Source: Thermodesulfobacteriota bacterium
GTDB taxonomy: Bacteria; Desulfobacterota; Thermodesulfobacteria; Thermodesulfobacteriales; Thermodesulfobacteriaceae
Assembly: GCA_030550555.1 (NCBI GenBank)
Contig: JAUQPD010000046.1
Location: 1-57,999 of the forward strand
Reading direction: 5' to 3'
DNA: 57,999 nt
Shown piece by piece: positions 1-57,999 of the stretch (the first letter of the stretch is position 1; every line of letters begins with the position of its first letter). The position numbers were made by a program, and so were the translations under genes. The notes beneath the pieces are model-generated. The model saw only the letters and a program-made list of their open reading frames with translations. It was not told where the DNA came from and did no database searches.

Positions 1-114
1 AAAGATACTGATTGCAAGTCCCACAACAAGGGCAGTGAGGAGAAGCGGGGCAGAAAGTACAAGGCTTAATTTAATTGCCTCCTTTGCTACCATAACAACT
101 GTTGTATCTGTCAT
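1..114 (-). CDS. fliQ: FliQ, flagellar export gate protein (partial)
   Basis: The N-terminal 38 residues of FliQ, a small membrane subunit of the flagellar type III export gate (FliPQR). The visible part has the family's start followed by a hydrophobic helix with the APLLLTALVVG signature, and the gene runs off the left edge of the window. The ATG is preceded by a strong AGGAGGT at 121-127. It follows fliP closely, so it belongs to the same operon. Identification rests on the short N-terminal match plus its position after fliP. Confidence 0.85.
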   Translation of the reverse strand, partial: MTDTTVVMVAKEAIKLSLVLSAPLLLTALVVGLAISIF

Positions 115-126
115 ATTTAGACCTCC

Positions 127-825
127 TTAGTGGAAACTCTTTATTAGGGACATAACAAGAAGATTCCAACCATCAACAAGGACAAAGAGGAGTAACTTAA
201 GAGGCAGAGATATCATAATTGGGGGGAGCATAAGGACACCCATCGATATGAGCACACTTGAAACAACAATGTCTATAACTAAAAAGGGAATATAGAGAAG
301 AAAACCAATTTGAAAGGCGGTTTTAAGCTCACTTATCATAAAGGCAGGAATAAGAGTTGTAAGGGTCACTTCATCTCTTGTTCTAGGCGGTTCTTCACCA
401 CTTAGTTTTATGAAAAGTGCAAGGTCCTTCTCTCGTGTGTTTTTGAGCATGAACTCCTTAAAGGGCTTGCTCACTCGCTCCAAAAGAGTCTTCTCATCGA
501 TCTCTCTTTTCATATAGGGTTTTAGGCCCTCCTCATAGGCCTCTTTGAAAACTGGGGCCATGATGAAAAACGTCAAGAAGAGGGCAAGGGAAATCAGGAC
601 CTGATTTGGTGGAGTCTGCTGTAGTCCAAGGGCATGTCTCAATATGGCAAAGACTACTATAAGCCTTGTAAAAGAGGTCAACATAAGAAGTAAAGCTGGA
701 GCTATTGATAGGACAGTTAGGAGAAGAAGAATTTGAAGAAAAATACTAAACTGAGCAGGATTTTGAGTCCCCTCTATGGTCAACTTTATCGCAGGAGCTG
801 TAAAGAGAATAAGACTAAGACTCAT
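127..825 (-). CDS. fliP: FliP, flagellar type III export gate protein
   Basis: FliP forms the core of the export gate in the basal body membrane. The 232-residue protein has a first hydrophobic segment at about 30-50, another near 75-92 and two more in the last 70 residues, ending with the usual SMGVLMLPP region. The segment LTSFTRLIVVFAILRHALG at about 50-68 is strongly conserved in the family. It lacks a long cleavable signal, as in many thermophile FliPs. It overlaps the end of fliO by 11 bases, indicating translational coupling. Confidence 0.97.
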   Translation of the reverse strand: MSLSLILFTAPAIKLTIEGTQNPAQFSIFLQILLLLTVLSIAPALLLMLTSFTRLIVVFAILRHALGLQQTPPNQVLISLALFLTFFIMAPVFKEAYEEGLKPYMKREIDEKTLLERVSKPFKEFMLKNTREKDLALFIKLSGEEPPRTRDEVTLTTLIPAFMISELKTAFQIGFLLYIPFLVIDIVVSSVLISMGVLMLPPIMISLPLKLLLFVLVDGWNLLVMSLIKSFH

Positions 826-1066
826 TTTTGAGCTCCCATAATAAATTTAATCCCTTATCTGATAGGCCAAGAAGTAGCCTTTTCCCCTCTATTTCAACAA
901 GGAGAAGTTGCGCCTTTGGACCTATGGGTTTAACTTCAAGAATCTTAATATGAGAAGGTCCTGAAACTCCCTGTTGATACTTTTTGTAAAGGTGGACAAA
1001 AAGCGGAAGCAGACTTAAGATCAATAGGATTACACCAAGGCTCTGAAGATATTGAAGCCACTCCAT
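815..1066 (-). CDS. fliO: FliO-family flagellar biosynthesis protein
   Basis: A short FliO-type protein of 83 residues with one membrane helix at about 8-26, then a basic stretch and a cytoplasmic beta-rich domain containing the KPIGPKAQLLLVEIEGKRLL pattern typical of FliO. FliO helps assemble the FliP ring. It lies two bases after fliN and overlaps fliP, the standard fliM-N-O-P order. Sequence conservation of FliO is weak, so the name depends partly on context. Confidence 0.88.
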   Translation of the reverse strand: MEWLQYLQSLGVILLILSLLPLFVHLYKKYQQGVSGPSHIKILEVKPIGPKAQLLLVEIEGKRLLLGLSDKGLNLLWELKNES

Positions 1067-1068
1067 GG

Positions 1069-1566
1069 CTAAGAGCCCAGCCTCCTTATCCTATCTTGGG
1101 CACTTATAATCTCGGTGACCCTCACTCCAAAACGGTCATTAACTACCACTACTTCCCCTCTTGCCATAAGTTTTCCATTTACAAAGATCTCAACGGGCTC
1201 ACCAGCAAACTTTTCAAGCTCAATAATTGCTCCCTGATTTAGTTTCAAAAGGTCTTTTATCAACATCTTAGTTCTTCCTATTTCCACAGAGATCTCAAGG
1301 GGTATGTCTAAAATGAATTCCAGTTCAGGATGGGCCCCTCCCTCCTTCGAGGGAGTTAGTTCCTGAAGGTTAACTGAACGTGTCTCTTCAAAGGAACCTT
1401 TTTTCGCATCTTGAACCTCCCCGACTTGCTCCTTTTGTTGAGACGCTAAATTCTCCTGAGTCCCTTCTGAACTAGCTTGAGCCTCCCTTAGAGCAGATTC
1501 CCACATCGCCATTAAATCTTCGGGACTAAGAGCCTCCTCTGTTTTCTCAACTCTTTCCTCTTCCAT
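1069..1566 (-). CDS. fliN: FliN, flagellar motor switch protein
   Basis: FliN forms the lower C-ring of the flagellar switch complex. The C-terminal ~80 residues (about 85-163) are a SPOA domain with the recognisable LDIPLEISVEIGRTKM start and the RLMARGEVVVVNDRFGVRV-like end. The first ~80 residues are acidic and low in complexity (Glu, Gln, Ala, Ser), longer than the short linker in minimal FliN proteins. The gene sits 12 bases after fliM. Confidence 0.97.
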   Translation of the reverse strand: MEEERVEKTEEALSPEDLMAMWESALREAQASSEGTQENLASQQKEQVGEVQDAKKGSFEETRSVNLQELTPSKEGGAHPELEFILDIPLEISVEIGRTKMLIKDLLKLNQGAIIELEKFAGEPVEIFVNGKLMARGEVVVVNDRFGVRVTEIISAQDRIRRLGS

Positions 1567-1578
1567 CTCTCTCCCTCC

Positions 1579-2556
1579 CTACTCCTCTTTTGGTATCAAA
1601 AACTCTTCCACCTTAAGAGCAAGGTGTCTCCTATAAACCCCAAGCCTCCCCAGAATCTTGGGACAACCCTCTATGAGTACTTCAACCAATTCATCAGCTT
1701 GACGGTCAAGAACAACTACATCTCCTACTTCAAGATTCAGGAGGTCTCCTATAGTAATCTGGGTCTTTCCAAGAATGGCTCTCAATAAAACCTCACTATC
1801 GAAAATTGTCTCCTCAAGAGCCTTTTTCCACTTTGTATCTACAACCTCTTCAATCTGATAGGGAGAATAGAGCTTCTCCTTGATTGGCTGAAGGGAACTT
1901 AGAGAATAGCAAAATAGTATTTTTCCACTAATGCTCTCAAGATCTACACTAAACCCTGTAACAAGGACAGTCTCTTCAGGTTGTAGGACCCTTGCAAATT
2001 GCGGATTTACTTCACCTCTGACATATTTAGGCTTAACTGGATAGATATTTCTCCAAGCCTTCTCTAATTCAAGAAAAATCATGTCAACAACTTTTCTAAT
2101 CAACCTCTGTTCAATAGGAGTAAATTCCCTACCCTCCACTTTTATGATCTTCCTTTCCCCTCCACCAAGAAACCTCTCAACAAAGACAAAGGCAAGGGGA
2201 GCATCAATGATCAAAAGAGCATTACCTTTTAGGGGTTCTAAACGAAAGATGTGTATAGATGTAGGAACAGGAATTTTATTTAGAAAGTCTTTAAATCTCT
2301 CCATTTGAGTAGGAATTCCGGTTAACTCTACCATCTCCCTCAGTAGAGTAGAAAAACTCAATCTTAGAGATCTTGCGAGATGGTCATTTATGACATCTAT
2401 GCCAGGGATTTTCAGGCGTGTTGAAATTGCGTAATTCTTAAAATCAAAGGGTTTAACTTTGGACTCCTCTTTTACCTCAGGGGTAGTATCGATCTGACCG
2501 CTCTCAAGGCCAGCTAAGAGGGCATCAATTTCTTCCTGAGAGAGGATTTTCTCCAT
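1579..2556 (-). CDS. fliM: FliM, flagellar motor switch protein
   Basis: FliM is the middle C-ring protein that binds phospho-CheY. The N-terminal motif LSQEEIDALLAG (residues 5-16) is the CheY-P binding peptide. It is followed by a linker, the CheC-like middle domain with the GGG motif near residue 131 (FLGGGERK), and a C-terminal SPOA domain. At 325 residues the length is normal for the family. It lies 5 bases after fliL. Confidence 0.98.
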   Translation of the reverse strand: MEKILSQEEIDALLAGLESGQIDTTPEVKEESKVKPFDFKNYAISTRLKIPGIDVINDHLARSLRLSFSTLLREMVELTGIPTQMERFKDFLNKIPVPTSIHIFRLEPLKGNALLIIDAPLAFVFVERFLGGGERKIIKVEGREFTPIEQRLIRKVVDMIFLELEKAWRNIYPVKPKYVRGEVNPQFARVLQPEETVLVTGFSVDLESISGKILFCYSLSSLQPIKEKLYSPYQIEEVVDTKWKKALEETIFDSEVLLRAILGKTQITIGDLLNLEVGDVVVLDRQADELVEVLIEGCPKILGRLGVYRRHLALKVEEFLIPKEE

Positions 2557-2561
2557 CAGTC

Positions 2562-3044
2562 CTACTCCACTATAAACTGAGTAATGTAAACATTCATAAT
2601 CAAGTCGTCTCCTAACTCCTCTTTTAGTCTTTTGAGGATTTCCCCCTTTATCTTTTCCTTTGCATCAGGCACAATAACCTCATCAACTGTTTTCCCACTG
2701 AGGATGCTCAATATAATATCTTTTATCTTAGGTTCCCTTTTCTTAACCTCCGCTTCTGCTTTTTTATCTGGGACCTCAAAACTTATCCTTACCTGAAGAT
2801 AACGTTTTCCTGTGGGATCAAGCAGATTCACAATAATTGGGTCGAAATCAATGAAGACCCCCACTGCCACCTTTTTAGCTTTCATTGGCCTTTGTGCTCC
2901 TCCTTCATCTCCTCCCTTCTTTCCAAGAAAGAAAATTGCTCCCCCAGCAATTCCCATGAGGAGTAATCCAAGGAACAGAAGAATAAAAATTTTCTTTTTA
3001 CCTCCCTTCCCCTCTACTGCTCCAGCCTTTGTGTCTTCTGCCAT
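2562..3044 (-). CDS. fliL: FliL, flagellar basal body-associated protein
   Basis: FliL is a single-pass inner-membrane protein next to the stator and rotor. It has a short charged N-terminus, a membrane helix at about 20-41, a flexible Gly/Lys linker and a periplasmic domain containing VNLLDPTGKRYLQVRISFEV, typical of FliL. A good ribosome binding site (AGGAGG) precedes the ATG. It is the first visible gene of the fliL-M-N-O-P-Q operon; the operon promoter should lie in 3045-3203. Confidence 0.95.
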   Translation of the reverse strand: MAEDTKAGAVEGKGGKKKIFILLFLGLLLMGIAGGAIFFLGKKGGDEGGAQRPMKAKKVAVGVFIDFDPIIVNLLDPTGKRYLQVRISFEVPDKKAEAEVKKREPKIKDIILSILSGKTVDEVIVPDAKEKIKGEILKRLKEELGDDLIMNVYITQFIVE

Positions 3045-3092
3045 CTCAAACCTCCTAACAATTGATCTTTCAATAAATCGTTATCAAATTCT

Positions 3093-3112
3093 ATACCAGA
3101 TCGATACCAGAT
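3093..3112. repeat. Direct repeat upstream of the fliL operon
   Basis: The 9-base word ATACCAGAT occurs twice, at 3093-3101 and 3104-3112, spaced 11 bases, about one helical turn. It lies about 50-70 bases upstream of the fliL start, where the flagellar operon promoter is expected. This could be an operator for an activator or repressor. No match to a known box is claimed. Confidence 0.4.
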
Positions 3113-3203
3113 ACATAATAAGGAAAAAATCCAACCGTCCACCCCCTTTAGAGCATAGGCTATCTGTAGACACCGCAGATGTCAAATTTATGACAGAAGG
3201 TTG

Positions 3204-3752
3204 TCAGAATTTAAAACGCTTCTCCAGAAGGAGAAGAAGGTATTTTAGGAGTTTTCCTTGGGAGTAGCCACCAAGTCCAGATTTGGACACCACTCTATGG
3301 CAAGGATATATGAGAGGTAAAGGATTTTTTGCAAGAGCTTGTCCAATAGCCCGTGCACCATTTTTAAGGCCCATCTCTTCAGCAAGTTCTTGATAGGTCA
3401 CTACCTCGCCAGGCGGTATTAATCTCAGTGCAGTGAGGACTCTTTTTGAAAAGTCAGAGCAATTTAGAGCATGAGGAGGGTTAGGATAAGGACTCTTACC
3501 AGAAAAATAGGCTCTGATTTCCTGAAGAAACACTCCTTCTATTTCATGCATGAACTCAAATTGTTTCTCAGGAAGTCTCTTTTCATTGAAGTTTTTCATA
3601 TTTAGAGGTCGAAGGGTATAGTCGAAGCTTATTGTAAGGGTAACAACTTGAAAATTATTATTTAAGCTGATTTTAAAGAGAAAGGGGAAAGTTGCTACCT
3701 CAAATTGTTTTTCAACTTCTAAAGTCAATTTTCTTTTTTGGGAGAGGGACAT
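3204..3752 (-). CDS. ogt: Methylated-DNA-protein-cysteine methyltransferase
   Basis: Suicide alkyltransferase that moves an alkyl group from O6-alkylguanine to its own cysteine. The C-terminal half has the helix-turn-helix region (PPGEVVTYQELAEEMG) and the active-site PCHRVV motif with the acceptor Cys at about residue 151, followed by GLGGYSQG. An N-terminal methyltransferase_1N-like domain precedes it. The first ATG is at 3752; a TTG lies two codons earlier. Either start overlaps the upstream protease gene by about 40 bases, so a later non-ATG start is possible. Confidence 0.92.
   Translation of the reverse strand: MSLSQKRKLTLEVEKQFEVATFPFLFKISLNNNFQVVTLTISFDYTLRPLNMKNFNEKRLPEKQFEFMHEIEGVFLQEIRAYFSGKSPYPNPPHALNCSDFSKRVLTALRLIPPGEVVTYQELAEEMGLKNGARAIGQALAKNPLPLIYPCHRVVSKSGLGGYSQGKLLKYLLLLLEKRFKF
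3211..3236 (-). terminator. Possible intrinsic terminator at the end of ogt
   Basis: On the minus strand, CTTCTCC and GGAGAAG pair (7 bp, 4-base loop, positions 3219-3236) and are followed by CGTTTT. The hairpin overlaps the last codons of ogt and would separate ogt from the fliL operon downstream. The T-tract is short, so termination may be partial. Confidence 0.4.
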
Positions 3753-4539
3753 ATTCAACTGATGGAAGGCCTCGAGTTGGCTGAGGAAAGAGTTTCATGA
3801 GTTGGTAGATTTCTACTGGCATCTCTTTTGAGACAGGAAGACCAAGTCTTTTAGCCTCTTCAAAAGTTATGGGATAATCATGGGTGAAATAGCCCTGAGA
3901 GAGTATTTCAACTATTTGATCTAATTTCTCTCCTGAAAATTTATCACTTAAAATAAGTCTCAGATTCTCTTTCATTTGACGTAGGGCCATTTCTGCTACA
4001 TCTGCAAGGATAAGGGTTCTATCGTCGATTTTATCAAGAGGTTTCTTCTTTAGGAGTCGTAGAATGGAGGAAGCTGGAAGTCCCTCAATTTGAGGGTCAA
4101 CAGGTCCAAGAACCGCGTGTTCATCCATAACAATCTCATCGCAGGCAAGAGCAATAAGAGTTCCTCCACTCATTGCATAGTGAGGAACATAGGCAGTCAC
4201 CTTTGCAGGGTGTTTCTTAATTGCAAGAGCTATCTGAAGGGAGGCTAGAACTAAACCTCCTGGAGTATGTAGAATAATGTCAATTGGAACATCTTTATCG
4301 GTTAAGTGGATGGCTCTTATCACTTCTTCAGAATCATTTATATCTATAAATTTCATGATTGGAAAGCCGAAGAAAGACATTGTCTCCTGGCGGTGCACAA
4401 GAAGTATTACCCTAGACCCCCTTTTCTCTTCAATTTTCTGAATCATCTTAGTCCTAGCCATTTCTAAAAACTTTTGTCTTAGAAAAGGTTGCATAATAAG
4501 AGCAAAAAGTAAAATCCAAAAGATCTCAAAGCCTGACAT
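3712..4539 (-). CDS. SDH-family (ClpP-fold) membrane serine protease
   Basis: Member of the serine dehydrogenase proteinase family (SppA/ClpP fold, formerly DUF114). A membrane helix at about 5-22 anchors it. The fold signature HTPGGLVLAS is at 91-100 and the nucleophile serine is Ser124 in YAMSGGT, followed by ALACDEIVMDEHAVLGPVD. The family is found in archaea and thermophilic bacteria and is thought to act in membrane protein quality control. It lies 32 bases after a rhomboid protease gene on the same strand, giving a pair of membrane-linked serine proteases. Confidence 0.88.
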   Translation of the reverse strand: MSGFEIFWILLFALIMQPFLRQKFLEMARTKMIQKIEEKRGSRVILLVHRQETMSFFGFPIMKFIDINDSEEVIRAIHLTDKDVPIDIILHTPGGLVLASLQIALAIKKHPAKVTAYVPHYAMSGGTLIALACDEIVMDEHAVLGPVDPQIEGLPASSILRLLKKKPLDKIDDRTLILADVAEMALRQMKENLRLILSDKFSGEKLDQIVEILSQGYFTHDYPITFEEAKRLGLPVSKEMPVEIYQLMKLFPQPTRGLPSVEYVPLPKKKIDFRS

Positions 4540-4571
4540 CCCCTACTCCTCCAAAAGTTGTTAAACTCTAT

Positions 4572-5312
4572 CTAATGTTTATCGAGATCAAATAGGGATC
4601 CAAAGACTCCGTATTCGTCCTGATAAAATCTACATCTGCTTCTACAGAAAAACTTATAAAATAGGGCACCTGCTATGAAGCCTCCCAAATGGGCAAACCA
4701 GGCAACTCCTCCTATCTCTCCAGGGAGAGCAAGTGAAAATAGTCCACTATAAAACTGTAAGAGAAACCAAAGTCCAAGAAAAATAAAAGCTGGAACTTCA
4801 AAAAATAGGGGTATAAAAAGGATAGGTACAAGGACCAATATCCTTGCAAAGGGATACATCATGAAGTAGGCTCCCATGACTGCAGATATTGCACCACTTG
4901 CTCCAACGAGCGGTATTAGGGAATCAGGATATATCAAACTATGGACCATTGTGGCCACAATCCCCATGCTGATGTAAAAAAGTAAAAACCTAAAGGGTCC
5001 TAGTCTATCTTCCACATTATCTCCAAAAATCCAGAGGGTCCACATGTTTCCAATCAGATGAAGCCAGCCCCCATGGACAAAAAGATGAGTAATTAGAGAG
5101 AGGTAAACTTCCCAAGGTTTTTTGCCAGTAAGAACAGCAAAGTAATCATCAAAAAAAAGACCCGGAATAAACCCATAGGTCCGAAAAAAAAGCTCTCTTG
5201 CCTGAGGAGGAAGAGATATTTCGTAGAGGAAAACTGCAACGTTAATAATTATAAGGGTCCAGGTAATTATTGGAGGATTTCTACGGGGATTCAGATCTTG
5301 TAGAGGAATCAT
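4572..5312 (-). CDS. Rhomboid family intramembrane serine protease
   Basis: Intramembrane protease with six or seven hydrophobic segments. The N-terminus has the usual PLQDLNPRRNPPIITWTLI pattern. The catalytic dyad is visible as Ser139 in GASGA and His208 in AHLGGF, and the oxyanion residues are in HLIGNMWTLWIFG (about 85-97). The C-terminus carries a short cytoplasmic tail with two Cys (CRSRC). Its start overlaps the stop of the HAD gene upstream (ATGA), so the two are translationally coupled. Confidence 0.95.
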   Translation of the reverse strand: MIPLQDLNPRRNPPIITWTLIIINVAVFLYEISLPPQARELFFRTYGFIPGLFFDDYFAVLTGKKPWEVYLSLITHLFVHGGWLHLIGNMWTLWIFGDNVEDRLGPFRFLLFYISMGIVATMVHSLIYPDSLIPLVGASGAISAVMGAYFMMYPFARILVLVPILFIPLFFEVPAFIFLGLWFLLQFYSGLFSLALPGEIGGVAWFAHLGGFIAGALFYKFFCRSRCRFYQDEYGVFGSLFDLDKH

Positions 5313-6322
5313 CCTAATGCCCCTATGGCCTCACCTCGGACTATCTTTCGCAGGCTTTCACTTCTCTTGACAAGCTCAGAAAACTTGTCCTGCTCTGTAG
5401 GAATACGATCAAATTCCTCATCAGTTGATCTCAAGCTAAATTTTTCAACGGTATCCCGTCCCCCATCCAAGCATAACTTAATTACCTTTTCAAAGATGTA
5501 GGCATTTCTTGAGAGTGCATAGAACTCTGCGGATCTTAAGGCATAACGATTAGCGTTAAAAGCAAGGCTTATACCCTTATTATTCTTCATAAGCTCAAGG
5601 GCCTGACAGTCGGTGATGCTATCTCCACAGTAGAGACCCTCTGATAGAGGAGTAGAAAGTTCCTCTGAAATTATGCTACAGACCCGTGCTTTTTCCTCTC
5701 CCCCAATAGGGTTAACCTCCCTTAAGTAGGCTCCACAATCCATATTCCAAATGATTTCAAAAAAGATCTCCTCAAGCCTTTCTAGGACTTTGACTAAATC
5801 TTCTGGTAGATCCCTCTCAGATAGGGCGTTGGTAGGTATCTCAATTGGTGGGAAACCGAGTATTTCTTCGTAAAGTTTCTGAAGCACCTTCTTTTCCGCA
5901 GTGGATAACTCCCTCTTATCAAGATCTACCTCGGTGCAAAAGACATTTTCAGGGGGAAAGTTAAGCCTTTCACAAAGGGCTTGAAGATAGGGTCTATAAC
6001 TTGTACTTATTATGAAAAAAGGAACTAACTTGATGAGCCTGGGAATGACCTCAGGGACCCCAGGAAGAAAGAGCAAAGTTTTACGAGAAAACTCTCGAAG
6101 CAGGGAATTTGTAGCTCCAAAAAGCTTCAAAAAGGGTAAAATTAATTTTAGTGTATCACCTGCCTTGTAGCCCGGTCTTTTCTTTATATCTGCTAAATAG
6201 TCATCAAAGCGGGATATTTGAGTAAAGAAATAATCTCCCCTTGGGATTATAGCCTTTGCAAATTCAAAGGCATTGTCGTTGAGTGTGAGAGGGCCTTCAC
6301 AATCAAAGGCACAAAAGAGCAT
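5309..6322 (-). CDS. HAD-superfamily phosphohydrolase-like protein, archaeal type
   Basis: A 337-residue protein resembling the mainly archaeal COG4030-type HAD family. Motif I is FDCEGPL at residues 6-12: the usual DxD is D7-C-E9, with Glu at the second position. A Ser/Thr-rich strand (IISTSYRPY) fits motif II and YCGDSITDCQAL fits motif IV. The substrate is unknown. A TTG at 6367 would add 15 residues, but no ribosome binding site supports it. The ATG at 6322 is closely preceded by a TATACT hexamer, so the message could be leaderless. It overlaps the rhomboid gene by 4 bases. Confidence 0.72.
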   Translation of the reverse strand: MLFCAFDCEGPLTLNDNAFEFAKAIIPRGDYFFTQISRFDDYLADIKKRPGYKAGDTLKLILPFLKLFGATNSLLREFSRKTLLFLPGVPEVIPRLIKLVPFFIISTSYRPYLQALCERLNFPPENVFCTEVDLDKRELSTAEKKVLQKLYEEILGFPPIEIPTNALSERDLPEDLVKVLERLEEIFFEIIWNMDCGAYLREVNPIGGEEKARVCSIISEELSTPLSEGLYCGDSITDCQALELMKNNKGISLAFNANRYALRSAEFYALSRNAYIFEKVIKLCLDGGRDTVEKFSLRSTDEEFDRIPTEQDKFSELVKRSESLRKIVRGEAIGALG

Positions 6323-6412
6323 ATGCTTAGTATATACTATCTTTGATTTTTTGAAAGGGTTCTCCAAACGGGCTTGAAGATCTCTGGACCTGCCTTATTT
6401 TAGGTAGAGACA

Positions 6413-7276
6413 ATGGGTCCCCTTGTTTCAGTTATTATTCCAACTTTTAATAGGGCCTATATTCTCCCAAAGGCAATAGAGAGTGTCATAAAACAGACCT
6501 ATAAAAATTTAGAAATTATTGTAGTTGATGACTGTTCGAGAGACAGCACTTCTCAGATTATAACCAGATTTCCAGTGAAATATGTAAAACTTCCCCAAAA
6601 TTTTGGACCTTCTCGAGCAAGAAATAGAGGTATTTATCATGCAAGAGGAGAATTTCTTGCCTTTTTGGATAGTGATGATCAATTTCTTCCCAAAAAAATT
6701 GAAAAACAGGTTAAATTCCTCCTTAATAATCCCCAATTTCTTCTTGTTCAGACCGATGAAGTCTGGTTTAAAGGAGACAAAAGATTGAATCCAAAGAAAT
6801 ATCATGCCAAGGCTAAAGGTTTTTTCCTAGACAGAGCAGTAAAACTTTGTGTTGTCTCTATTTCTACGGTTCTTGTAAGGAGAGAACTCTTTAAAAGCTT
6901 AGGTCTTTTTGATGAGTCCTTCCCAGTATGTGAGGACTATGAGTTTTGGTTAAGAGTAGCCCTTAATTACCCCGTTGGTCTAATTGAGGAGCCCCTTGTC
7001 GTGAAGTTTGGAGGAAGAGAGGACCAGTTGTCCAACACAAAAGGTCTTGATTTTTATCGTGTGAAGGCCCTCCTAAAGATCTTAAGTAACTATAATCATC
7101 AACTTAGTGCTGAAAAGAGACTTCTTTTATTTGCAGAAGCAAAGAGAAAAAGTGAAATTTTTCTCTCAGGGGCAAAAAAACACTGCAACATAAAAGGCCT
7201 CTTTGAATTGAAGAGGCTTTGGGACTCCTTTTGGGCCTCTATGAATTATCTTCCTCCCTTGAAAGATGTAAATTAG
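6413..7276 (+). CDS. Family 2 glycosyltransferase
   Basis: GT-A fold glycosyltransferase that transfers a sugar from a nucleotide-sugar donor, probably to a lipid-linked or surface glycan. The N-terminus VSVIIPTFNRAYILPKAIES, the nucleotide-binding DDCSRDST (about 41-48) and the metal-binding LDSDDQF (about 85-91) are typical. No membrane helix is evident. It is divergent from the HAD gene and 67 bases upstream of yebC. Acceptor and sugar cannot be told from sequence; the nearby GT9 gene suggests LPS or a related glycan. Confidence 0.9.
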   Translation: MGPLVSVIIPTFNRAYILPKAIESVIKQTYKNLEIIVVDDCSRDSTSQIITRFPVKYVKLPQNFGPSRARNRGIYHARGEFLAFLDSDDQFLPKKIEKQVKFLLNNPQFLLVQTDEVWFKGDKRLNPKKYHAKAKGFFLDRAVKLCVVSISTVLVRRELFKSLGLFDESFPVCEDYEFWLRVALNYPVGLIEEPLVVKFGGREDQLSNTKGLDFYRVKALLKILSNYNHQLSAEKRLLLFAEAKRKSEIFLSGAKKHCNIKGLFELKRLWDSFWASMNYLPPLKDVN

Positions 7277-7343
7277 AGATTAAAATTGCCTTAGTCTACA
7301 AGAATTATATCAAGATAAAAGTAACAAAGAGGGGTGATATCCT

Positions 7344-8093
7344 ATGGCAGGACACTCCCATTGGGCTCAGATTAAGAGAAAGAAGGCAGCTCAAGATGCC
7401 AAGAAAGGAAGGCTTTTTACCAAACTTTATAGAGAAATTGTGATTGCGGTCAAGACTGGAGGAAGCGGAGATCCTGATCTCAATCCTAGATTAAGGGCAG
7501 CGATTCAAGCTGCCAAATCTGCTAACATGCCTAAAGAGAATATTGAAAGGGCGATAAAGAAAGCCCTTGGTCTTGAGGCAGACACAAACTATGAGGAGGT
7601 CTTCTTTGAAGGCTACGGTCCTGGTGGAGTTGCCATTCTCATAAGTGCTATAACTGACAATAGAAAACGGACAGTTTCTGAGATCAGGCATCTTTTCAAC
7701 AAATACGGTGGTAGCCTTGCAGAACCAGGAGCGGTATCCTGGATCTTTGAAGAAAAGGGTCTGATTGTTGTTCCTAGAAAGGATGAAGAAAAGGTCTATG
7801 AAATAGCAATTGAAAGCGGAGCTGAGGACACAAAAGAATACGAAAGTGAGATTGAGATCATAACTAGCCCTTCAGACTTCGAAAAGGTTAAAGGTGCCCT
7901 TGAGTCTGCAGGTATTGAGATCCTTTCTGCAAAGGTGACGATGGTCCCTAAAACAGTTGTTCCCGTCACTGATGAAGGTAGTGCCCAGACCCTACTTAAA
8001 CTTATGGAAGCCCTCGAAGATCTAGATGATGTTCAGCAGATTTACGCAAACTTTGATATACCAGAAAAGCTAATGGAATCTCTAAACAGATAG
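7344..8093 (+). CDS. yebC: YebC/PmpR family regulatory or translation factor
   Basis: Full-length 249-residue YebC-family protein starting with the invariant [21 protein letters not shown] and carrying the YEGYGPGG-type region ([13 protein letters not shown]) in domain 2. Family members are described as DNA-binding regulators, and some as factors that help ribosomes at difficult sequences. A GGGGTGAT ribosome binding site precedes the ATG. It is followed 31 bases later by truD. Confidence 0.97.
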
Positions 8094-8124
8094 CCTCAAA
8101 ATTGAAAAAAACTATTCTCTCCCT

Positions 8125-9300
8125 GTGACTTTTAAACTTAAAGAAACTCCTGAAGATTTCATCGTCTCTGAAGTCATCTCTCTAAGTCCTTCTGATAAGG
8201 GAGATTATTCTCTCTATTCGCTCAAAAAGCGAGACCTCTCAACTTGGGATGCCCTTGGGATCATAGCTAAAAAATGGCACATACCTCTAAAATATTTTGG
8301 CTATGGCGGATTAAAAGACAAAAGGTCCTTAAGTTTTCAATACATAACCATTAAAAATGGACCTAAAAAAGATCTCAAAGAGAAAAATTTTGAACTGACC
8401 TACCTTGGAAAGACCTCAAGACCTCTCGATAAAAAGGATCTCCTTGGAAATCACTTTGAAATTACTGTTAGGGAAGTAACCGTCAGTAAGGAAACTATTG
8501 AAAAGAATAAAGAGGAAATCGCTAAATATGGTATTCCAAACTATTTTGACGATCAAAGATTTGGCTCAGTTGGAGAGGAAGGAGAATTTGCAGTAAAGGA
8601 GATCATAAAAGGAAACTATGAAAGGGCACTTTATCTCCTATTAACTCAAAGTAGCTATGAAGACATTTCAAAGGCTAGAGCCTTAATGGATTGTTTAAAG
8701 AGCAACTGGAGAAACTTCGGTGAATGTGTAAAATTTGCCAAAATAAGCTGGATCAAAAATTTACTTGAATTTCTCGCAACCCACAGACCTTCTCAGAGAA
8801 CCTTCAAAAGAGCTCTACACCTCGTTGATAAAGAGTATCTTTTTTTTCTTGGAAATGTTTATCAAAGTTATCTTTGGAATGAAGTATTAAAAAAAACCCT
8901 TGAATACCTGAATCTTGCCCATTTCTCTATCTCATCAGTTGTTGGTGAACTCTACTTCTATATAGAGATTCCCTCAAAGGAAATAGGAGATTTTCTAAGG
9001 ACTCTTCGTATTCCCTTCCCCTCACCTAAGGTAATTTTGGAAAATTTTGCCCTCCTGCCCTTGAAAGATATCTATCTTGAGGTCATAAAAAGAGAAGGTA
9101 TAGAAGAGCTAAAAAAGCTTAGAACCTTTATAAAGGGGCTTATTTTCAAAACCTATCCCAGACCAGCAATCTGCTTTCCAGAGCATCTTAAACTTGAGTT
9201 TCTCGACCAGCAGACAGTTAAGGTAAAGTTCTTCTTAGAGAAAGGTAGTTATGCAACCCTTGTAATTAAGAGGCTCTTTTATGCTGATAAGGATTCCTAA
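8125..9300 (+). CDS. truD: tRNA pseudouridine(13) synthase TruD
   Basis: TruD converts uridine 13 of tRNA-Glu to pseudouridine. The catalytic aspartate is Asp65 in YGGLKDKRS, and NYFDDQRFGS (about 144-153) is the second signature. The TRUD insertion domain occupies the middle of the protein. A GTG codon at 8125 gives the usual FKLKETPEDFIV beginning; no ATG is available and no clear ribosome binding site is seen. The N-terminus resembles archaeal and deep-branching bacterial homologues. The end overlaps the next gene by 20 bases. Confidence 0.93.
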   Translation: MTFKLKETPEDFIVSEVISLSPSDKGDYSLYSLKKRDLSTWDALGIIAKKWHIPLKYFGYGGLKDKRSLSFQYITIKNGPKKDLKEKNFELTYLGKTSRPLDKKDLLGNHFEITVREVTVSKETIEKNKEEIAKYGIPNYFDDQRFGSVGEEGEFAVKEIIKGNYERALYLLLTQSSYEDISKARALMDCLKSNWRNFGECVKFAKISWIKNLLEFLATHRPSQRTFKRALHLVDKEYLFFLGNVYQSYLWNEVLKKTLEYLNLAHFSISSVVGELYFYIEIPSKEIGDFLRTLRIPFPSPKVILENFALLPLKDIYLEVIKREGIEELKKLRTFIKGLIFKTYPRPAICFPEHLKLEFLDQQTVKVKFFLEKGSYATLVIKRLFYADKDS

Positions 9301-10252
9301 TTGGCTTGGAGACGCCATAATGGCTACCCCTGTTTTTGAAAATTTATATCCCTTTGAGAGACTAATTCTCTTTGGACCGAGTCTCTTTCTTGAACTTTTT
9401 GAAGACTTACCAAACACCTTTACTATAGCCTTTGAAAGAGGTAATTTACGGGCAAATCTTTCATCCTTGAGGCCCTTTAGAGAGGAAAGGGGACTTCTTC
9501 TTACCAATTCCTTCTCTTCTGCTCTTCTCTTTTTTCTAGCAAGAATTAGAGAAAGAATAGGATACTCAACAGATCTACGCGGTTTTCTTCTTACTAAAAG
9601 GATTAGACCTCCAAAAGAAAAGCTCCACCAAAGAGATAAATATCTCTATCTTCTTGAAAGGCTGGGCTATAGAATTTCCACAAAGGAACTTAAGATACAT
9701 TTGAGTCAAAACAAACTAGAGAGAGCCCATGCTTTTCTGAGAGATATTAAACTTGAGCCTGAGAAAGACAGCCTTGTAGTCTTTGCTCCAGGAGCAAATT
9801 ATGGTCCTGCAAAGAGATGGCCAGAAGGCCACTTCAGAGAACTTGCATCTAAATTGACATCTCAAGGATTTAAAGTGCTAGTTGTAGGGAGTCCGCAGGA
9901 GTTTACTCTTTGTGAAAAAATTAGCGATAACCTGAAAGGAGTCTACAATCTCTGCGGAAAAGTGAGTTTAGGAATCCTTACAGGAATTCTCAAGTTTTCT
10001 AAGGTGTTGATTTCAAATGACTCAGGTCTTATGCATCTTGGCTCAGCCCTGAAGATACCTCAAATAGCCATCTTTGGCTCTACAGATCCCCAGGCGACGG
10101 GACCTCTAAATCCCAAAGCAAGAGTAATCAGAAAGACTTTACCCTGTGCTCCCTGTTTCAAAAGGACCTGTCCTGAGGGACATTATCAATGTTTAACCAC
10201 TATAGATCCAACAGAAGTTTACGAAGAAATTCTTACACTTCTTCAAAAGTAA
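9281..10252 (+). CDS. Family 9 glycosyltransferase (heptosyltransferase II-like)
   Basis: GT9-family enzyme resembling ADP-heptose:LPS heptosyltransferases (WaaF). Visible signatures are the start IRIPNWLGDAIMATPV, the donor-site region FAPGANYGPAKRWP (about 166-179), ISNDSGLMHLGSAL and IFGSTDPQATGP. A Cys-rich stretch near the end (PCAPCFKRTCPEGHYQC) is also common in WaaF. This implies an LPS core with heptose and thus an outer membrane. It starts inside the end of truD and ends convergently with the dehydrogenase gene (10-base overlap). Confidence 0.9.
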   Translation: MLIRIPNWLGDAIMATPVFENLYPFERLILFGPSLFLELFEDLPNTFTIAFERGNLRANLSSLRPFREERGLLLTNSFSSALLFFLARIRERIGYSTDLRGFLLTKRIRPPKEKLHQRDKYLYLLERLGYRISTKELKIHLSQNKLERAHAFLRDIKLEPEKDSLVVFAPGANYGPAKRWPEGHFRELASKLTSQGFKVLVVGSPQEFTLCEKISDNLKGVYNLCGKVSLGILTGILKFSKVLISNDSGLMHLGSALKIPQIAIFGSTDPQATGPLNPKARVIRKTLPCAPCFKRTCPEGHYQCLTTIDPTEVYEEILTLLQK

Positions 10253-11283
10253 CTCTCAAAGTGAATTTTACTTGACCTATATCTAAGATAGTGTTTGAGA
10301 TCTTCAACAATCCAGTCAAAGAGTCGTTCCATGGCTTCTTCAGTAAAATAGGCTATATGGGGGGTGAAAATTACGTTAGGAAATTTAAGGAGATGAAGGG
10401 TGAGAAGGGCTCTTTGCGCAACACCTGGTGGTAACTCCTCTTTCAAGTAAGACAAATCAAGAAGGGCCCTTTCTCCCTCAAACACATCGAGGGCAACTCC
10501 ACCTTGTAATTTGCCATTCTCAAGTGCCCAGATTATAGCAAGGGTATCTACTATCGGACCCCTTGCGGTATTAATTAGCATAGCCTTTTCTTTTACAAAT
10601 TTTATGTTGTCCATATTTATCAGATGATGAGTCTTTCGATAATAAGGAACCATGACTACAATGATATCCGCCTCAGACATCAGGGTCTCAAGGGGAACGT
10701 AATTGATCTCATATTTCTCAATCAATTCAGGCGAATGGTTAATGTCATAGGCAATGACTTTCATACCAATACCATAGCCAATTCTACATACATGACTTCC
10801 GATATTGCCAGTCCCTATTACTCCAAGAGTCTTACCATAGAGATCCATCCCCAGGAGCCCCTCTCGAGTGAAATCAAACCGTTGTATTTTCTCTAGGTTG
10901 CTTCTCATCCTTCTTGCAAGGGCAAAGATAAGGGCAAAAGTGTGTTCAGCAACAGTCACACTGGCATAATAAGGGACATTAGAGACTTGAACTCCCCTTT
11001 TTCGACAACAGAGAAGGTCTATATGATCTAATCCTGTTGTTCTCGTTACTAAATACTTCAAATTTGGCAGTTGACTGATTACTTCTTCAGTTACAAGAGA
11101 ATTTAAGTAGATAACGGCAATACTTGTTTCTGCAAATCTAGATACTGTCTCTTCTCTCAATGGTAAAGGCGTAAACTCAATTTCTACATCGGGAAAATCT
11201 GAAAAAATTTTTTTCTCAATAAGTCTGATAAATCTTTCTTTTTCCCAATCTCTTGCCTCAAAGAAGACAATCTTCTCCGACAT
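10243..11283 (-). CDS. D-2-hydroxyacid dehydrogenase (D-lactate dehydrogenase-like)
   Basis: NAD-dependent D-isomer-specific 2-hydroxyacid dehydrogenase. The Rossmann motif is GTGNIGSH (157-164). The catalytic set is Arg241 (NTARGPIVD), Glu270 (ALDVFEGE) and His309 (FTPHIAY). Length (346) and the YGIGMKVIAYD region suit the D-lactate dehydrogenase branch, but the exact substrate (lactate, glycerate or a larger 2-oxoacid) is not determinable. It is preceded by an ABC-type solute-binding protein gene on the opposite side of a short gap, same strand. Confidence 0.9.
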   Translation of the reverse strand: MSEKIVFFEARDWEKERFIRLIEKKIFSDFPDVEIEFTPLPLREETVSRFAETSIAVIYLNSLVTEEVISQLPNLKYLVTRTTGLDHIDLLCCRKRGVQVSNVPYYASVTVAEHTFALIFALARRMRSNLEKIQRFDFTREGLLGMDLYGKTLGVIGTGNIGSHVCRIGYGIGMKVIAYDINHSPELIEKYEINYVPLETLMSEADIIVVMVPYYRKTHHLINMDNIKFVKEKAMLINTARGPIVDTLAIIWALENGKLQGGVALDVFEGERALLDLSYLKEELPPGVAQRALLTLHLLKFPNVIFTPHIAYFTEEAMERLFDWIVEDLKHYLRYRSSKIHFESYF

Positions 11284-11294
11284 ACTTCACCTCA

Positions 11295-12920
11295 CTAAGG
11301 AAGTATATACTTTTGTTCCCCTTTGGGAACCCACCATCTCTCAATATTATAGCTTATACCCAGGGCAGTTGGCCTTATCCCTCTAAAACGCTTATGAATA
11401 GCTTCGAGACTCATTGGAATATAGAGAAAAGTATAAGGCTGATCTTCGGCCAAGATTTCCTGAAGACGAAAATAGATCCTCTTTCTCTTTTCTCTATCAA
11501 GTGTATATCTACCCTCCTCCAAAAGCCGATCGACTTCAGGATTTTCATATCCGATAAAATTAAGACCTGGAGATTTTGTTTTCGAAGAATGAAAGATGTC
11601 ATACAGATCTGGATCTGGCCCAGTTGTCCAGCCAAGGATTACTGCCTGAAACCGTCTCTTGTCTATAAATTGATGGATAAGGGTGGTCCACTCAAGTACT
11701 CTAATGTTCACTTTTATCCCTAATTTTGCCAAATCCTGTTGGATTATTTGTCCCGCAAGGAGTCTAGCAAGATTCCCCTGATTGGTAAGAATTGTAAATT
11801 CAAAAGGTTTGCCATCCTTTCTCAAGATTCCATCTTTTCCTCTCTCAAATCCAGCTTCTTTTAACAACTTTAAAGCCTTTTCGGGATCATAGTTACAGGT
11901 CCTCTCAATCTCAGGATTATAAAACCAGGCATCTGGTTTATAGGGTCCATAAGCTGGTATTCCTTGCCCTAACAATGCCCCTGCAACGATTTTTTTCTTA
12001 TCTATGGCATGGCAAAGGGCCTGTCTCACCCTCTTGTCCTTGAAAAGAGGATCACGTAAGTTGTAACCCAAATAGGTGTAAGAAAAAGCAAGATACCGAT
12101 AAATTTGAAAATCTTTCAAAAGCTCACGTTCCCGTTGAATCTTAAGATATTGAAGTGGATTAAGAGAGACCCAATCGAGATTGGAGGAGCGTAATTCCAT
12201 AAAAAGAGTTGAAGGATCAGGTATAATTCTAAATATGATCCTATCCAAATAGGCCCTTCCCTCCGAATAAAGAGGATTATACTCAAGAATGATTCTATTT
12301 TGAGTCACCCACTTTGAAAGTTTAAAGGGTCCATTACCTAGAGGTTTTCTACCAAACTGAGTTCTCAGATAATTGAGGTCCTTATCTGCAAGTATATGTC
12401 TTGGAAGTACAACCAAATTACCCCAGGAGGGGAGAGCAAGGGCAAAGGGTCTCTTATAAGTGACTTTAAAGGTGTAAGGATCCAGGACCTTAAACTCCTT
12501 GACCTCAAGAAAATCACTTGCATAACTTGAAGGCACCTGGGGATTAGTTATCAATCTAAAACCAAACTCAACATCGTATGCTGTAACCTCGACTCCGTCC
12601 TCCCACTTCACTCCTCTTTTGAGATAAAAGGTAATTTCGCGCTGATCTGATGAAATTTCGTAACGCTCAGCAAGGTCACCAATAATACTGAGATCTGGAG
12701 CATATTCCACAACCCCTCTAAATATAAGTCTCGCAACGTTATGACTCATAGCATCCGTTGCCAGCATAGGCACAAGAAGACTTGCATCAGCAATTGCACC
12801 TACTATTAGAGTATCCCCTGTATTAGGACTCTCCTCTCTATCCTTAGCCTTAACATGACCATTCTCTGACCCAATGAGTATTGAGAGAGCAAACAAAGAT
12901 AAAAGAAAAACCTTCAGCAT
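11295..12920 (-). CDS. Family 5 ABC-type extracellular solute-binding protein
   Basis: Periplasmic peptide/opine/nickel-type substrate-binding protein (SBP_bac_5). The ATG at 12920 gives a clean signal peptide (about 25 residues) and has a GAGG ribosome binding site, so the longer frame upstream is not used. Signatures include PDLSIIGDLAERYEIS, the VKWEDGVEVTAYDVEF region and FKDKRVRQALCHAIDKKKI. No permease or ATPase genes are adjacent, so it probably serves a transporter encoded elsewhere. Confidence 0.92.
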   Translation of the reverse strand: MLKVFLLSLFALSILIGSENGHVKAKDREESPNTGDTLIVGAIADASLLVPMLATDAMSHNVARLIFRGVVEYAPDLSIIGDLAERYEISSDQREITFYLKRGVKWEDGVEVTAYDVEFGFRLITNPQVPSSYASDFLEVKEFKVLDPYTFKVTYKRPFALALPSWGNLVVLPRHILADKDLNYLRTQFGRKPLGNGPFKLSKWVTQNRIILEYNPLYSEGRAYLDRIIFRIIPDPSTLFMELRSSNLDWVSLNPLQYLKIQRERELLKDFQIYRYLAFSYTYLGYNLRDPLFKDKRVRQALCHAIDKKKIVAGALLGQGIPAYGPYKPDAWFYNPEIERTCNYDPEKALKLLKEAGFERGKDGILRKDGKPFEFTILTNQGNLARLLAGQIIQQDLAKLGIKVNIRVLEWTTLIHQFIDKRRFQAVILGWTTGPDPDLYDIFHSSKTKSPGLNFIGYENPEVDRLLEEGRYTLDREKRKRIYFRLQEILAEDQPYTFLYIPMSLEAIHKRFRGIRPTALGISYNIERWWVPKGEQKYILP

Positions 12921-12930
12921 CCCAATTCCT

Positions 12931-13506
12931 CTATTCTGCAAGTTCAATCTTAAACAGTGGTGTGTATTTCGGTCCTTGAGATGAGAGCTCACTTTTGAAG
13001 AGAATTATCTCGTTTACCTTAAATTTCATACCTTTCAGATCCCTTGCAACCTCGGCAATTCTTTTTACGAACACCTCAAACTCCTCTTCATCTTCAAGCT
13101 CCTTAATTCTAAGGAAAGTGATGTGGGGATGATAGTCCTCCTTTTCATTTATAATTTTATGTTGTTTGAGGATTCTCTGAAGCGTTTCTGCAAGCCTCTG
13201 CAGGACCTCTGAACCCTTTTCCACTCCAAGCCACATGACCCGAGGTTTTCCCCTTTCAGGAAATCTCCCTACCTCACCAACTTCTAACTCAAATTTCTTA
13301 AACTCTTTGGCTACCTCACGACAGATCTCTTCAATTTTCTTGATCTGATTTTCACTGATATTCCCCAAGAACTTGAGGGTTATATGGAAATTCTCTTCCT
13401 TAACCCACTTAAATTTTCCTTTAGGAAAAGAATTCAATTTACTGAGCTTAGAGAGCTCTTTCTTTAAAGTCTCTGGCAAATCTATAGCTAGAAAGGCCCT
13501 TACCAT
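12931..13506 (-). CDS. thpR: RNA 2',3'-cyclic phosphodiesterase ThpR
   Basis: 2H-family phosphoesterase acting on 2',3'-cyclic RNA ends. Both catalytic HxTx motifs are visible: HITLKF near residue 41 and HITFLR near residue 129. The ATG at 13506 gives the usual MVRAFLAIDLP start and has GGAGG 8 bases upstream; this start lies inside cinA (59-base overlap). It is 10 bases before the solute-binding protein start. Confidence 0.93.
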   Translation of the reverse strand: MVRAFLAIDLPETLKKELSKLSKLNSFPKGKFKWVKEENFHITLKFLGNISENQIKKIEEICREVAKEFKKFELEVGEVGRFPERGKPRVMWLGVEKGSEVLQRLAETLQRILKQHKIINEKEDYHPHITFLRIKELEDEEEFEVFVKRIAEVARDLKGMKFKVNEIILFKSELSSQGPKYTPLFKIELAE

Positions 13507-14731
13507 ATGTAATATACCTCCTAAGCATATCAAGGGCGGTATAGCTTATCATCCTTTGAATAGTCTCTCTATCCCCTTGGAATTGGAAGCGAACCGAATA
13601 GACTTCCCTCGGGGTGGCAAGTCCTATGAAAGCAGTCCCAACTGGAGTCTCCTCTGTTCCTCCTGCTGGGCCTGCAATTCCAGTTGTGGATAGAGCAAAG
13701 GTTGTGCCTGCCAAAAGTTTTGCCCTTATAGCCATCTCCTGAGCAGTCTCATGACTATAGACCCCCTTCTCTCTAAGAACTTTCTCTGAAATTCCCAAAG
13801 TTTTCTCCTTGCTCCTTAATGAGTAGGTTACAAAGCCCTGCTCAAAGTATTCAGAACTCCCTGGCACCGAAGTTATCAAGGCGGAGAGAAGCCCACCTGA
13901 GCAAGATTCCGCAACCGTAAGATTCATGCTATTTCCCTTCAAAAGTTGGCCTACAACAATTGGTAAACCCTCTTCACTCTCACTTATAATATTTAAGAAA
14001 AATCTCCCCTTAATTTCGTTATAGAGCTCTTCAACATCCTCCCTATTTCCGACAATTATGAGTTTCACTTCAGGCATAAGTGGATAGTAACCAATTTTGA
14101 GATTATTTCTTAAATTTAGCTTTAGATTCTTAATAAAGGAATTGAGATCGGTCTCATTTATGTCAAAGAAGAGTAGACTTTTGAGGTGGACACCTTCCAT
14201 TGAATCGCTACGTGTTGAAGTTCTTTGACTTATACAGAGTTCGGGAAGAACCCGTTCTTGGAGGAGCTCCCTAAATTGAGAGGGAACTCCAGGTAGAAAG
14301 AAAAGTTTTTTGCCCCTGTAGTGTAGATAGAATCCCACAAATTTAGAATCCTTGGCAAGGGTTATCGCACCCTCAGGGACAAGAGCCATTCTTTTGGCCA
14401 TTTCCATTGTTTGTTGATATTCCTGGGATCTTAAAATGGCATTGAGAAGCCCCTCATCGATCCGAAGAGGGAGACCAAAAGCCTTTGAAACTGCCTCAGT
14501 TGTCACGTCATCTTCTGTTGGTCCTAGTCCACCAGAGGCAATCACAAAATCATACTCTTCAACAAGCCTCCTCAGAGTAGAGACAATTTTTTCTTCCTTA
14601 TCAGGAATGGTCACTATTTCCTCTGGTAAGAAGCCAAATGAAGCAAGAACTCTCCCAGCAAACTCTGCATTAGTGTTAACAATTCTTCCTGAAATCAGTT
14701 CATCACCAATGAATAAAAGAGCACCTCTCAT
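13448..14731 (-). CDS. cinA: CinA, competence/damage-inducible protein (NMN amidohydrolase)
   Basis: Two-domain CinA. The N-terminal MoaB-like domain (about 1-170) has GDELISGRIVNTNA and ASGGLGPTEDDVT; in the family it is an ADP-ribose pyrophosphatase. The C-terminal PncC domain (about 265-420) has the nucleophile region VAESCSGGLLSALIT and GPAGGTEETPVGT, and deamidates nicotinamide mononucleotide. Length 427 is standard. It starts in the 4-base overlap with the pgpA stop. Confidence 0.95.
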   Translation of the reverse strand: MRGALLFIGDELISGRIVNTNAEFAGRVLASFGFLPEEIVTIPDKEEKIVSTLRRLVEEYDFVIASGGLGPTEDDVTTEAVSKAFGLPLRIDEGLLNAILRSQEYQQTMEMAKRMALVPEGAITLAKDSKFVGFYLHYRGKKLFFLPGVPSQFRELLQERVLPELCISQRTSTRSDSMEGVHLKSLLFFDINETDLNSFIKNLKLNLRNNLKIGYYPLMPEVKLIIVGNREDVEELYNEIKGRFFLNIISESEEGLPIVVGQLLKGNSMNLTVAESCSGGLLSALITSVPGSSEYFEQGFVTYSLRSKEKTLGISEKVLREKGVYSHETAQEMAIRAKLLAGTTFALSTTGIAGPAGGTEETPVGTAFIGLATPREVYSVRFQFQGDRETIQRMISYTALDMLRRYITYGKGLSSYRFARDFKERAL

Positions 14732-15213
14732 AGGATCTCCATAAGCAATATTACGACCAGATTTGTGATAATTCCCGCAAAAAGATCGTCAAACATAATT
14801 CCCCAGCCACCTCTTAGTGCTTCAATTTTTCTCATCGGAAAAGGTTTTGCTATATCTATAATTCTAAATACGATGAATACGAGAGTCAATTCTAAAAGTG
14901 TTGTCTTTCCCAGAACTGCAAGATAGGCCCCTGCTATTTCATCAACTATAACCTCATCGGGATCTTTTTCACCTTTGAGATCTGAGATTCTACCAGAGGA
15001 GACAACACCAAGAAAAGTTATACATAGAAGTAAAAGACCATGAAAAAGGGGATGGAAATTCATGAAAAGGGCGTAGAGCAGAATCCCTTGAAGAGCTCCA
15101 TAAGTCCCTGGACAAGGCGGAATATAACCAACATATAAACCTGTTGCAATGAGTCTATAAAATCCATCTAATCTATAGTGGAGATTTCTCAATCTCCTTT
15201 TCAAATTCTTCAT
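14728..15213 (-). CDS. pgpA: Phosphatidylglycerophosphatase A
   Basis: Membrane enzyme that dephosphorylates phosphatidylglycerol phosphate. Typical features are the N-terminal TGLYVGYIPPCPGTYGAL, the DPDEVIVDEIAGAYLA motif with catalytic acidic residues, FRIIDIAKPFP and GWGIMFDDLFAG. Three to four membrane helices are seen. The ATG at 15213 is used here; a TTG three codons earlier is an alternative. Both overlap the end of the lipoprotein gene by about 40 bases. Confidence 0.93.
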   Translation of the reverse strand: MKNLKRRLRNLHYRLDGFYRLIATGLYVGYIPPCPGTYGALQGILLYALFMNFHPLFHGLLLLCITFLGVVSSGRISDLKGEKDPDEVIVDEIAGAYLAVLGKTTLLELTLVFIVFRIIDIAKPFPMRKIEALRGGWGIMFDDLFAGIITNLVVILLMEIL

Positions 15214-15766
15214 ATTTTCCAAGCTCGATAAGATTTCTAAGCTTCCACAGATAGATCCTTACCCTTAATCTTTCCTCATCCCTCTTTGGTAATCTTGCAA
15301 GTAGCTCTTCCTCTCGCCTTTTATAGAGTGCTAGGGCCCTTTCTTTTTTAGCCCTCTCCTCTTCTTCAATTCTCTTTAAGAGCCTCTCCGCATCCCTTTG
15401 CACATTTTCTAACTTTTTCTCAGCTCTTCTGTATAGTTTTCGTTGATAATCCCTATTTGCCTCCTCCCACTTCCTTAGAATCATTTCATATTCATCAGGA
15501 TATACACTTTGTGCTCGTGATAATTTCAATTGTGAAATCTTTTCCTCCGTTGACCTATGAAGCTCTTTTGGTGGAGGAGGCAATTTGACCCAACGTCTGA
15601 CCAAGGGAATAGAAGAGAGATATACTTTAACTGTTTCAACTATATCCTCTTTGAGTGATGATGCCTTAGTCTTTGCCTTCTCCCAGGGCCCACAGGAGCT
15701 GATAGTTATTGATATCAATAGGAACAAAGCTATAAAATTGAGCCTACCTAATTTCTGAAGATCCAT
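15173..15766 (-). CDS. Coiled-coil lipoprotein of unknown function
   Basis: A 197-residue protein with a lipoprotein signal: hydrophobic stretch from residue 10 and lipobox ITISSC with Cys at about 25. The mature part is highly charged and helical (Lys, Arg and Glu rich from about 70 to 190), suggesting a long coiled coil, with a Pro-rich PPPPKELH turn before it. I do not recognise a family. It overlaps the WecA/MraY-like gene by 19 bases and pgpA by about 40, so it is part of an envelope-lipid gene group. Confidence 0.75.
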   Translation of the reverse strand: MDLQKLGRLNFIALFLLISITISSCGPWEKAKTKASSLKEDIVETVKVYLSSIPLVRRWVKLPPPPKELHRSTEEKISQLKLSRAQSVYPDEYEMILRKWEEANRDYQRKLYRRAEKKLENVQRDAERLLKRIEEEERAKKERALALYKRREEELLARLPKRDEERLRVRIYLWKLRNLIELGKYEEFEKEIEKSPL

Positions 15767-16824
15767 CCTGGCATAAGGACTTTCCAGTAAAGATAAAGAT
15801 AAATGATAACAAAGATGAGGGAAAGAACCATAAGAATTGAGGTATTATTCCAGAAGATGAGCGCAGGTCCCACCCCTAAGAGACAGAGAAGCCAGAGGAA
15901 GGGAGAAGTTGCGGAATTCCTCTTTACCTTATCTGCATCTGGTCCAAGAAGCCACTTTGTCAATCTGAGATATACGAGCATATGTAAATGAAGCCCATCT
16001 GGTAGAAAAGGAGATATCCCTCTGAGGAACTTTTTCCTATAAATTGAAAATAGTGTCTCAAAAATGGGATAAACACAAGCAAGAAAGGGGAACCAGGGTG
16101 ATACCTCCTGATGACTAAAAACAAGAAGGACCGATATGAGACCAATGACAAGACCAGTAAGGTAGGCTCCACCATCACCCAAAAATATCAACCCATTGGG
16201 ATAGTTTAGGATAAAGAAACCTGCAAGTGCTGAAACATAGGTAATTGAAAGAGTAGCCAAAAAATAGTCCCCAACCTTATAAGATACGTAACCTAAAGCA
16301 AGAATTATAAGCATGGCGACCATACTTGCAAGTCCATTAAATCCATCAATTATATTAATAGCATTGGTTAGCCCAGTCATAGCAAAAACAGTGAAAAAAT
16401 AGGAAACAATTACCGAGGAGAAAATGAAATCTATTGGCAGATCAAGGCGAACAATTCGCGCATCAAGAAGAAAAAAAGCAAGGGTTCCTGAGAGCCAAAC
16501 AAGAAACATTCTTAGATGAGGACTGAGTTTCCCCTTGAGATCCTCTAAAAAACCTGCAACAAAGGCTGGAAAGACGGTAACTGTCACTGCAAGAAAAGAC
16601 CATCTAAAGGATTCACCCTTAATAAGGGCAAGAAGGGTGGCACTAGTTAAAGCTAAGAGTAAGCCAAGGCCTCCAATCCTGGGTGTAGGGCGAGAATGAA
16701 ATTTTTGGGGTCCTTTATGAAGATGATCGGTAATGAGAATATCTCTTTTCCTCCTCGAAAGTAAGATAATTGAAAAGGAAACAAATAGAGAAATAAAAAA
16801 GGCGATAAGGCCATAAAGAATCAT
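15748..16824 (-). CDS. MraY/WecA-type undecaprenyl-phosphate sugar-1-phosphate transferase
   Basis: Polytopic membrane enzyme (about 10-11 helices) that starts lipid-linked glycan synthesis by moving a sugar-1-phosphate onto undecaprenyl phosphate. It shows the RPTPRIGGLG loop (about 47-56), FLEDLKGKLSP, NAINIIDGFNGLAS, FLGDGGAYLTG and a C-terminal HLHMLVYLRL loop. These fit the WecA/TagO branch better than MraY, but the sugar is unknown. It may supply acceptors for surface glycans such as those made by the nearby glycosyltransferases. Confidence 0.9.
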   Translation of the reverse strand: MILYGLIAFFISLFVSFSIILLSRRKRDILITDHLHKGPQKFHSRPTPRIGGLGLLLALTSATLLALIKGESFRWSFLAVTVTVFPAFVAGFLEDLKGKLSPHLRMFLVWLSGTLAFFLLDARIVRLDLPIDFIFSSVIVSYFFTVFAMTGLTNAINIIDGFNGLASMVAMLIILALGYVSYKVGDYFLATLSITYVSALAGFFILNYPNGLIFLGDGGAYLTGLVIGLISVLLVFSHQEVSPWFPFLACVYPIFETLFSIYRKKFLRGISPFLPDGLHLHMLVYLRLTKWLLGPDADKVKRNSATSPFLWLLCLLGVGPALIFWNNTSILMVLSLIFVIIYLYLYWKVLMPGWIFRN

Positions 16825-16908
16825 AGTCAGAGCTATTTTATCAATTATATTATAAAATTCAAAGGGGCTTTGCCTTGTCTAAGGGCTTTCTAAATTGAAA
16901 TTTAACCT

Positions 16909-16914
16909 TATAAT
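16909..16914 (+). promoter_or_regulatory. -10 element (TATAAT) before xseA
   Basis: A perfect TATAAT ends 16 bases before the ATG at 16931, which places transcription start about 10 bases before that ATG. This argues against the longer reading from 16895, whose first codons would overlap the promoter. No good -35 is visible at 17 bases. Confidence 0.4.
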
Positions 16915-16930
16915 TTTAGTTAGCGGTTTT

Positions 16931-18319
16931 ATGGAAAATCGAGAAATTCTTCAAGAATACTGGCTTCAGGAAGAAAAGTTAGTTTACACTGTTAAAGAGG
17001 TCTCTCAAAAAATAAAAGATCTTATTGACAATTCTTTTGTATATCTCTGGATTGAAGGAGAGTTACAAAATTTTCGTCCCAGCCAAAGTGGCCACCTCTA
17101 TTTCAGCCTTGTTGAAGAGGACTCATCAATTAAAGGAGTCCTCTTCAAGGACCAAAAAAATAATCTCCCTCTTGAACACCTAAAAGAGGGAATGCGAGTC
17201 CTTGTTTTTGGAAAGATATCCTACTATACTCGCTATGGTGAGATCTTTCTTATTTCAAAAAAGGTCGAACCTGTTGGTGTAGGACGTATTCATCTCCAAA
17301 AGAAGTATTTATTAAAAAAGTATGCAAACCTCTTTGACCCCAATATGAAAAAAGAGATTCCACCCTATCCCAAGAAGATTGCCCTCGTTACTTCACTTTT
17401 CAGTGCAGCAATCCAGGACTTTCTCAAGGTCAGTGAAGATCGCTGGGACATTCAAATTCTCGTCTATCCAGTAAGGGTTCAGGGCGATGGAGCTCACTTG
17501 GAGATCGTTCAAGCAATAGAAGATCTTAACAGACACTTCCCTGATCTTGACCTCATTGTCATAACAAGAGGCGGAGGATCCCTTGAAGATCTCTATCCTT
17601 TCTATACTGAGGAAATAATTCTTAGTGTGAGGGGATCTAAAATTCCCATTGTCTCTGCAGTTGGTCATGAAATAGACTACACCCTTTGCGATCTTGCTGC
17701 AGACAAGAGATGTCCCACTCCATCATCTGCAGCCCAGGAAATAATCCCTGATAAGAGAAAATTTATAGAAAGATTAGATTTCTATTTGAAAAAATTATCT
17801 AAACAGATGGAACTTCAGATAATAAATAGAGAAAAGATTCTAAAACAGCTTCATCTGAGACTTCAAGAGAGAAATCCTTTTAGGATTATACACGATCTTC
17901 AGCAGAGATTCAGAGATCTAAGGCACAGGCTAAGCACGGGTCTTACCAGTTACTTTCACCAACAAGAAAAAAGACTTCTATATCTGAAAAAAGAATTGGA
18001 ACTCAGAAATCCCATAAGACTTTTAGAGAGGGAGGAACAAAAGATCAGCCATCTCAAGAAACTGCTTATGTCTTTTTCTCCGCTGAGTGTTCTCGAAAGA
18101 GAGGAACAGAGACTATGGCACCTCAAAAAGCTACTTTTTTCACTTTCTCCTTACAGTATTTTGGAGAGAGGTTATAGTATTGTAAAATCCTATCCTCAGG
18201 AAAGACTAATCAAATCAGCAAAAGAGGTATACATAGGTGATCACTTGGTTATACGGTTAAGTAGAGGTAAACTTTGGGTTACAGTCTGGAAGAGGGAGGT
18301 AGAGGAAGATGGCAATTAA
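16931..18319 (+). CDS. xseA: Exodeoxyribonuclease VII large subunit
   Basis: Large subunit of exonuclease VII, which degrades single-stranded DNA. The N-terminal OB-fold (about 18-110; VYLWIEGELQNFRPSQSGHLYFSL) precedes the nuclease domain with VTSLFSAAIQDFLKV, ITRGGGSLEDLYPF and AVGHEIDYTLCDLAAD RCPTPSSAA-type motifs, then a long coiled coil that binds XseB. An upstream in-frame ATG exists at 16895 but overlaps a likely promoter. It overlaps xseB by 11 bases. Confidence 0.96.
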   Translation: MENREILQEYWLQEEKLVYTVKEVSQKIKDLIDNSFVYLWIEGELQNFRPSQSGHLYFSLVEEDSSIKGVLFKDQKNNLPLEHLKEGMRVLVFGKISYYTRYGEIFLISKKVEPVGVGRIHLQKKYLLKKYANLFDPNMKKEIPPYPKKIALVTSLFSAAIQDFLKVSEDRWDIQILVYPVRVQGDGAHLEIVQAIEDLNRHFPDLDLIVITRGGGSLEDLYPFYTEEIILSVRGSKIPIVSAVGHEIDYTLCDLAADKRCPTPSSAAQEIIPDKRKFIERLDFYLKKLSKQMELQIINREKILKQLHLRLQERNPFRIIHDLQQRFRDLRHRLSTGLTSYFHQQEKRLLYLKKELELRNPIRLLEREEQKISHLKKLLMSFSPLSVLEREEQRLWHLKKLLFSLSPYSILERGYSIVKSYPQERLIKSAKEVYIGDHLVIRLSRGKLWVTVWKREVEEDGN

Positions 18320-18566
18320 TGGAGAAGACCTTCCCTATGAAAAGGCAATTGCAAGACTTGAAGAGATAATTCGACTTCTTGAACGGAGAGACCTTGACCT
18401 TGATAGGGCTATAGCTCTCTATGAGGAGGGTCTCACTCTTGTTAACTATTGTGAAAATAAGCTTAAAGAGGCAAAAACGAGGGTTGAGGTCATTCTAAAG
18501 ACCAAGGATGGTTTTGTATTAGAATCTCTTGATAGAGCCAAAGAGATCTTAAAAAATGGTCAATAA
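18309..18566 (+). CDS. xseB: Exodeoxyribonuclease VII small subunit
   Basis: Small helical subunit of exonuclease VII, 85 residues, with the usual PYEKAIARLEEIIRLLE and LDRAIALYEEGLTLVNYCE patterns. It starts inside the end of xseA and its end overlaps the start of the prenyl transferase gene, giving a tightly coupled xseA-xseB-ispA-dxs operon. Confidence 0.96.
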   Translation: MAINGEDLPYEKAIARLEEIIRLLERRDLDLDRAIALYEEGLTLVNYCENKLKEAKTRVEVILKTKDGFVLESLDRAKEILKNGQ

Positions 18567-19455
18567 CTTCAGAAGCTATTTGGAAAAAAAGAGGGCGCTA
18601 ATTGAGGAGTGGATTGATAACAATTTTCCAAAGGGTTCAGGTCTTGGCAGGCGTGTTATTGAGGCCTCTCTTTACAGTCTAAAGGCAGGTGGAAAAAGGA
18701 TCCGTCCTATTCTTTGTCTTATGGGTTACGAACTCTTTCGTAGTGATTCCGAAAAAGTTCTTCCCTTTGCCTGCGGTTTAGAATGTATCCACACCTATTC
18801 TCTTATTCATGATGATCTTCCCTGTATGGATGATGATGATTTTAGAAGGGGTAAACCTTCCTGCCACAAAGCCTTTGATGAAGCAACAGCAATCCTAGCA
18901 GGAGATGGCCTTTTGACTCTTGCCTTTGAATGGTTTACCCACCCAAAGATTATCAAAGAAGTTTCTCCGTTGGCTTTATTAAGGGCGATTCATTTGGTTT
19001 CAAAAGCAGTAGGATTAGTTGGAATGGTTGGTGGGCAGATGGCAGATCTTCTTGCTGAGGGGAAAAAAGGAGATGCCAGGACTTTAAACTGGATTCATAC
19101 CCATAAGACTGTCCTATTTTTAGAGGCTTCCCTTGTCACTGGAGCAATCCTTGCTGAGGCTCCAAATGAAGAAATAAAGGTCCTCTCTAAGTTTGGCAAA
19201 AAACTTGGATTGCTTTTTCAAATTATAGATGACCTTCTTGATATTGTTGGTGATGAAAAAACCCTTGGAAAACCCGTGAAATCTGATCTTAAGAAAAAGA
19301 AAATCACTTATCCAGCACTTTACGGTGTAGAAAAAACAAGGGCTCTTGCAGAAAAAGTTCATAGAGATGCTCTACAGGCCTTAGAGGCTCTCTCTCACCG
19401 AGACTTTAAACTCCTTAAAGAGCTTACAATTTATCTCCTCAATAGGGTGAACTAA
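18556..19455 (+). CDS. ispA: Polyprenyl (farnesyl/geranylgeranyl) diphosphate synthase
   Basis: Trans-prenyl chain-elongating enzyme. First Asp-rich motif HDDLPCMDDDD (about 86-96) with the two-residue insertion typical of bacterial FPP synthases, and second Asp-rich motif IIDDLLDI (about 225-232). Chain length (C15 or C20) is not certain from sequence alone. Position between xseB and dxs is the classic bacterial arrangement. Confidence 0.94.
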   Translation: MVNNFRSYLEKKRALIEEWIDNNFPKGSGLGRRVIEASLYSLKAGGKRIRPILCLMGYELFRSDSEKVLPFACGLECIHTYSLIHDDLPCMDDDDFRRGKPSCHKAFDEATAILAGDGLLTLAFEWFTHPKIIKEVSPLALLRAIHLVSKAVGLVGMVGGQMADLLAEGKKGDARTLNWIHTHKTVLFLEASLVTGAILAEAPNEEIKVLSKFGKKLGLLFQIIDDLLDIVGDEKTLGKPVKSDLKKKKITYPALYGVEKTRALAEKVHRDALQALEALSHRDFKLLKELTIYLLNRVN

Positions 19456-19456
19456 C

Positions 19457-21337
19457 ATGGATAAGAGATTCAAATACCTGACCAAGATAAATAGTCCTGA
19501 GGATCTAAAGAAACTTAAAATTTCGCAATTGAAAGTTCTTGCTGAGGAAATAAGGTCTTATATCTTGGAAGTTATTTCAAAAAATGGTGGCCATCTTGCT
19601 CCTAATCTAGGAGTTGTAGAACTTACCCTTGCCCTACACTATGTATTCAACACACCTGAAGATAAGATAATTTGGGATGTAGGTCATCAGTGTTATACCC
19701 ATAAAGTCATTACTGGAAGAAGAGACTTGTTTCCAACCATAAGAACCTATGGTGGTATCTCAGGATTTCCCAAAAGAGAAGAAAGTATTTATGACGTATT
19801 GAACACTGGCCATAGTAGTACCTCAATTTCCGCAGGTCTCGGCATGACAGTTGCTAAGAGGTTAAAAGGAGACAGGGGAAAGATTGTTGTAGTCATCGGT
19901 GATGGTTCTATAACTGCTGGCATGGCTTTTGAGGGACTCAACAATGCTGGTTATCTAAAAGAGGACCTTTTGATAATATTAAACGACAATGAGATGTCTA
20001 TTTCTCCAAATGTTGGTGCCCTTTCAACTTTTGTTTCTAAGAGGATGACAGGCAATCTTGCTCGCTTTTTGAGGAGAGAGCTTGAGAAATTTATGCATCG
20101 TTTCCCTGGAGGGGATAATCTCCTTCATCTCCTTAAAAAGGGAGAGGACCTTTTCAAAATGGCAGTGACCCCTGGTGCTCTTTTTACCGCTCTAAATTTT
20201 GAATATGTTGGTCCTGTAGATGGACATGATATTGAAAATTTAATAGATATACTGAAAAATCTGCGTAAAATGACGGGACCTGTGCTTTTTCATGTCATCA
20301 CTAAGAAAGGAAGGGGATATCCGCCAGCAGAGGCAGATCCAGAAACCTTTCATGGTATTAGCCCCTTTGATATAAAGACTGGAAAAGTTATCAAGTCACC
20401 AAACGAACCTCCCAGCTACACGGAGATTTTTGGTAAGACAATTGTTCGTCTTGGAGAGATGGAACCAAGATTAGTTGCAATTACCGCAGCTATGAAGTCT
20501 GGAACAGGTCTTAAAGCCTTTGCAGAGAGGTTCCCAGACAGATTTTTTGATGTAGGGATTTGTGAACAACACGCAGTCACTTTTTCTGTAGGGCTTGCCT
20601 TGGAAGGACTCATTCCTGTATGTGCTATCTATTCAACTTTCCTTCAGAGAGCCTATGATCAAATTATCCACGACGTAGCCATCAATAAAGCAAAGGTGAT
20701 TTTTGCAATAGATAGGGCTGGCCTTGTAGGAGAGGATGGACAGACCCATCATGGTTCCTTCGATCTCACCTATCTTCAGGCAGTTCCTGGTCTTATAGTC
20801 TGTGCCCCAAAAGATGAAAACGAATTACAACATCTTCTCTATAGTGCTCTAAAGTATGAGAGTGCCTGCGCTATACGTTATCCCAGAGGCTCCGGAGTAG
20901 GAGTTAGTCTTGATTGGGAGTTCAAATTCATCCCAGTTGGAAAGGCAGAGATTCTAAGAGAGGGAAAAGATGCAGTTATTTTTAGTATCGGCTCTATGGT
21001 CTACCCCTCATTTGAAGCTAGTCTTGAACTTGAAAAGGAAGGGTTTGATGTTGCAGTTGTTAATGTCAGATTTTTGAAACCCCTTGACAGCGATCTACTA
21101 CTTAGTTATGCTCAAAAAACTGGCAATGTCCTTGTTGTAGAAGAGAATACCCATATTGGCGGACTTGGTGCCTCCATTGCACAGTTACTTCTCAAAAATA
21201 GAGTCTTTGCTAACTTTGGACACATTGCCTTACCTGATGCCTTTATTGAACACGGAGATTTAAAGACACTTCGCGCAAAATGTGGTTTAACAAAAGAAAA
21301 TATAAAGGCAGAACTAAAAAAATTACTCTACCGCTGA
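19457..21337 (+). CDS. dxs: 1-deoxy-D-xylulose-5-phosphate synthase
   Basis: Thiamine-diphosphate enzyme that condenses pyruvate and glyceraldehyde-3-phosphate in the first step of the MEP isoprenoid pathway. Seen are GHSSTSISAGLGM, the cofactor motif GDGSITAGMAFEGLNN (about 153-168), NDNEMSISPNVG, DRAGLVGEDGQTHHG, and the C-terminal transketolase domain. The 626-residue length is standard. Together with ispA it supplies prenyl diphosphates. The end overlaps the start of a secreted Cys-repeat protein. Confidence 0.98.
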   Translation: MDKRFKYLTKINSPEDLKKLKISQLKVLAEEIRSYILEVISKNGGHLAPNLGVVELTLALHYVFNTPEDKIIWDVGHQCYTHKVITGRRDLFPTIRTYGGISGFPKREESIYDVLNTGHSSTSISAGLGMTVAKRLKGDRGKIVVVIGDGSITAGMAFEGLNNAGYLKEDLLIILNDNEMSISPNVGALSTFVSKRMTGNLARFLRRELEKFMHRFPGGDNLLHLLKKGEDLFKMAVTPGALFTALNFEYVGPVDGHDIENLIDILKNLRKMTGPVLFHVITKKGRGYPPAEADPETFHGISPFDIKTGKVIKSPNEPPSYTEIFGKTIVRLGEMEPRLVAITAAMKSGTGLKAFAERFPDRFFDVGICEQHAVTFSVGLALEGLIPVCAIYSTFLQRAYDQIIHDVAINKAKVIFAIDRAGLVGEDGQTHHGSFDLTYLQAVPGLIVCAPKDENELQHLLYSALKYESACAIRYPRGSGVGVSLDWEFKFIPVGKAEILREGKDAVIFSIGSMVYPSFEASLELEKEGFDVAVVNVRFLKPLDSDLLLSYAQKTGNVLVVEENTHIGGLGASIAQLLLKNRVFANFGHIALPDAFIEHGDLKTLRAKCGLTKENIKAELKKLLYR

Positions 21338-21750
21338 TTTTTACTATTCTGATACTTACTTTTCTATACACCTTTAGTGTTTTGTTTTTACATGCTCAAA
21401 CTAGATCAGAGAAGGAACTAAAAACATTCTGTAGAGATATAGAACCTACAAATCCCCTCTGCCTAAAGTGGTTTGACCTTACTAAAGAAAAACTGAAACT
21501 AGAAGGAACTCTTCGCCATTCCATTTCCCTCTTCTGCAACCAAAATCCACATAACCCAAATTGCAAAACACCCAAACAAATGCCAATCTTCACCTACTGT
21601 TTCCAGGTAGAGCCTGAAACTAATGACTGTGTGAGATGGAAATCTCTCAAACAAGCTGAATTGGAAGTTAAGGGTCTTTTAGCAGAGGAAATCCAAAAAT
21701 TTTGCATTACAAATTCAACCCATCCGCTCTGTAAAGCCAGAAAAAAATAA
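21280..21750 (+). CDS. Secreted protein with two tandem four-Cys repeats
   Basis: 156 residues. A basic N-terminus (1-14), a hydrophobic segment (15-36) and LHAQ at 37-40 make a signal peptide or anchor. The rest consists of two copies of one unit: Cys51-61-86-95 and Cys107-117-142-151. Spacing is C-x9-C-x24-C-x8-C in both, with a shared EP after the first Cys and a basic residue plus Trp after the second. All eight Cys and the offset of 56 are conserved, so disulfides are likely. I recognise no family. The ATG lies inside dxs (58-base overlap) and lacks an obvious ribosome binding site, so coupled translation is likely. Confidence 0.75.
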   Translation: MWFNKRKYKGRTKKITLPLIFTILILTFLYTFSVLFLHAQTRSEKELKTFCRDIEPTNPLCLKWFDLTKEKLKLEGTLRHSISLFCNQNPHNPNCKTPKQMPIFTYCFQVEPETNDCVRWKSLKQAELEVKGLLAEEIQKFCITNSTHPLCKARKK

Positions 21751-21820
21751 GCTTTTTAATTTTTCTCAGCATCTTGAAATAGGTTCTAGTTAAGATTAAA
21801 TTTTCCATAAAATTTTTGCA

Positions 21821-21828
21821 AAGGAGGT
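21821..21828 (+). promoter_or_regulatory. Strong ribosome binding site of the rubredoxin-like gene
   Basis: AAGGAGGT ends 6 bases before the ATG at 21835. It decides the start and the frame of the very short gene that follows. Confidence 0.8.
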
Positions 21829-21834
21829 GCAGAC

Positions 21835-21999
21835 ATGGCAATCTGGAAATGTAAGAATTGTGGCACAACCAAGGAGTCAAGATGCAAACCCAAAAAGTGT
21901 CCTAATTGTGGAGAGGCTAATACAATGGAAAAAGAGGGAGGGCCTGAGGAGACAGCTGAGAAGTGTGGTAAAGGGTCAAGATGTAAAAAGAAAGCTTAA
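21835..21999 (+). CDS. Small rubredoxin-like (RCKP-type) zinc/iron-binding protein
   Basis: A 54-residue protein. Cys6/Cys9 (CKNC) and Cys22/Cys25 (CPNC) form a rubredoxin-type knuckle pair; Cys17 lies in SRCKPKKC, the RCKP signature seen in small rubredoxin-like domains. The C-terminal tail repeats the motif in short form (CGKGSRCKKK, Cys44 and Cys50), giving seven Cys in all. Likely binds Fe or Zn in the cytoplasm and could act in electron transfer; no partner is certain. Strong ribosome binding site. Its end overlaps the convergent pilC gene by 4 bases. Confidence 0.85.
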   Translation: MAIWKCKNCGTTKESRCKPKKCPNCGEANTMEKEGGPEETAEKCGKGSRCKKKA

Positions 22000-23201
22000 G
22001 TTCGTCCAACTACTTCTCCTAACTTGAAGATTGGTAGATATAGAGCAATAAGTATTGCACCAACAACAACTCCGAGAACTACAATTAGTATGGGTTCAAT
22101 TAAGGTGGATAGGGTTTGAACCATCCTATCCACCTCTTCTTCATAAAAATCTGCAATCTTAGTTAACATTTCTTCAATATTACCTGACAATTCTCCAACG
22201 CGGACCATTTCAACGACCATATAGGGGAAGACTCCAGTGTAAAACATTGTGTCTGCCATTGGTTGTCCTGTGGAGACATTTAGTCTTACCTCTTCCATAG
22301 CCTTTTCAATTACTTTATTACCTGAAGTCTGTCCTGCTATAGAAATAGCTTGAAGAAGTGGAACCCCTGCACCTATAAGATTCGCAAGTGTTCTTGTAAG
22401 TCTTGAAAGAGAGGCCTTAAGAAATAGTTCGCCTACAATAGGTAAATGTAGTAAAATCTTATCAGTCTGATATTTTCCTTTTTCATGTCTTCTAAAGTAT
22501 TTTAGCAGAAATATTACCGTGACAATAGTTAAGAAAAATAGGACAATAATATACTTAAAATTTCTACTAATATCAATTAAGATCTGAGTTGGTAAAGGTA
22601 ATTTTTGTCCTCCTTCTACAAATAATTCTGCAAATTTAGGAATAACAAAAATCATTAAAATAGATACAACTGCAATTGTGACGAAAATAATTACAGAAGG
22701 ATAAATCATTGCATGTTTTACCTTTGCTTTTATACTTACAATCTTTTCTAAGTAGTTGGCAAGTCTTTTAAGGACGACATCAAGATTACCAGAAGACTCT
22801 CCAGACCTTACCATCTGTACATAGAGATCACTAAAAACTTTCGGGTAAAGTCCCATAGCTTCGCTTAAAGAACTTCCTCCCTCTACGCGTCTTTTGATGT
22901 CATTTATTACCTCTCGAAAATAGGGATTTTTCTGTTGCATGGCTAAGGTATCAAGGGCTCTAATAATTGGTAAGCCTGCCTCTAAGACAGTGGCAAACTG
23001 GCGAGTAAAGAGGGCTAATTCCTTTTCAGAGACCTTCTTTAGTTTGAAAAGAGGAGTTCTTTCTTTTTTAAGTTGAATTTTTATAGGAACGATGTTTAAT
23101 CTGCGAAGATAGACCTCTACGAGCTGACTGTTTGGTGCTTCAATAACTCCAGAGCGAATTTCGCCTGTTGCAGATCTTCCTTTCCACTCAAAAAAGGGCA
23201 T
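21996..23201 (-). CDS. pilC: Type IV pilus/type II secretion platform protein PilC
   Basis: Inner-membrane platform protein of type IV pili or type II secretion (GspF family). It has the N-terminal FEWKGRSATGEIRSGVIEA segment, two GspF domains (about 68-191 and 270-392) and three membrane helices (about 168-190, 215-245 and 370-395). FTRQFATVLEAGLPIIRALDTL and MVRVGELSGNIEEMLTKIADFYEEEV are typical. No pilB or pilT is adjacent. It begins directly after the guaB stop, with no gap. Confidence 0.95.
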   Translation of the reverse strand: MPFFEWKGRSATGEIRSGVIEAPNSQLVEVYLRRLNIVPIKIQLKKERTPLFKLKKVSEKELALFTRQFATVLEAGLPIIRALDTLAMQQKNPYFREVINDIKRRVEGGSSLSEAMGLYPKVFSDLYVQMVRSGESSGNLDVVLKRLANYLEKIVSIKAKVKHAMIYPSVIIFVTIAVVSILMIFVIPKFAELFVEGGQKLPLPTQILIDISRNFKYIIVLFFLTIVTVIFLLKYFRRHEKGKYQTDKILLHLPIVGELFLKASLSRLTRTLANLIGAGVPLLQAISIAGQTSGNKVIEKAMEEVRLNVSTGQPMADTMFYTGVFPYMVVEMVRVGELSGNIEEMLTKIADFYEEEVDRMVQTLSTLIEPILIVVLGVVVGAILIALYLPIFKLGEVVGRT

Positions 23202-24671
23202 TTATTTCCCGATCCAATAATTTGGAGCTTCTCGTAAGATTACTACATCGTGGACGTGACTTTCTCTTGCTCCAGCTGGGGTGATTTTAACAAACTTTGC
23301 TTTTTTTCTGAGTTCTTCAATGGTCTTGCATCCGCAGTATCCCATTCCTGATTTAAGTCCACCAACGAGCTGATAAATCATATTTGAAACTGGTCCTCTA
23401 TAGGGCACTCTTCCCTCAACTCCCTCCGGAACAAATTTAGAGATATCTTCAGCCTCCTGACCATAGCGTTCTCTACCACCACTTTTAAACATAGCAGAAA
23501 GTGAACCCATACCCCTGTATATCTTATAGGTTCTTCCCTCATAGAGGATGGTCTCACCAGGTGCTTCCTCGGTTCCAGCAAAGAGGTTTCCAATCATCAC
23601 CGCATGAGCTCCAGCTGCTATTGCCTTCGTTATATCTCCAGAGAAGCGGATTCCACCATCAGCAATAACAGGAATGTCATACTTGTCAGCTACGACCGCA
23701 ACATTGTGTATAGCAGTCAATTGGGGAACACCTGCTCCAGCAACAATTCTTGTAGTGCAAATAGATCCCGGTCCAACACCTACTTTTATACCATCTGCTC
23801 CTGCCTTTATGAGGGCCTCTGCAGCTTCCCCTGTGGCTATGTTTCCTGCAATAAGCTGACAGTCAGGAAAGTGATATTTAATCTCTATAATTGTATCAAT
23901 TACATTTTTGCTATGTCCGTGAGCTGAGTCAATAAAAAGAACATCACACCCTGCCTTGAGCAGAGCTTCTGCCTGCTTTAATCTATCCTTTCCAACACCA
24001 ATTGCCGCACCAACCCGCAGTCTCCCAAGCTCGTCTTTACATGCATTTGGATACTTTCTGATTTTCTCAATATCCTTTATTGTTATCAATCCCTTAAGAC
24101 AAAAATTATCATCAACAATCAATAATTTTTCTATTCTACGCTCATGCAAGATCTTGACAGCCTCATCAAGAGTTATTCCAGGTTTTGCGGTAACTAAATT
24201 CTCCTTCGTCATCACCTCTTTGACAGGCTTCTCAAGTTGAGTCTCAAACCTGAGATCTCTATTTGTAACAATACCTAAAAGTTTCTTTTCTGGTCCATCT
24301 ACAACTGGAATTCCCGAAATCTTATATTCCTCCATAAGCTTTAGGACCTTCTTAATAGGAGTGTCAGGAGTTACAGTCACTGGATCATAGATCATTCCAC
24401 TTTCAGACTTTTTAACCTTCTCAACCTCTCTGACCTGATCTTCAAGAGGTAAATTGCGGTGAATAACTCCCAAACCGCCTTCTCTAGCTATAGCAATTGC
24501 CATAGCACTCTCTGTAACCGTATCCATTGCCGCAGAGAGTAAAGGTATATTTAACTTGATCTTTGAAGTGATATAGGTGCTAACATCTACGTCCTTAGGT
24601 AATACCTCTGAATAGGCAGGAACCAAAAGAAGGTCATCAAATGTGTAGGCCTCACCTATTATTTCTAACAT
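23202..24671 (-). CDS. guaB: IMP dehydrogenase
   Basis: Converts IMP to XMP in GTP synthesis. The TIM barrel starts with [18 protein letters not shown]; two CBS domains sit at about 95-205; the catalytic Cys is in [13 protein letters not shown] (about residue 300). The flap region and the C-terminal [12 protein letters not shown] are standard. Length 489 is normal. It is followed immediately by pilC and preceded by the HU-Ppx fusion. Confidence 0.98.
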
Positions 24672-24701
24672 TACATCACCCTTAGAATTAGATTTTGAGA
24701 C

Positions 24702-25898
24702 CTAATTATACCTTCTTAGAAGGCAAAGTAAAGATGCCTCCAAAATGCCATATTCGCTTATTATGAGCTCTTCTTTTTTGAATTTTCTCAGGATCTCTGC
24801 ATAAACAAGTAGCCCTGGTAAGGTTATGTCCTCTCTTCCCTCTTCCATTCCTTTGATTGAACGTATCCTCGGTAAGGTGAGTTCCCCAATACGTTGAATT
24901 AATTTTTCAATTCTCTCCATAGTTACGCGATGTCCATGTAGTCTCGCAGGTTCGTATCTCTGAAGTCTAAGGTCAAGTCTTCCAAGAAGACTAGCAGATC
25001 CTCCAGTGATAATAAGACATTCAAAGGGCTCTTCCGGAAGCACACTTAGTTGATCCCTAATATAATCTCTAATAGATTGAAGAGTCTTTTTGGTTACAGG
25101 ATAGCGTAGACGAAATGTATCTCTCAAAAGCACAACCCCTAAATCAAGACTCTTAACCCATACTGGCTCTTCCCCTTCTAAAAGGATAAATTCTGTTGAA
25201 CCTCCTCCGAGATCTACAATTAGAGCTCTATTAAAACCTATTTGTAGCTTTTTTAATCCAAATTTTATCCCCTCAAGAGTAAGATTAGCCTCTCTCTCTG
25301 GGCTTAGAACTTCTACCCTAAGACCGAGTTCTCTTTCTACCCTTGCCAGAAAGTCTCGAGCATTTTTTGCCCTGCGGAAGACAGCGGTGCCAACCGCATA
25401 ATAATTCCTGACCTCATATTCTTCCATAAGGCTCTTAAATTTCTCAAGGGCAAAGATTGCACGTTCTATTGCAGATTCTGAAAGTATGCCCTGATCCGCT
25501 ATCCCTTCACCAAGGCGAACATTTTCCCGAAAACTCGTAAGAAAAAAGACATCCTCACCAACCTTCTTTCCAAGGAGCATCCTGAAAGTCTGAGTACCAA
25601 GATCTAACCCAGCATAGAGGGGACTATTTAACCTTTCTTTCAACTCCTTGCCCATAGTGAAAACCGTTCTTACCTTGTTCTTAAGGTAGTATCGCTGTAA
25701 ATTCCTCGGATTGTTAAACATATAGGACCGTGTTTTTATTACTTTTAAGACTCCAAAGCCTCTTAGCTCGATAATTTTCTCTTCTTTAAGAGCTCCTGCA
25801 AGGAGCTCAAAGAATTGATCAACAAGATAGTCTAGATCTCTCTTTTCTAAATCAGGAAAATAGGAAAGAAGCCTTTCGCTAATTTCTCGTTTTGTCAT
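24702..25898 (-). CDS. HU/IHF-like domain fused to Ppx/GppA phosphatase
   Basis: 398 residues in two parts. Residues 1-91 look like a complete HU/IHF-type DNA-binding protein: MTKREISERL start, helix pair, LRGFGVLKV (45-53), an Asn-Pro at the arm position (63-64) and the terminal GKELKERLN (83-91). Residues 95-398 are a short Ppx/GppA exopolyphosphatase or pppGpp phosphohydrolase: YAGLDLGTQTFRMLLG, an acidic SPEREANL catalytic region, VDLGGGSTEFIL and ITGGSASLLG. There is no stop or frameshift between them. A DNA-tethered polyphosphate or (p)ppGpp enzyme is inferred. It sits between sppA and guaB. Confidence 0.85.
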   Translation of the reverse strand: MTKREISERLLSYFPDLEKRDLDYLVDQFFELLAGALKEEKIIELRGFGVLKVIKTRSYMFNNPRNLQRYYLKNKVRTVFTMGKELKERLNSPLYAGLDLGTQTFRMLLGKKVGEDVFFLTSFRENVRLGEGIADQGILSESAIERAIFALEKFKSLMEEYEVRNYYAVGTAVFRRAKNARDFLARVERELGLRVEVLSPEREANLTLEGIKFGLKKLQIGFNRALIVDLGGGSTEFILLEGEEPVWVKSLDLGVVLLRDTFRLRYPVTKKTLQSIRDYIRDQLSVLPEEPFECLIITGGSASLLGRLDLRLQRYEPARLHGHRVTMERIEKLIQRIGELTLPRIRSIKGMEEGREDITLPGLLVYAEILRKFKKEELIISEYGILEASLLCLLRRYN

Positions 25899-25903
25899 AG
25901 GTA

Positions 25904-26779
25904 CTAATTCTGAATTAGATAAAGGGCTTTGAGATGAAGATATTCAAAGAGCCTATACTGTAGAGAGGTTGCCTCCCCTAAGAGTCTATGGAAGATCCCC
26001 TTTTTAGGAGGAAAAAATACAACTTCTGCCCGCTCAAGATTAGCCATTTTTCTTGCTTCTTCAATTGCCAAAGAGAGATTTCCCAGGGCATCAATGAGGC
26101 CATGCTGAAGAGCCTCCTCTCCAGTATATATCATTCCATTTGCCAGGGCCCTTACTTTTTCTGGGGGGAGTCTGCGTTCCTCTGTGATTGCTCGCACAAA
26201 CTGTTCGTGAAGTTGATTTATCTTGTTCTGAAGATATTTTCTCTCCTCAGGCGTTAATTTTCTGACCGATGTTCCCGTATCCTTAAATTCTCCACTCTTT
26301 ATAATCTCTGCAGAGATACCTACCTTCTCTAAAAGCTTCTCAATATTTGCTAGTTGAATCATCACTCCAATACTTCCAGTTATTGTCCCAGGGCTTGCAA
26401 AAATCTTTTGACCAGCAAGTGCAAGATAAAGACCTCCCGAAGCAGCAACCCCTCCCATCGACACCACAAGAGGCTTCTTTTCCCTTAATATTTTGAGGTC
26501 CTCAAAAAGCTCCTGAACAGGACCTACTGCTCCACCTGGTGAATCTATTCTCAAAACAACGGCCCTTATGTCCTTTCGCTCCCTGATCTCTCTTATAGAT
26601 GGTAAGTATTCCTGAGCATCAAGAATTATACCCTTAACTTCGAGCACTGCTATCTTTGGCTTCCCAAACCCAGTATCCTTTAACCCAATTAATAATGTCA
26701 CAACAAAGCTTACTAATATCATAAAAACAACTAACCCCCCAATAAAGGCCAAACCATAAACAAGCCAGGGTCTCTTCAT
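25904..26779 (-). CDS. sppA: Signal peptide peptidase SppA
   Basis: Membrane-anchored serine protease that degrades cleaved signal peptides. Membrane helix at 9-33, the RIDSPGGAVGPVQ motif (78-90), nucleophile Ser114 in GGVAASGGLY and general base Lys166 in SGEFKD. Its 291 residues match the short SppA form with one protease domain. It overlaps the rpsA stop by 4 bases. Confidence 0.95.
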   Translation of the reverse strand: MKRPWLVYGLAFIGGLVVFMILVSFVVTLLIGLKDTGFGKPKIAVLEVKGIILDAQEYLPSIREIRERKDIRAVVLRIDSPGGAVGPVQELFEDLKILREKKPLVVSMGGVAASGGLYLALAGQKIFASPGTITGSIGVMIQLANIEKLLEKVGISAEIIKSGEFKDTGTSVRKLTPEERKYLQNKINQLHEQFVRAITEERRLPPEKVRALANGMIYTGEEALQHGLIDALGNLSLAIEEARKMANLERAEVVFFPPKKGIFHRLLGEATSLQYRLFEYLHLKALYLIQN

Positions 26780-28425
26780 GAGTTCTCTTTGTCAAGAGCT
26801 ATTTTTATAATTCTTCCCTTTTTTGAAGCCTCTTCCCTTGACTTATAAGCGAGATAATCCTCTTCCTCTATTTTCTCCTGATAGGCCTTCTCTGAGAGAA
26901 TTAGCCTCCTCTGAGAGGGCTCAAGTTCTATAATTAGCAATTTTACTTTTTCTTCGGAATCAAAGGAACCTTTAACTCTTCTCTCTCTTGAGATTTCGCT
27001 CCTTGGGAGAAGACCAACTATCCCCTCCTTAATCCTTACAAGATATCCCTTTCCAGGAATCTGTTTTACAATGAGACCTTCAACTACGTCACCAGTTTTG
27101 TAAGCTTCACAAAAATCTTGCCATGGGTCTGTGAGAAGATCCTTGATGCTGAGAAGTAGTCTCCTCTTTTGAGTATCTATCTCTATGACCTTTGCCCTGA
27201 CAATTTGACCAGGCTTGAAAATCTCTTGCAAATTTTCAATTCTCTCCCAAGAGACTCTGCTTGCATGAATAAATCCATCAACACCTTCTCTTACCTCTAC
27301 AAATAATCCAAAATCAGTAACAGTCTTAATTGGTCCTTCAACTATGTCACCTTCTTTAAGTTCCTGAGCTAATATTTCCCAGGGACTTGGCTCAAGTCTT
27401 TTCAGACTGAGAGTAAGTTTTCTTTTCTCAGGATCAATATCAGTTATTATGGCTTCAATGAGATCTCCCACTTGAACGATATCTCCAGGTTTTACTCCCC
27501 TCTTCCAAGAGATCTCACTTGCTGGAAGTAAACCTTCAAGCCCTGGCTCAATTTCTACGAAGGCACCAAAATTTTCCACTTTGACTACCCTGCAACGAAC
27601 ACGCTGATCAACCGTATAACGCTCATGAACATACTTCCAAGGATCTGCTTCAAGAACTTTGTGACTTACCTTCAATTTTCTCTTAACAGGATCCCATTCA
27701 ATAGCTTTAACTTTAAGGGTGTCCCCCTCTGAAATAGGAGTTTCATCTGGAAGAATGCGTCTACGAGTAAGTTCAGAAAAAGGTAGAAATCCAGTAAGGA
27801 CTCCCTCAAAGTCAATCAGAAAACCTCCTTTAACTCTGGCTTTCACTTTGCCTTCTAAAATACCATCCTCTTCAATTATCTTCACAATCTCCTTAAGTTT
27901 TCTCTCTTTTACCGCTTCGGCAAAGGCCCTCTGTGATACCACAAAGGCCCTTTCTCCTACTTGTATAACAAGAACTTCAATCTCATCACCCTGAAAAGGA
28001 TCTTCTGTTCTCAAAACCTGAGATCTTGGGAGAAATCCCGTAATTAACCCCTCGAATTTTACTTCATAACCACCTTTAACCTCTCTGTGAATTTTGACCT
28101 TAACTGGTTCTTTTTGAGAAAAGGCTTTTCTTAAGGTCTCAAGGGCTTTCTCCTCGAGTATCTTTCTTACCGAGAGCAAAACTTGCCCTTCAGGTGAGAG
28201 TCTTCTAACAACAAGGGCTTTTACAGTATCACCAACCCTGAAAATAGTCCTACCATAAGCATCAATTAATTCATCTTTCGGAAGTAGCGCCTCACGTTTA
28301 CTCCCTATATCCACAAAGGCATAATTCCTGTCCACCTTAAGGATAACTCCCTCAACGAGGGAGCCAATTTGAGGCTCAGATTCAATGAGATACTCCTCTA
28401 AAATTGCCTCGAAATTTTCCATCAT
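26776..28425 (-). CDS. rpsA: Ribosomal protein S1
   Basis: Six S1 RNA-binding domains in tandem, roughly at residues 18-87, 105-170, 187-260, 272-347, 359-431 and 445-515. The third to fifth are the best conserved (for example FGAFVEIEPGLEGLLPASEISW and FGLFVEVREGVDGFIHASRVSW). This is the full six-domain form of Gram-negative S1, which brings mRNAs with weak ribosome binding sites to the 30S subunit. Two consecutive ATG codons allow either start. Confidence 0.96.
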   Translation of the reverse strand: MMENFEAILEEYLIESEPQIGSLVEGVILKVDRNYAFVDIGSKREALLPKDELIDAYGRTIFRVGDTVKALVVRRLSPEGQVLLSVRKILEEKALETLRKAFSQKEPVKVKIHREVKGGYEVKFEGLITGFLPRSQVLRTEDPFQGDEIEVLVIQVGERAFVVSQRAFAEAVKERKLKEIVKIIEEDGILEGKVKARVKGGFLIDFEGVLTGFLPFSELTRRRILPDETPISEGDTLKVKAIEWDPVKRKLKVSHKVLEADPWKYVHERYTVDQRVRCRVVKVENFGAFVEIEPGLEGLLPASEISWKRGVKPGDIVQVGDLIEAIITDIDPEKRKLTLSLKRLEPSPWEILAQELKEGDIVEGPIKTVTDFGLFVEVREGVDGFIHASRVSWERIENLQEIFKPGQIVRAKVIEIDTQKRRLLLSIKDLLTDPWQDFCEAYKTGDVVEGLIVKQIPGKGYLVRIKEGIVGLLPRSEISRERRVKGSFDSEEKVKLLIIELEPSQRRLILSEKAYQEKIEEEDYLAYKSREEASKKGRIIKIALDKENS

Positions 28426-28459
28426 AGCCCTCTTTAAAAGAGATATTTCCCAGTTTATA

Positions 28460-29716
28460 TTAATTCCTGAAAAAAATCAAGTTTTTGGCAAAATCAAGCT
28501 CTTCACTTGGCGAGTTTAATTTACCAAGAAGTTTCATTCTTCTAATTTCTCTTAGAATCTCTCCAATCCTTTTGCCGTCAGTAACTCCAAGTGCTTTCAA
28601 GTCGTATCCGCCAATTAACGGTTTGACATAACGCCATTTCTCAAGATACTCTCTCACCATTTCTCTGAATCTAGCTTCAAGTAGAAGCCGATACAGGAAG
28701 AAGAGAGGTATCCTCTCAAGAGTCTCAACTGTCTTCAAGATATCATCCCTATAATAAAGCCCTTCTTCAATTTTTTTAAGATACTTCTCAATTTGGCTCC
28801 TCTCTTCATTACCGAAACCTAATCTTGCCAAATTTTGTTCGTTCAATTCTACAAGAGAGAGCAGGAAAAGCTTTTGAAACTCCTTCTCCCCTAATTCACC
28901 CCTTGCCCTTGCAAGGACAATCAGATCGTCCTCCTCAAAGTTCCTCTCTTTCAATCCAAATTTTTTTAGGATCTCAAACATCTTCAACTCTGATATCAGG
29001 TGATATAGAAGGTGAAATGGTTCTTTTTTTACAAAATTAACGAGTTCTTGAGAGAGTCTTGTAGGAGAAAGACTAAGAGGAGAGCTCACCTCTTCTGCCA
29101 GTTTTAAGGCTCTAAAAAATTCTTCTCCAAAATTGAAGGCAAATCTTACCTTATATCTCAGTCCGCGCAAAATCCTTGTTGGATCATCAATAAAAGATTT
29201 CTCGTGAAGAGGCCTAATTATGCCTTTCTTTATGTCTTCAATTCCTCCAACTTTATCAACAATCTTTTCTCTATAGGGGGAAGTCAAACCATAGATAAGG
29301 GCATTAATTGTAAAATCTCGTCTCCAGATATCATCTTCTAGTCCAGCTCTGGCTACCTGAGGCAAAACTGCAGGTTGTGAATAGTATTCTTTCCTTGCGG
29401 TTGCCAAGTCAATTGTCTCGCCTCCGAGTTGCACCTTATAGGTCAGAAATTGAGATCGCATGAGGAGTCTTCCTCCAAGTTTAGACAAAACTCTGTCAAG
29501 GATAATCTCCCAATCACCTACTAATACTAAGTCTACATCCATAATTTCTCTGCCAAGAAGAAAATCTCTTACAGGTCCACCAGCAACATAGAGAAAAAGG
29601 CCTCTACTTTCTGCCTCTTTGCGAAGGACTTCAAAAAGGGAGAGAATCTCCTGCCTTAAACAAACCTTTGAGACAAATTCATCCCAGGGGATAGAGACAA
29701 TTTTTTCATCTGGCAC
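28460..29716 (-). CDS. cca: tRNA nucleotidyltransferase/poly(A) polymerase family
   Basis: Class II nucleotidyltransferase. The head has YVAGGPVRDFLLG and the metal-binding DVDLVLVG (about 45-66), then RRDFTINALIYGL and DPTRILRGLRYKVRF. The 418-residue length fits CCA-adding enzymes, but thermophiles such as Aquifex split this work between A-adding and CC-adding enzymes, so the exact activity is open. A GTG codon at 29716 is the apparent start; no upstream ATG is in frame. It overlaps the end of the recombinase gene by 11 bases. Confidence 0.9.
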   Translation of the reverse strand: MPDEKIVSIPWDEFVSKVCLRQEILSLFEVLRKEAESRGLFLYVAGGPVRDFLLGREIMDVDLVLVGDWEIILDRVLSKLGGRLLMRSQFLTYKVQLGGETIDLATARKEYYSQPAVLPQVARAGLEDDIWRRDFTINALIYGLTSPYREKIVDKVGGIEDIKKGIIRPLHEKSFIDDPTRILRGLRYKVRFAFNFGEEFFRALKLAEEVSSPLSLSPTRLSQELVNFVKKEPFHLLYHLISELKMFEILKKFGLKERNFEEDDLIVLARARGELGEKEFQKLFLLSLVELNEQNLARLGFGNEERSQIEKYLKKIEEGLYYRDDILKTVETLERIPLFFLYRLLLEARFREMVREYLEKWRYVKPLIGGYDLKALGVTDGKRIGEILREIRRMKLLGKLNSPSEELDFAKNLIFFRN

Positions 29717-30596
29717 GGGGGTGAAACCTTTCGTAGTCTTTTCTTAACTTTGAGAAATCAAGGTGAGTGTAGATCTGAGTTGTAATTAAGCTTGCATGGC
29801 CGAGCATCATTTGAAGAGCCCTCAGATCAGCACCTCCCTCAAGGAGATGGGTTGCAAAGGAGTGTCTTATAACATGAGGTGATATCTTTTCTGGTGGAAG
29901 ACCTGCCTTGAGGGCATACTCCTTGATAATCTGCCAAAATCGCTGTCGTGTCATAGGCTTTCCTCTGCGATTAAGAAAGAGATACTTTTCACTCTTTCTG
30001 GTCACAAAAAGCGGTCTTACTTCTGTAATATATTTTTCAACAAAACGAAGAGCTACTTCTCCGACTGGCACAAGCCTCTCCTTTTCTCCTTTACCCCACA
30101 CTCGAACTAAACCAAGTGATAAATTTAAATTTTCCAGGGTTAGCCCCACAAGTTCAGAGACCCTGAGTCCTGTAGCATAGAGCACCTCAAGCATCGTTCT
30201 ATCTCTAAAACCAAGAGGATGACTGATATCTGGAGCCTTAAGGAGTTGCTCTATCTCATCAAGAGTTAGGACCTTAGGAAGTCTTTTTGGAAGTTTAGGA
30301 CCCTCAAGAAGGTCCAAATAATCAATCTTGTAACCTTTTGCCTCAGTGAGAAAAAAGAGAAAATTTTTCAAACTTGAAAGTTTCCTCGCGATAGAAAAGG
30401 CACTGTAGCCTCTCTGTTTTAAATAGGATAGATAGTTATGAATGACTGCGAGATTCACTTCATCAGGAGCAATCCCTTTTTCTCCTGTAAAGGAGAGAAA
30501 ATCTACTAAATCTGAGGCATAGGCATTGAGGGTGTTCACAGAATAATTCTTTATCCCACTTAAATAGAGGAGAAAGTTTCTCACAAGGTCTTCCAT
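29706..30596 (-). CDS. xerD: Tyrosine recombinase XerC/XerD
   Basis: Site-specific recombinase that resolves chromosome dimers. The SAM-like N-terminal domain (1-88) has NTLNAYASDLVDFLSF; the catalytic domain shows Arg in LYATGLRVSELVGL, Lys in WGKGEKERLVP, HVIRHSFATHLLEGGADLR, and the terminal LGHASLITTQIYTHL with the nucleophile Tyr. It is 296 residues and ordinary in type, not a phage integrase. XerC versus XerD cannot be decided. Confidence 0.95.
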   Translation of the reverse strand: MEDLVRNFLLYLSGIKNYSVNTLNAYASDLVDFLSFTGEKGIAPDEVNLAVIHNYLSYLKQRGYSAFSIARKLSSLKNFLFFLTEAKGYKIDYLDLLEGPKLPKRLPKVLTLDEIEQLLKAPDISHPLGFRDRTMLEVLYATGLRVSELVGLTLENLNLSLGLVRVWGKGEKERLVPVGEVALRFVEKYITEVRPLFVTRKSEKYLFLNRRGKPMTRQRFWQIIKEYALKAGLPPEKISPHVIRHSFATHLLEGGADLRALQMMLGHASLITTQIYTHLDFSKLRKDYERFHPRAR

Positions 30597-30618
30597 AAGA
30601 GGTCCTAAAAGGTGCTTT

Positions 30619-31107
30619 TTAGGGAGTGAGCTCTCTCAAAAGTTTTTCACATCTGTAGGCTAGATATTCGTCACGGGTTGAAAACTGGAGGGTCTTTAGT
30701 CGGGAAATGAGAGCTTGACGTTCAAAGGGATTGAACTCAAGAAACCGCTCTTTGACCTTTTCTAAAAGTTTTACAAGAATTTCTCGCTCTTCAACATCAA
30801 AGAAGGGAAGAAGATCTCTTGCGGTATCTGGAAAACCAAATTTTTCATAAAAGAGTAAAGCAACCTTCTTGAAGTCCTTTTTACCAACTGTCTGATGAAG
30901 TTTTTTTAGTAGCTCCTCCTTCTCTGAATCCTCTTTTGAGAATAGCTTTTCTAGTTCCTTTAAATACCGTTCCTTTGCCTTCCTGTCTTCTGAGTATCTT
31001 TCAGATGAAGTTTCCTTTTCTCTCTTTTTTCGCAGTTTAGCAAGCCCACTTGCATCCTTAAGTTTGTCAATCTCCCGCCATGAGAGTTTCTTTCTTTCTT
31101 CTGCCAT
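30619..31107 (-). CDS. Highly charged protein of unknown function
   Basis: 162 residues from the ATG at 31107, which has a GGAGGTGA ribosome binding site 7 bases upstream; a longer reading to 31146 is less likely because it overlaps the phosphatase gene. The first 75 residues are Lys/Glu/Arg rich and probably helical or disordered; the rest has hydrophobic helices (FKKVALLFYEKFGF, FDVEEREILVKLLEKV). No signal peptide or membrane helix. I do not recognise the family. It sits between phosphatase and recombinase genes in the long minus-strand run. Confidence 0.7.
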   Translation of the reverse strand: MAEERKKLSWREIDKLKDASGLAKLRKKREKETSSERYSEDRKAKERYLKELEKLFSKEDSEKEELLKKLHQTVGKKDFKKVALLFYEKFGFPDTARDLLPFFDVEEREILVKLLEKVKERFLEFNPFERQALISRLKTLQFSTRDEYLAYRCEKLLRELTP

Positions 31108-31111
31108 CAAA

Positions 31112-31789
31112 TCACCTCCAACAGGCATATTCGAAAATCTCTCCATCAGGAAGTCTCACTGCAGAAAGTTTCCCTCCATAGACACAACCTGTGTCCACCC
31201 CTATGCGATCCTCAAGTAGAAGAACCTCTGGAAAAGGAGTATGCCCAAACACAATAGTTTTACTAAACTTTCCTTCATAGAGGTAGAAGCTCTGTCTGAT
31301 CCACAACAAGTCCTCTTCACTCTGCTCTCGGAGTGACTTACTGGGATTTACCCCTGCATGAACAAAAAAGTAGGATCCAATCTCTACAAAAAGAGGGAGC
31401 TCGTTAATAAACTCAATATGCTCCTGTGGTATCGCAAGCCTGCCATCTCGGCGATAACTCCTTAGAGTCTCTCCTCCTCCATTATAGAGAAATACCTCCA
31501 CATCAATACCCTTTATGAATCTTTCAAACATCCATTCGTGATTTCCCTTAAGGGCAAACACTCTATTAGGATAATTGGATCTGAGCTCTAACAGTAGATC
31601 AAGCACTCTACTTGAATCGGGTCCTCTATCAATATAATCGCCAAGAAATATCACGAAATCCCTACCCCACCTAACTGGAAGCCTCTCTATGAGCCCCTCA
31701 ACCGCATAGAGACAGCCGTGGATATCACCAATTGCGTAGATATTAGTCCCAGAATCGAGCTCTTCTATCGTCAAGCCTCTTGAGACCAT
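31112..31789 (-). CDS. Calcineurin-like serine/threonine protein phosphatase
   Basis: Metallophosphoesterase of the PP1/PP2A-like bacterial PrpA/ApaH group. The three metal motifs are in order: IYAIGDIHGC, FLGDYIDRGPDS and LKGNHEWMF, then a later FVHAG and VFGHTPF. The 225-residue length suits PrpA-like phosphatases that act on phosphoproteins, with diadenosine tetraphosphate hydrolysis as an alternative. The ATG at 31789 overlaps the radical SAM gene by 47 bases; a TTG five codons later is another possible start. Confidence 0.9.
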   Translation of the reverse strand: MVSRGLTIEELDSGTNIYAIGDIHGCLYAVEGLIERLPVRWGRDFVIFLGDYIDRGPDSSRVLDLLLELRSNYPNRVFALKGNHEWMFERFIKGIDVEVFLYNGGGETLRSYRRDGRLAIPQEHIEFINELPLFVEIGSYFFVHAGVNPSKSLREQSEEDLLWIRQSFYLYEGKFSKTIVFGHTPFPEVLLLEDRIGVDTGCVYGGKLSAVRLPDGEIFEYACWR

Positions 31790-32669
31790 ATTTCATAGCT
31801 AAGTTGAGAGCTCTATTCCATTCCTCCCTTGTTATTTTTCTATCAAGAGGAGGATATTTCCAAGCATCTCCACAGGGCCGATACTGATCCATAAGATTAA
31901 AATAGGTATTCGGCGAGATTTCTGTAGCTACAAATTTAATAACCTCCTCTGTTTGGGAAAGGTCGTCTGGTAACACTAAATGGCGAATAATTAGGCCTCT
32001 TTTTGCAACCCCCTTCTCAATAACAAGATCACCAACTTGTCTATGCATCTCTTTCACTGCTAGCTTAACCTTTTCTGGATAATCCTTAACCTTGGATAGC
32101 TTGAGGGCCACTTGAGGATTCATATACTTTATATCAGGCATATAAATGTCTACTATTCCTTTGAGGAGCTGTAAAGTCTCAACCGATTCATAGCCTCCAC
32201 AATTATAGACCAGGGGCAAGGTTAGCCCCTTTTCAATTGCTATTTTGAGAGCTTCCACGATAAAGGCTATTTGGTGGGTTGGAGTGACTAAGTTTATGTT
32301 ATGACACCCCCACATCTGAAGTATTATCATTATTTTAGCTAAATCCTCAACAGATATCTCCTCACCTTCACCAAGATGGCTAATTTCCCAATTCTGACAA
32401 TAGACACAGGCCATATTACAATAGGTAAAGAAAATAGTGCCTGAGCCCGATGAGCCCACAAGAGGTCGTTCTTCTCCAAAGTGAGGTCCATAACTAGCTA
32501 TGATTGGTCTTGAAGCTACCCTGCAAAAGCCCTTTTCGCCACTTAACCGATCAACTCTACACTCATGAGGACAGATTCTACAGGGGCTCATCCGTTCGTA
32601 GAGAGCTCGAATACGAGCATCAAGTTCTCCAGTCTTATAAAGTTCAATATAGCTTGGATATTCACTCAT
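31743..32669 (-). CDS. Radical SAM protein, PflA/PflX-like
   Basis: Radical SAM enzyme related to pyruvate formate-lyase activating enzymes (COG1313-like). An N-terminal four-Cys cluster (CRICPHECRVDRLSGEKGFC) precedes the SAM-binding CNMACVYCQ (C-x3-C-x2-C). The ATG at 32669 forms an ATGA overlap with the upstream Fe-S gene, which supports it over an earlier codon at 32687. No glycyl radical enzyme is nearby, so the target is unknown. It may draw electrons from the adjacent Fe-S protein. Confidence 0.88.
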   Translation of the reverse strand: MSEYPSYIELYKTGELDARIRALYERMSPCRICPHECRVDRLSGEKGFCRVASRPIIASYGPHFGEERPLVGSSGSGTIFFTYCNMACVYCQNWEISHLGEGEEISVEDLAKIMIILQMWGCHNINLVTPTHQIAFIVEALKIAIEKGLTLPLVYNCGGYESVETLQLLKGIVDIYMPDIKYMNPQVALKLSKVKDYPEKVKLAVKEMHRQVGDLVIEKGVAKRGLIIRHLVLPDDLSQTEEVIKFVATEISPNTYFNLMDQYRPCGDAWKYPPLDRKITREEWNRALNLAMKYGLKRLDDRRARFWD

Positions 32670-33685
32670 CTGATAAACTCCATCCAATGACCTATCTTCG
32701 GTGGCTCCTTTAGGAGTAAATTAAAATTTAAATAACACCCAGTGCAAAGGGTAAGCAGATAGTATTTACCCCTTGTTTTTTCTCTCCAAATCTTGCGATA
32801 ATTTCTGGGAAAACCCTCCTTCCAGAGGAAAAGCCTTGCAGATCCACAACAAAAATCCTGTGCTTTAATAATACTTTTTAGGTGAATTTCTTCACTTGTC
32901 AAGGGTAAACTGAGATGACAGGGAAAATGATAGAGAATACCATCATCCATTATCATTTTAGCCTCAATCGAAAGTCCTTTCTTTAAAAAATCAAAAACAA
33001 AATAGGTTCTCTCAGCTAAATTCTGAAATGTCACCTCTCTCTCATCACCCATAAAGAGAAGTGGATAAACCCGTCTTATCATCCAAAAACAAGTGGCACA
33101 AAAGACAATAACCGGTTTTTCCTCACAAAAAACTTCTAAAAACCTTAAAGCTCTCCACTTGACGGATTCAAGGTCTCCAAGGGCTAAATGAATTATTCCA
33201 CAACACTCAGCTGACTTAGGCAAGTGAACAGGAAACTTTCCAATTAATCGCATAAAATTTAGAAATGCATCAGGATAAAGCACCCTCAATCCACAAGAAG
33301 CATATACATAAAAATCTCCACTTTCAGTGTAATAGTTTGATACTCTTTCTAAAGACTTTTCTGATATTTTTTTTCTAAGTATATAATGTAATGGGAAATT
33401 TCTAAATGATGCCAACTTATTTGAAATGGTGTATAGTTTATTTGGGCTTTTATTATTTAATTTATATAGTATATAGTTTATGGGAAAACTTATGCCTTGG
33501 GGGCAGACTTTGGCACATCTTTCGCAGAGAAGGCAGAGTTCAAGTTTTGAGGTTTCAATCCTGTGGGCAAGGCTTAGGTTTCGTCCTCTTGGAGAGGCGT
33601 TCTCCTCAAGAAGGAGCCGATATGATGGACAAGCAGGCAAGCACTTTCCACAGTGAATACATTTATCAGGTCCTAGTATCTTCAT
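32666..33685 (-). CDS. Fe-S oxidoreductase with CCG domains (GlcF/HdrD-like)
   Basis: Two 4Fe-4S ferredoxin motifs at the start, CIHCGKCLPACP (residues 10-21) and CLLCERCAKVCPQG, followed by two cysteine-rich CCG domains (SAECCGIIHL near 160 and FCCGSARLF, CTGCYLN near the end). This is the architecture of glycolate oxidase GlcF and heterodisulfide reductase HdrD. No flavin partner (GlcD) is adjacent. The start overlaps the HD gene by 20 bases. Confidence 0.85.
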   Translation of the reverse strand: MKILGPDKCIHCGKCLPACPSYRLLLEENASPRGRNLSLAHRIETSKLELCLLCERCAKVCPQGISFPINYILYKLNNKSPNKLYTISNKLASFRNFPLHYILRKKISEKSLERVSNYYTESGDFYVYASCGLRVLYPDAFLNFMRLIGKFPVHLPKSAECCGIIHLALGDLESVKWRALRFLEVFCEEKPVIVFCATCFWMIRRVYPLLFMGDEREVTFQNLAERTYFVFDFLKKGLSIEAKMIMDDGILYHFPCHLSLPLTSEEIHLKSIIKAQDFCCGSARLFLWKEGFPRNYRKIWREKTRGKYYLLTLCTGCYLNFNLLLKEPPKIGHWMEFIR

Positions 33686-34253
33686 TTCTTTCTCTTAAGA
33701 GTCTCTCTAACCACCAGGCACACCACTCAGTCTCCACAATTGCATTGGCAAGTTTTTTTGACTCATCAAGTATTAATCGCCGTTTTGCGTAGTTAATCCA
33801 TCTTTCTGCAAAGGGATTATTGAGATCCCGCTGTTCCTTGAGCTGAATGATGAGATCCAAGACATCTGCATCGTGAACTATTTGGGCTTCTAAAGTCTCA
33901 TTTTTCCTATATTCTTCATATAAATTAAGCACTTCCTTTGCAAAGGGAAGATCTTCCAAGGCCTCTTCTAAGGCCCTTCGTTCATCAGATCTATTGTAAA
34001 GTTTGTTGACCGCATTGAAATCCCCAGTTCTTGCTTCAACAAAATCATGAAATAGAGCCATTTTGAGGACCTTATTTTCATCTACTTTCCCCTTAAACTG
34101 CTGAGATATTACAAAGGCACAAAAGACTACACCAAAGGAGTGAGCAGCAACATTCTCTCTACCTGTTCCCAAATAACTATAGCCAGTTCGTTCAATCCGC
34201 TTCAACAATGAAGACTCAAAAAGTAATCTAGCAAGTCTATGATAGAAACTCAT
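33666..34253 (-). CDS. HD-domain phosphohydrolase (YfbR-like)
   Basis: 195-residue HD-superfamily hydrolase. The metal ligands are in AAHSFGVVFCAF (His), ALFHDFVEARTGD (His-Asp) and IVHDADVLDLI (Asp). The arrangement fits the YfbR/HDDC2 group of 5'-deoxynucleotidases. It overlaps speB by 17 bases and the Fe-S gene by 20, so all three are probably translated together. Confidence 0.85.
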   Translation of the reverse strand: MSFYHRLARLLFESSLLKRIERTGYSYLGTGRENVAAHSFGVVFCAFVISQQFKGKVDENKVLKMALFHDFVEARTGDFNAVNKLYNRSDERRALEEALEDLPFAKEVLNLYEEYRKNETLEAQIVHDADVLDLIIQLKEQRDLNNPFAERWINYAKRRLILDESKKLANAIVETEWCAWWLERLLRERNEDTRT

Positions 34254-35109
34254 TTTTCATTACATCAACTAAATATGCACAGAATTTAAGAATTATTTTT
34301 CCGACAAGAAATTCTGTGAAGGGATAGTGAGGAATAGGTTTAGTCTCTACAATGTCCATGCCTATGACCTTGGCTCTTGCACATCTTCTCAATATTTGCA
34401 GAAGTTCCCTCCAAGAAAGGCCACCAGGCTCAGGTGTACCGACACCAGGTGCAAGAGATGGATCAAGGACATCCATATCTAAACTAATATACACCAATCC
34501 ATCACTCAAAAATTCTTCTAACTCTCCTAGCACTCTCCCGAAATCATTCCAAACTTCATGGGCAAAGTAGACTGGTATATTTCTATTTTTAGCCTCTTTG
34601 TATTCCTCTTTTGATAGTGCTCTTATACCTAAACTTACAAAAGGGATACCCATTTCATGGATCCTTCTAAAGACTGTTGCATGGCTAAATCTGTTTCCAA
34701 GATATTCTTCGCGGAAATCAAGATGGGCATCTAAATGGAGTATCTTTAGCTCAGGAAAGATCTCTTTTAGAGCAGATACCGCACCAAGAGTAATAGTGTG
34801 TTCTCCACCAAGGAGGATGGGAAGAAAACCCCTTTGCTGAGCATCTCTTACGAGACTTCTTATCTTCAAGAGAGCTTTTTCTGCATCCTGAGGAAATTCT
34901 TCGATGGGATAGGTGAAGAAACCGAGCTCTTCGTGAGGCTGAATTCCTGTTTCTTCGTCAAAAAATTCCAAATAGGGACTCGTCTTTAGAATCTCTATTG
35001 GTGCAAAACAGGTTCCTTTTAGCCAAGAAGTCGTCTGTTCATAGGGAATAGGAAGAAGGGCAACCCGAGCATTTTCAGCATCGGGTAGCCCAAGAAAGGT
35101 AATTTTCAT
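34237..35109 (-). CDS. speB: Agmatinase / ureohydrolase SpeB
   Basis: Dinuclear-manganese ureohydrolase of the arginase/agmatinase family. Metal ligands appear in LGGEHTITLG, LDAHLDFREEY and SLDMDVLDPSLAPG. In thermophiles this enzyme may hydrolyse agmatine to putrescine, or N1-aminopropylagmatine to spermidine. It lies 3 bases after speD, linking it to polyamine synthesis. Start ATG is preceded by a Shine-Dalgarno-like AAGGAAT. Confidence 0.92.
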   Translation of the reverse strand: MKITFLGLPDAENARVALLPIPYEQTTSWLKGTCFAPIEILKTSPYLEFFDEETGIQPHEELGFFTYPIEEFPQDAEKALLKIRSLVRDAQQRGFLPILLGGEHTITLGAVSALKEIFPELKILHLDAHLDFREEYLGNRFSHATVFRRIHEMGIPFVSLGIRALSKEEYKEAKNRNIPVYFAHEVWNDFGRVLGELEEFLSDGLVYISLDMDVLDPSLAPGVGTPEPGGLSWRELLQILRRCARAKVIGMDIVETKPIPHYPFTEFLVGKIILKFCAYLVDVMKNEFLS

Positions 35110-35112
35110 TCC

Positions 35113-35559
35113 TTAGAGAACTATATTCTTTCTCTCAACTCTCATGAAGTTTTCAACAGCTCTTATTGAGCGTGGAAATTCAAGCCCTCTGTCAAGGAGC
35201 CTTATCTCACTCTTCTGGATTTCAAACATCTCTGTGATATCCTGAATAGCCTTATCTACATCAAAGGGCTTGCAGGAAAAGATATCTACACTTAGGTATC
35301 TTTTCTCAGGAAAGGTGTGAATGCTTATATGGCTTTCAGCAATAATTACAAATCCTGAAATTCCCCAATCCTCTGGATCAGGGGCATAATATTTAAATAC
35401 ATATGGAGGCATGATTTTTGTCATTTGGATGTCTTCAGGATATTTATTCAGGAAATTAAATATAAAGTCTATGTCAGTTAGTTTCTGATAGTTTGCACCG
35501 TATCCGTCAATAATCAAATGCTGACCAAAGCCATACTCCATTTTTTCGAAGTTTTTCAT
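35113..35559 (-). CDS. speD: SpeD-family pyruvoyl decarboxylase (S-adenosylmethionine decarboxylase)
   Basis: A pyruvoyl-dependent decarboxylase proenzyme, 148 residues from the ATG at 35559. The self-cleavage site is between Glu and Ser in AESHISIHTFPE, and the catalytic Cys is in VDIFSCKPF. SpeD supplies decarboxylated SAM for aminopropyl transfer, but the same family includes arginine and ornithine decarboxylases. A C-terminal extension of about 30 residues follows the core fold. The upstream frame to 35631 crosses the likely promoter and is not used. A GGGAG ribosome binding site precedes the ATG. Confidence 0.9.
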   Translation of the reverse strand: MKNFEKMEYGFGQHLIIDGYGANYQKLTDIDFIFNFLNKYPEDIQMTKIMPPYVFKYYAPDPEDWGISGFVIIAESHISIHTFPEKRYLSVDIFSCKPFDVDKAIQDITEMFEIQKSEIRLLDRGLEFPRSIRAVENFMRVERKNIVL

Positions 35560-35603
35560 CTCTCCCACCCCCTTTATTATTCGCCCCCTTTGGAACGCGG
35601 TAT

Positions 35604-35631
35604 AAAATATATCATAAATTCTTTTTGTCAA
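35604..35631 (-). promoter_or_regulatory. Candidate sigma-70 promoter of the speD operon
   Basis: On the minus strand TTGACA (35626-35631) is followed after 16 bases by TATTTT (35604-35609). It lies about 45 bases upstream of the speD ATG and divergent to the M48 promoter. Confidence 0.5.
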
Positions 35632-35778
35632 GATCCTTAATAAGCCAGAAAAATTCTGTCACGGATCTGGAAATTTCAAGATTTAAATTAAAACTTTCGC
35701 CCTTTACGATGGTATTCTTAAAAGTTCTTGTTTTTTTCATATTGACAATCAAACTAAAAAGGACCTATCTTTTACCCT

Positions 35779-35805
35779 TTGACAAAATTTGAATAGGTAT
35801 ATAAT
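35779..35805 (+). promoter_or_regulatory. Candidate sigma-70 promoter of the M48 protease gene
   Basis: TTGACA (35779-35784) and TATAAT (35800-35805) are both perfect consensus with a short 15-base spacer. The ATG at 35817 follows the -10 by only 11 bases and has no ribosome binding site, so the transcript would be nearly leaderless. Confidence 0.55.
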
Positions 35806-35816
35806 TAGTTTCTAAG

Positions 35817-37097
35817 ATGAAACGACAATTCAGCTACCTTATTGTCAGGGTTTTTTTACTCCTCCTTATTTTTCTTATTGGACCAAGTTGTTCAAGTCAT
35901 CAGAGTGAAGGTTTCTCACTAAGGCTCATTTCTGAAGAAAGGGAGATCGAGCTTGGTAAACTCTACTTGCCAGCCTCTATTGATGAATTTGACGGGCTCT
36001 ATCCTGAGGAGGAGGTTCAGAGTTATGTCAATCAGATTGGCCGACGTTTAGCTCAAAGGGCTCAGCGAAAGATGGAATATCAATTCTATTTGGTCAACTC
36101 AGGAATTATTAATGCCTTTGCTCTCCCTGGGGGACCAGTAATCATCACCAGAGGCATTTTTCTTACTCTAGAAAGTGAAGATGAGCTTGCTGGTATTTTA
36201 GGTCACGAGATTGGACACATTGAGAGAAGACACCATGCCAGATTCGTAGAAAAACAGCTTGCTATGAATCTTCTCCTTCAAATCGGTGCCCTATTTTTGC
36301 CACAAAATCTAAGTGGAGAAATTCTCTTTCAATTAGGAAGAATCTCAGCTGGTCTACTCTCTCTCAAATTTTCAAGAGATCAGGAAAGAGAGGCAGATGA
36401 GAGTGCCTTCAAACTCTTAGTGGCATCTGGTTACTCCCCAGAGGGCATGCTTCGTGTATTTGAAAGATTCAAGAAAATGGAAAAGAGTAGACCCTTAGAG
36501 TGGCTCTCAACCCATCCCCTTCCTGAGACAAGAATTAAGGAGTGGCAAAATAGATTGAATCAAACTAAACTCACTGGCACTTTTATCAAAAATACTCCCA
36601 AGTTTGAAGAAATAAAAGGTTTACTCAATCAAACTAAGGCTTCCTTTGAGGAGTCAGAAAAGGGCAAAAAAGCATTCAAAGATAGAGACTTTGAAAAAGC
36701 TGAGAAGCATTTCACTAAAGCCTTAGAACTCTATCCCAAAAACATCCCTGCCCTTCTCTACCTTGCCCGTATTCATTTAAAAGAGAAAAATTACCTTCAA
36801 GCAAGGGAGTATGCTTTTCGTGCCCTTAAATTTAATCCTGAACTTTTTTCCGCCCACTACATTTGTGGACTCTCAGAATTTGGACTCAACAACTGGGAAC
36901 GCAGTTTGGCCTATTTTGAAAAGGCTAAGAAATTGATACCCTTTGACGGTGGAAGCTACTACTATGCTGGAAGAAATCTAGAAAATCTAAAAAAATTTGC
37001 TCAGGCTAAGGAGAACTATCAAAAGGCCCTTGAAATAGGACCTAAGGATGCCCCTTGGTATGAAGACTGTTTGAGAAGATTACAACGATTAAAATGA
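35817..37097 (+). CDS. M48 metalloprotease lipoprotein with TPR repeats (BepA-like)
   Basis: Periplasmic zinc protease. Signal sequence with lipobox-like IGPSC (Cys25), HEIGH zinc motif (His130, Glu131, His134), third ligand in READESAFKLL, and C-terminal TPR repeats from about 285 to 426. This architecture matches BepA/YfgC, which assists outer-membrane LptD and BamA assembly. Length 426 is close to the family. The promoter and ATG are almost adjacent, suggesting leaderless translation. It begins the group with the TauE-type permease. Confidence 0.9.
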   Translation: MKRQFSYLIVRVFLLLLIFLIGPSCSSHQSEGFSLRLISEEREIELGKLYLPASIDEFDGLYPEEEVQSYVNQIGRRLAQRAQRKMEYQFYLVNSGIINAFALPGGPVIITRGIFLTLESEDELAGILGHEIGHIERRHHARFVEKQLAMNLLLQIGALFLPQNLSGEILFQLGRISAGLLSLKFSRDQEREADESAFKLLVASGYSPEGMLRVFERFKKMEKSRPLEWLSTHPLPETRIKEWQNRLNQTKLTGTFIKNTPKFEEIKGLLNQTKASFEESEKGKKAFKDRDFEKAEKHFTKALELYPKNIPALLYLARIHLKEKNYLQAREYAFRALKFNPELFSAHYICGLSEFGLNNWERSLAYFEKAKKLIPFDGGSYYYAGRNLENLKKFAQAKENYQKALEIGPKDAPWYEDCLRRLQRLK

Positions 37098-37109
37098 AAA
37101 TTTTGAATA

Positions 37110-37976
37110 GTGTTATTTGAATACTATTTTCCAGTTGCTCAACTGAAATTACCTCTTTTTCTCCCACCTCTGATAGGATTTATTCTGTCGTTCTTTTGCT
37201 CAACTGTTGGCATAAGTGGAGCCTTTCTTCTACTCCCCTTTCAAGTGAGTATCCTAAATTACACTACGGTAACAGTCTCAGCTACAAATCACCTCTATAA
37301 TGTTGTTGCTATCCCCAGTGGAGTTTACAAGTATTGGAAAGAAAAAAGATTATATTACCCTTTGACTATATTAATTACCCTTGGCACCTTTCCTGGAGTT
37401 GTTATTGGCTATTTTTTCCGTATCTCACTCTTTGAAAGCCTTAAAAATTTCAAACTACTTGTTGGAGCAGTCCTCCTATTCATTGCAGGTAAAATGATTT
37501 GTGATCTCTTTTTTCCTCAAAAACAAGTTAAATTTTCTCCGGAACCAATCCGCACCCTTCGTTTTGGTCTTTTCTCTCTTGAATTTAAATATTCTGAAAA
37601 AGTTTACAAAGTTAATACAATTCTGGTTACCCTAACTGCCCTTATCATAGGTGTCATTGGTGGGATTTATGGAATTGGTGGAGGAGCCTTGATGGCTCCA
37701 ATTCTCTTTGCCTTTTTCCATTTACCGCCCTATGTCTTTGCTGGGGCTACCCTCTTTGGCACCTTCCTTACTTCGGTCTTAGGAGTAATAATCTTTACCA
37801 TAGGAGGAAAAGCTCCGGACTTTTTGCTAGGTGTCCTCTTTGGTATAGGTGGTGCCTTTGGAATGTATCTTGGTGCCAAAATTCAAAAACGGGTCCCTCA
37901 GAAAGCCCTAAGTATACTTTTAATCTTCATACTTCTCTTTATCAGCCTCAAATACATTTCCGATAGCCTACTGTAA
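37110..37976 (+). CDS. TauE/SafE family sulfite/sulfonate exporter
   Basis: Membrane permease with about eight hydrophobic segments in two halves. The repeated half-signatures are FFCSTVGISGAFLLLPF (N half) and GGIYGIGGGALMAPIL (C half), typical of the TauE/SafE family that moves sulfite, sulfoacetate or other organosulfur anions. A GTG at 37110 is the apparent start, since in-frame stops lie just upstream. In a sulfur-metabolising host sulfite export is plausible but inferred. It follows the M48 gene by 12 bases. Confidence 0.88.
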   Translation: MLFEYYFPVAQLKLPLFLPPLIGFILSFFCSTVGISGAFLLLPFQVSILNYTTVTVSATNHLYNVVAIPSGVYKYWKEKRLYYPLTILITLGTFPGVVIGYFFRISLFESLKNFKLLVGAVLLFIAGKMICDLFFPQKQVKFSPEPIRTLRFGLFSLEFKYSEKVYKVNTILVTLTALIIGVIGGIYGIGGGALMAPILFAFFHLPPYVFAGATLFGTFLTSVLGVIIFTIGGKAPDFLLGVLFGIGGAFGMYLGAKIQKRVPQKALSILLIFILLFISLKYISDSLL

Positions 37977-37990
37977 CTTAGGAGGGAACT

Positions 37991-38434
37991 ATGAAAAGAC
38001 TGCTTATCACAATCACCTTATTAGCCATTGTTCTCTATTCATGTCAAAATTTGCCCAGAGGTAATGTGTGTACAAACGAAAAGTTTATGCAGAAACTAAA
38101 ATTTCAGACTGCTATGCACATATGGATAATGGAGAATCCAGGTGAAGCTCTTGCAACAACCTTTCTTGGAGGTGTTACTGCCCTATTTGAAGGCATAGAC
38201 CAAGTTGACAAAATTGAAAATGAACTCATAAACAGGCTCACACCTATTGCGGAAACTCTACACTTAGATGATGTCTCAAAACCTAAAAAACTATCAGAGG
38301 GCAAATATCAATGTAGTGCAATTTTTGACTATAAGGGTAAAAAGATAGCAGTTATTTACTATTTAGAGCGTTTTCATTCTGGGAAAAACGTCTTATATGA
38401 TATTAAGGTAGAAGATATCAAACTTGTAAGATGA
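37991..38434 (+). CDS. Small lipoprotein of unknown function
   Basis: 147 residues with a lipoprotein signal ending in IVLYSC (Cys at 18), then a mostly soluble domain with an apparently amphipathic helix (ALATTFLGGVTALFEGID) and two later beta stretches (KYQCSAIFDYKGKKIAVIYYLE). No family recognised. Strong ribosome binding site (AGGAGGG). It is in line with the permease gene and may be part of the same transcript. Confidence 0.7.
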   Translation: MKRLLITITLLAIVLYSCQNLPRGNVCTNEKFMQKLKFQTAMHIWIMENPGEALATTFLGGVTALFEGIDQVDKIENELINRLTPIAETLHLDDVSKPKKLSEGKYQCSAIFDYKGKKIAVIYYLERFHSGKNVLYDIKVEDIKLVR

Positions 38435-38463
38435 AACTATTTCCTTAGAAATTTACTTTACTT

Positions 38464-39453
38464 TTACCAGTAAAAGAGTTTTAAGCGAATTTTTTTAAAT
38501 TCTTTTACTGTCTTAAGAGGTAGATAGTAGGGAATATTGATTTCCTCTGAGAGTGCTTTTATTGATTCAAGACCATCTCCTCTAAAATGACACATCGTAT
38601 AGATGTTATAGGGCCAATGAGGATAACTCTTGCGAAGATAACAGTGGGTAATAAAGCTCTTTTTGCTAAGTGACTTTCCAACCTCCTCAATCCTACTTTC
38701 AGGCACTACCCAGGCAACCATAAAGTTCTCTCTAAAGCCCAGTTTTTGATGTTTAAAGAGGGCTCCAAATCGCCTAAGACAACCACTCCTCTCCATCTCT
38801 TTTAGCCAGAAAAAGATTGCCTCTTCAGCTATGCCCAAAGAGTCTGCAAGAAGCTTAAAGGGCTCTCTAACAAGAGGTAAAGGCTCTTGAAGAGCTCGTA
38901 GAATCTTTATATCCTTTTCAGAAAAAACCTTCTCTTGAGTTTTACTTCTACTCTCCTGTTGACCTTCCAGACCAGCCTCTCCGTTCTCCATTTCAAAAGT
39001 AACCGCTATCTTAAATACTCTAATAACTGGTAAATAGAGAAGATCCTCAGCCCCTGAGAGTTCATATAGTTTCTTTGCTTCCTCTAAGAGGTCTCTTCCA
39101 GGGGGAACTACCAGAGTAAACCAGAGGTTATAGCTGTGATCTCTGAGATAATTATGACTCACACCGGGATGTCCATTTATAACCTCAACCGCCCTTTCCA
39201 GATTTTGAGAGGGGACCTTAAAGGCAAAGAGCGATGAGCTGTGTCCTAAGGACTGAGGATTAAAAATGGCAGAAATCTGTCTGAGCTTGCCCTCTTTCTG
39301 CCAATCTTTAAGGATATCAAGAAGAAGACCTTCCTCTAAATTCAAACGTCGGGCAATCTCCTCAAAGGGCCTTGAAGTAAGAGGAAACTCTCTCTGTAGA
39401 ATTCTTATAAGTTCCCTTTCCTTTTGTGGATCAAGATTAAAACTATGAACCAT
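38464..39453 (-). CDS. ahbAB: Siroheme decarboxylase, fused AhbA-AhbB type
   Basis: Two AsnC/Lrp-like domains in one chain (about 1-155 and 175-329), each with a winged helix and a RAM-like part. The heme-pathway signatures are [12 protein letters not shown] in the first and [17 protein letters not shown] in the second, matching AhbA and AhbB, which decarboxylate siroheme to didecarboxysiroheme. They are normally separate genes, here fused by a charged linker (about 150-172). It overlaps rpoD by 11 bases. An AsnC-type regulator is the alternative, but the His/Tyr motifs favour the enzyme. Confidence 0.85.
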
Positions 39454-40963
39454 AGTGTAAGAAATTTTTTAATAATTTGAGCCGGTTTGGGTGTTTCAAC
39501 TTTCTAAGGGCCATATTTTCTATCTGGCGGATTCGCTCTTTGGTAACCCCAAATTTATTTCCTACCTCTTCAAGAGTATGGGCCTCCTTTTCACCAATTC
39601 CAAAACGAAGGCGAATGATTTTTTCCTCTCTTGGCGAAAGTGTCTTTAAAAGCTCCTTTATTTTAATAGAGAGAGCCTGATTAAAAGTAGCCTCATCTGG
39701 CTTAAGAGTGCTCTGATCCTCTATAAAATCTTTTAAGGTCGTGTCCTCCTCTTCTCCAATAGTTGCTTCAAGAGAAATAGGTTGTTTCATTACTTTAAAT
39801 ATGTAACTTAGCCTTTCAATTGATAAACCTGTTTCTTTTGATAGCTCCTCAAGTGTCGGATCTCTTCCATATTCTTGATAGAATTTAGTTGATACAATTT
39901 TACTTATCTTGTAAATTGCTTCTATAATGTGCACAGGGATACGAATAGTTCTTGTATTTTCAGCTAAGTATTTTGTAATATTTTGTCTTATCCACCAAGT
40001 AGCATAAGTGGAAAATTTAAATCCTCTACGATAGTCAAATTTCTCAACAGCTTTCAACAAACCAATATTGCCCTCTTGAATAAGATCTGCAAGCAGACTT
40101 CCCTTAGGTGCATACTTTTTTGCTATTGAAAGGACAAGCCTGAGATTGGCATTTATTAATTCTTCTTTTTTCTTTTCTATATTCAGAAGGGCACTCTTTA
40201 TTTTTTCCCCTGACATCTTGACTTCTTCATAGGTTTTTCCTAAGAAATTGAGTCCACTTTCAATTTCATGATAGGCTCTGCTTCCTTCAAGAAGGAACTT
40301 TTGGACCTCTGGATGACTTTCCCAATCCTTAAAAAATTTTGACCTCCTCTCCTCAAAACCATTCTTTGAGAAAAGACTTTCCCAGTCTATTTCAATCCCT
40401 AAAAGGTCTTTTGCTATTTTTGATTTTAAACTTTCAAAGTGTTGGATCTTGTTATAAGTTTCCAAAATCTCGCAGGATAGCTCATCAAGTAGCTTCTTTG
40501 TTGGACGCACTTCATAAAGGATATTTAGAGCAATATCTACCTGCTCGTTCCAACTCTCTGTATAGGGCTCTAGATCTAGCAGTTCAAGAAGGGTCTCTTT
40601 GAATCTCTTTGTCCAGTGGTTTTTTTTGTCCTCTTTCCTCTCCAAGTCTTCGTAATCTTTGAAGAAACGAGAAAAGTCATTTTCTCTCTCTGCTCTGCGA
40701 AGAAATTGATAAAACTTCATTATTTGAGTAGGATATGAACAGATTTCCCGTAGAATTAGCCTTTCATTTTCCTCAATTTCTCTACCAATTCTAATTTCGT
40801 CCTCTTTCGTAAGGAGGCGATGATTGAAGACTTCGTTGATGTAGATCTTCAGAGACTCTTCTGTCCTACTTCTCTTAACTTCCTCTTCAATGAAATTCTC
40901 ATCAATTTCATCAATGAACATGTCTTCATCAAGAAGACATGTTTTTTTAATTTGGAGGCTCAT
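39443..40963 (-). CDS. rpoD: RNA polymerase primary sigma factor RpoD
   Basis: Housekeeping sigma-70. Region 1.2 begins at about 35 ([17 protein letters not shown]), a non-conserved insert follows, region 2 has [34 protein letters not shown], and region 4 has the helix-turn-helix [20 protein letters not shown]. It has no long region 1.1, only a short acidic N-terminus. It is directly downstream of dnaG in the macromolecular-synthesis operon. Confidence 0.95.
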
Positions 40964-40995
40964 AGACCCCTCCTAAAATTTTATTTAGTGCACCT

Positions 40996-42747
40996 CTAAA
41001 AACTCAGTGTGCCTCTGAGTTTAAAAAGAAGTTTTTCAATCTCTTCTCGGTTTCCGCACTTTTCAACGTGCCTTATGATCTCTGCAAGTTTCTTAAGAGC
41101 TCTTCTCTTTTTCATTATCGAGATACACCTCTTTATCTGCTCAAAGGTCTCCTCTTTATTTTCAAAAGGAGGTGAAAAGAAGAGATCCCCTAAGATCTCT
41201 TGAAACTGCGGATCAGGGATGGCAAAGAGCTGAGTCTCCTCTGTTGGTTTAAAATATAAAAGCTTTTTTAGGAAATCAAAATAGGGTCCCTCTTCAAGGC
41301 TTTCAAGATAATCCTTTATTTCTGTTTCAGCTTCAAGTTTAGGTATGTAGTTAGGATTTTGGATGAGAAACTGACATATGGCCTTTAAAAAGTCCTCATC
41401 AGGGCCTCCTCTAAATCCTAAGGTCTGAAAATCTTGAAAGCCCTGAACATCCTGCGTTGTTCGCTGAGTTTCCTTTCGGAGGACTCTCCGAACATCGCTT
41501 TCAGAAATATCAAAGAAAAAGGCAAGTTCCCTACATATGGCCCTCTCTAAGAGTGGATCACTAATACCTCTGCAGAGATCAACCATATCTTGAAATACTC
41601 GACCAAGATTACCCCTGTATTCTTCCTTAAAGTATTGATAACAAAAAACCAAGGGCGAAATTGTGTTCTTTATGAGGACCTCGTAAGGTTCTTCAGGTGG
41701 TTCAGAAGATATTTTTCTAACATAGGAATCAGGATCCTCTCCTTCAGGCAATTGTACTACTTGAGGTAACTTATTTTCTTTTAGAAAGAGCCCAATAGCC
41801 CTTACTGTTGCCTTTCTTCCTGCCTTATCCCCGTCAAAGAGGACAATAACATCATCGGAGAAATTTAGAATCTTTTTCACATGGGCTTCAGTAAGAGCTG
41901 TTCCACAGGTTGCAACGACATTTCTGACCCCTCTTTCCCAAAGGGCTAAATAGTCAAAATATCCTTCAACTAAGTAGACCTGACGACTTTTCCTTATGTA
42001 GTCTTTGCTATGAAAAAGACCATATAGGACTTCACTCTTCTTAAAGACCTTACTTTCAGGCGAATTAAGGTATTTTGGCTCTACATCTGACTTGAGAGCC
42101 CTACCACCAAAGCCAATACATTCTCCCCTTTCATTAAAGATTGGAAAGATAATTCTATCTCTAAAGAGATCTGTGAAAGATCCATCCTCCTCTTTTTTCA
42201 ATAGCCCTGTCTCTAAAGCAAGATCCATATCAACTTTACTTGCCCTAAGAAGCCCTGCAAGAACTCTTCCCTCTGGAGGTGCATAACCTAAAAAAAAGGT
42301 TTGCCATGTTTCTTCACTAAGCCCTCTCTCTTTAAGATGGGCTCGTGCTCTCTCTCCTTGGACATGATTGAAAAGAAAGTTTTGATAAATCTTTGCTACG
42401 CGAAAATTCAACTCCAATATTTCCCTATTCTTCTTTTGAACACTACTCTGGCTAAATTCAACCTTGATTCCAGCCCTCTCTGCAAGCTCAATTAGGGCAG
42501 ACTTAAAGTCAATACCCTTTAACTTCATATAGAAGGTGATTACATCACCTGATGCCCCACAACCAAAGCATTTAAATATCTGCTTTTCAGGGCTGACTGT
42601 AAAAGAAGGGGTCTTTTCAGAATGAAAAGGGCATAGCCCTACATAGTTTCTACCAACCTTTTTTAGCTTAACAAACTGAGAAATAAAACTGACAACATCG
42701 TAATGAGACTTTACTTCTTCAAAGAGATTATTAATTGATACAGACAT
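40996..42747 (-). CDS. dnaG: DNA primase
   Basis: Makes RNA primers for replication. N-terminal CHC2 zinc domain with Cys39, His42, Cys60 and Cys63 (CPFHSEKTPSF and CFGCGASGDV), then the TOPRIM domain with VEGYFDYLALW and FDGDKAGRKA, and a C-terminal helicase-binding region. Length 583 is normal. Position between mutS2 and rpoD is the standard primase-sigma order. Confidence 0.97.
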   Translation of the reverse strand: MSVSINNLFEEVKSHYDVVSFISQFVKLKKVGRNYVGLCPFHSEKTPSFTVSPEKQIFKCFGCGASGDVITFYMKLKGIDFKSALIELAERAGIKVEFSQSSVQKKNREILELNFRVAKIYQNFLFNHVQGERARAHLKERGLSEETWQTFFLGYAPPEGRVLAGLLRASKVDMDLALETGLLKKEEDGSFTDLFRDRIIFPIFNERGECIGFGGRALKSDVEPKYLNSPESKVFKKSEVLYGLFHSKDYIRKSRQVYLVEGYFDYLALWERGVRNVVATCGTALTEAHVKKILNFSDDVIVLFDGDKAGRKATVRAIGLFLKENKLPQVVQLPEGEDPDSYVRKISSEPPEEPYEVLIKNTISPLVFCYQYFKEEYRGNLGRVFQDMVDLCRGISDPLLERAICRELAFFFDISESDVRRVLRKETQRTTQDVQGFQDFQTLGFRGGPDEDFLKAICQFLIQNPNYIPKLEAETEIKDYLESLEEGPYFDFLKKLLYFKPTEETQLFAIPDPQFQEILGDLFFSPPFENKEETFEQIKRCISIMKKRRALKKLAEIIRHVEKCGNREEIEKLLFKLRGTLSF

Positions 42748-42787
42748 AAGAAATACAGGTAAAAACTACCACACAATATTTAAAAAA

Positions 42788-45082
42788 TCAATAGGTTGTG
42801 TTTTTTATCGCTTCCGCAAGGGAGACCAAGGTAGCCCCGCTACCTCCTGCGGATGGTGGGGCATCTTCAATAGATTCTATGAGGGGGTGCTTAGAGAGAT
42901 ATTCTCTAATGGAACTGCGAAGCCTACCAGTGCCATGGCCGTGAATTACAAGAAGTCGATTTACTCCTCGGAGGAAACACTCATTAATCTTCTTCTCAAG
43001 GATATTAAGGGCAGACTCTACAGTTTCACCAATAAGGTTAAGCTTTTCTTGCTTAAAGCTTGTTTCCTCTTTTTTCTCTCTCAGATTTTTTGATGAGGTC
43101 ACTGTCTCCGCCTTTTGCCCAATCTTCTTAAGTTCGCAAAGAGGTATCTCTAACTTAAAAGGACCGCAGGCTACAATTGCAATGTTTTCTTTTATAGCTA
43201 AAATTTCGCCCTCCCTGGCTGTTGATCCGATTCTAACCCGTTCACCAACACTAAACTGTGGTCCCTCCTCAAACTTTATTGTTCTCTCTCTGAGAAAGTT
43301 GCGAAATTCCTCCCTTGCCTTTTTTATAGATTTTTCCTCAGAAATTTTATTTATAAGCTCTTGAAATTCTTTCTGCCAATCAGTGTAGATTTTCTCGATT
43401 GCCCGATTGAGTTCCTCCTGGAGCTTTTCCTTTAGCTTACGAATTTTCTCCCTTTCTAATTCAAGTTGACGAGTCTTTTCTGAAAGCTCTTTTTTCATTT
43501 GCTCAATCTTTTCAATCTCTTCTAAATACCTCTTCTGCCACTGATAATACTCTTGATTTTCAAGAAGCTCTTCAGCTCGCTTCAAGATCTCTTCATCAAA
43601 TCCCAGTTTTTTTGCCAATTTAAGTGCATGAGAATCTCCCCAGTAGCCAAGCAGAAGCCTATAGGTTGGCTGATGAGTCCTATGGTCAAACTCCATAGTT
43701 CCAATGAGAGCACCCTCCGAGTTACTTAGGAATCCCTTGATTGCCTGTGAATGAGTTGTAACAACAAGTTTTGCTCCCCTTTTAAGAAGTCTTTCTATAA
43801 TGGCGCAGACAAGAGCAGATCCCTCATCAGGATTTGTGCCTCTTCCTGGCTCATCAAGAAGCACTAAGCTTTTCTCGTTTGCCCTCTTCACTATCCTCAA
43901 AAGATTTCTCAGATGGGCAGAAAAGGAGGACTCTCCGATCATGAGATTCTGGTCATCTCCAATGTCCACCAAAACATCTTGTAAAAACGGAATTTTAGCT
44001 CGCTTTGCAGGAAGGAGAAATCCACCATATGCCATGAGCACATACAGCCCTATGGTTTTTAAGGAGACAGTTTTTCCTCCAAGATTTGGACCTGTTATAA
44101 GTAGAGCTCTTGTGAGATAGAAATTGTTTGCAACAGGAAATGTTCCTCCCCCCTCAAGGGCACGCAGATATAGTAGTGGATGAACCCCTTCCTCAATTTC
44201 AAGTCGTTCTGAATCTGTAAATTCAGGTAAAATACCATTATATAGCTTCCCAAGTCTTACCCTTGCCTGAGCAACATCAAGTCTAACAAGTTCTCGTTCA
44301 AGCTGAGTAAATCTCTCCTTTTCTCTTAAGAGCTCATTGGTTATTTCTCTTAAAAGGCGATTAATCTCCCTTTCCTCTTCCCACAGAAGTTCATTCAATT
44401 CATTTGTAAGCACAACTATACTAAAAGGTTCAACAAATACAGTAGCTCCGCTTTGGGAAAAGCCATGAACTATACCTTTAATTTTATTTTTAAATTCTGG
44501 CTTTACTGGAAGAACATATCTTCCTTCTTTCACTAAATAGATAGGCTCTTGAAGAAAACCTAATTTGGTATAATGCTCTATTAGCTTTTCTAATTTTGTA
44601 AAAAGTTCGTCTTTAAGATTTTGGATCTTCTTCCTTATTAAGTAGAGAGAATAACTTGCCTTATCGGAAAAATCTCCAGTTTCTAAGTTAAAGATTAACT
44701 CAAGTCTTTCAAAAGTTTCTTCAAGAGGAGCACTTAGTTCAACGAGAACTCCAAACGGAGAGTTGACGAGAAGTTTTCTATTAATACGTATAAATTTGAT
44801 AAATAGACAGATCTTTGACAGTTCCTTTGGAAGAAGAAGTCCTCGCTTTTCAGCAGTGTCTAAAATATTTCTTATGGAGGGTAGATTTGGGATTTCAATA
44901 TCAATACCACTATTGAAAAGATTAAGGAGATAATTTGATTCCTCTTTGAGGATGAGTGCCTTTTGCAGGGAAAAACTTGGTTCATACTTAGATACATAAT
45001 CCTTTGCTGATTCAGTTCTTATGAATTTCTGTAGATATGTAAGGAGGATATCCCAGTTAAGAGAGAGAAAATCCTTCCGCAC
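42788..45082 (-). CDS. mutS2: MutS2, MutS-family ATPase with C-terminal Smr domain
   Basis: MutS2 is described as suppressing recombination and rescuing collided ribosomes. Walker A ITGPNLGGKTVSLKTIG, Walker B SLVLLDEPGRGTNPDEGSA, a coiled-coil arm and a C-terminal Smr domain with HGHGTGRLR are visible. The normal Smr LDxR motif is replaced by LNLIG, so nuclease function may be weak. GTG at 45082 is the apparent start. It lies between rpsU and dnaG, where the classic order has no such gene. Confidence 0.95.
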   Translation of the reverse strand: MRKDFLSLNWDILLTYLQKFIRTESAKDYVSKYEPSFSLQKALILKEESNYLLNLFNSGIDIEIPNLPSIRNILDTAEKRGLLLPKELSKICLFIKFIRINRKLLVNSPFGVLVELSAPLEETFERLELIFNLETGDFSDKASYSLYLIRKKIQNLKDELFTKLEKLIEHYTKLGFLQEPIYLVKEGRYVLPVKPEFKNKIKGIVHGFSQSGATVFVEPFSIVVLTNELNELLWEEEREINRLLREITNELLREKERFTQLERELVRLDVAQARVRLGKLYNGILPEFTDSERLEIEEGVHPLLYLRALEGGGTFPVANNFYLTRALLITGPNLGGKTVSLKTIGLYVLMAYGGFLLPAKRAKIPFLQDVLVDIGDDQNLMIGESSFSAHLRNLLRIVKRANEKSLVLLDEPGRGTNPDEGSALVCAIIERLLKRGAKLVVTTHSQAIKGFLSNSEGALIGTMEFDHRTHQPTYRLLLGYWGDSHALKLAKKLGFDEEILKRAEELLENQEYYQWQKRYLEEIEKIEQMKKELSEKTRQLELEREKIRKLKEKLQEELNRAIEKIYTDWQKEFQELINKISEEKSIKKAREEFRNFLRERTIKFEEGPQFSVGERVRIGSTAREGEILAIKENIAIVACGPFKLEIPLCELKKIGQKAETVTSSKNLREKKEETSFKQEKLNLIGETVESALNILEKKINECFLRGVNRLLVIHGHGTGRLRSSIREYLSKHPLIESIEDAPPSAGGSGATLVSLAEAIKNTTY

Positions 45083-45097
45083 CTATAAGCGGGATAA

Positions 45098-45307
45098 CTA
45101 ATCTTCCAGTTTCTGTTGAAGTTTTTTTAACTTTTTGAGTAGCTTTTTCCTTGCTGCTTGTATCTTTTTTCTTCTTCTTACACCGGGTTTTTCGTAGAAT
45201 TCTCTCTTTTTGACCTCGGATAAGATTTTTGTTTTTTCAACTAATCTTTTGAACCTTTTAAGAGCTTGTTCGAAGGATTCACCTTCTCTTACGATTATTC
45301 CTGCCAA
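45098..45307 (-). CDS. rpsU: 30S ribosomal protein S21
   Basis: 69 residues with the family start [20 protein letters not shown] and a strongly basic C-terminal helix. The start codon is TTG at 45307; a perfect GGAGGG lies 7 bases upstream and no ATG fits the family N-terminus. It heads the rpsU-mutS2-dnaG-rpoD operon. Confidence 0.95.
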
Positions 45308-45335
45308 AGAAATCCCTCCTTTTGAGTTTTTCGTA

Positions 45336-45363
45336 AAGGTAGCATTTATTTAGCCTTTGTCAA
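45336..45363 (-). promoter_or_regulatory. Candidate promoter of the rpsU operon
   Basis: On the minus strand TTGACA (45358-45363) is followed after 16 bases by TACCTT (45336-45341), with a preceding TGC that would make an extended -10. It lies about 30 bases upstream of the rpsU TTG. Confidence 0.5.
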
Positions 45364-45446
45364 GAGGTTAGATACAATTGTGAGGTCTTGAAAATTTTAA
45401 AATTGGGTTTTTACTTATGAAATCAAATTAACAATGGAGGCTTGCG

Positions 45447-45665
45447 ATGCCACTACCTGAGGTTGCGGAACTTGAGCAAAAAATAGATCTCCTTATTGCC
45501 ACGGTTATGGACCTAAGAAAAGCAAAGGAGGAGTTAGAACAGAAACTTGAAGAAAAAATAGAAGAAAACCGCCAACTAAAGGAGGAAATAGAAAGGAGGG
45601 AAGAAGAAAGGAGGGTTTTGAGAGAGAAGATTGGTAGTCTCATAGAAAAGCTTTCTAAGATCTGA
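45447..45665 (+). CDS. ZapB-like coiled-coil protein
   Basis: 72 residues, almost wholly predicted coiled coil (VAELEQKIDLLIATVMDLRK and later EELEQKLEEKIEENRQLK), rich in Glu, Lys and Leu. ZapB stabilises the Z ring with ZapA. The gene lies two bases before zapA and has a GGAGG ribosome binding site, so the name rests on context plus coiled-coil form. Confidence 0.75.
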   Translation: MPLPEVAELEQKIDLLIATVMDLRKAKEELEQKLEEKIEENRQLKEEIERREEERRVLREKIGSLIEKLSKI

Positions 45666-45667
45666 TT

Positions 45668-45970
45668 ATGGTGCCCCCTGAGGTAACTTTTGAATTTTTA
45701 GGGCAATCTTTCACCTTCCGGAGTAACCTTCCGGAAGAGGAGATAAAGGAAGTTTTGTCCTACTTGGAGGTGAAGAAACGGGAGATCGAGGCTTTAAAGA
45801 GAGTTCCTACTTACAAACTTGCAATTTGGTTACTTTTACAGGTTGCTTATGACTATGTAAAGACAAAGAAGGAAAAGGAGGCACTCGAGGCCCATTTAAA
45901 GGCCCAGTTAAGTAAGATTGATGAACTTCTTAAAGATACATCTTCAAATGCCTCGGGTGCGCGTGAGTAG
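45668..45970 (+). CDS. zapA: Cell division protein ZapA
   Basis: ZapA binds FtsZ and bundles Z-ring filaments. 100 residues: an N-terminal globular part (VTFEFLGQSFTFRSNLPEEEIKEV) and a C-terminal coiled coil (AIWLLLQVAYDYVKTKKEKEALE). The family resemblance is recognisable although low. The 6S RNA gene follows directly, the arrangement found in many bacteria. Confidence 0.85.
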   Translation: MVPPEVTFEFLGQSFTFRSNLPEEEIKEVLSYLEVKKREIEALKRVPTYKLAIWLLLQVAYDYVKTKKEKEALEAHLKAQLSKIDELLKDTSSNASGARE

Positions 45971-46104
45971 AATATTTGCCTGCCAAGCTAACACCAACGA
46001 GAATTAGAGGTTAGGTGGAGCTGGGGCTCTAAACCAGAACTCATAGAGCTTACCAGCCCCCGCCTCATAATAAGCTGAACTAGAGCTTGAAGCAGGCAAT
46101 CTAC
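45971..46104 (+). ncRNA. ssrS: 6S RNA
   Basis: A region directly downstream of zapA that folds like 6S RNA. The closing stem pairs TTGCCTGC (45976-45983) with GCAGGCAA (46092-46099), continued by AAGCT (45985-45989) with AGCTT (46084-46088). A large AU-rich central bubble follows, then a terminal stem: GGTGG (46014-46018) with CCGCC (46060-46064), GCTGG (46020-46024) with CCAGC (46053-46057) and GCTCTA with TAGAGC (46026-46049). 6S RNA mimics an open promoter and holds sigma-70 polymerase. Ends are approximate. Confidence 0.82.
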
Positions 46105-46107
46105 CAC

Positions 46108-46123
46108 GGCACCCCGGGGTTCC
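46108..46123. repeat. GC-rich near-perfect palindrome after 6S RNA
   Basis: The 16-base word GGCACCCCGGGGTTCC pairs with itself with one mismatch and no loop, in otherwise AT-rich DNA. There is no T-tract, so it is not a plain intrinsic terminator. It lies between 6S RNA and rny and might mark 3' processing or a protein site. Confidence 0.4.
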
Positions 46124-46175
46124 TCTCTCTCACCCCCTTTCTTCCCCTCCAAGAGCTAGATAAAGGAGGGTAAAA

Positions 46176-47804
46176 ATGATGACTACGGTGTTTTTCATCC
46201 TCGGTATTGTTGTTGGATTGGCTGTTGCTGGAATTTACCTCTACATCCAGAAGAAAAGAGACGAAGAGTTGAAAAAATCTGTAATACTGGAAGCTGAAGA
46301 AATCATTAAAAAGGCTCAAGAAAAGGCTGACCTTATTCTCCTCTCCGCAGAAGAACGTTCAAAGGAGATCCTCTTTAAAGCTGAGAAAGAGGCTCATCAA
46401 AAACTGAGGGATGCTGAGTATCAGATTAAAAGTGAAATCCAGAAACTTAAAGAGGAACTAGAAAAGGACTATGAGAGGAAGATCAAAGATCTCTCCTTCA
46501 AAGAAGAGCGGATCCAACACAAGGAAGACCTTCTAGTAAAGAAGGAAGAGGACCTCTCAAGAAGAGAGAAAGAGCTCGGAGCAAGGCTAAGAGAGATTGA
46601 AGGATTAAGGGAGGCCCTTGATAATGAGAGGAAAGCCCTTGAAGAGAATCTGAGAAAAGCAAAGGAGGAACTTGAGAGAATTGCGGGATTAACAGAACGT
46701 GAGGCAAGAGAACTAATTCTTCGGAAAGTTGAAGAAGAGATGACTGAAGAAAAGGCCAAGGTTATTATGAAAATTGAGAATGAAATCAGAGAGGAAGCAA
46801 AGAGAAAGGCTCAAGAAATTATAGCCTATGCCACTGCAAAGGCTGCCGTACCTTTTGTAACGGAAAAAACTGTGTCAGTTGTTCAGCTTCCAAGTGAAGA
46901 CATGAAAGGAAGAATAATAGGAAGAGAAGGAAGAAATATCAGAACCTTTGAAACATTAACAGGAGTAGATCTTTTAATAGACGACACCCCTGAAGTGGTA
47001 GTTCTCTCATGTCATGACCCTTACAGGAGAGAGATTGCCCGAATTGCCCTTGAAAGATTGATTGCAGATGGAAGAATTCATCCAACACGAATTGAGGAAG
47101 TTGTCAAACAGGTAGAGGAGGAGATGGAACAGCACATTGCAGAAGTCGGCGAAAAGGCCTGTTTTGAAATGGGGATCTACGGGATTCATCCAGAATTGGT
47201 TAAACTCTTAGGGAAGCTCAAATTTAGGACAAGCTATAGTCAAAACGTGCTACAGCACTCTCTTGAGACTGCTATAATTTGCTCTGCCATTGCAAGTGAG
47301 CTTGGGCTTGACCCTAAGAAAGCAAAGAGAGCAGCTCTTCTTCACGATATTGGAAAGGCAGCAAGCTATGAGCAGGAAGGACCTCATGCTCTTATAGGAG
47401 CAGAGCTGGCAAGAAAATATGGAGAAGATGAAGAGATAGTCAATGCTATCGCCTCTCACCATGAGGACATTCCTATTACAACCCTCCTTGGTGTCATACT
47501 TCAGGTCTCAGATGCCCTCTCTGGAGCAAGGCCTGGTGCTAGAAGGGAACTCCTTGAGGCCTACATAAAGAGGATTAGAGAATTAGAAACCCTTGCCTCC
47601 TCCTTTGAAGGTGTTGAAAAGGCCTATGCCATTCAAGCTGGTCGCGAGGTGAGAGTTATTGTAGACTCAAAGATTGTCTCCGATGAAAGGGCCTACCTTC
47701 TTGCTAGAGAGATAGCTAACAAGATTGAAAGAGAGCTTACCTATCCGGGAATAATCAGAGTAACTGTCCTTAGAGAGACAAGGGCTGTAGAATATGCAAG
47801 ATAA
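46176..47804 (+). CDS. rny: Ribonuclease Y
   Basis: Membrane-anchored endoribonuclease for mRNA turnover. N-terminal membrane helix (about 3-24), a long coiled coil (about 25-190), a KH domain with KGRIIGREGRNIRTFE, and an HD domain with LLHDIGKA and the NAIASHHED region. Length 542 is standard. Strong ribosome binding site (AAGGAGGG). It is 12 bases before ymdB, its usual partner. Confidence 0.97.
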   Translation: MMTTVFFILGIVVGLAVAGIYLYIQKKRDEELKKSVILEAEEIIKKAQEKADLILLSAEERSKEILFKAEKEAHQKLRDAEYQIKSEIQKLKEELEKDYERKIKDLSFKEERIQHKEDLLVKKEEDLSRREKELGARLREIEGLREALDNERKALEENLRKAKEELERIAGLTEREARELILRKVEEEMTEEKAKVIMKIENEIREEAKRKAQEIIAYATAKAAVPFVTEKTVSVVQLPSEDMKGRIIGREGRNIRTFETLTGVDLLIDDTPEVVVLSCHDPYRREIARIALERLIADGRIHPTRIEEVVKQVEEEMEQHIAEVGEKACFEMGIYGIHPELVKLLGKLKFRTSYSQNVLQHSLETAIICSAIASELGLDPKKAKRAALLHDIGKAASYEQEGPHALIGAELARKYGEDEEIVNAIASHHEDIPITTLLGVILQVSDALSGARPGARRELLEAYIKRIRELETLASSFEGVEKAYAIQAGREVRVIVDSKIVSDERAYLLAREIANKIERELTYPGIIRVTVLRETRAVEYAR

Positions 47805-47815
47805 GGAGCGATAAG

Positions 47816-48595
47816 ATGAAGATCCTTTTCTTTGGAGATGTGGTTGGATCTCCTGGTAGAAGGGCATTAAAAGAATTTATTCCCGAATTGATAAAAAAAT
47901 ATGAGCCTGACTTTATTGTAGCCAATGGAGAGAACTCAGCAGGTGGTTATGGCCTTACAGAAAAAGTAGCGGAGGAACTTCTTACCTTGGGCATAGACGT
48001 GATAACTACAGGTAATCATGTATGGAAAAAAGAATTTATTCCCTATCTTCAAAAGACTGAACGAGTAATACGGCCAGCAAACTACGGTCCTGGTGCCCCT
48101 GGCAAAGGATGGACTATTTGTCAGAAAGGAACGCAAAAATTAGCAGTAATTAATCTTGAAGGTAGAATCTTCATGCGTCCCTTGGAAAACCCTTTTCTTG
48201 TTGGAAAAAAACTTGCTGAAGAGCTAAGAGCGGAAACCCCCTTTATACTCGTAGACTTTCACGCAGAGGCTACCTCGGAAAAAATAGCCCTTGGCTATTT
48301 TCTAGATGGCCTTGTTTCCGCAATAGTCGGAACTCATACCCATGTTCAAACCTCAGATGAAAGAATTTTACCTCAGGGAACTGGCTACATCACAGATGTG
48401 GGAATGTGTGGAAGCACAAACAGTGTGATAGGAATGAAGATTTCACAGGCTCTGGAACTTTATGTCTCTATGGTTGGTAGAAAGCTAGAAGTAGAAGAAT
48501 CTGGCCCATTTAAGGTAGAAGGAGTCTTTATAGAGCTCGACTTAGATGGTAGAACAACTTGCCTTGAGAGATTTAGAGTGAGTACAGCAGGTTAA
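47816..48595 (+). CDS. ymdB: YmdB family metallophosphoesterase
   Basis: 259-residue phosphoesterase (TIGR00282) with metal motifs FFGDVVGSPGR, VANGENSAGG, TTGNHVW and GTHTHVQTSD. Family members hydrolyse 2',3'-cyclic nucleotides, and the gene commonly follows rny as here, suggesting a shared RNA or signalling role. Confidence 0.95.
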   Translation: MKILFFGDVVGSPGRRALKEFIPELIKKYEPDFIVANGENSAGGYGLTEKVAEELLTLGIDVITTGNHVWKKEFIPYLQKTERVIRPANYGPGAPGKGWTICQKGTQKLAVINLEGRIFMRPLENPFLVGKKLAEELRAETPFILVDFHAEATSEKIALGYFLDGLVSAIVGTHTHVQTSDERILPQGTGYITDVGMCGSTNSVIGMKISQALELYVSMVGRKLEVEESGPFKVEGVFIELDLDGRTTCLERFRVSTAG

Positions 48596-48601
48596 AGAAC
48601 T

Positions 48602-49111
48602 CTATTTAGTTGGAGCGTGTTTTTTCCACCATTTCTGAAAAAGTGTTTTCTTTAGTGGTGAGAGACGATCCACAAAGAGAACTCCCTCCAGATGGTCAAA
48701 TTCATGCTGAAAGGCAATAGCATGAAGCCCAGTTAGCTCCCTCTCAAATTCCCTACCCTCAAGATCATAGGCCTTGACAAAAAGACGGGCAAATCTTTCC
48801 ACCTTTGCATAGTAACCTGGAATACTTAGACAACCCTCTTCATACTCAGTAACACCCTCAGCTGAGAGTATTACAGGATTAATGTAAACCTCAAGCAAAG
48901 GGCGTCCTTCCCTTTGAGAAATATCCATGATAAAAAACCTCTTAGGGATTCCTACCTGATTTGCTGCAAGCCCCAAACCCTTAACCTTATACATAAGATC
49001 AGCCATCTTTTCGATGGTCTCCTTAAGGGCCCCATTTATGTCCTCAACAGGAGTTGCTTTCTCCCTCAAAACAGGAGCTCCAAATGTCAGAATTTTGAGT
49101 TCTCTTTCCAT
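48602..49111 (-). CDS. def: Peptide deformylase
   Basis: Removes the formyl group from nascent proteins. All three motifs are present: GLGLAANQVG, EEGCLSIPG and HEFDHLEG. The ATG at 49111 has GGAGG 5 bases upstream; a TTG four codons earlier is less likely. It is convergent with ymdB and divergent from the TolC-type gene. Confidence 0.97.
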   Translation of the reverse strand: MERELKILTFGAPVLREKATPVEDINGALKETIEKMADLMYKVKGLGLAANQVGIPKRFFIMDISQREGRPLLEVYINPVILSAEGVTEYEEGCLSIPGYYAKVERFARLFVKAYDLEGREFERELTGLHAIAFQHEFDHLEGVLFVDRLSPLKKTLFQKWWKKHAPTK

Positions 49112-49258
49112 AAATTCCTCCAAAAGGGCTTTCTTTTTAAATTAAATCAAAAAATAAAAATTACAATTACCTCAAATCAGGCCTAAAAACAATAACTTGA
49201 CGTCTCAAAGCTATATAATAAGATTTTAATATCAAACAAAAAAGAAACAGCCTTGAAG

Positions 49259-50590
49259 ATGAATAGACTATTACTCATTTTTGGAAATTTCCTTTTTATT
49301 GTTTTTTTTCCTGTTTCACTATTAGCGAATGAGTTAACCCTTAATGAAGTCCTTGATCTTGCCATAAGGGAAAACCCTCTTATACGATCTGCTCAAAGTC
49401 AGGTTAGGGCTCAGGAGTATGAGCTTCGTGCGATCTCTGGTGCGAACTACCCCCGTATAAAATTGGAAGAGATTTTCAGCCGAACTAATCTTCCTGCTCA
49501 TACGTTTTCTTTCAAACTAAATCAAGAGAGAATTGTATATGAGGACTTTGATCCCCAGAGGTTAAATAATCCCAGAGCAATTAGTAATTTTGAAACACGG
49601 ATTACCTTTGAAATACCCATTTGGCTTGGAGGAAAAATTCAGACCGCAAAGAGAATGGCAGAACATGAATTGAAAGCAGTCTCACTTGAAGCCACACGCA
49701 GAAGGGAGGAGGTCATAAGGAATGTATATCTTGCCTATATGGAAGCAGTGCTTGCTAAGAATGTTGTCTCTGTCTCCAAGCAGATACTGGAAGAAGCAAA
49801 GGAACGTCTGCGCATTTCCGAGGAACTTTATCGGACAGGCATTGTGCTCCTTTCGGATGTTCATAGAGCAAGAGTTCATCTCTCAAGGGCTCAAGAGGAG
49901 CTTGATCGTGCCATTAGGTTATATGCTCTCTCTAAGAGGGCCTTAGAAGTAGCGGTGGGGGTCTCACTTGGAAGTTTTGATGTACAAACAATTTCAGTGT
50001 GTCCGGTCCCGAGATTAGATGAGTTAAAAGGAGTAGTTCTAACAAGAGCAGATATTAGGGCCCTTGATGAACGTATAAAATCGCATAGAGAAGCCTACAG
50101 ATATGTGCTTTCAGAGAATAAGCCACAACTCTCTGCCTTTGCTCAATACTCGTTGAACTCAAAAAACTTTCCTTTTAAAGGTGATGGAGATGGGTATTTA
50201 TTTGGTATAAATCTTTCTTGGAGTTTTGATCTTGGGCTCACAACCCTTAGAAAAGCGCAAGCTAATTTGGAGCGTATGAATAGTCTAAGAGAATACCAAC
50301 GATACACAACTGAACAAGCTAAGCTGGAATTTGAAAAGGCCTACTCCGAGTATCTCAATGCTCTCGATATGTTAAGATCTGCAGAGGAGAGAATTCAGGC
50401 AAGCAAAGAGGTACTTAGAGTCATGGAATTGCGTTATAAAACAGGACTTGCCCGAATGGTTGACCTCTTAGATGCGCAAACTGAATTAGATCGAGCAAGA
50501 CTTGAGAAAGCTCAGGCAATTTTTCTCTGCCACAAGGCTTACATTAATCTCCTCTTCAGTGCGGGATTAACGGAGGAGGTCACAAAATGA
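49259..50590 (+). CDS. TolC-family outer-membrane efflux protein
   Basis: Outer-membrane channel of a tripartite pump. Signal peptide at residues 1-23, then two TolC repeats of alpha-helical barrel (LNEVLDLAIRENPLIRSAQSQV at the start of repeat 1 and a parallel region near 240). The ATG at 49259 is used; a TTG two codons earlier is an alternative. It shares an ATGA overlap with the membrane-fusion protein. Confidence 0.93.
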   Translation: MNRLLLIFGNFLFIVFFPVSLLANELTLNEVLDLAIRENPLIRSAQSQVRAQEYELRAISGANYPRIKLEEIFSRTNLPAHTFSFKLNQERIVYEDFDPQRLNNPRAISNFETRITFEIPIWLGGKIQTAKRMAEHELKAVSLEATRRREEVIRNVYLAYMEAVLAKNVVSVSKQILEEAKERLRISEELYRTGIVLLSDVHRARVHLSRAQEELDRAIRLYALSKRALEVAVGVSLGSFDVQTISVCPVPRLDELKGVVLTRADIRALDERIKSHREAYRYVLSENKPQLSAFAQYSLNSKNFPFKGDGDGYLFGINLSWSFDLGLTTLRKAQANLERMNSLREYQRYTTEQAKLEFEKAYSEYLNALDMLRSAEERIQASKEVLRVMELRYKTGLARMVDLLDAQTELDRARLEKAQAIFLCHKAYINLLFSAGLTEEVTK

Positions 50591-51705
50591 AGGGCTGGAT
50601 TAAATACGGTCTCTTTGCTCTTACAATTCTCCTTTTAGTGATCTGGGTGGGAGGCTTTGTTGGAAAGAAGATTAGTCCTCAACAGATTACCCGGGAGGTA
50701 AAGGAGGTTGATAATCTGGTAGTTGGAAAAGTGGAGGTCCTTGAGGAAGTTGAATCCGCCTATGTTGGACAAATTGTTGCAGACAAGAGAATAGAACTCT
50801 CTTCAAGACTTTCAGGTCGTATTAAAGAGATCTACGTGAAAGAAGGAGATTTTGTCAGGGCTGGCAAACTTTTAATCAGACTTGATGCTGAGGATATTGA
50901 GGCCCAGGTCACTGCTGTTGATTATCAAACACTTCAAGCAGAACAGGCCCTTAAGTCTGCCCAAGCAAACTATGAAGCAATAAAAAAGACCTTCGAGAGA
51001 TATTCAACTTTACACAAAGAGGGAGCAATTACTCAACAGGAGTATGACCAAATCTTAGCCCAATATGAGAGTGCTAAAGCTCAGGTAGAACAGGCTAAAG
51101 CAGGAATCAGAGCAATTCAACAACAAAGGAAAGCTATAGCAAGTAATCTCAAGTATGCCCTACTTACTGCTCCATTTTCAGGTTATGTTGCTACTAAATT
51201 TGCTGAACCTGGAGATCTCGCCCTTCCTGGTAAGCCTCTTCTTGTGCTAGAGGCACCTCCCTTTCTATTGGAAGTCTTCCTTCCAGAGAAGATGATTGGG
51301 AAAATCAATGTAGGTCAAATATATAAAGTTTATGTCCCTTCAATAAATCGTCTAATTAATAGCACTGTAGTTGAAATTTCTCCATCACTTGATCAGAAAA
51401 CAAAAACTTTTAGAGTAAAATTAAAACTTCATGATACAACTGATATAAAGAGTGGGATGTTTGCTAATTTATTGATACCTGAAAAATTAAGAGTTTTATT
51501 AATTCCAGAATCTGCACTTGTTAAAAGATACGATTTTACTGGGGTGTGGACAGTTAAAGAGGATAATACTCTTGAATTGAGATATATAAGACTCGGAGAT
51601 AAAAGAGGAGATAAGTACGAAGTTCTTGCTGGTTTAGAAGGTAAGGAAGAAATAATTGTAAAAGGTGTTGAGAGGGCCTGTGAGGGATGTAGAATTAGGA
51701 GATAG
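50587..51705 (+). CDS. RND efflux membrane fusion (adaptor) protein
   Basis: Periplasmic adaptor (HlyD/AcrA family). Membrane anchor at about 7-28, a lipoyl-type half (SGRIKEIYVKEGDFVRAG), a coiled-coil hairpin (about 95-190; YSTLHKEGAITQQEYDQI) and the second lipoyl half (ALLTAPFSGYVATKFAEPGD), then a beta-barrel domain. It joins the TolC-type protein to the pump. From about 51300 on the DNA becomes more AT-rich with more TTA leucine codons. Confidence 0.94.
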   Translation: MKGWIKYGLFALTILLLVIWVGGFVGKKISPQQITREVKEVDNLVVGKVEVLEEVESAYVGQIVADKRIELSSRLSGRIKEIYVKEGDFVRAGKLLIRLDAEDIEAQVTAVDYQTLQAEQALKSAQANYEAIKKTFERYSTLHKEGAITQQEYDQILAQYESAKAQVEQAKAGIRAIQQQRKAIASNLKYALLTAPFSGYVATKFAEPGDLALPGKPLLVLEAPPFLLEVFLPEKMIGKINVGQIYKVYVPSINRLINSTVVEISPSLDQKTKTFRVKLKLHDTTDIKSGMFANLLIPEKLRVLLIPESALVKRYDFTGVWTVKEDNTLELRYIRLGDKRGDKYEVLAGLEGKEEIIVKGVERACEGCRIRR

Positions 51706-51708
51706 GTC

Positions 51709-54700
51709 ATGCAATATGGCCTTGCAGGTCAATTAGCACGATATTTTATTGACTCTAAGCTTACTCCTATCTTAATTATAGTCTCTATTGCTTTAGGCAT
51801 CTTTTCGGTAATAACTACTCCCAAGGAAGAAGAGCCTCAGATAGTAGTTCCAATGATTGATATTATGATATCTTACCCAGGAGCATCACCTGAAGAAGTT
51901 GAAAGAAGAGTAGTTACACCTCTTGAAAAAAAACTTATGGAACTAAAGGATATTGAGTATATCTATTCAGCAAGTATGGAGGGAATGGCTATAGTAACAG
52001 CAAGGTTCTATGTTGGCACAAGTCCTATAAAAGCTTTAGTTGAATTAAATAGCAAAATGATGTCAGCCTTAGACTTGGCACCTCCAGGAGTAGTTCTTCC
52101 ACCTCTTATTAAACCAAAGTCTATTGATGATGTGCCTATCTTAACCCTTACCCTATGGGGTAAAAACTTTAACTCTTTTGACCTTAGACGTATTGCAGAA
52201 GCCCTTGAAAACGAAATAAAAAAGGTCCAGGATGTTGCTGATGTTTACGTCGTAGGCGGATTACCAAGACAAATAAGAATCCTTATTGATCCTTATAGAC
52301 TCAGTGCTTACAAGATTCCTCCTCAAGTCATAGCTCAAGTTATTCAGACCGCTAATGTTCAACAGAGCGGAGGTAAAATTACACAAGATAATAGAGAATA
52401 TGTCATAAAAACAGGAGAATTTTTAAAATCAAAAAAAGACATAGAAAACTTATTTATAGGAATTTATAATGGAAAACCTATATACTTAAAAGATGTAGCA
52501 ATTGTTATTGACGGTCCTTCAAAGGTAGACAACTATGTATTTATAGGCTTTGGTCCACAACATAAAGATAAAGGTATACATAATGTTACTGTAGGAGAAT
52601 TATATCCTGCTGTTACACTGGCAATTTCGAAACGTGTCGGCACTAATGCTGTTAGAGTAGCAGAAGAGGTCCTAAAGGTAGTTGAATCACTTAAAGGTAA
52701 GGTTATACCTCAGGAACTGAACATCACTGTCACAAGAAACTATGGAGAGACTGCACGGGAAAAGTCAAATACTCTCATAAAAAAATTATTTATTGCTACC
52801 TTTTCAGTTATTCTCTTGATTGCTGTAACCCTTGGTGTAAGAGAAGCCATAATCGTAGGTATAGCGGTTCCAGTTACACTGGCTATAGCTTTATTTTTGA
52901 GTCAGGCCTTTGGATTCACGCTCAACCGAGTTACCCTCTTTGCCTTAATTTTCGCTATTGGTATTCTTGTAGACGATGCCATTGTTGTAGTTGAAAACAT
53001 TCATCGCTGGTTTGAACTCAAATTAGCTAAGAATCCGAAAGATGCCATAGTAGGTGCAACTGATGAAGTAGGAAATCCCACTATACTTGCCACCTTTACT
53101 GTTATCTCTGCCCTTATGCCTATGGCCTTTGTTACTGGCCTCATGGGGCCATACATGAGACCCATACCTATTAACGCTTCAGTAGCTATGTTCTTTTCTC
53201 TCCTTGTTGCTTTTATAATCACACCTTGGGCAAGTTTAATATTTTTGAAGAAAAAATTTGATACAACTATTCACACTCATTCTGATATAAGATCTTCAAC
53301 TTATTGGAAATTCTATACAAGACTGATTACTCCACTTTTAGCAAGTAAAAAGAAAAGATATCTATTTTATATTTTTACTTTGCTTTTACTTTTATCATCT
53401 CTTGCATTATTAATTACTAAAATTGTTACAGTAAAAATGCTTCCATATGACAATAAAAATGAACTTCAAATAGTCATTGATATGCCTGAAGGCACACCAC
53501 TTGAGAAAACATTAGAGGTAACCAAAGCTATTGCAAATTATCTCTCAGAACAATCAATTGTAACAGACTATCAAGTTTATGTAGGCACCAGTTCACCTTT
53601 CAATTTTAATGGATTGGTAAGACACTATTATCTAAGAAGTGCATCCAACCTGGCAGATATTCAAGTGAATCTTGTAGACAAGTCAAAGCGAGTGGAACAA
53701 TCCCATGATTTTGCCAAAAGAATCAGGCCAGAAATTCATGAAATAGCCAGACAATTTGGTGCGAAATATGTAGCAGTTGTTGAAGTCCCCCCTGGTCCTC
53801 CGGTCCTCTCCCCTATTGTTGCTGAAATCTATGGTCCAGAATTAGAAGCTATAAGAAAATTTGCAAGAGAGGTCCTTAAAATCTTCAAAGAAGATACTAA
53901 CATAACCGATGAAGGCATTTATTTAGAAGATCCAGCTCCCCTTCTAAAAATTATTCTAAAAGAAGATAAAATCAAACTTTTAGGTCTAAACAAACAATAC
54001 ATAATAGATACTATTAACTACCTATTCAGAAGTCAACAAGTCGGAATCTTACAAAATATTGATACATATCATACTCCTATTATTATAGAACTTGACGAAA
54101 AATTTAAGACTATAGATGTATTAAAAACCTTAAAAGTACCAACTCTTGATGGAAGACTAATTCCACTTTCTGAACTTGTTGAAATTAAAGAAGAAATTAT
54201 TGACCATACTATATATCATAAAAATTTAAGACGAGTCATCTATGTAATTGGAGATGTCACTGGTAGAGAGGAAGCACCATTTTATGGTATTCTTAACATA
54301 CGAGATAGTGTGTTGAAAATTCCCAACCCCTATGGTCAAGTAAATGAATTATGGATGTCTCTTCCTCTAATTGAAGACAGAATAAGCGTTAAGTGGGATG
54401 GAGAAATGCACATCACTTTAGAAGTTTTTAGAGATCTTGGACTTGCTTTTGCAGTTGCTCTTTTTATCATGTATGTTCTTATTTTAGGATGGTTTAAAGA
54501 CTTTAGGATCCCTGGCATAATTATGGCTCCTATTCCTCTTACCCTTATTGGTATAATCCCTGGCCATTTGATAATGAATTCATTCTTTACTGCCACTTCT
54601 ATGATAGGTTTTATTGCTCTTGCAGGTATAATAGTCAGAAATTCTATTCTCTTAGTTGACTTTTCAAAAGAAAAAATAAATCAAGGAATACCACCTCATG

Positions 54701-54951
54701 TGGCGGTAGCCGAAGCAGGTGTAGTTAGAACTAGACCTATACTCCTTACAGCGGTTGCGGTTATTGTCGGATCGTTTGTTTTAATTTTCGACCCCATATT
54801 TAATGGTCTTGCTATTTCACTAATTTTTGGAACTATCGGTTCCACTATCCTAACCCTTGTGCTCATTCCAGTGATGTATTATGCAAGTATTACTAAGAGA
54901 ACAAAAACCAAGATAAGTCCAGAAAAAATCCGTGCTGACCTTTTGCATTAG
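51709..54951 (+). CDS. RND family efflux transporter permease
   Basis: Proton-driven RND pump, 1080 residues. Membrane segments near the N-terminus, two large periplasmic loops, and the proton-relay helix with GILVDDAIVVVEN near residue 424, then the repeated C-terminal half (FIALAGIIVRNSILLVDF). It resembles the AcrB/HAE branch used for organic compounds more than the metal branch, but its substrate is unknown. It completes the tripartite operon and is followed by a terminator. Confidence 0.95.
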   Translation: MQYGLAGQLARYFIDSKLTPILIIVSIALGIFSVITTPKEEEPQIVVPMIDIMISYPGASPEEVERRVVTPLEKKLMELKDIEYIYSASMEGMAIVTARFYVGTSPIKALVELNSKMMSALDLAPPGVVLPPLIKPKSIDDVPILTLTLWGKNFNSFDLRRIAEALENEIKKVQDVADVYVVGGLPRQIRILIDPYRLSAYKIPPQVIAQVIQTANVQQSGGKITQDNREYVIKTGEFLKSKKDIENLFIGIYNGKPIYLKDVAIVIDGPSKVDNYVFIGFGPQHKDKGIHNVTVGELYPAVTLAISKRVGTNAVRVAEEVLKVVESLKGKVIPQELNITVTRNYGETAREKSNTLIKKLFIATFSVILLIAVTLGVREAIIVGIAVPVTLAIALFLSQAFGFTLNRVTLFALIFAIGILVDDAIVVVENIHRWFELKLAKNPKDAIVGATDEVGNPTILATFTVISALMPMAFVTGLMGPYMRPIPINASVAMFFSLLVAFIITPWASLIFLKKKFDTTIHTHSDIRSSTYWKFYTRLITPLLASKKKRYLFYIFTLLLLLSSLALLITKIVTVKMLPYDNKNELQIVIDMPEGTPLEKTLEVTKAIANYLSEQSIVTDYQVYVGTSSPFNFNGLVRHYYLRSASNLADIQVNLVDKSKRVEQSHDFAKRIRPEIHEIARQFGAKYVAVVEVPPGPPVLSPIVAEIYGPELEAIRKFAREVLKIFKEDTNITDEGIYLEDPAPLLKIILKEDKIKLLGLNKQYIIDTINYLFRSQQVGILQNIDTYHTPIIIELDEKFKTIDVLKTLKVPTLDGRLIPLSELVEIKEEIIDHTIYHKNLRRVIYVIGDVTGREEAPFYGILNIRDSVLKIPNPYGQVNELWMSLPLIEDRISVKWDGEMHITLEVFRDLGLAFAVALFIMYVLILGWFKDFRIPGIIMAPIPLTLIGIIPGHLIMNSFFTATSMIGFIALAGIIVRNSILLVDFSKEKINQGIPPHVAVAEAGVVRTRPILLTAVAVIVGSFVLIFDPIFNGLAISLIFGTIGSTILTLVLIPVMYYASITKRTKTKISPEKIRADLLH

Positions 54952-54980
54952 TCTTCTTCTTTATCACTAACACGACAAAT

Positions 54981-55005
54981 TTGTAGGTTTAACCTACAAT
55001 TTTTC
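54981..55005 (+). terminator. Intrinsic terminator of the RND operon
   Basis: Stem TTGTAGGT with ACCTACAA (8 bp, 3-base loop, 54981-54999) followed by a T-run to about 55005, 30 bases after the RND stop. The stem is AT-rich but perfect. Confidence 0.7.
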
Positions 55006-55108
55006 TTGCTTCATGCCTTGGCTACAACTTTTCTTTGCCTCAGGTCTATTCATCCTTAAGCAGAAAGGCTACAAAGAATCAACTGGGTAATCTGATTTTC
55101 TAAACACA

Positions 55109-55125
55109 TTGGCATAAAACTTGAT
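55109..55125 (+). promoter_or_regulatory. Possible sigma-54-type promoter
   Basis: TTGGCA (55109-55114) and TTGAT (55121-55125) keep the -24/-12 spacing of sigma-54 promoters (GG then G 10 bases apart), though the -12 C is replaced by A. A start about 12 bases downstream would give a normal leader for the small secreted gene at 55162. Weak evidence. Confidence 0.25.
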
Positions 55126-55161
55126 ATGTATCTTTTAAAAAAACTTAAAGGAGGGAGAGCC

Positions 55162-55464
55162 ATGAAGAAGGTGCTTGCAATGTTAGCTGGAGCTACTTTA
55201 CTTTTTTCACCATTTGCCTTTGCAACTGAAAAGGCAAAAGAGGTCAATGCAACCAAGCAGAAGGTAGAAAAGGTTGAAACCGCAAATGCTACGAAGGCAG
55301 ACAAAAAACCTGCGAAAAAGAAAGAGTGCAAAAGAGGCAATCAGACACAACAGAATGCCACAAAGGGAGTAACTGCTCCAAAATCAGATAACAAGACCCA
55401 AAATGCAACTCCCCAGCAGACACCTCAACCAACTCCCAAGAGGAAAAAATTAGAGGGCTGTTAA
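55162..55464 (+). CDS. Small secreted N-x-T-rich protein
   Basis: 100 residues from the ATG at 55162 with AAAGGAGGG just upstream. A signal peptide (about 1-21, cleavage after FAFA) precedes a low-complexity mature part rich in Lys, Thr, Asn, Gln and Pro. It contains six N-x-T triplets: EVNAT, TANAT, GNQT, QNAT, DNKT and another QNAT; the first fits the bacterial D/E-x-N-x-T glycosylation sequon. It has two Cys (KKECKR and the last residue). Unknown function; maybe a glycosylated or modified secreted protein. A terminator follows. Confidence 0.72.
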   Translation: MKKVLAMLAGATLLFSPFAFATEKAKEVNATKQKVEKVETANATKADKKPAKKKECKRGNQTQQNATKGVTAPKSDNKTQNATPQQTPQPTPKRKKLEGC

Positions 55465-55477
55465 CAGAGTCCCTTAG

Positions 55478-55503
55478 GGCAGGGCTCTCCCCTGCCTTTT
55501 CTT
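55478..55503 (+). terminator. Intrinsic terminator after the small secreted gene
   Basis: GGCAGGG (55478-55484) pairs with CCCTGCC (55490-55496), 5-base loop, then a TTTTCTT tract. It closes the small transcript and lies just before the end of the convergent radical SAM gene. Confidence 0.8.
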
Positions 55504-55519
55504 CCACGTTTTTGGGCTC

Positions 55520-56695
55520 TCAGGGAACTACATCCGTAAGTAGTGCAAGATAACCATAAGGAAAATAGAGATCCTCAGGATTTAATCCATGCTTCTTAAG
55601 CAGGCTTTCTACCTTTTTAACTGATTGTTTGACAAGCTCAACCATCTTCTTTGTAAGAATACAGTATTGCCTTGACCTTTGGGGTGAAACCTTTATAAGA
55701 ACAGGACATCTTCCTCCGCAATAAAATTCAGCAGAACAATTACTACAGCCCTGAAGCTCTTTGTATTGCACGATTTGACTTAAAAGCAACTTACCTTGCT
55801 CTAATTCACTTAGATTTTCAAAACAAATCTCATCACCCAGATCTACGCAAGGAAGTATTTTTCCTGAAACTATATCTAAATTTCTTAGTCGCTCGACCCC
55901 ACACCCCGTCTGTCCTCTTCTAATGTTTTTAAGTAAGAAATAATATAGTTCACAAAGAGGTAAAATTGGGAGTATAAAGCCTTTGTTTAGATATTGCAGA
56001 AATAAATCAATTAATTGTTCTAAATCTTTGATATAGTTATCTCGAAAATGTTGAAAATTTTCTATAGGTTTTTCACTCTCAATGAGGTGCCAAAAGAAAT
56101 AATCGCATATCCCACTATTGTATAATTTTAAAAATTCTTCAAGACAGTCTTTCAATCTCATATTATCTCTTATTGTTGACCACATTAGAACGGGTATAGA
56201 AGTTTTTTGTTTAAATAAGGCTAAATTATTTTCAATTCTATCTAAATTTGTTCCTTTTCTTACTTTTTCATGTTGCTCTTTTTGACCATCAATTGAAACT
56301 ATAAGAAGTGACAATTTTTTAAGTAGCTCATATTCTTTTAATACAAAAGAGTCTAAGAGCATACCGTTAGTAAAGAGAATATATCTTAAGTCTCTATTGT
56401 TAAAAAGATTATTTAAATTTTTGTAATAGAAGTTAATCTTTTCTGGAACGAGTAGAGGTTCTCCTCCATAGAATGCAATATAAATTGGTGAATGGCTATT
56501 TTGATAATGAATGAGATTTTTGAGAATATGAAGATTTTTTTCTTCTTCGGACTCCCAATTAAGAGAGAAATTTACTCTTTCTCCATATATAAGAGTATTA
56601 ACACATCCTTCACATTTAGCATTACATCTTCCTGTCACTACTACATGATAAATTGCAGGAAATTTATTTCCAAGATATTGTTCTAATGTAAGCAT
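55520..56695 (-). CDS. Radical SAM/SPASM domain maturase
   Basis: Radical SAM enzyme with a C-terminal SPASM domain, the form of anaerobic sulfatase-maturing and peptide-modifying enzymes. The SAM-binding cluster is TGRCNAKCEGC (Cys24, 28, 31) and IAFYGGEPLL follows. The SPASM Cys set lies in GCGVERLRNLD, LPCVDLGD, GCSNCSAEFYCGGRCP and RQYC. The ATG at 56695 is used; an in-frame TTG lies at 56713, and neither has a clear ribosome binding site. DNA is AT-rich here. The target is unknown; the small secreted gene next to it is a candidate. Confidence 0.85.
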   Translation of the reverse strand: MLTLEQYLGNKFPAIYHVVVTGRCNAKCEGCVNTLIYGERVNFSLNWESEEEKNLHILKNLIHYQNSHSPIYIAFYGGEPLLVPEKINFYYKNLNNLFNNRDLRYILFTNGMLLDSFVLKEYELLKKLSLLIVSIDGQKEQHEKVRKGTNLDRIENNLALFKQKTSIPVLMWSTIRDNMRLKDCLEEFLKLYNSGICDYFFWHLIESEKPIENFQHFRDNYIKDLEQLIDLFLQYLNKGFILPILPLCELYYFLLKNIRRGQTGCGVERLRNLDIVSGKILPCVDLGDEICFENLSELEQGKLLLSQIVQYKELQGCSNCSAEFYCGGRCPVLIKVSPQRSRQYCILTKKMVELVKQSVKKVESLLKKHGLNPEDLYFPYGYLALLTDVVP

Positions 56696-57154
56696 ATTGA
56701 ATATTGTATTCAAAAAAGAGAAATAGTCAATAGGAACTGAATAATATTTATATCAAATGAATAACAATAAGTAATAAAATAATTAAAGTTGTCACAACTT
56801 CTTAAAGAGGGTCTATGATGATTTAAGTCCATTATCAAAAATATATCTCTATCCCTTTTTAGACAGGGCGTATTGCAACCCTAACAGCCTGTAGGTCTCA
56901 AAAAATAAGCCTTGTGAAAATTAGAAAAAAATCCAATCTTTAATATACTACCCTCAGAAAGCCCATCATTTCTTGCTTCCAAGTGCATTACAAAAAGAAA
57001 AATTTAACATCTAATCAATTACTTACAATCATACCAAAGAAATCTTTTCTTGCAAATGATCCTCAATTTGAATGATTATAAACTCACCTCCCGAAAACCT
57101 TATTGCACACGCCTTTCAAAACTCCCAGAAATCTTGACTTAATATATTTATTTA
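56696..57154. other. AT-rich non-coding stretch with a CRISPR-repeat-like word
   Basis: No convincing gene is seen in these 459 bases. At 56849-56879 the minus strand reads GTTGCAATACGCCCTGTCTA followed by AAAAGGGATA, which has the GTTGCAAT start, an internal CCCT/AGGG stem and an AGGGAT ending like many CRISPR repeats, but only one copy is present. The rest is AT-rich with scattered stops in all frames. Confidence 0.5.
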
Positions 57155-57286
57155 CTAAAATACACCCTTAACGAACATAGAATATGGGAGAGATATTTCA
57201 GGGTATTCGAAAATTGATAAACTTCCTTCAAACCTTTCTCCCTGGGGAATGACTTCAATAGGAAGACTAATGCCTCTTCCTCCCAT
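57155..57286 (-). CDS. Short open frame of 43 residues, uncertain
   Basis: An ATG at 57286 shares its A with the TGA of the 56-residue frame upstream (TGATG). It reads MGGRGISLPIEVIPQGERFE and ends with SLPYSMFVKGVF. Weakly supported: a -1 frame is also open over much of the stretch, so it may be a remnant. Confidence 0.25.
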   Translation of the reverse strand: MGGRGISLPIEVIPQGERFEGSLSIFEYPEISLPYSMFVKGVF

Positions 57287-57456
57287 CAAATCACTCTTTT
57301 TGGTTCATCAATGAAGAGCCAATCTATAAGTTCCTCATAGTCCATAGTTTCTAAGGTGAGAGGGGCCTTTTCGAATGAAAAGAATTTCCTTTTCTTTATC
57401 TTCTTTCGTTTGCGTATGAGTTCCTCTTTACTGTTAAATTTGAAAAGAAATTGCAT
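57286..57456 (-). CDS. Short open frame of 56 residues, uncertain
   Basis: Codes for a basic N-terminal part (NSKEELIRKRKKIKKRKFF) and an acidic C-terminal part (TMDYEELIDWLFIDEPKR). The composition is protein-like and the codon use resembles nearby genes, but there is no strong ribosome binding site. It may be a small gene or the tail of an eroded one; TAG lies just upstream of the ATG frame. Confidence 0.35.
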   Translation of the reverse strand: MQFLFKFNSKEELIRKRKKIKKRKFFSFEKAPLTLETMDYEELIDWLFIDEPKRVI

Positions 57457-57476
57457 GGGAAGGGCTGGTCTTTTGA

Positions 57477-57713
57477 GATAGACCTAACAGAGAAGCAAAA
57501 CACCCTGCAGTCTTTCCATTAGAAATTCCCCTTAGACTTATAAAACTGTATTCTTTTGTAGGAGATCTTGTTTACGTTCCTTTTGCTGGGACAGGAACAA
57601 CATTTATAGCTTCTTACATTTTAAAGAGGAGAGTGATTGGAGTTGAAATTAATCCTGAATTTTTAGAAGAGTTCAAATTGAAATGGAAAAGATTAAATCT
57701 TACATTGTTTTAA
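57477..57713 (+). pseudogene. C-terminal remnant of a DNA N4/N6 methyltransferase
   Basis: 79 codons from after a TGA at 57476 to a stop at 57713, without a start codon. The reading has REAKHPAVFPLEIPLRLIKLY, then VPFAGTGTTFIASYIL and RRVIGVEINPEFLEEFK, i.e. the AdoMet-binding motif I (usually DPFxGSGTT) and the end of a beta-type methyltransferase. The target-recognition and catalytic N-terminal part is missing. This marks a lost restriction-modification or mobile gene. Confidence 0.7.
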
Positions 57714-57784
57714 AATCTTTGTAGTTTACCTGTGCTCCTTCATAAACCTCCCGCAAGAAGGCTCTCCTTTTCCAAGAAGATACT

Positions 57785-57999
57785 TTAAACTTTAAACTTG
57801 TTCATTTCTTCTTTTATTTCCTTTGCTACATCATTCATCTGTTGACTTATTCTTTGTAAAGTCTCAATTAAAGTAGCTAACTTATCTGCTTCTTTAATAA
57901 TCTCTTGTGTATGAGTCTCTGAAAGCATTACTTTGTCGTTTACTGCTAACACAAAGTTTGAAATAGAATTTACAACAACAGATTGTTCTTCTACAGCTG
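57785..57999 (-). CDS. Methyl-accepting chemotaxis protein, C-terminal end (partial)
   Basis: The last ~71 codons of a chemoreceptor, running off the right edge. The start of the visible part, AVEEQSVVVNSISNFVLAV, matches the descending arm just after the hairpin tip of MCP signalling domains, and the rest is a heptad-rich helix ending in MNKFKV. It fits the flagellar genes at the other end of the window. Confidence 0.8.
   Translation of the reverse strand, partial: AVEEQSVVVNSISNFVLAVNDKVMLSETHTQEIIKEADKLATLIETLQRISQQMNDVAKEIKEEMNKFKV

Follow-up and report, generated by a model that had tools for sequence, protein, structure and literature searches.

The window, as we call the whole stretch of 57,999 nucleotides analysed here, encodes a 398-residue protein that reads without a gap from an HU/IHF domain into a short Ppx/GppA phosphatase (residues about 94-398). 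This fusion is a fixed feature of its order, the Thermodesulfobacteriales, and no one-off. We read the protein as a subunit of the IHF heterodimer that carries an alarmone phosphatase; this is the best reading overall, and we give it about an even chance of being right.

Architecture of the fusion protein

The initial annotation had proposed that an HU-type domain (residues 1-91) is joined in frame to a Ppx/GppA enzyme. Pfam domain limits, an AF2 model and the orthologues all bear this out. The features of the gene are as follows.

24702..25898 (-): fused gene, IHF-beta-type HU domain plus short Ppx/GppA phosphatase, 398 aa (ORF, Pfam, orthologues, AF2)
25626..25898 (-): HU/IHF domain, residues 1-91 (PF00216 at 1-91; residues 1-92 match IHF structures first by fold)
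25659..25748 (-): DNA-arm region, residues 51-80, net charge about +8
25707-25712 (-): Asn63-Pro64 of the DNA arm, invariant in 34/34 orthologues (alignment)
25605..25628 (-): junction, residues 91-98 (N-SPLYAG-L) (AF2 and alignment)
24705..25619 (-): Ppx/GppA (ASKHA) domain, residues 94-398 (Pfam, alignment, Foldseek)

The profile PF00216 (Bac_DNA_binding) matched residues 1-91 over its full length (model positions 1-90 of 90) at 53.1 bits, above the 22.4-bit cut-off, which upholds the HU assignment against the possibility that residues 1-91 would score as non-HU. PF02541 (Ppx-GppA) covered residues 120-393 with 192.3 bits (cut-off 27). Among the HU-type models of NCBIfam, IHF-beta came first (residues 1-92): PRK00199 (54.9 versus 115 bits) and TIGR00988 (44.9 versus 119.95 bits) were the best-ranked HU-family models, although both stayed below their curated equivalog cut-offs. 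The top phosphatase model, exo_poly_only (TIGR03706; residues 95-390), likewise remained below its cut-off (216.8 versus 307 bits). Solved structures matched each half by sequence, Aquifex Ppx/GppA at residues 95-392 and IHF subunits at residues 1-93; none of the chains among the matches listed spanned both.

The AF2 model of the whole fusion, built with 42 related sequences, reached a pLDDT of 92.1 and a pTM of 0.83. About two residues link the HU helix 84-91 to the phosphatase strand 94-100. In an AF2 model of residues 1-92 (pLDDT 93.5), the chain adopts an HU fold with a two-stranded DNA arm. In Foldseek searches, the whole model matched Aquifex Ppx/GppA structures first, and residues 1-92 matched IHF chains best. 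Separate translation of the phosphatase half from an internal start was considered and rejected. No ATG or GTG lies at the junction between the HU end and the phosphatase start, and most orthologues have no in-frame ATG or GTG from the HU end to the phosphate loop. Two orthologues carry an ATG there, inside the first phosphatase strand and too late for a start, and start-like codons shortly upstream of the interval vary among orthologues.

Conservation across the order

The order consists of hot-spring and vent bacteria. Relatives had been named as the place to look for conservation of the fusion, and 39 of the 41 genomes of the order that were searched contain it (Caldimicrobium, Thermodesulfobacterium, Thermodesulfatator); the named matches come from these three genera and from other Thermodesulfobacteriota MAGs. 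Of the two genomes that lack it, one has a completeness of 64% and the other (G023) of 93%. In G014, the copy is apparently interrupted inside the phosphatase by what looks like a frame break. An artefact that joined two genes by frameshift, assembly error or missed stop would suit a draft genome such as this one, and the outgroups do have two genes; however, 39 of 41 genomes share the architecture, several of them as single contigs. The recurrence of orthologues with 41-61% identity in almost all genomes excludes both chance and an assembly error, and we attach next to no probability to an artefact.

The junction is free of insertions and deletions in 34 distinct orthologues, and D99, R175, E203, D229 and E236 of the phosphatase are invariant in all 34. 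Pairwise identity averages 0.51 in the HU half and 0.49 in the Ppx half; thus, both halves are under comparable constraint. In a search of 198 genomes of the phylum, no match from outside the order, among the matches listed, covered both halves. The fusion had been thought undescribed, and we found no description of it in the open-access literature searched, a collection without most subscription journals and without the domain databases.

Gene neighbourhood and origin

In enterobacteria, ihfB is linked to rpsA, and ihfA to pheST (PMC8942017). The fused gene has the following neighbours in the window.

25904..26779 (-): sppA (peptidase S49), directly upstream (Pfam; conserved order)
26776..28425 (-): rpsA (S1 domains), upstream, marker of the classical ihfB neighbourhood (Pfam; PMC8942017)
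23202..24671 (-): guaB (IMP dehydrogenase), 30 bp downstream (Pfam; conserved order)

The adjacency to guaB in the initial annotation is therefore confirmed, and the order rpsA-sppA-[fusion]-guaB is conserved. Both sppA and guaB flank the fusion in all loci long enough to tell, and rpsA lies upstream in nearly all loci of sufficient length. In two genomes of the order (L016, L037), cca is followed by sppA and rpsA is absent from between. Elsewhere in the window, a small predicted secreted protein with repeated Cys motifs (FCxxxPxxPxC-like) is encoded after dxs at 21280-21750 (+).

Relatives outside the order keep the two halves apart. In the outgroup locus L047 (genome G073), rpsA-sppA-ihfB-ppx are four genes, with 20 bp from the end of ihfB to ppx, and this unfused syntenic ihfB passes the IHF-beta cut-off (118.1 versus 115). 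Three further loci (L044-L046) have the order rpsA-sppA-ihfB-(antisense YrdC/TsaC-like gene)-ppx-guaB. The antisense gene, named by eye, separates ihfB from ppx in one family of outgroups (L044 8100-8759, L045 7390-8001, L046 7087-7698). The placement of guaB beside ppx is old, being found also in L044-L046, L050, L051 and L057. As judged from these comparisons, the ancestral state is one of separate, neighbouring ihfB and ppx genes. Within an old rpsA-sppA-ihfB-ppx-guaB cluster, ihfB and ppx merged when the stop codon of ihfB and a short spacer were lost; as the comparison shows, this was a single event in the common ancestor of the order.

Such an origin raises the question of whether the merger was neutral, that is, whether the IHF subunit and the phosphatase work separately and uncoupled, the tether persisting because it is harmless. 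Because ihfB and ppx were already adjacent before the fusion (20 bp apart in L047), one small deletion suffices, and the junction is a direct splice that introduced no new domain. Yet each IHF-beta must then carry a 300-residue enzyme, none of the 34 orthologues has a junction indel, and the order shows no clear re-splitting, the break in G014 lying within the phosphatase. We regard a neutral merger as unlikely, though still the strongest of the rivals to a functional IHF-phosphatase subunit.

The HU half as IHF-beta

The HU-type domain of the initial annotation does belong to the HU family, but it is not a generic HU. The rpsA/sppA synteny, the NCBIfam ranking and an HU tree rule out that assignment and, as far as sequence comparison can tell, the HU half is the IHF-beta of the genome. 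A separate HU-family gene follows pheS-pheT in the order and corresponds to pheT-linked IHF-alpha; all genomes of the order in which this gene was looked for retain it. In the tree, the fused domains group with the sppA-linked free HU proteins of the outgroups (support 99/91), pheT-linked IHF-alpha forms a separate clade (100/99), with HU proper in a third; E. coli sequences served as landmarks. Because the alignment behind the tree is short in columns and E. coli IHF-beta falls outside the fused clade, synteny carries as much weight for the placement as the tree does. Three HU-family genes were found in the window genome (HU, pheT-linked IHF-alpha and the fusion), and no free IHF-beta. Elsewhere in the order, some genomes carry four or five genes of the HU family; these were compared in the tree and assigned in part.

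The sequence of the HU half suggests that it dimerises and that it binds and bends DNA. Alternatively, it may have left the DNA altogether, its sole role being to dimerise or stabilise the phosphatase. In the window's family the arm does depart from the classical GRNPxTGE consensus, with drift in Caldimicrobium and Thermodesulfobacterium. Nevertheless, the invariant Asn63-Pro64 provides an arm-tip proline of the DNA-intercalating type, and the arm carries about as much positive charge as in free HU (mean +6.8 versus +7.3). Moreover, the genome would be left without IHF-beta while retaining its pheT-adjacent IHF-alpha. A purely structural role for the HU half is thus very improbable, and we continue to treat it as an IHF-beta that probably binds DNA.

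The arm tip of pheT-linked IHF-alpha is Asn-Leu, not Asn-Pro, in several Caldimicrobium/Thermodesulfobacterium-type genomes, whereas Asn-Pro is retained in the fused IHF-beta. Paired with such an IHF-alpha, the heterodimer might intercalate on one side only. The Asn-Leu genes are:

L061, 2478-2774: pheT-linked IHF-alpha
L063, 2795-3088: pheT-linked IHF-alpha
L066, 3119-3412: pheT-linked IHF-alpha
L068, 3169-3462: pheT-linked IHF-alpha

The phosphatase half and its substrate

The fusion is the single Ppx/GppA of the window genome, in which no free Ppx/GppA was found. Its catalytic residues R175 and E203 and its metal-binding residues D229 and E236 match, by motif, those named in M. tuberculosis PPX1 (PMC3411833). 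At position 103 of the phosphate loop, the fusion has Gln103 as opposed to Asn in 9 of 11 outgroup proteins, a difference that could affect activity. One unfused outgroup ppx beside guaB (L051, 7229-8203, +) shares this unusual Gln (GSQTFR), which apart from this case distinguishes the fused proteins.

Polyphosphate and (p)ppGpp had both been suggested as substrates. In a set of 36 genomes, three of which lie outside the order, Rel/SpoT was present in one copy in 35, PPK1 in none, and PPK2 in none over the cut-off; VTC was absent from all 41 genomes. The positive controls of all these searches matched. With no known polyphosphate synthase found and Rel/SpoT nearly universal, pppGpp is favoured over polyphosphate, and the sequence data make pppGpp or a related nucleotide the probable substrate. 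Polyphosphate as the main substrate is weakened rather than excluded; the substrate could instead be polyphosphate from another source, ATP or another nucleotide. The adjacency of guaB fits guanine-nucleotide chemistry weakly.

Across the phylum, PPK1 is rare (18 of 198 genomes) though short Ppx/GppA is widespread. A cross-table of the matches listed, drawn up after seeing the data, ignoring relatedness and with the order's genomes not among the short-Ppx genomes, showed short-frame Ppx to be independent of PPK1 (10/116, p 0.81) and long-frame Ppx to be associated with it (9/15, p 2e-7). The cross-table argues against PPK1-made polyphosphate as the main target of the phylum's short Ppx. In M. 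tuberculosis, on the other hand, neither of the two short homologues cleaves pppGpp, and one has exopolyphosphatase activity (PMC3411833), which counts against a simple GppA assignment.

Proposed mechanism and significance

In the window genome, the sole IHF-beta and the sole Ppx/GppA reside in one chain. The HU half would pair with pheT-linked IHF-alpha or with itself, and its basic Asn-Pro arm would bend DNA, so that each DNA-bound dimer would carry one or two two-domain phosphatases. These would strip the terminal phosphate from pppGpp or a related nucleotide, and hydrolysis would then take place on DNA. The alarmone level would be physically linked to the amount and position of IHF, either by local turnover at IHF sites or by substrate-dependent IHF binding. 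A bolder version, in which the order-wide IHF is a chromosome-bound alarmone enzyme, one rigid chain that turns over pppGpp on the DNA bent by IHF and thereby feeds back on this DNA, is in our view possible but rather doubtful.

Alternatively, the Ppx/GppA half might mainly sense pppGpp/ppGpp or polyphosphate and alter DNA binding by the HU half, catalysis being secondary. The link of about two residues between the HU helix and the first phosphatase strand would, if modelled correctly, favour rigid coupling. Members of the family from M. tuberculosis are inhibited by (p)ppGpp (PMC3411833), (p)ppGpp affects ihf transcription (PMC8942017), and polyphosphate interacts with IHF (PMC7566177). The full conservation of the catalytic residues, however, exceeds what a pure sensor needs, and we consider a predominantly ligand-sensing IHF improbable beside an IHF subunit with an active phosphatase.

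A connection between IHF and the stringent response is known at the level of transcription, as ihf expression responds to (p)ppGpp (PMC8942017). With IHF-beta permanently fused to the sole Ppx/GppA, this connection would become direct and physical, and the architecture of the chromosome may be coupled directly to alarmone chemistry. The fusion would provide a natural system in which to ask whether alarmones or polyphosphate are turned over locally at the nucleoid. It also bears on the role of short Ppx/GppA proteins in organisms for which no polyphosphate kinase is known, which is debatable because the M. tuberculosis short enzymes tested do not cleave pppGpp.

Comparison with known systems

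The closest relative of the phosphatase half is Aquifex aeolicus Ppx/GppA (PDB 1T6C, 1T6D, 2J4R), the best match in sequence and fold to residues 95-392. It is the same two-domain short phosphatase with the same metal and catalytic residues, but it lacks the HU domain and has an SNS loop where the fusion has TQT. The GppA proteins of E. coli and H. pylori and E. coli Ppx (PDB 6PBZ, 6PC0-6PC3, 1U6Z) are homologous in catalytic domains I-II; they possess extra C-terminal domains that the fusion lacks, and no DNA-binding part. IhfB/HimD has the fold, the neighbouring rpsA and the arm Asn-Pro in common with the fusion, and of the HU-type models in NCBIfam its own rank best for the fusion. The fusion differs from it by scoring below the IHF-beta equivalog cut-off (54.9 versus 115 bits), by the added C-terminal phosphatase and by its diverged arm sequence. 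Nearest in organisation is the unfused ihfB-ppx pair of the outgroups (L047, L044-L046), which shares the order rpsA-sppA-ihfB-ppx(-guaB) and whose products are orthologous to the two halves of the fusion, but which consists of two genes with 20 to about 680 bp between them.
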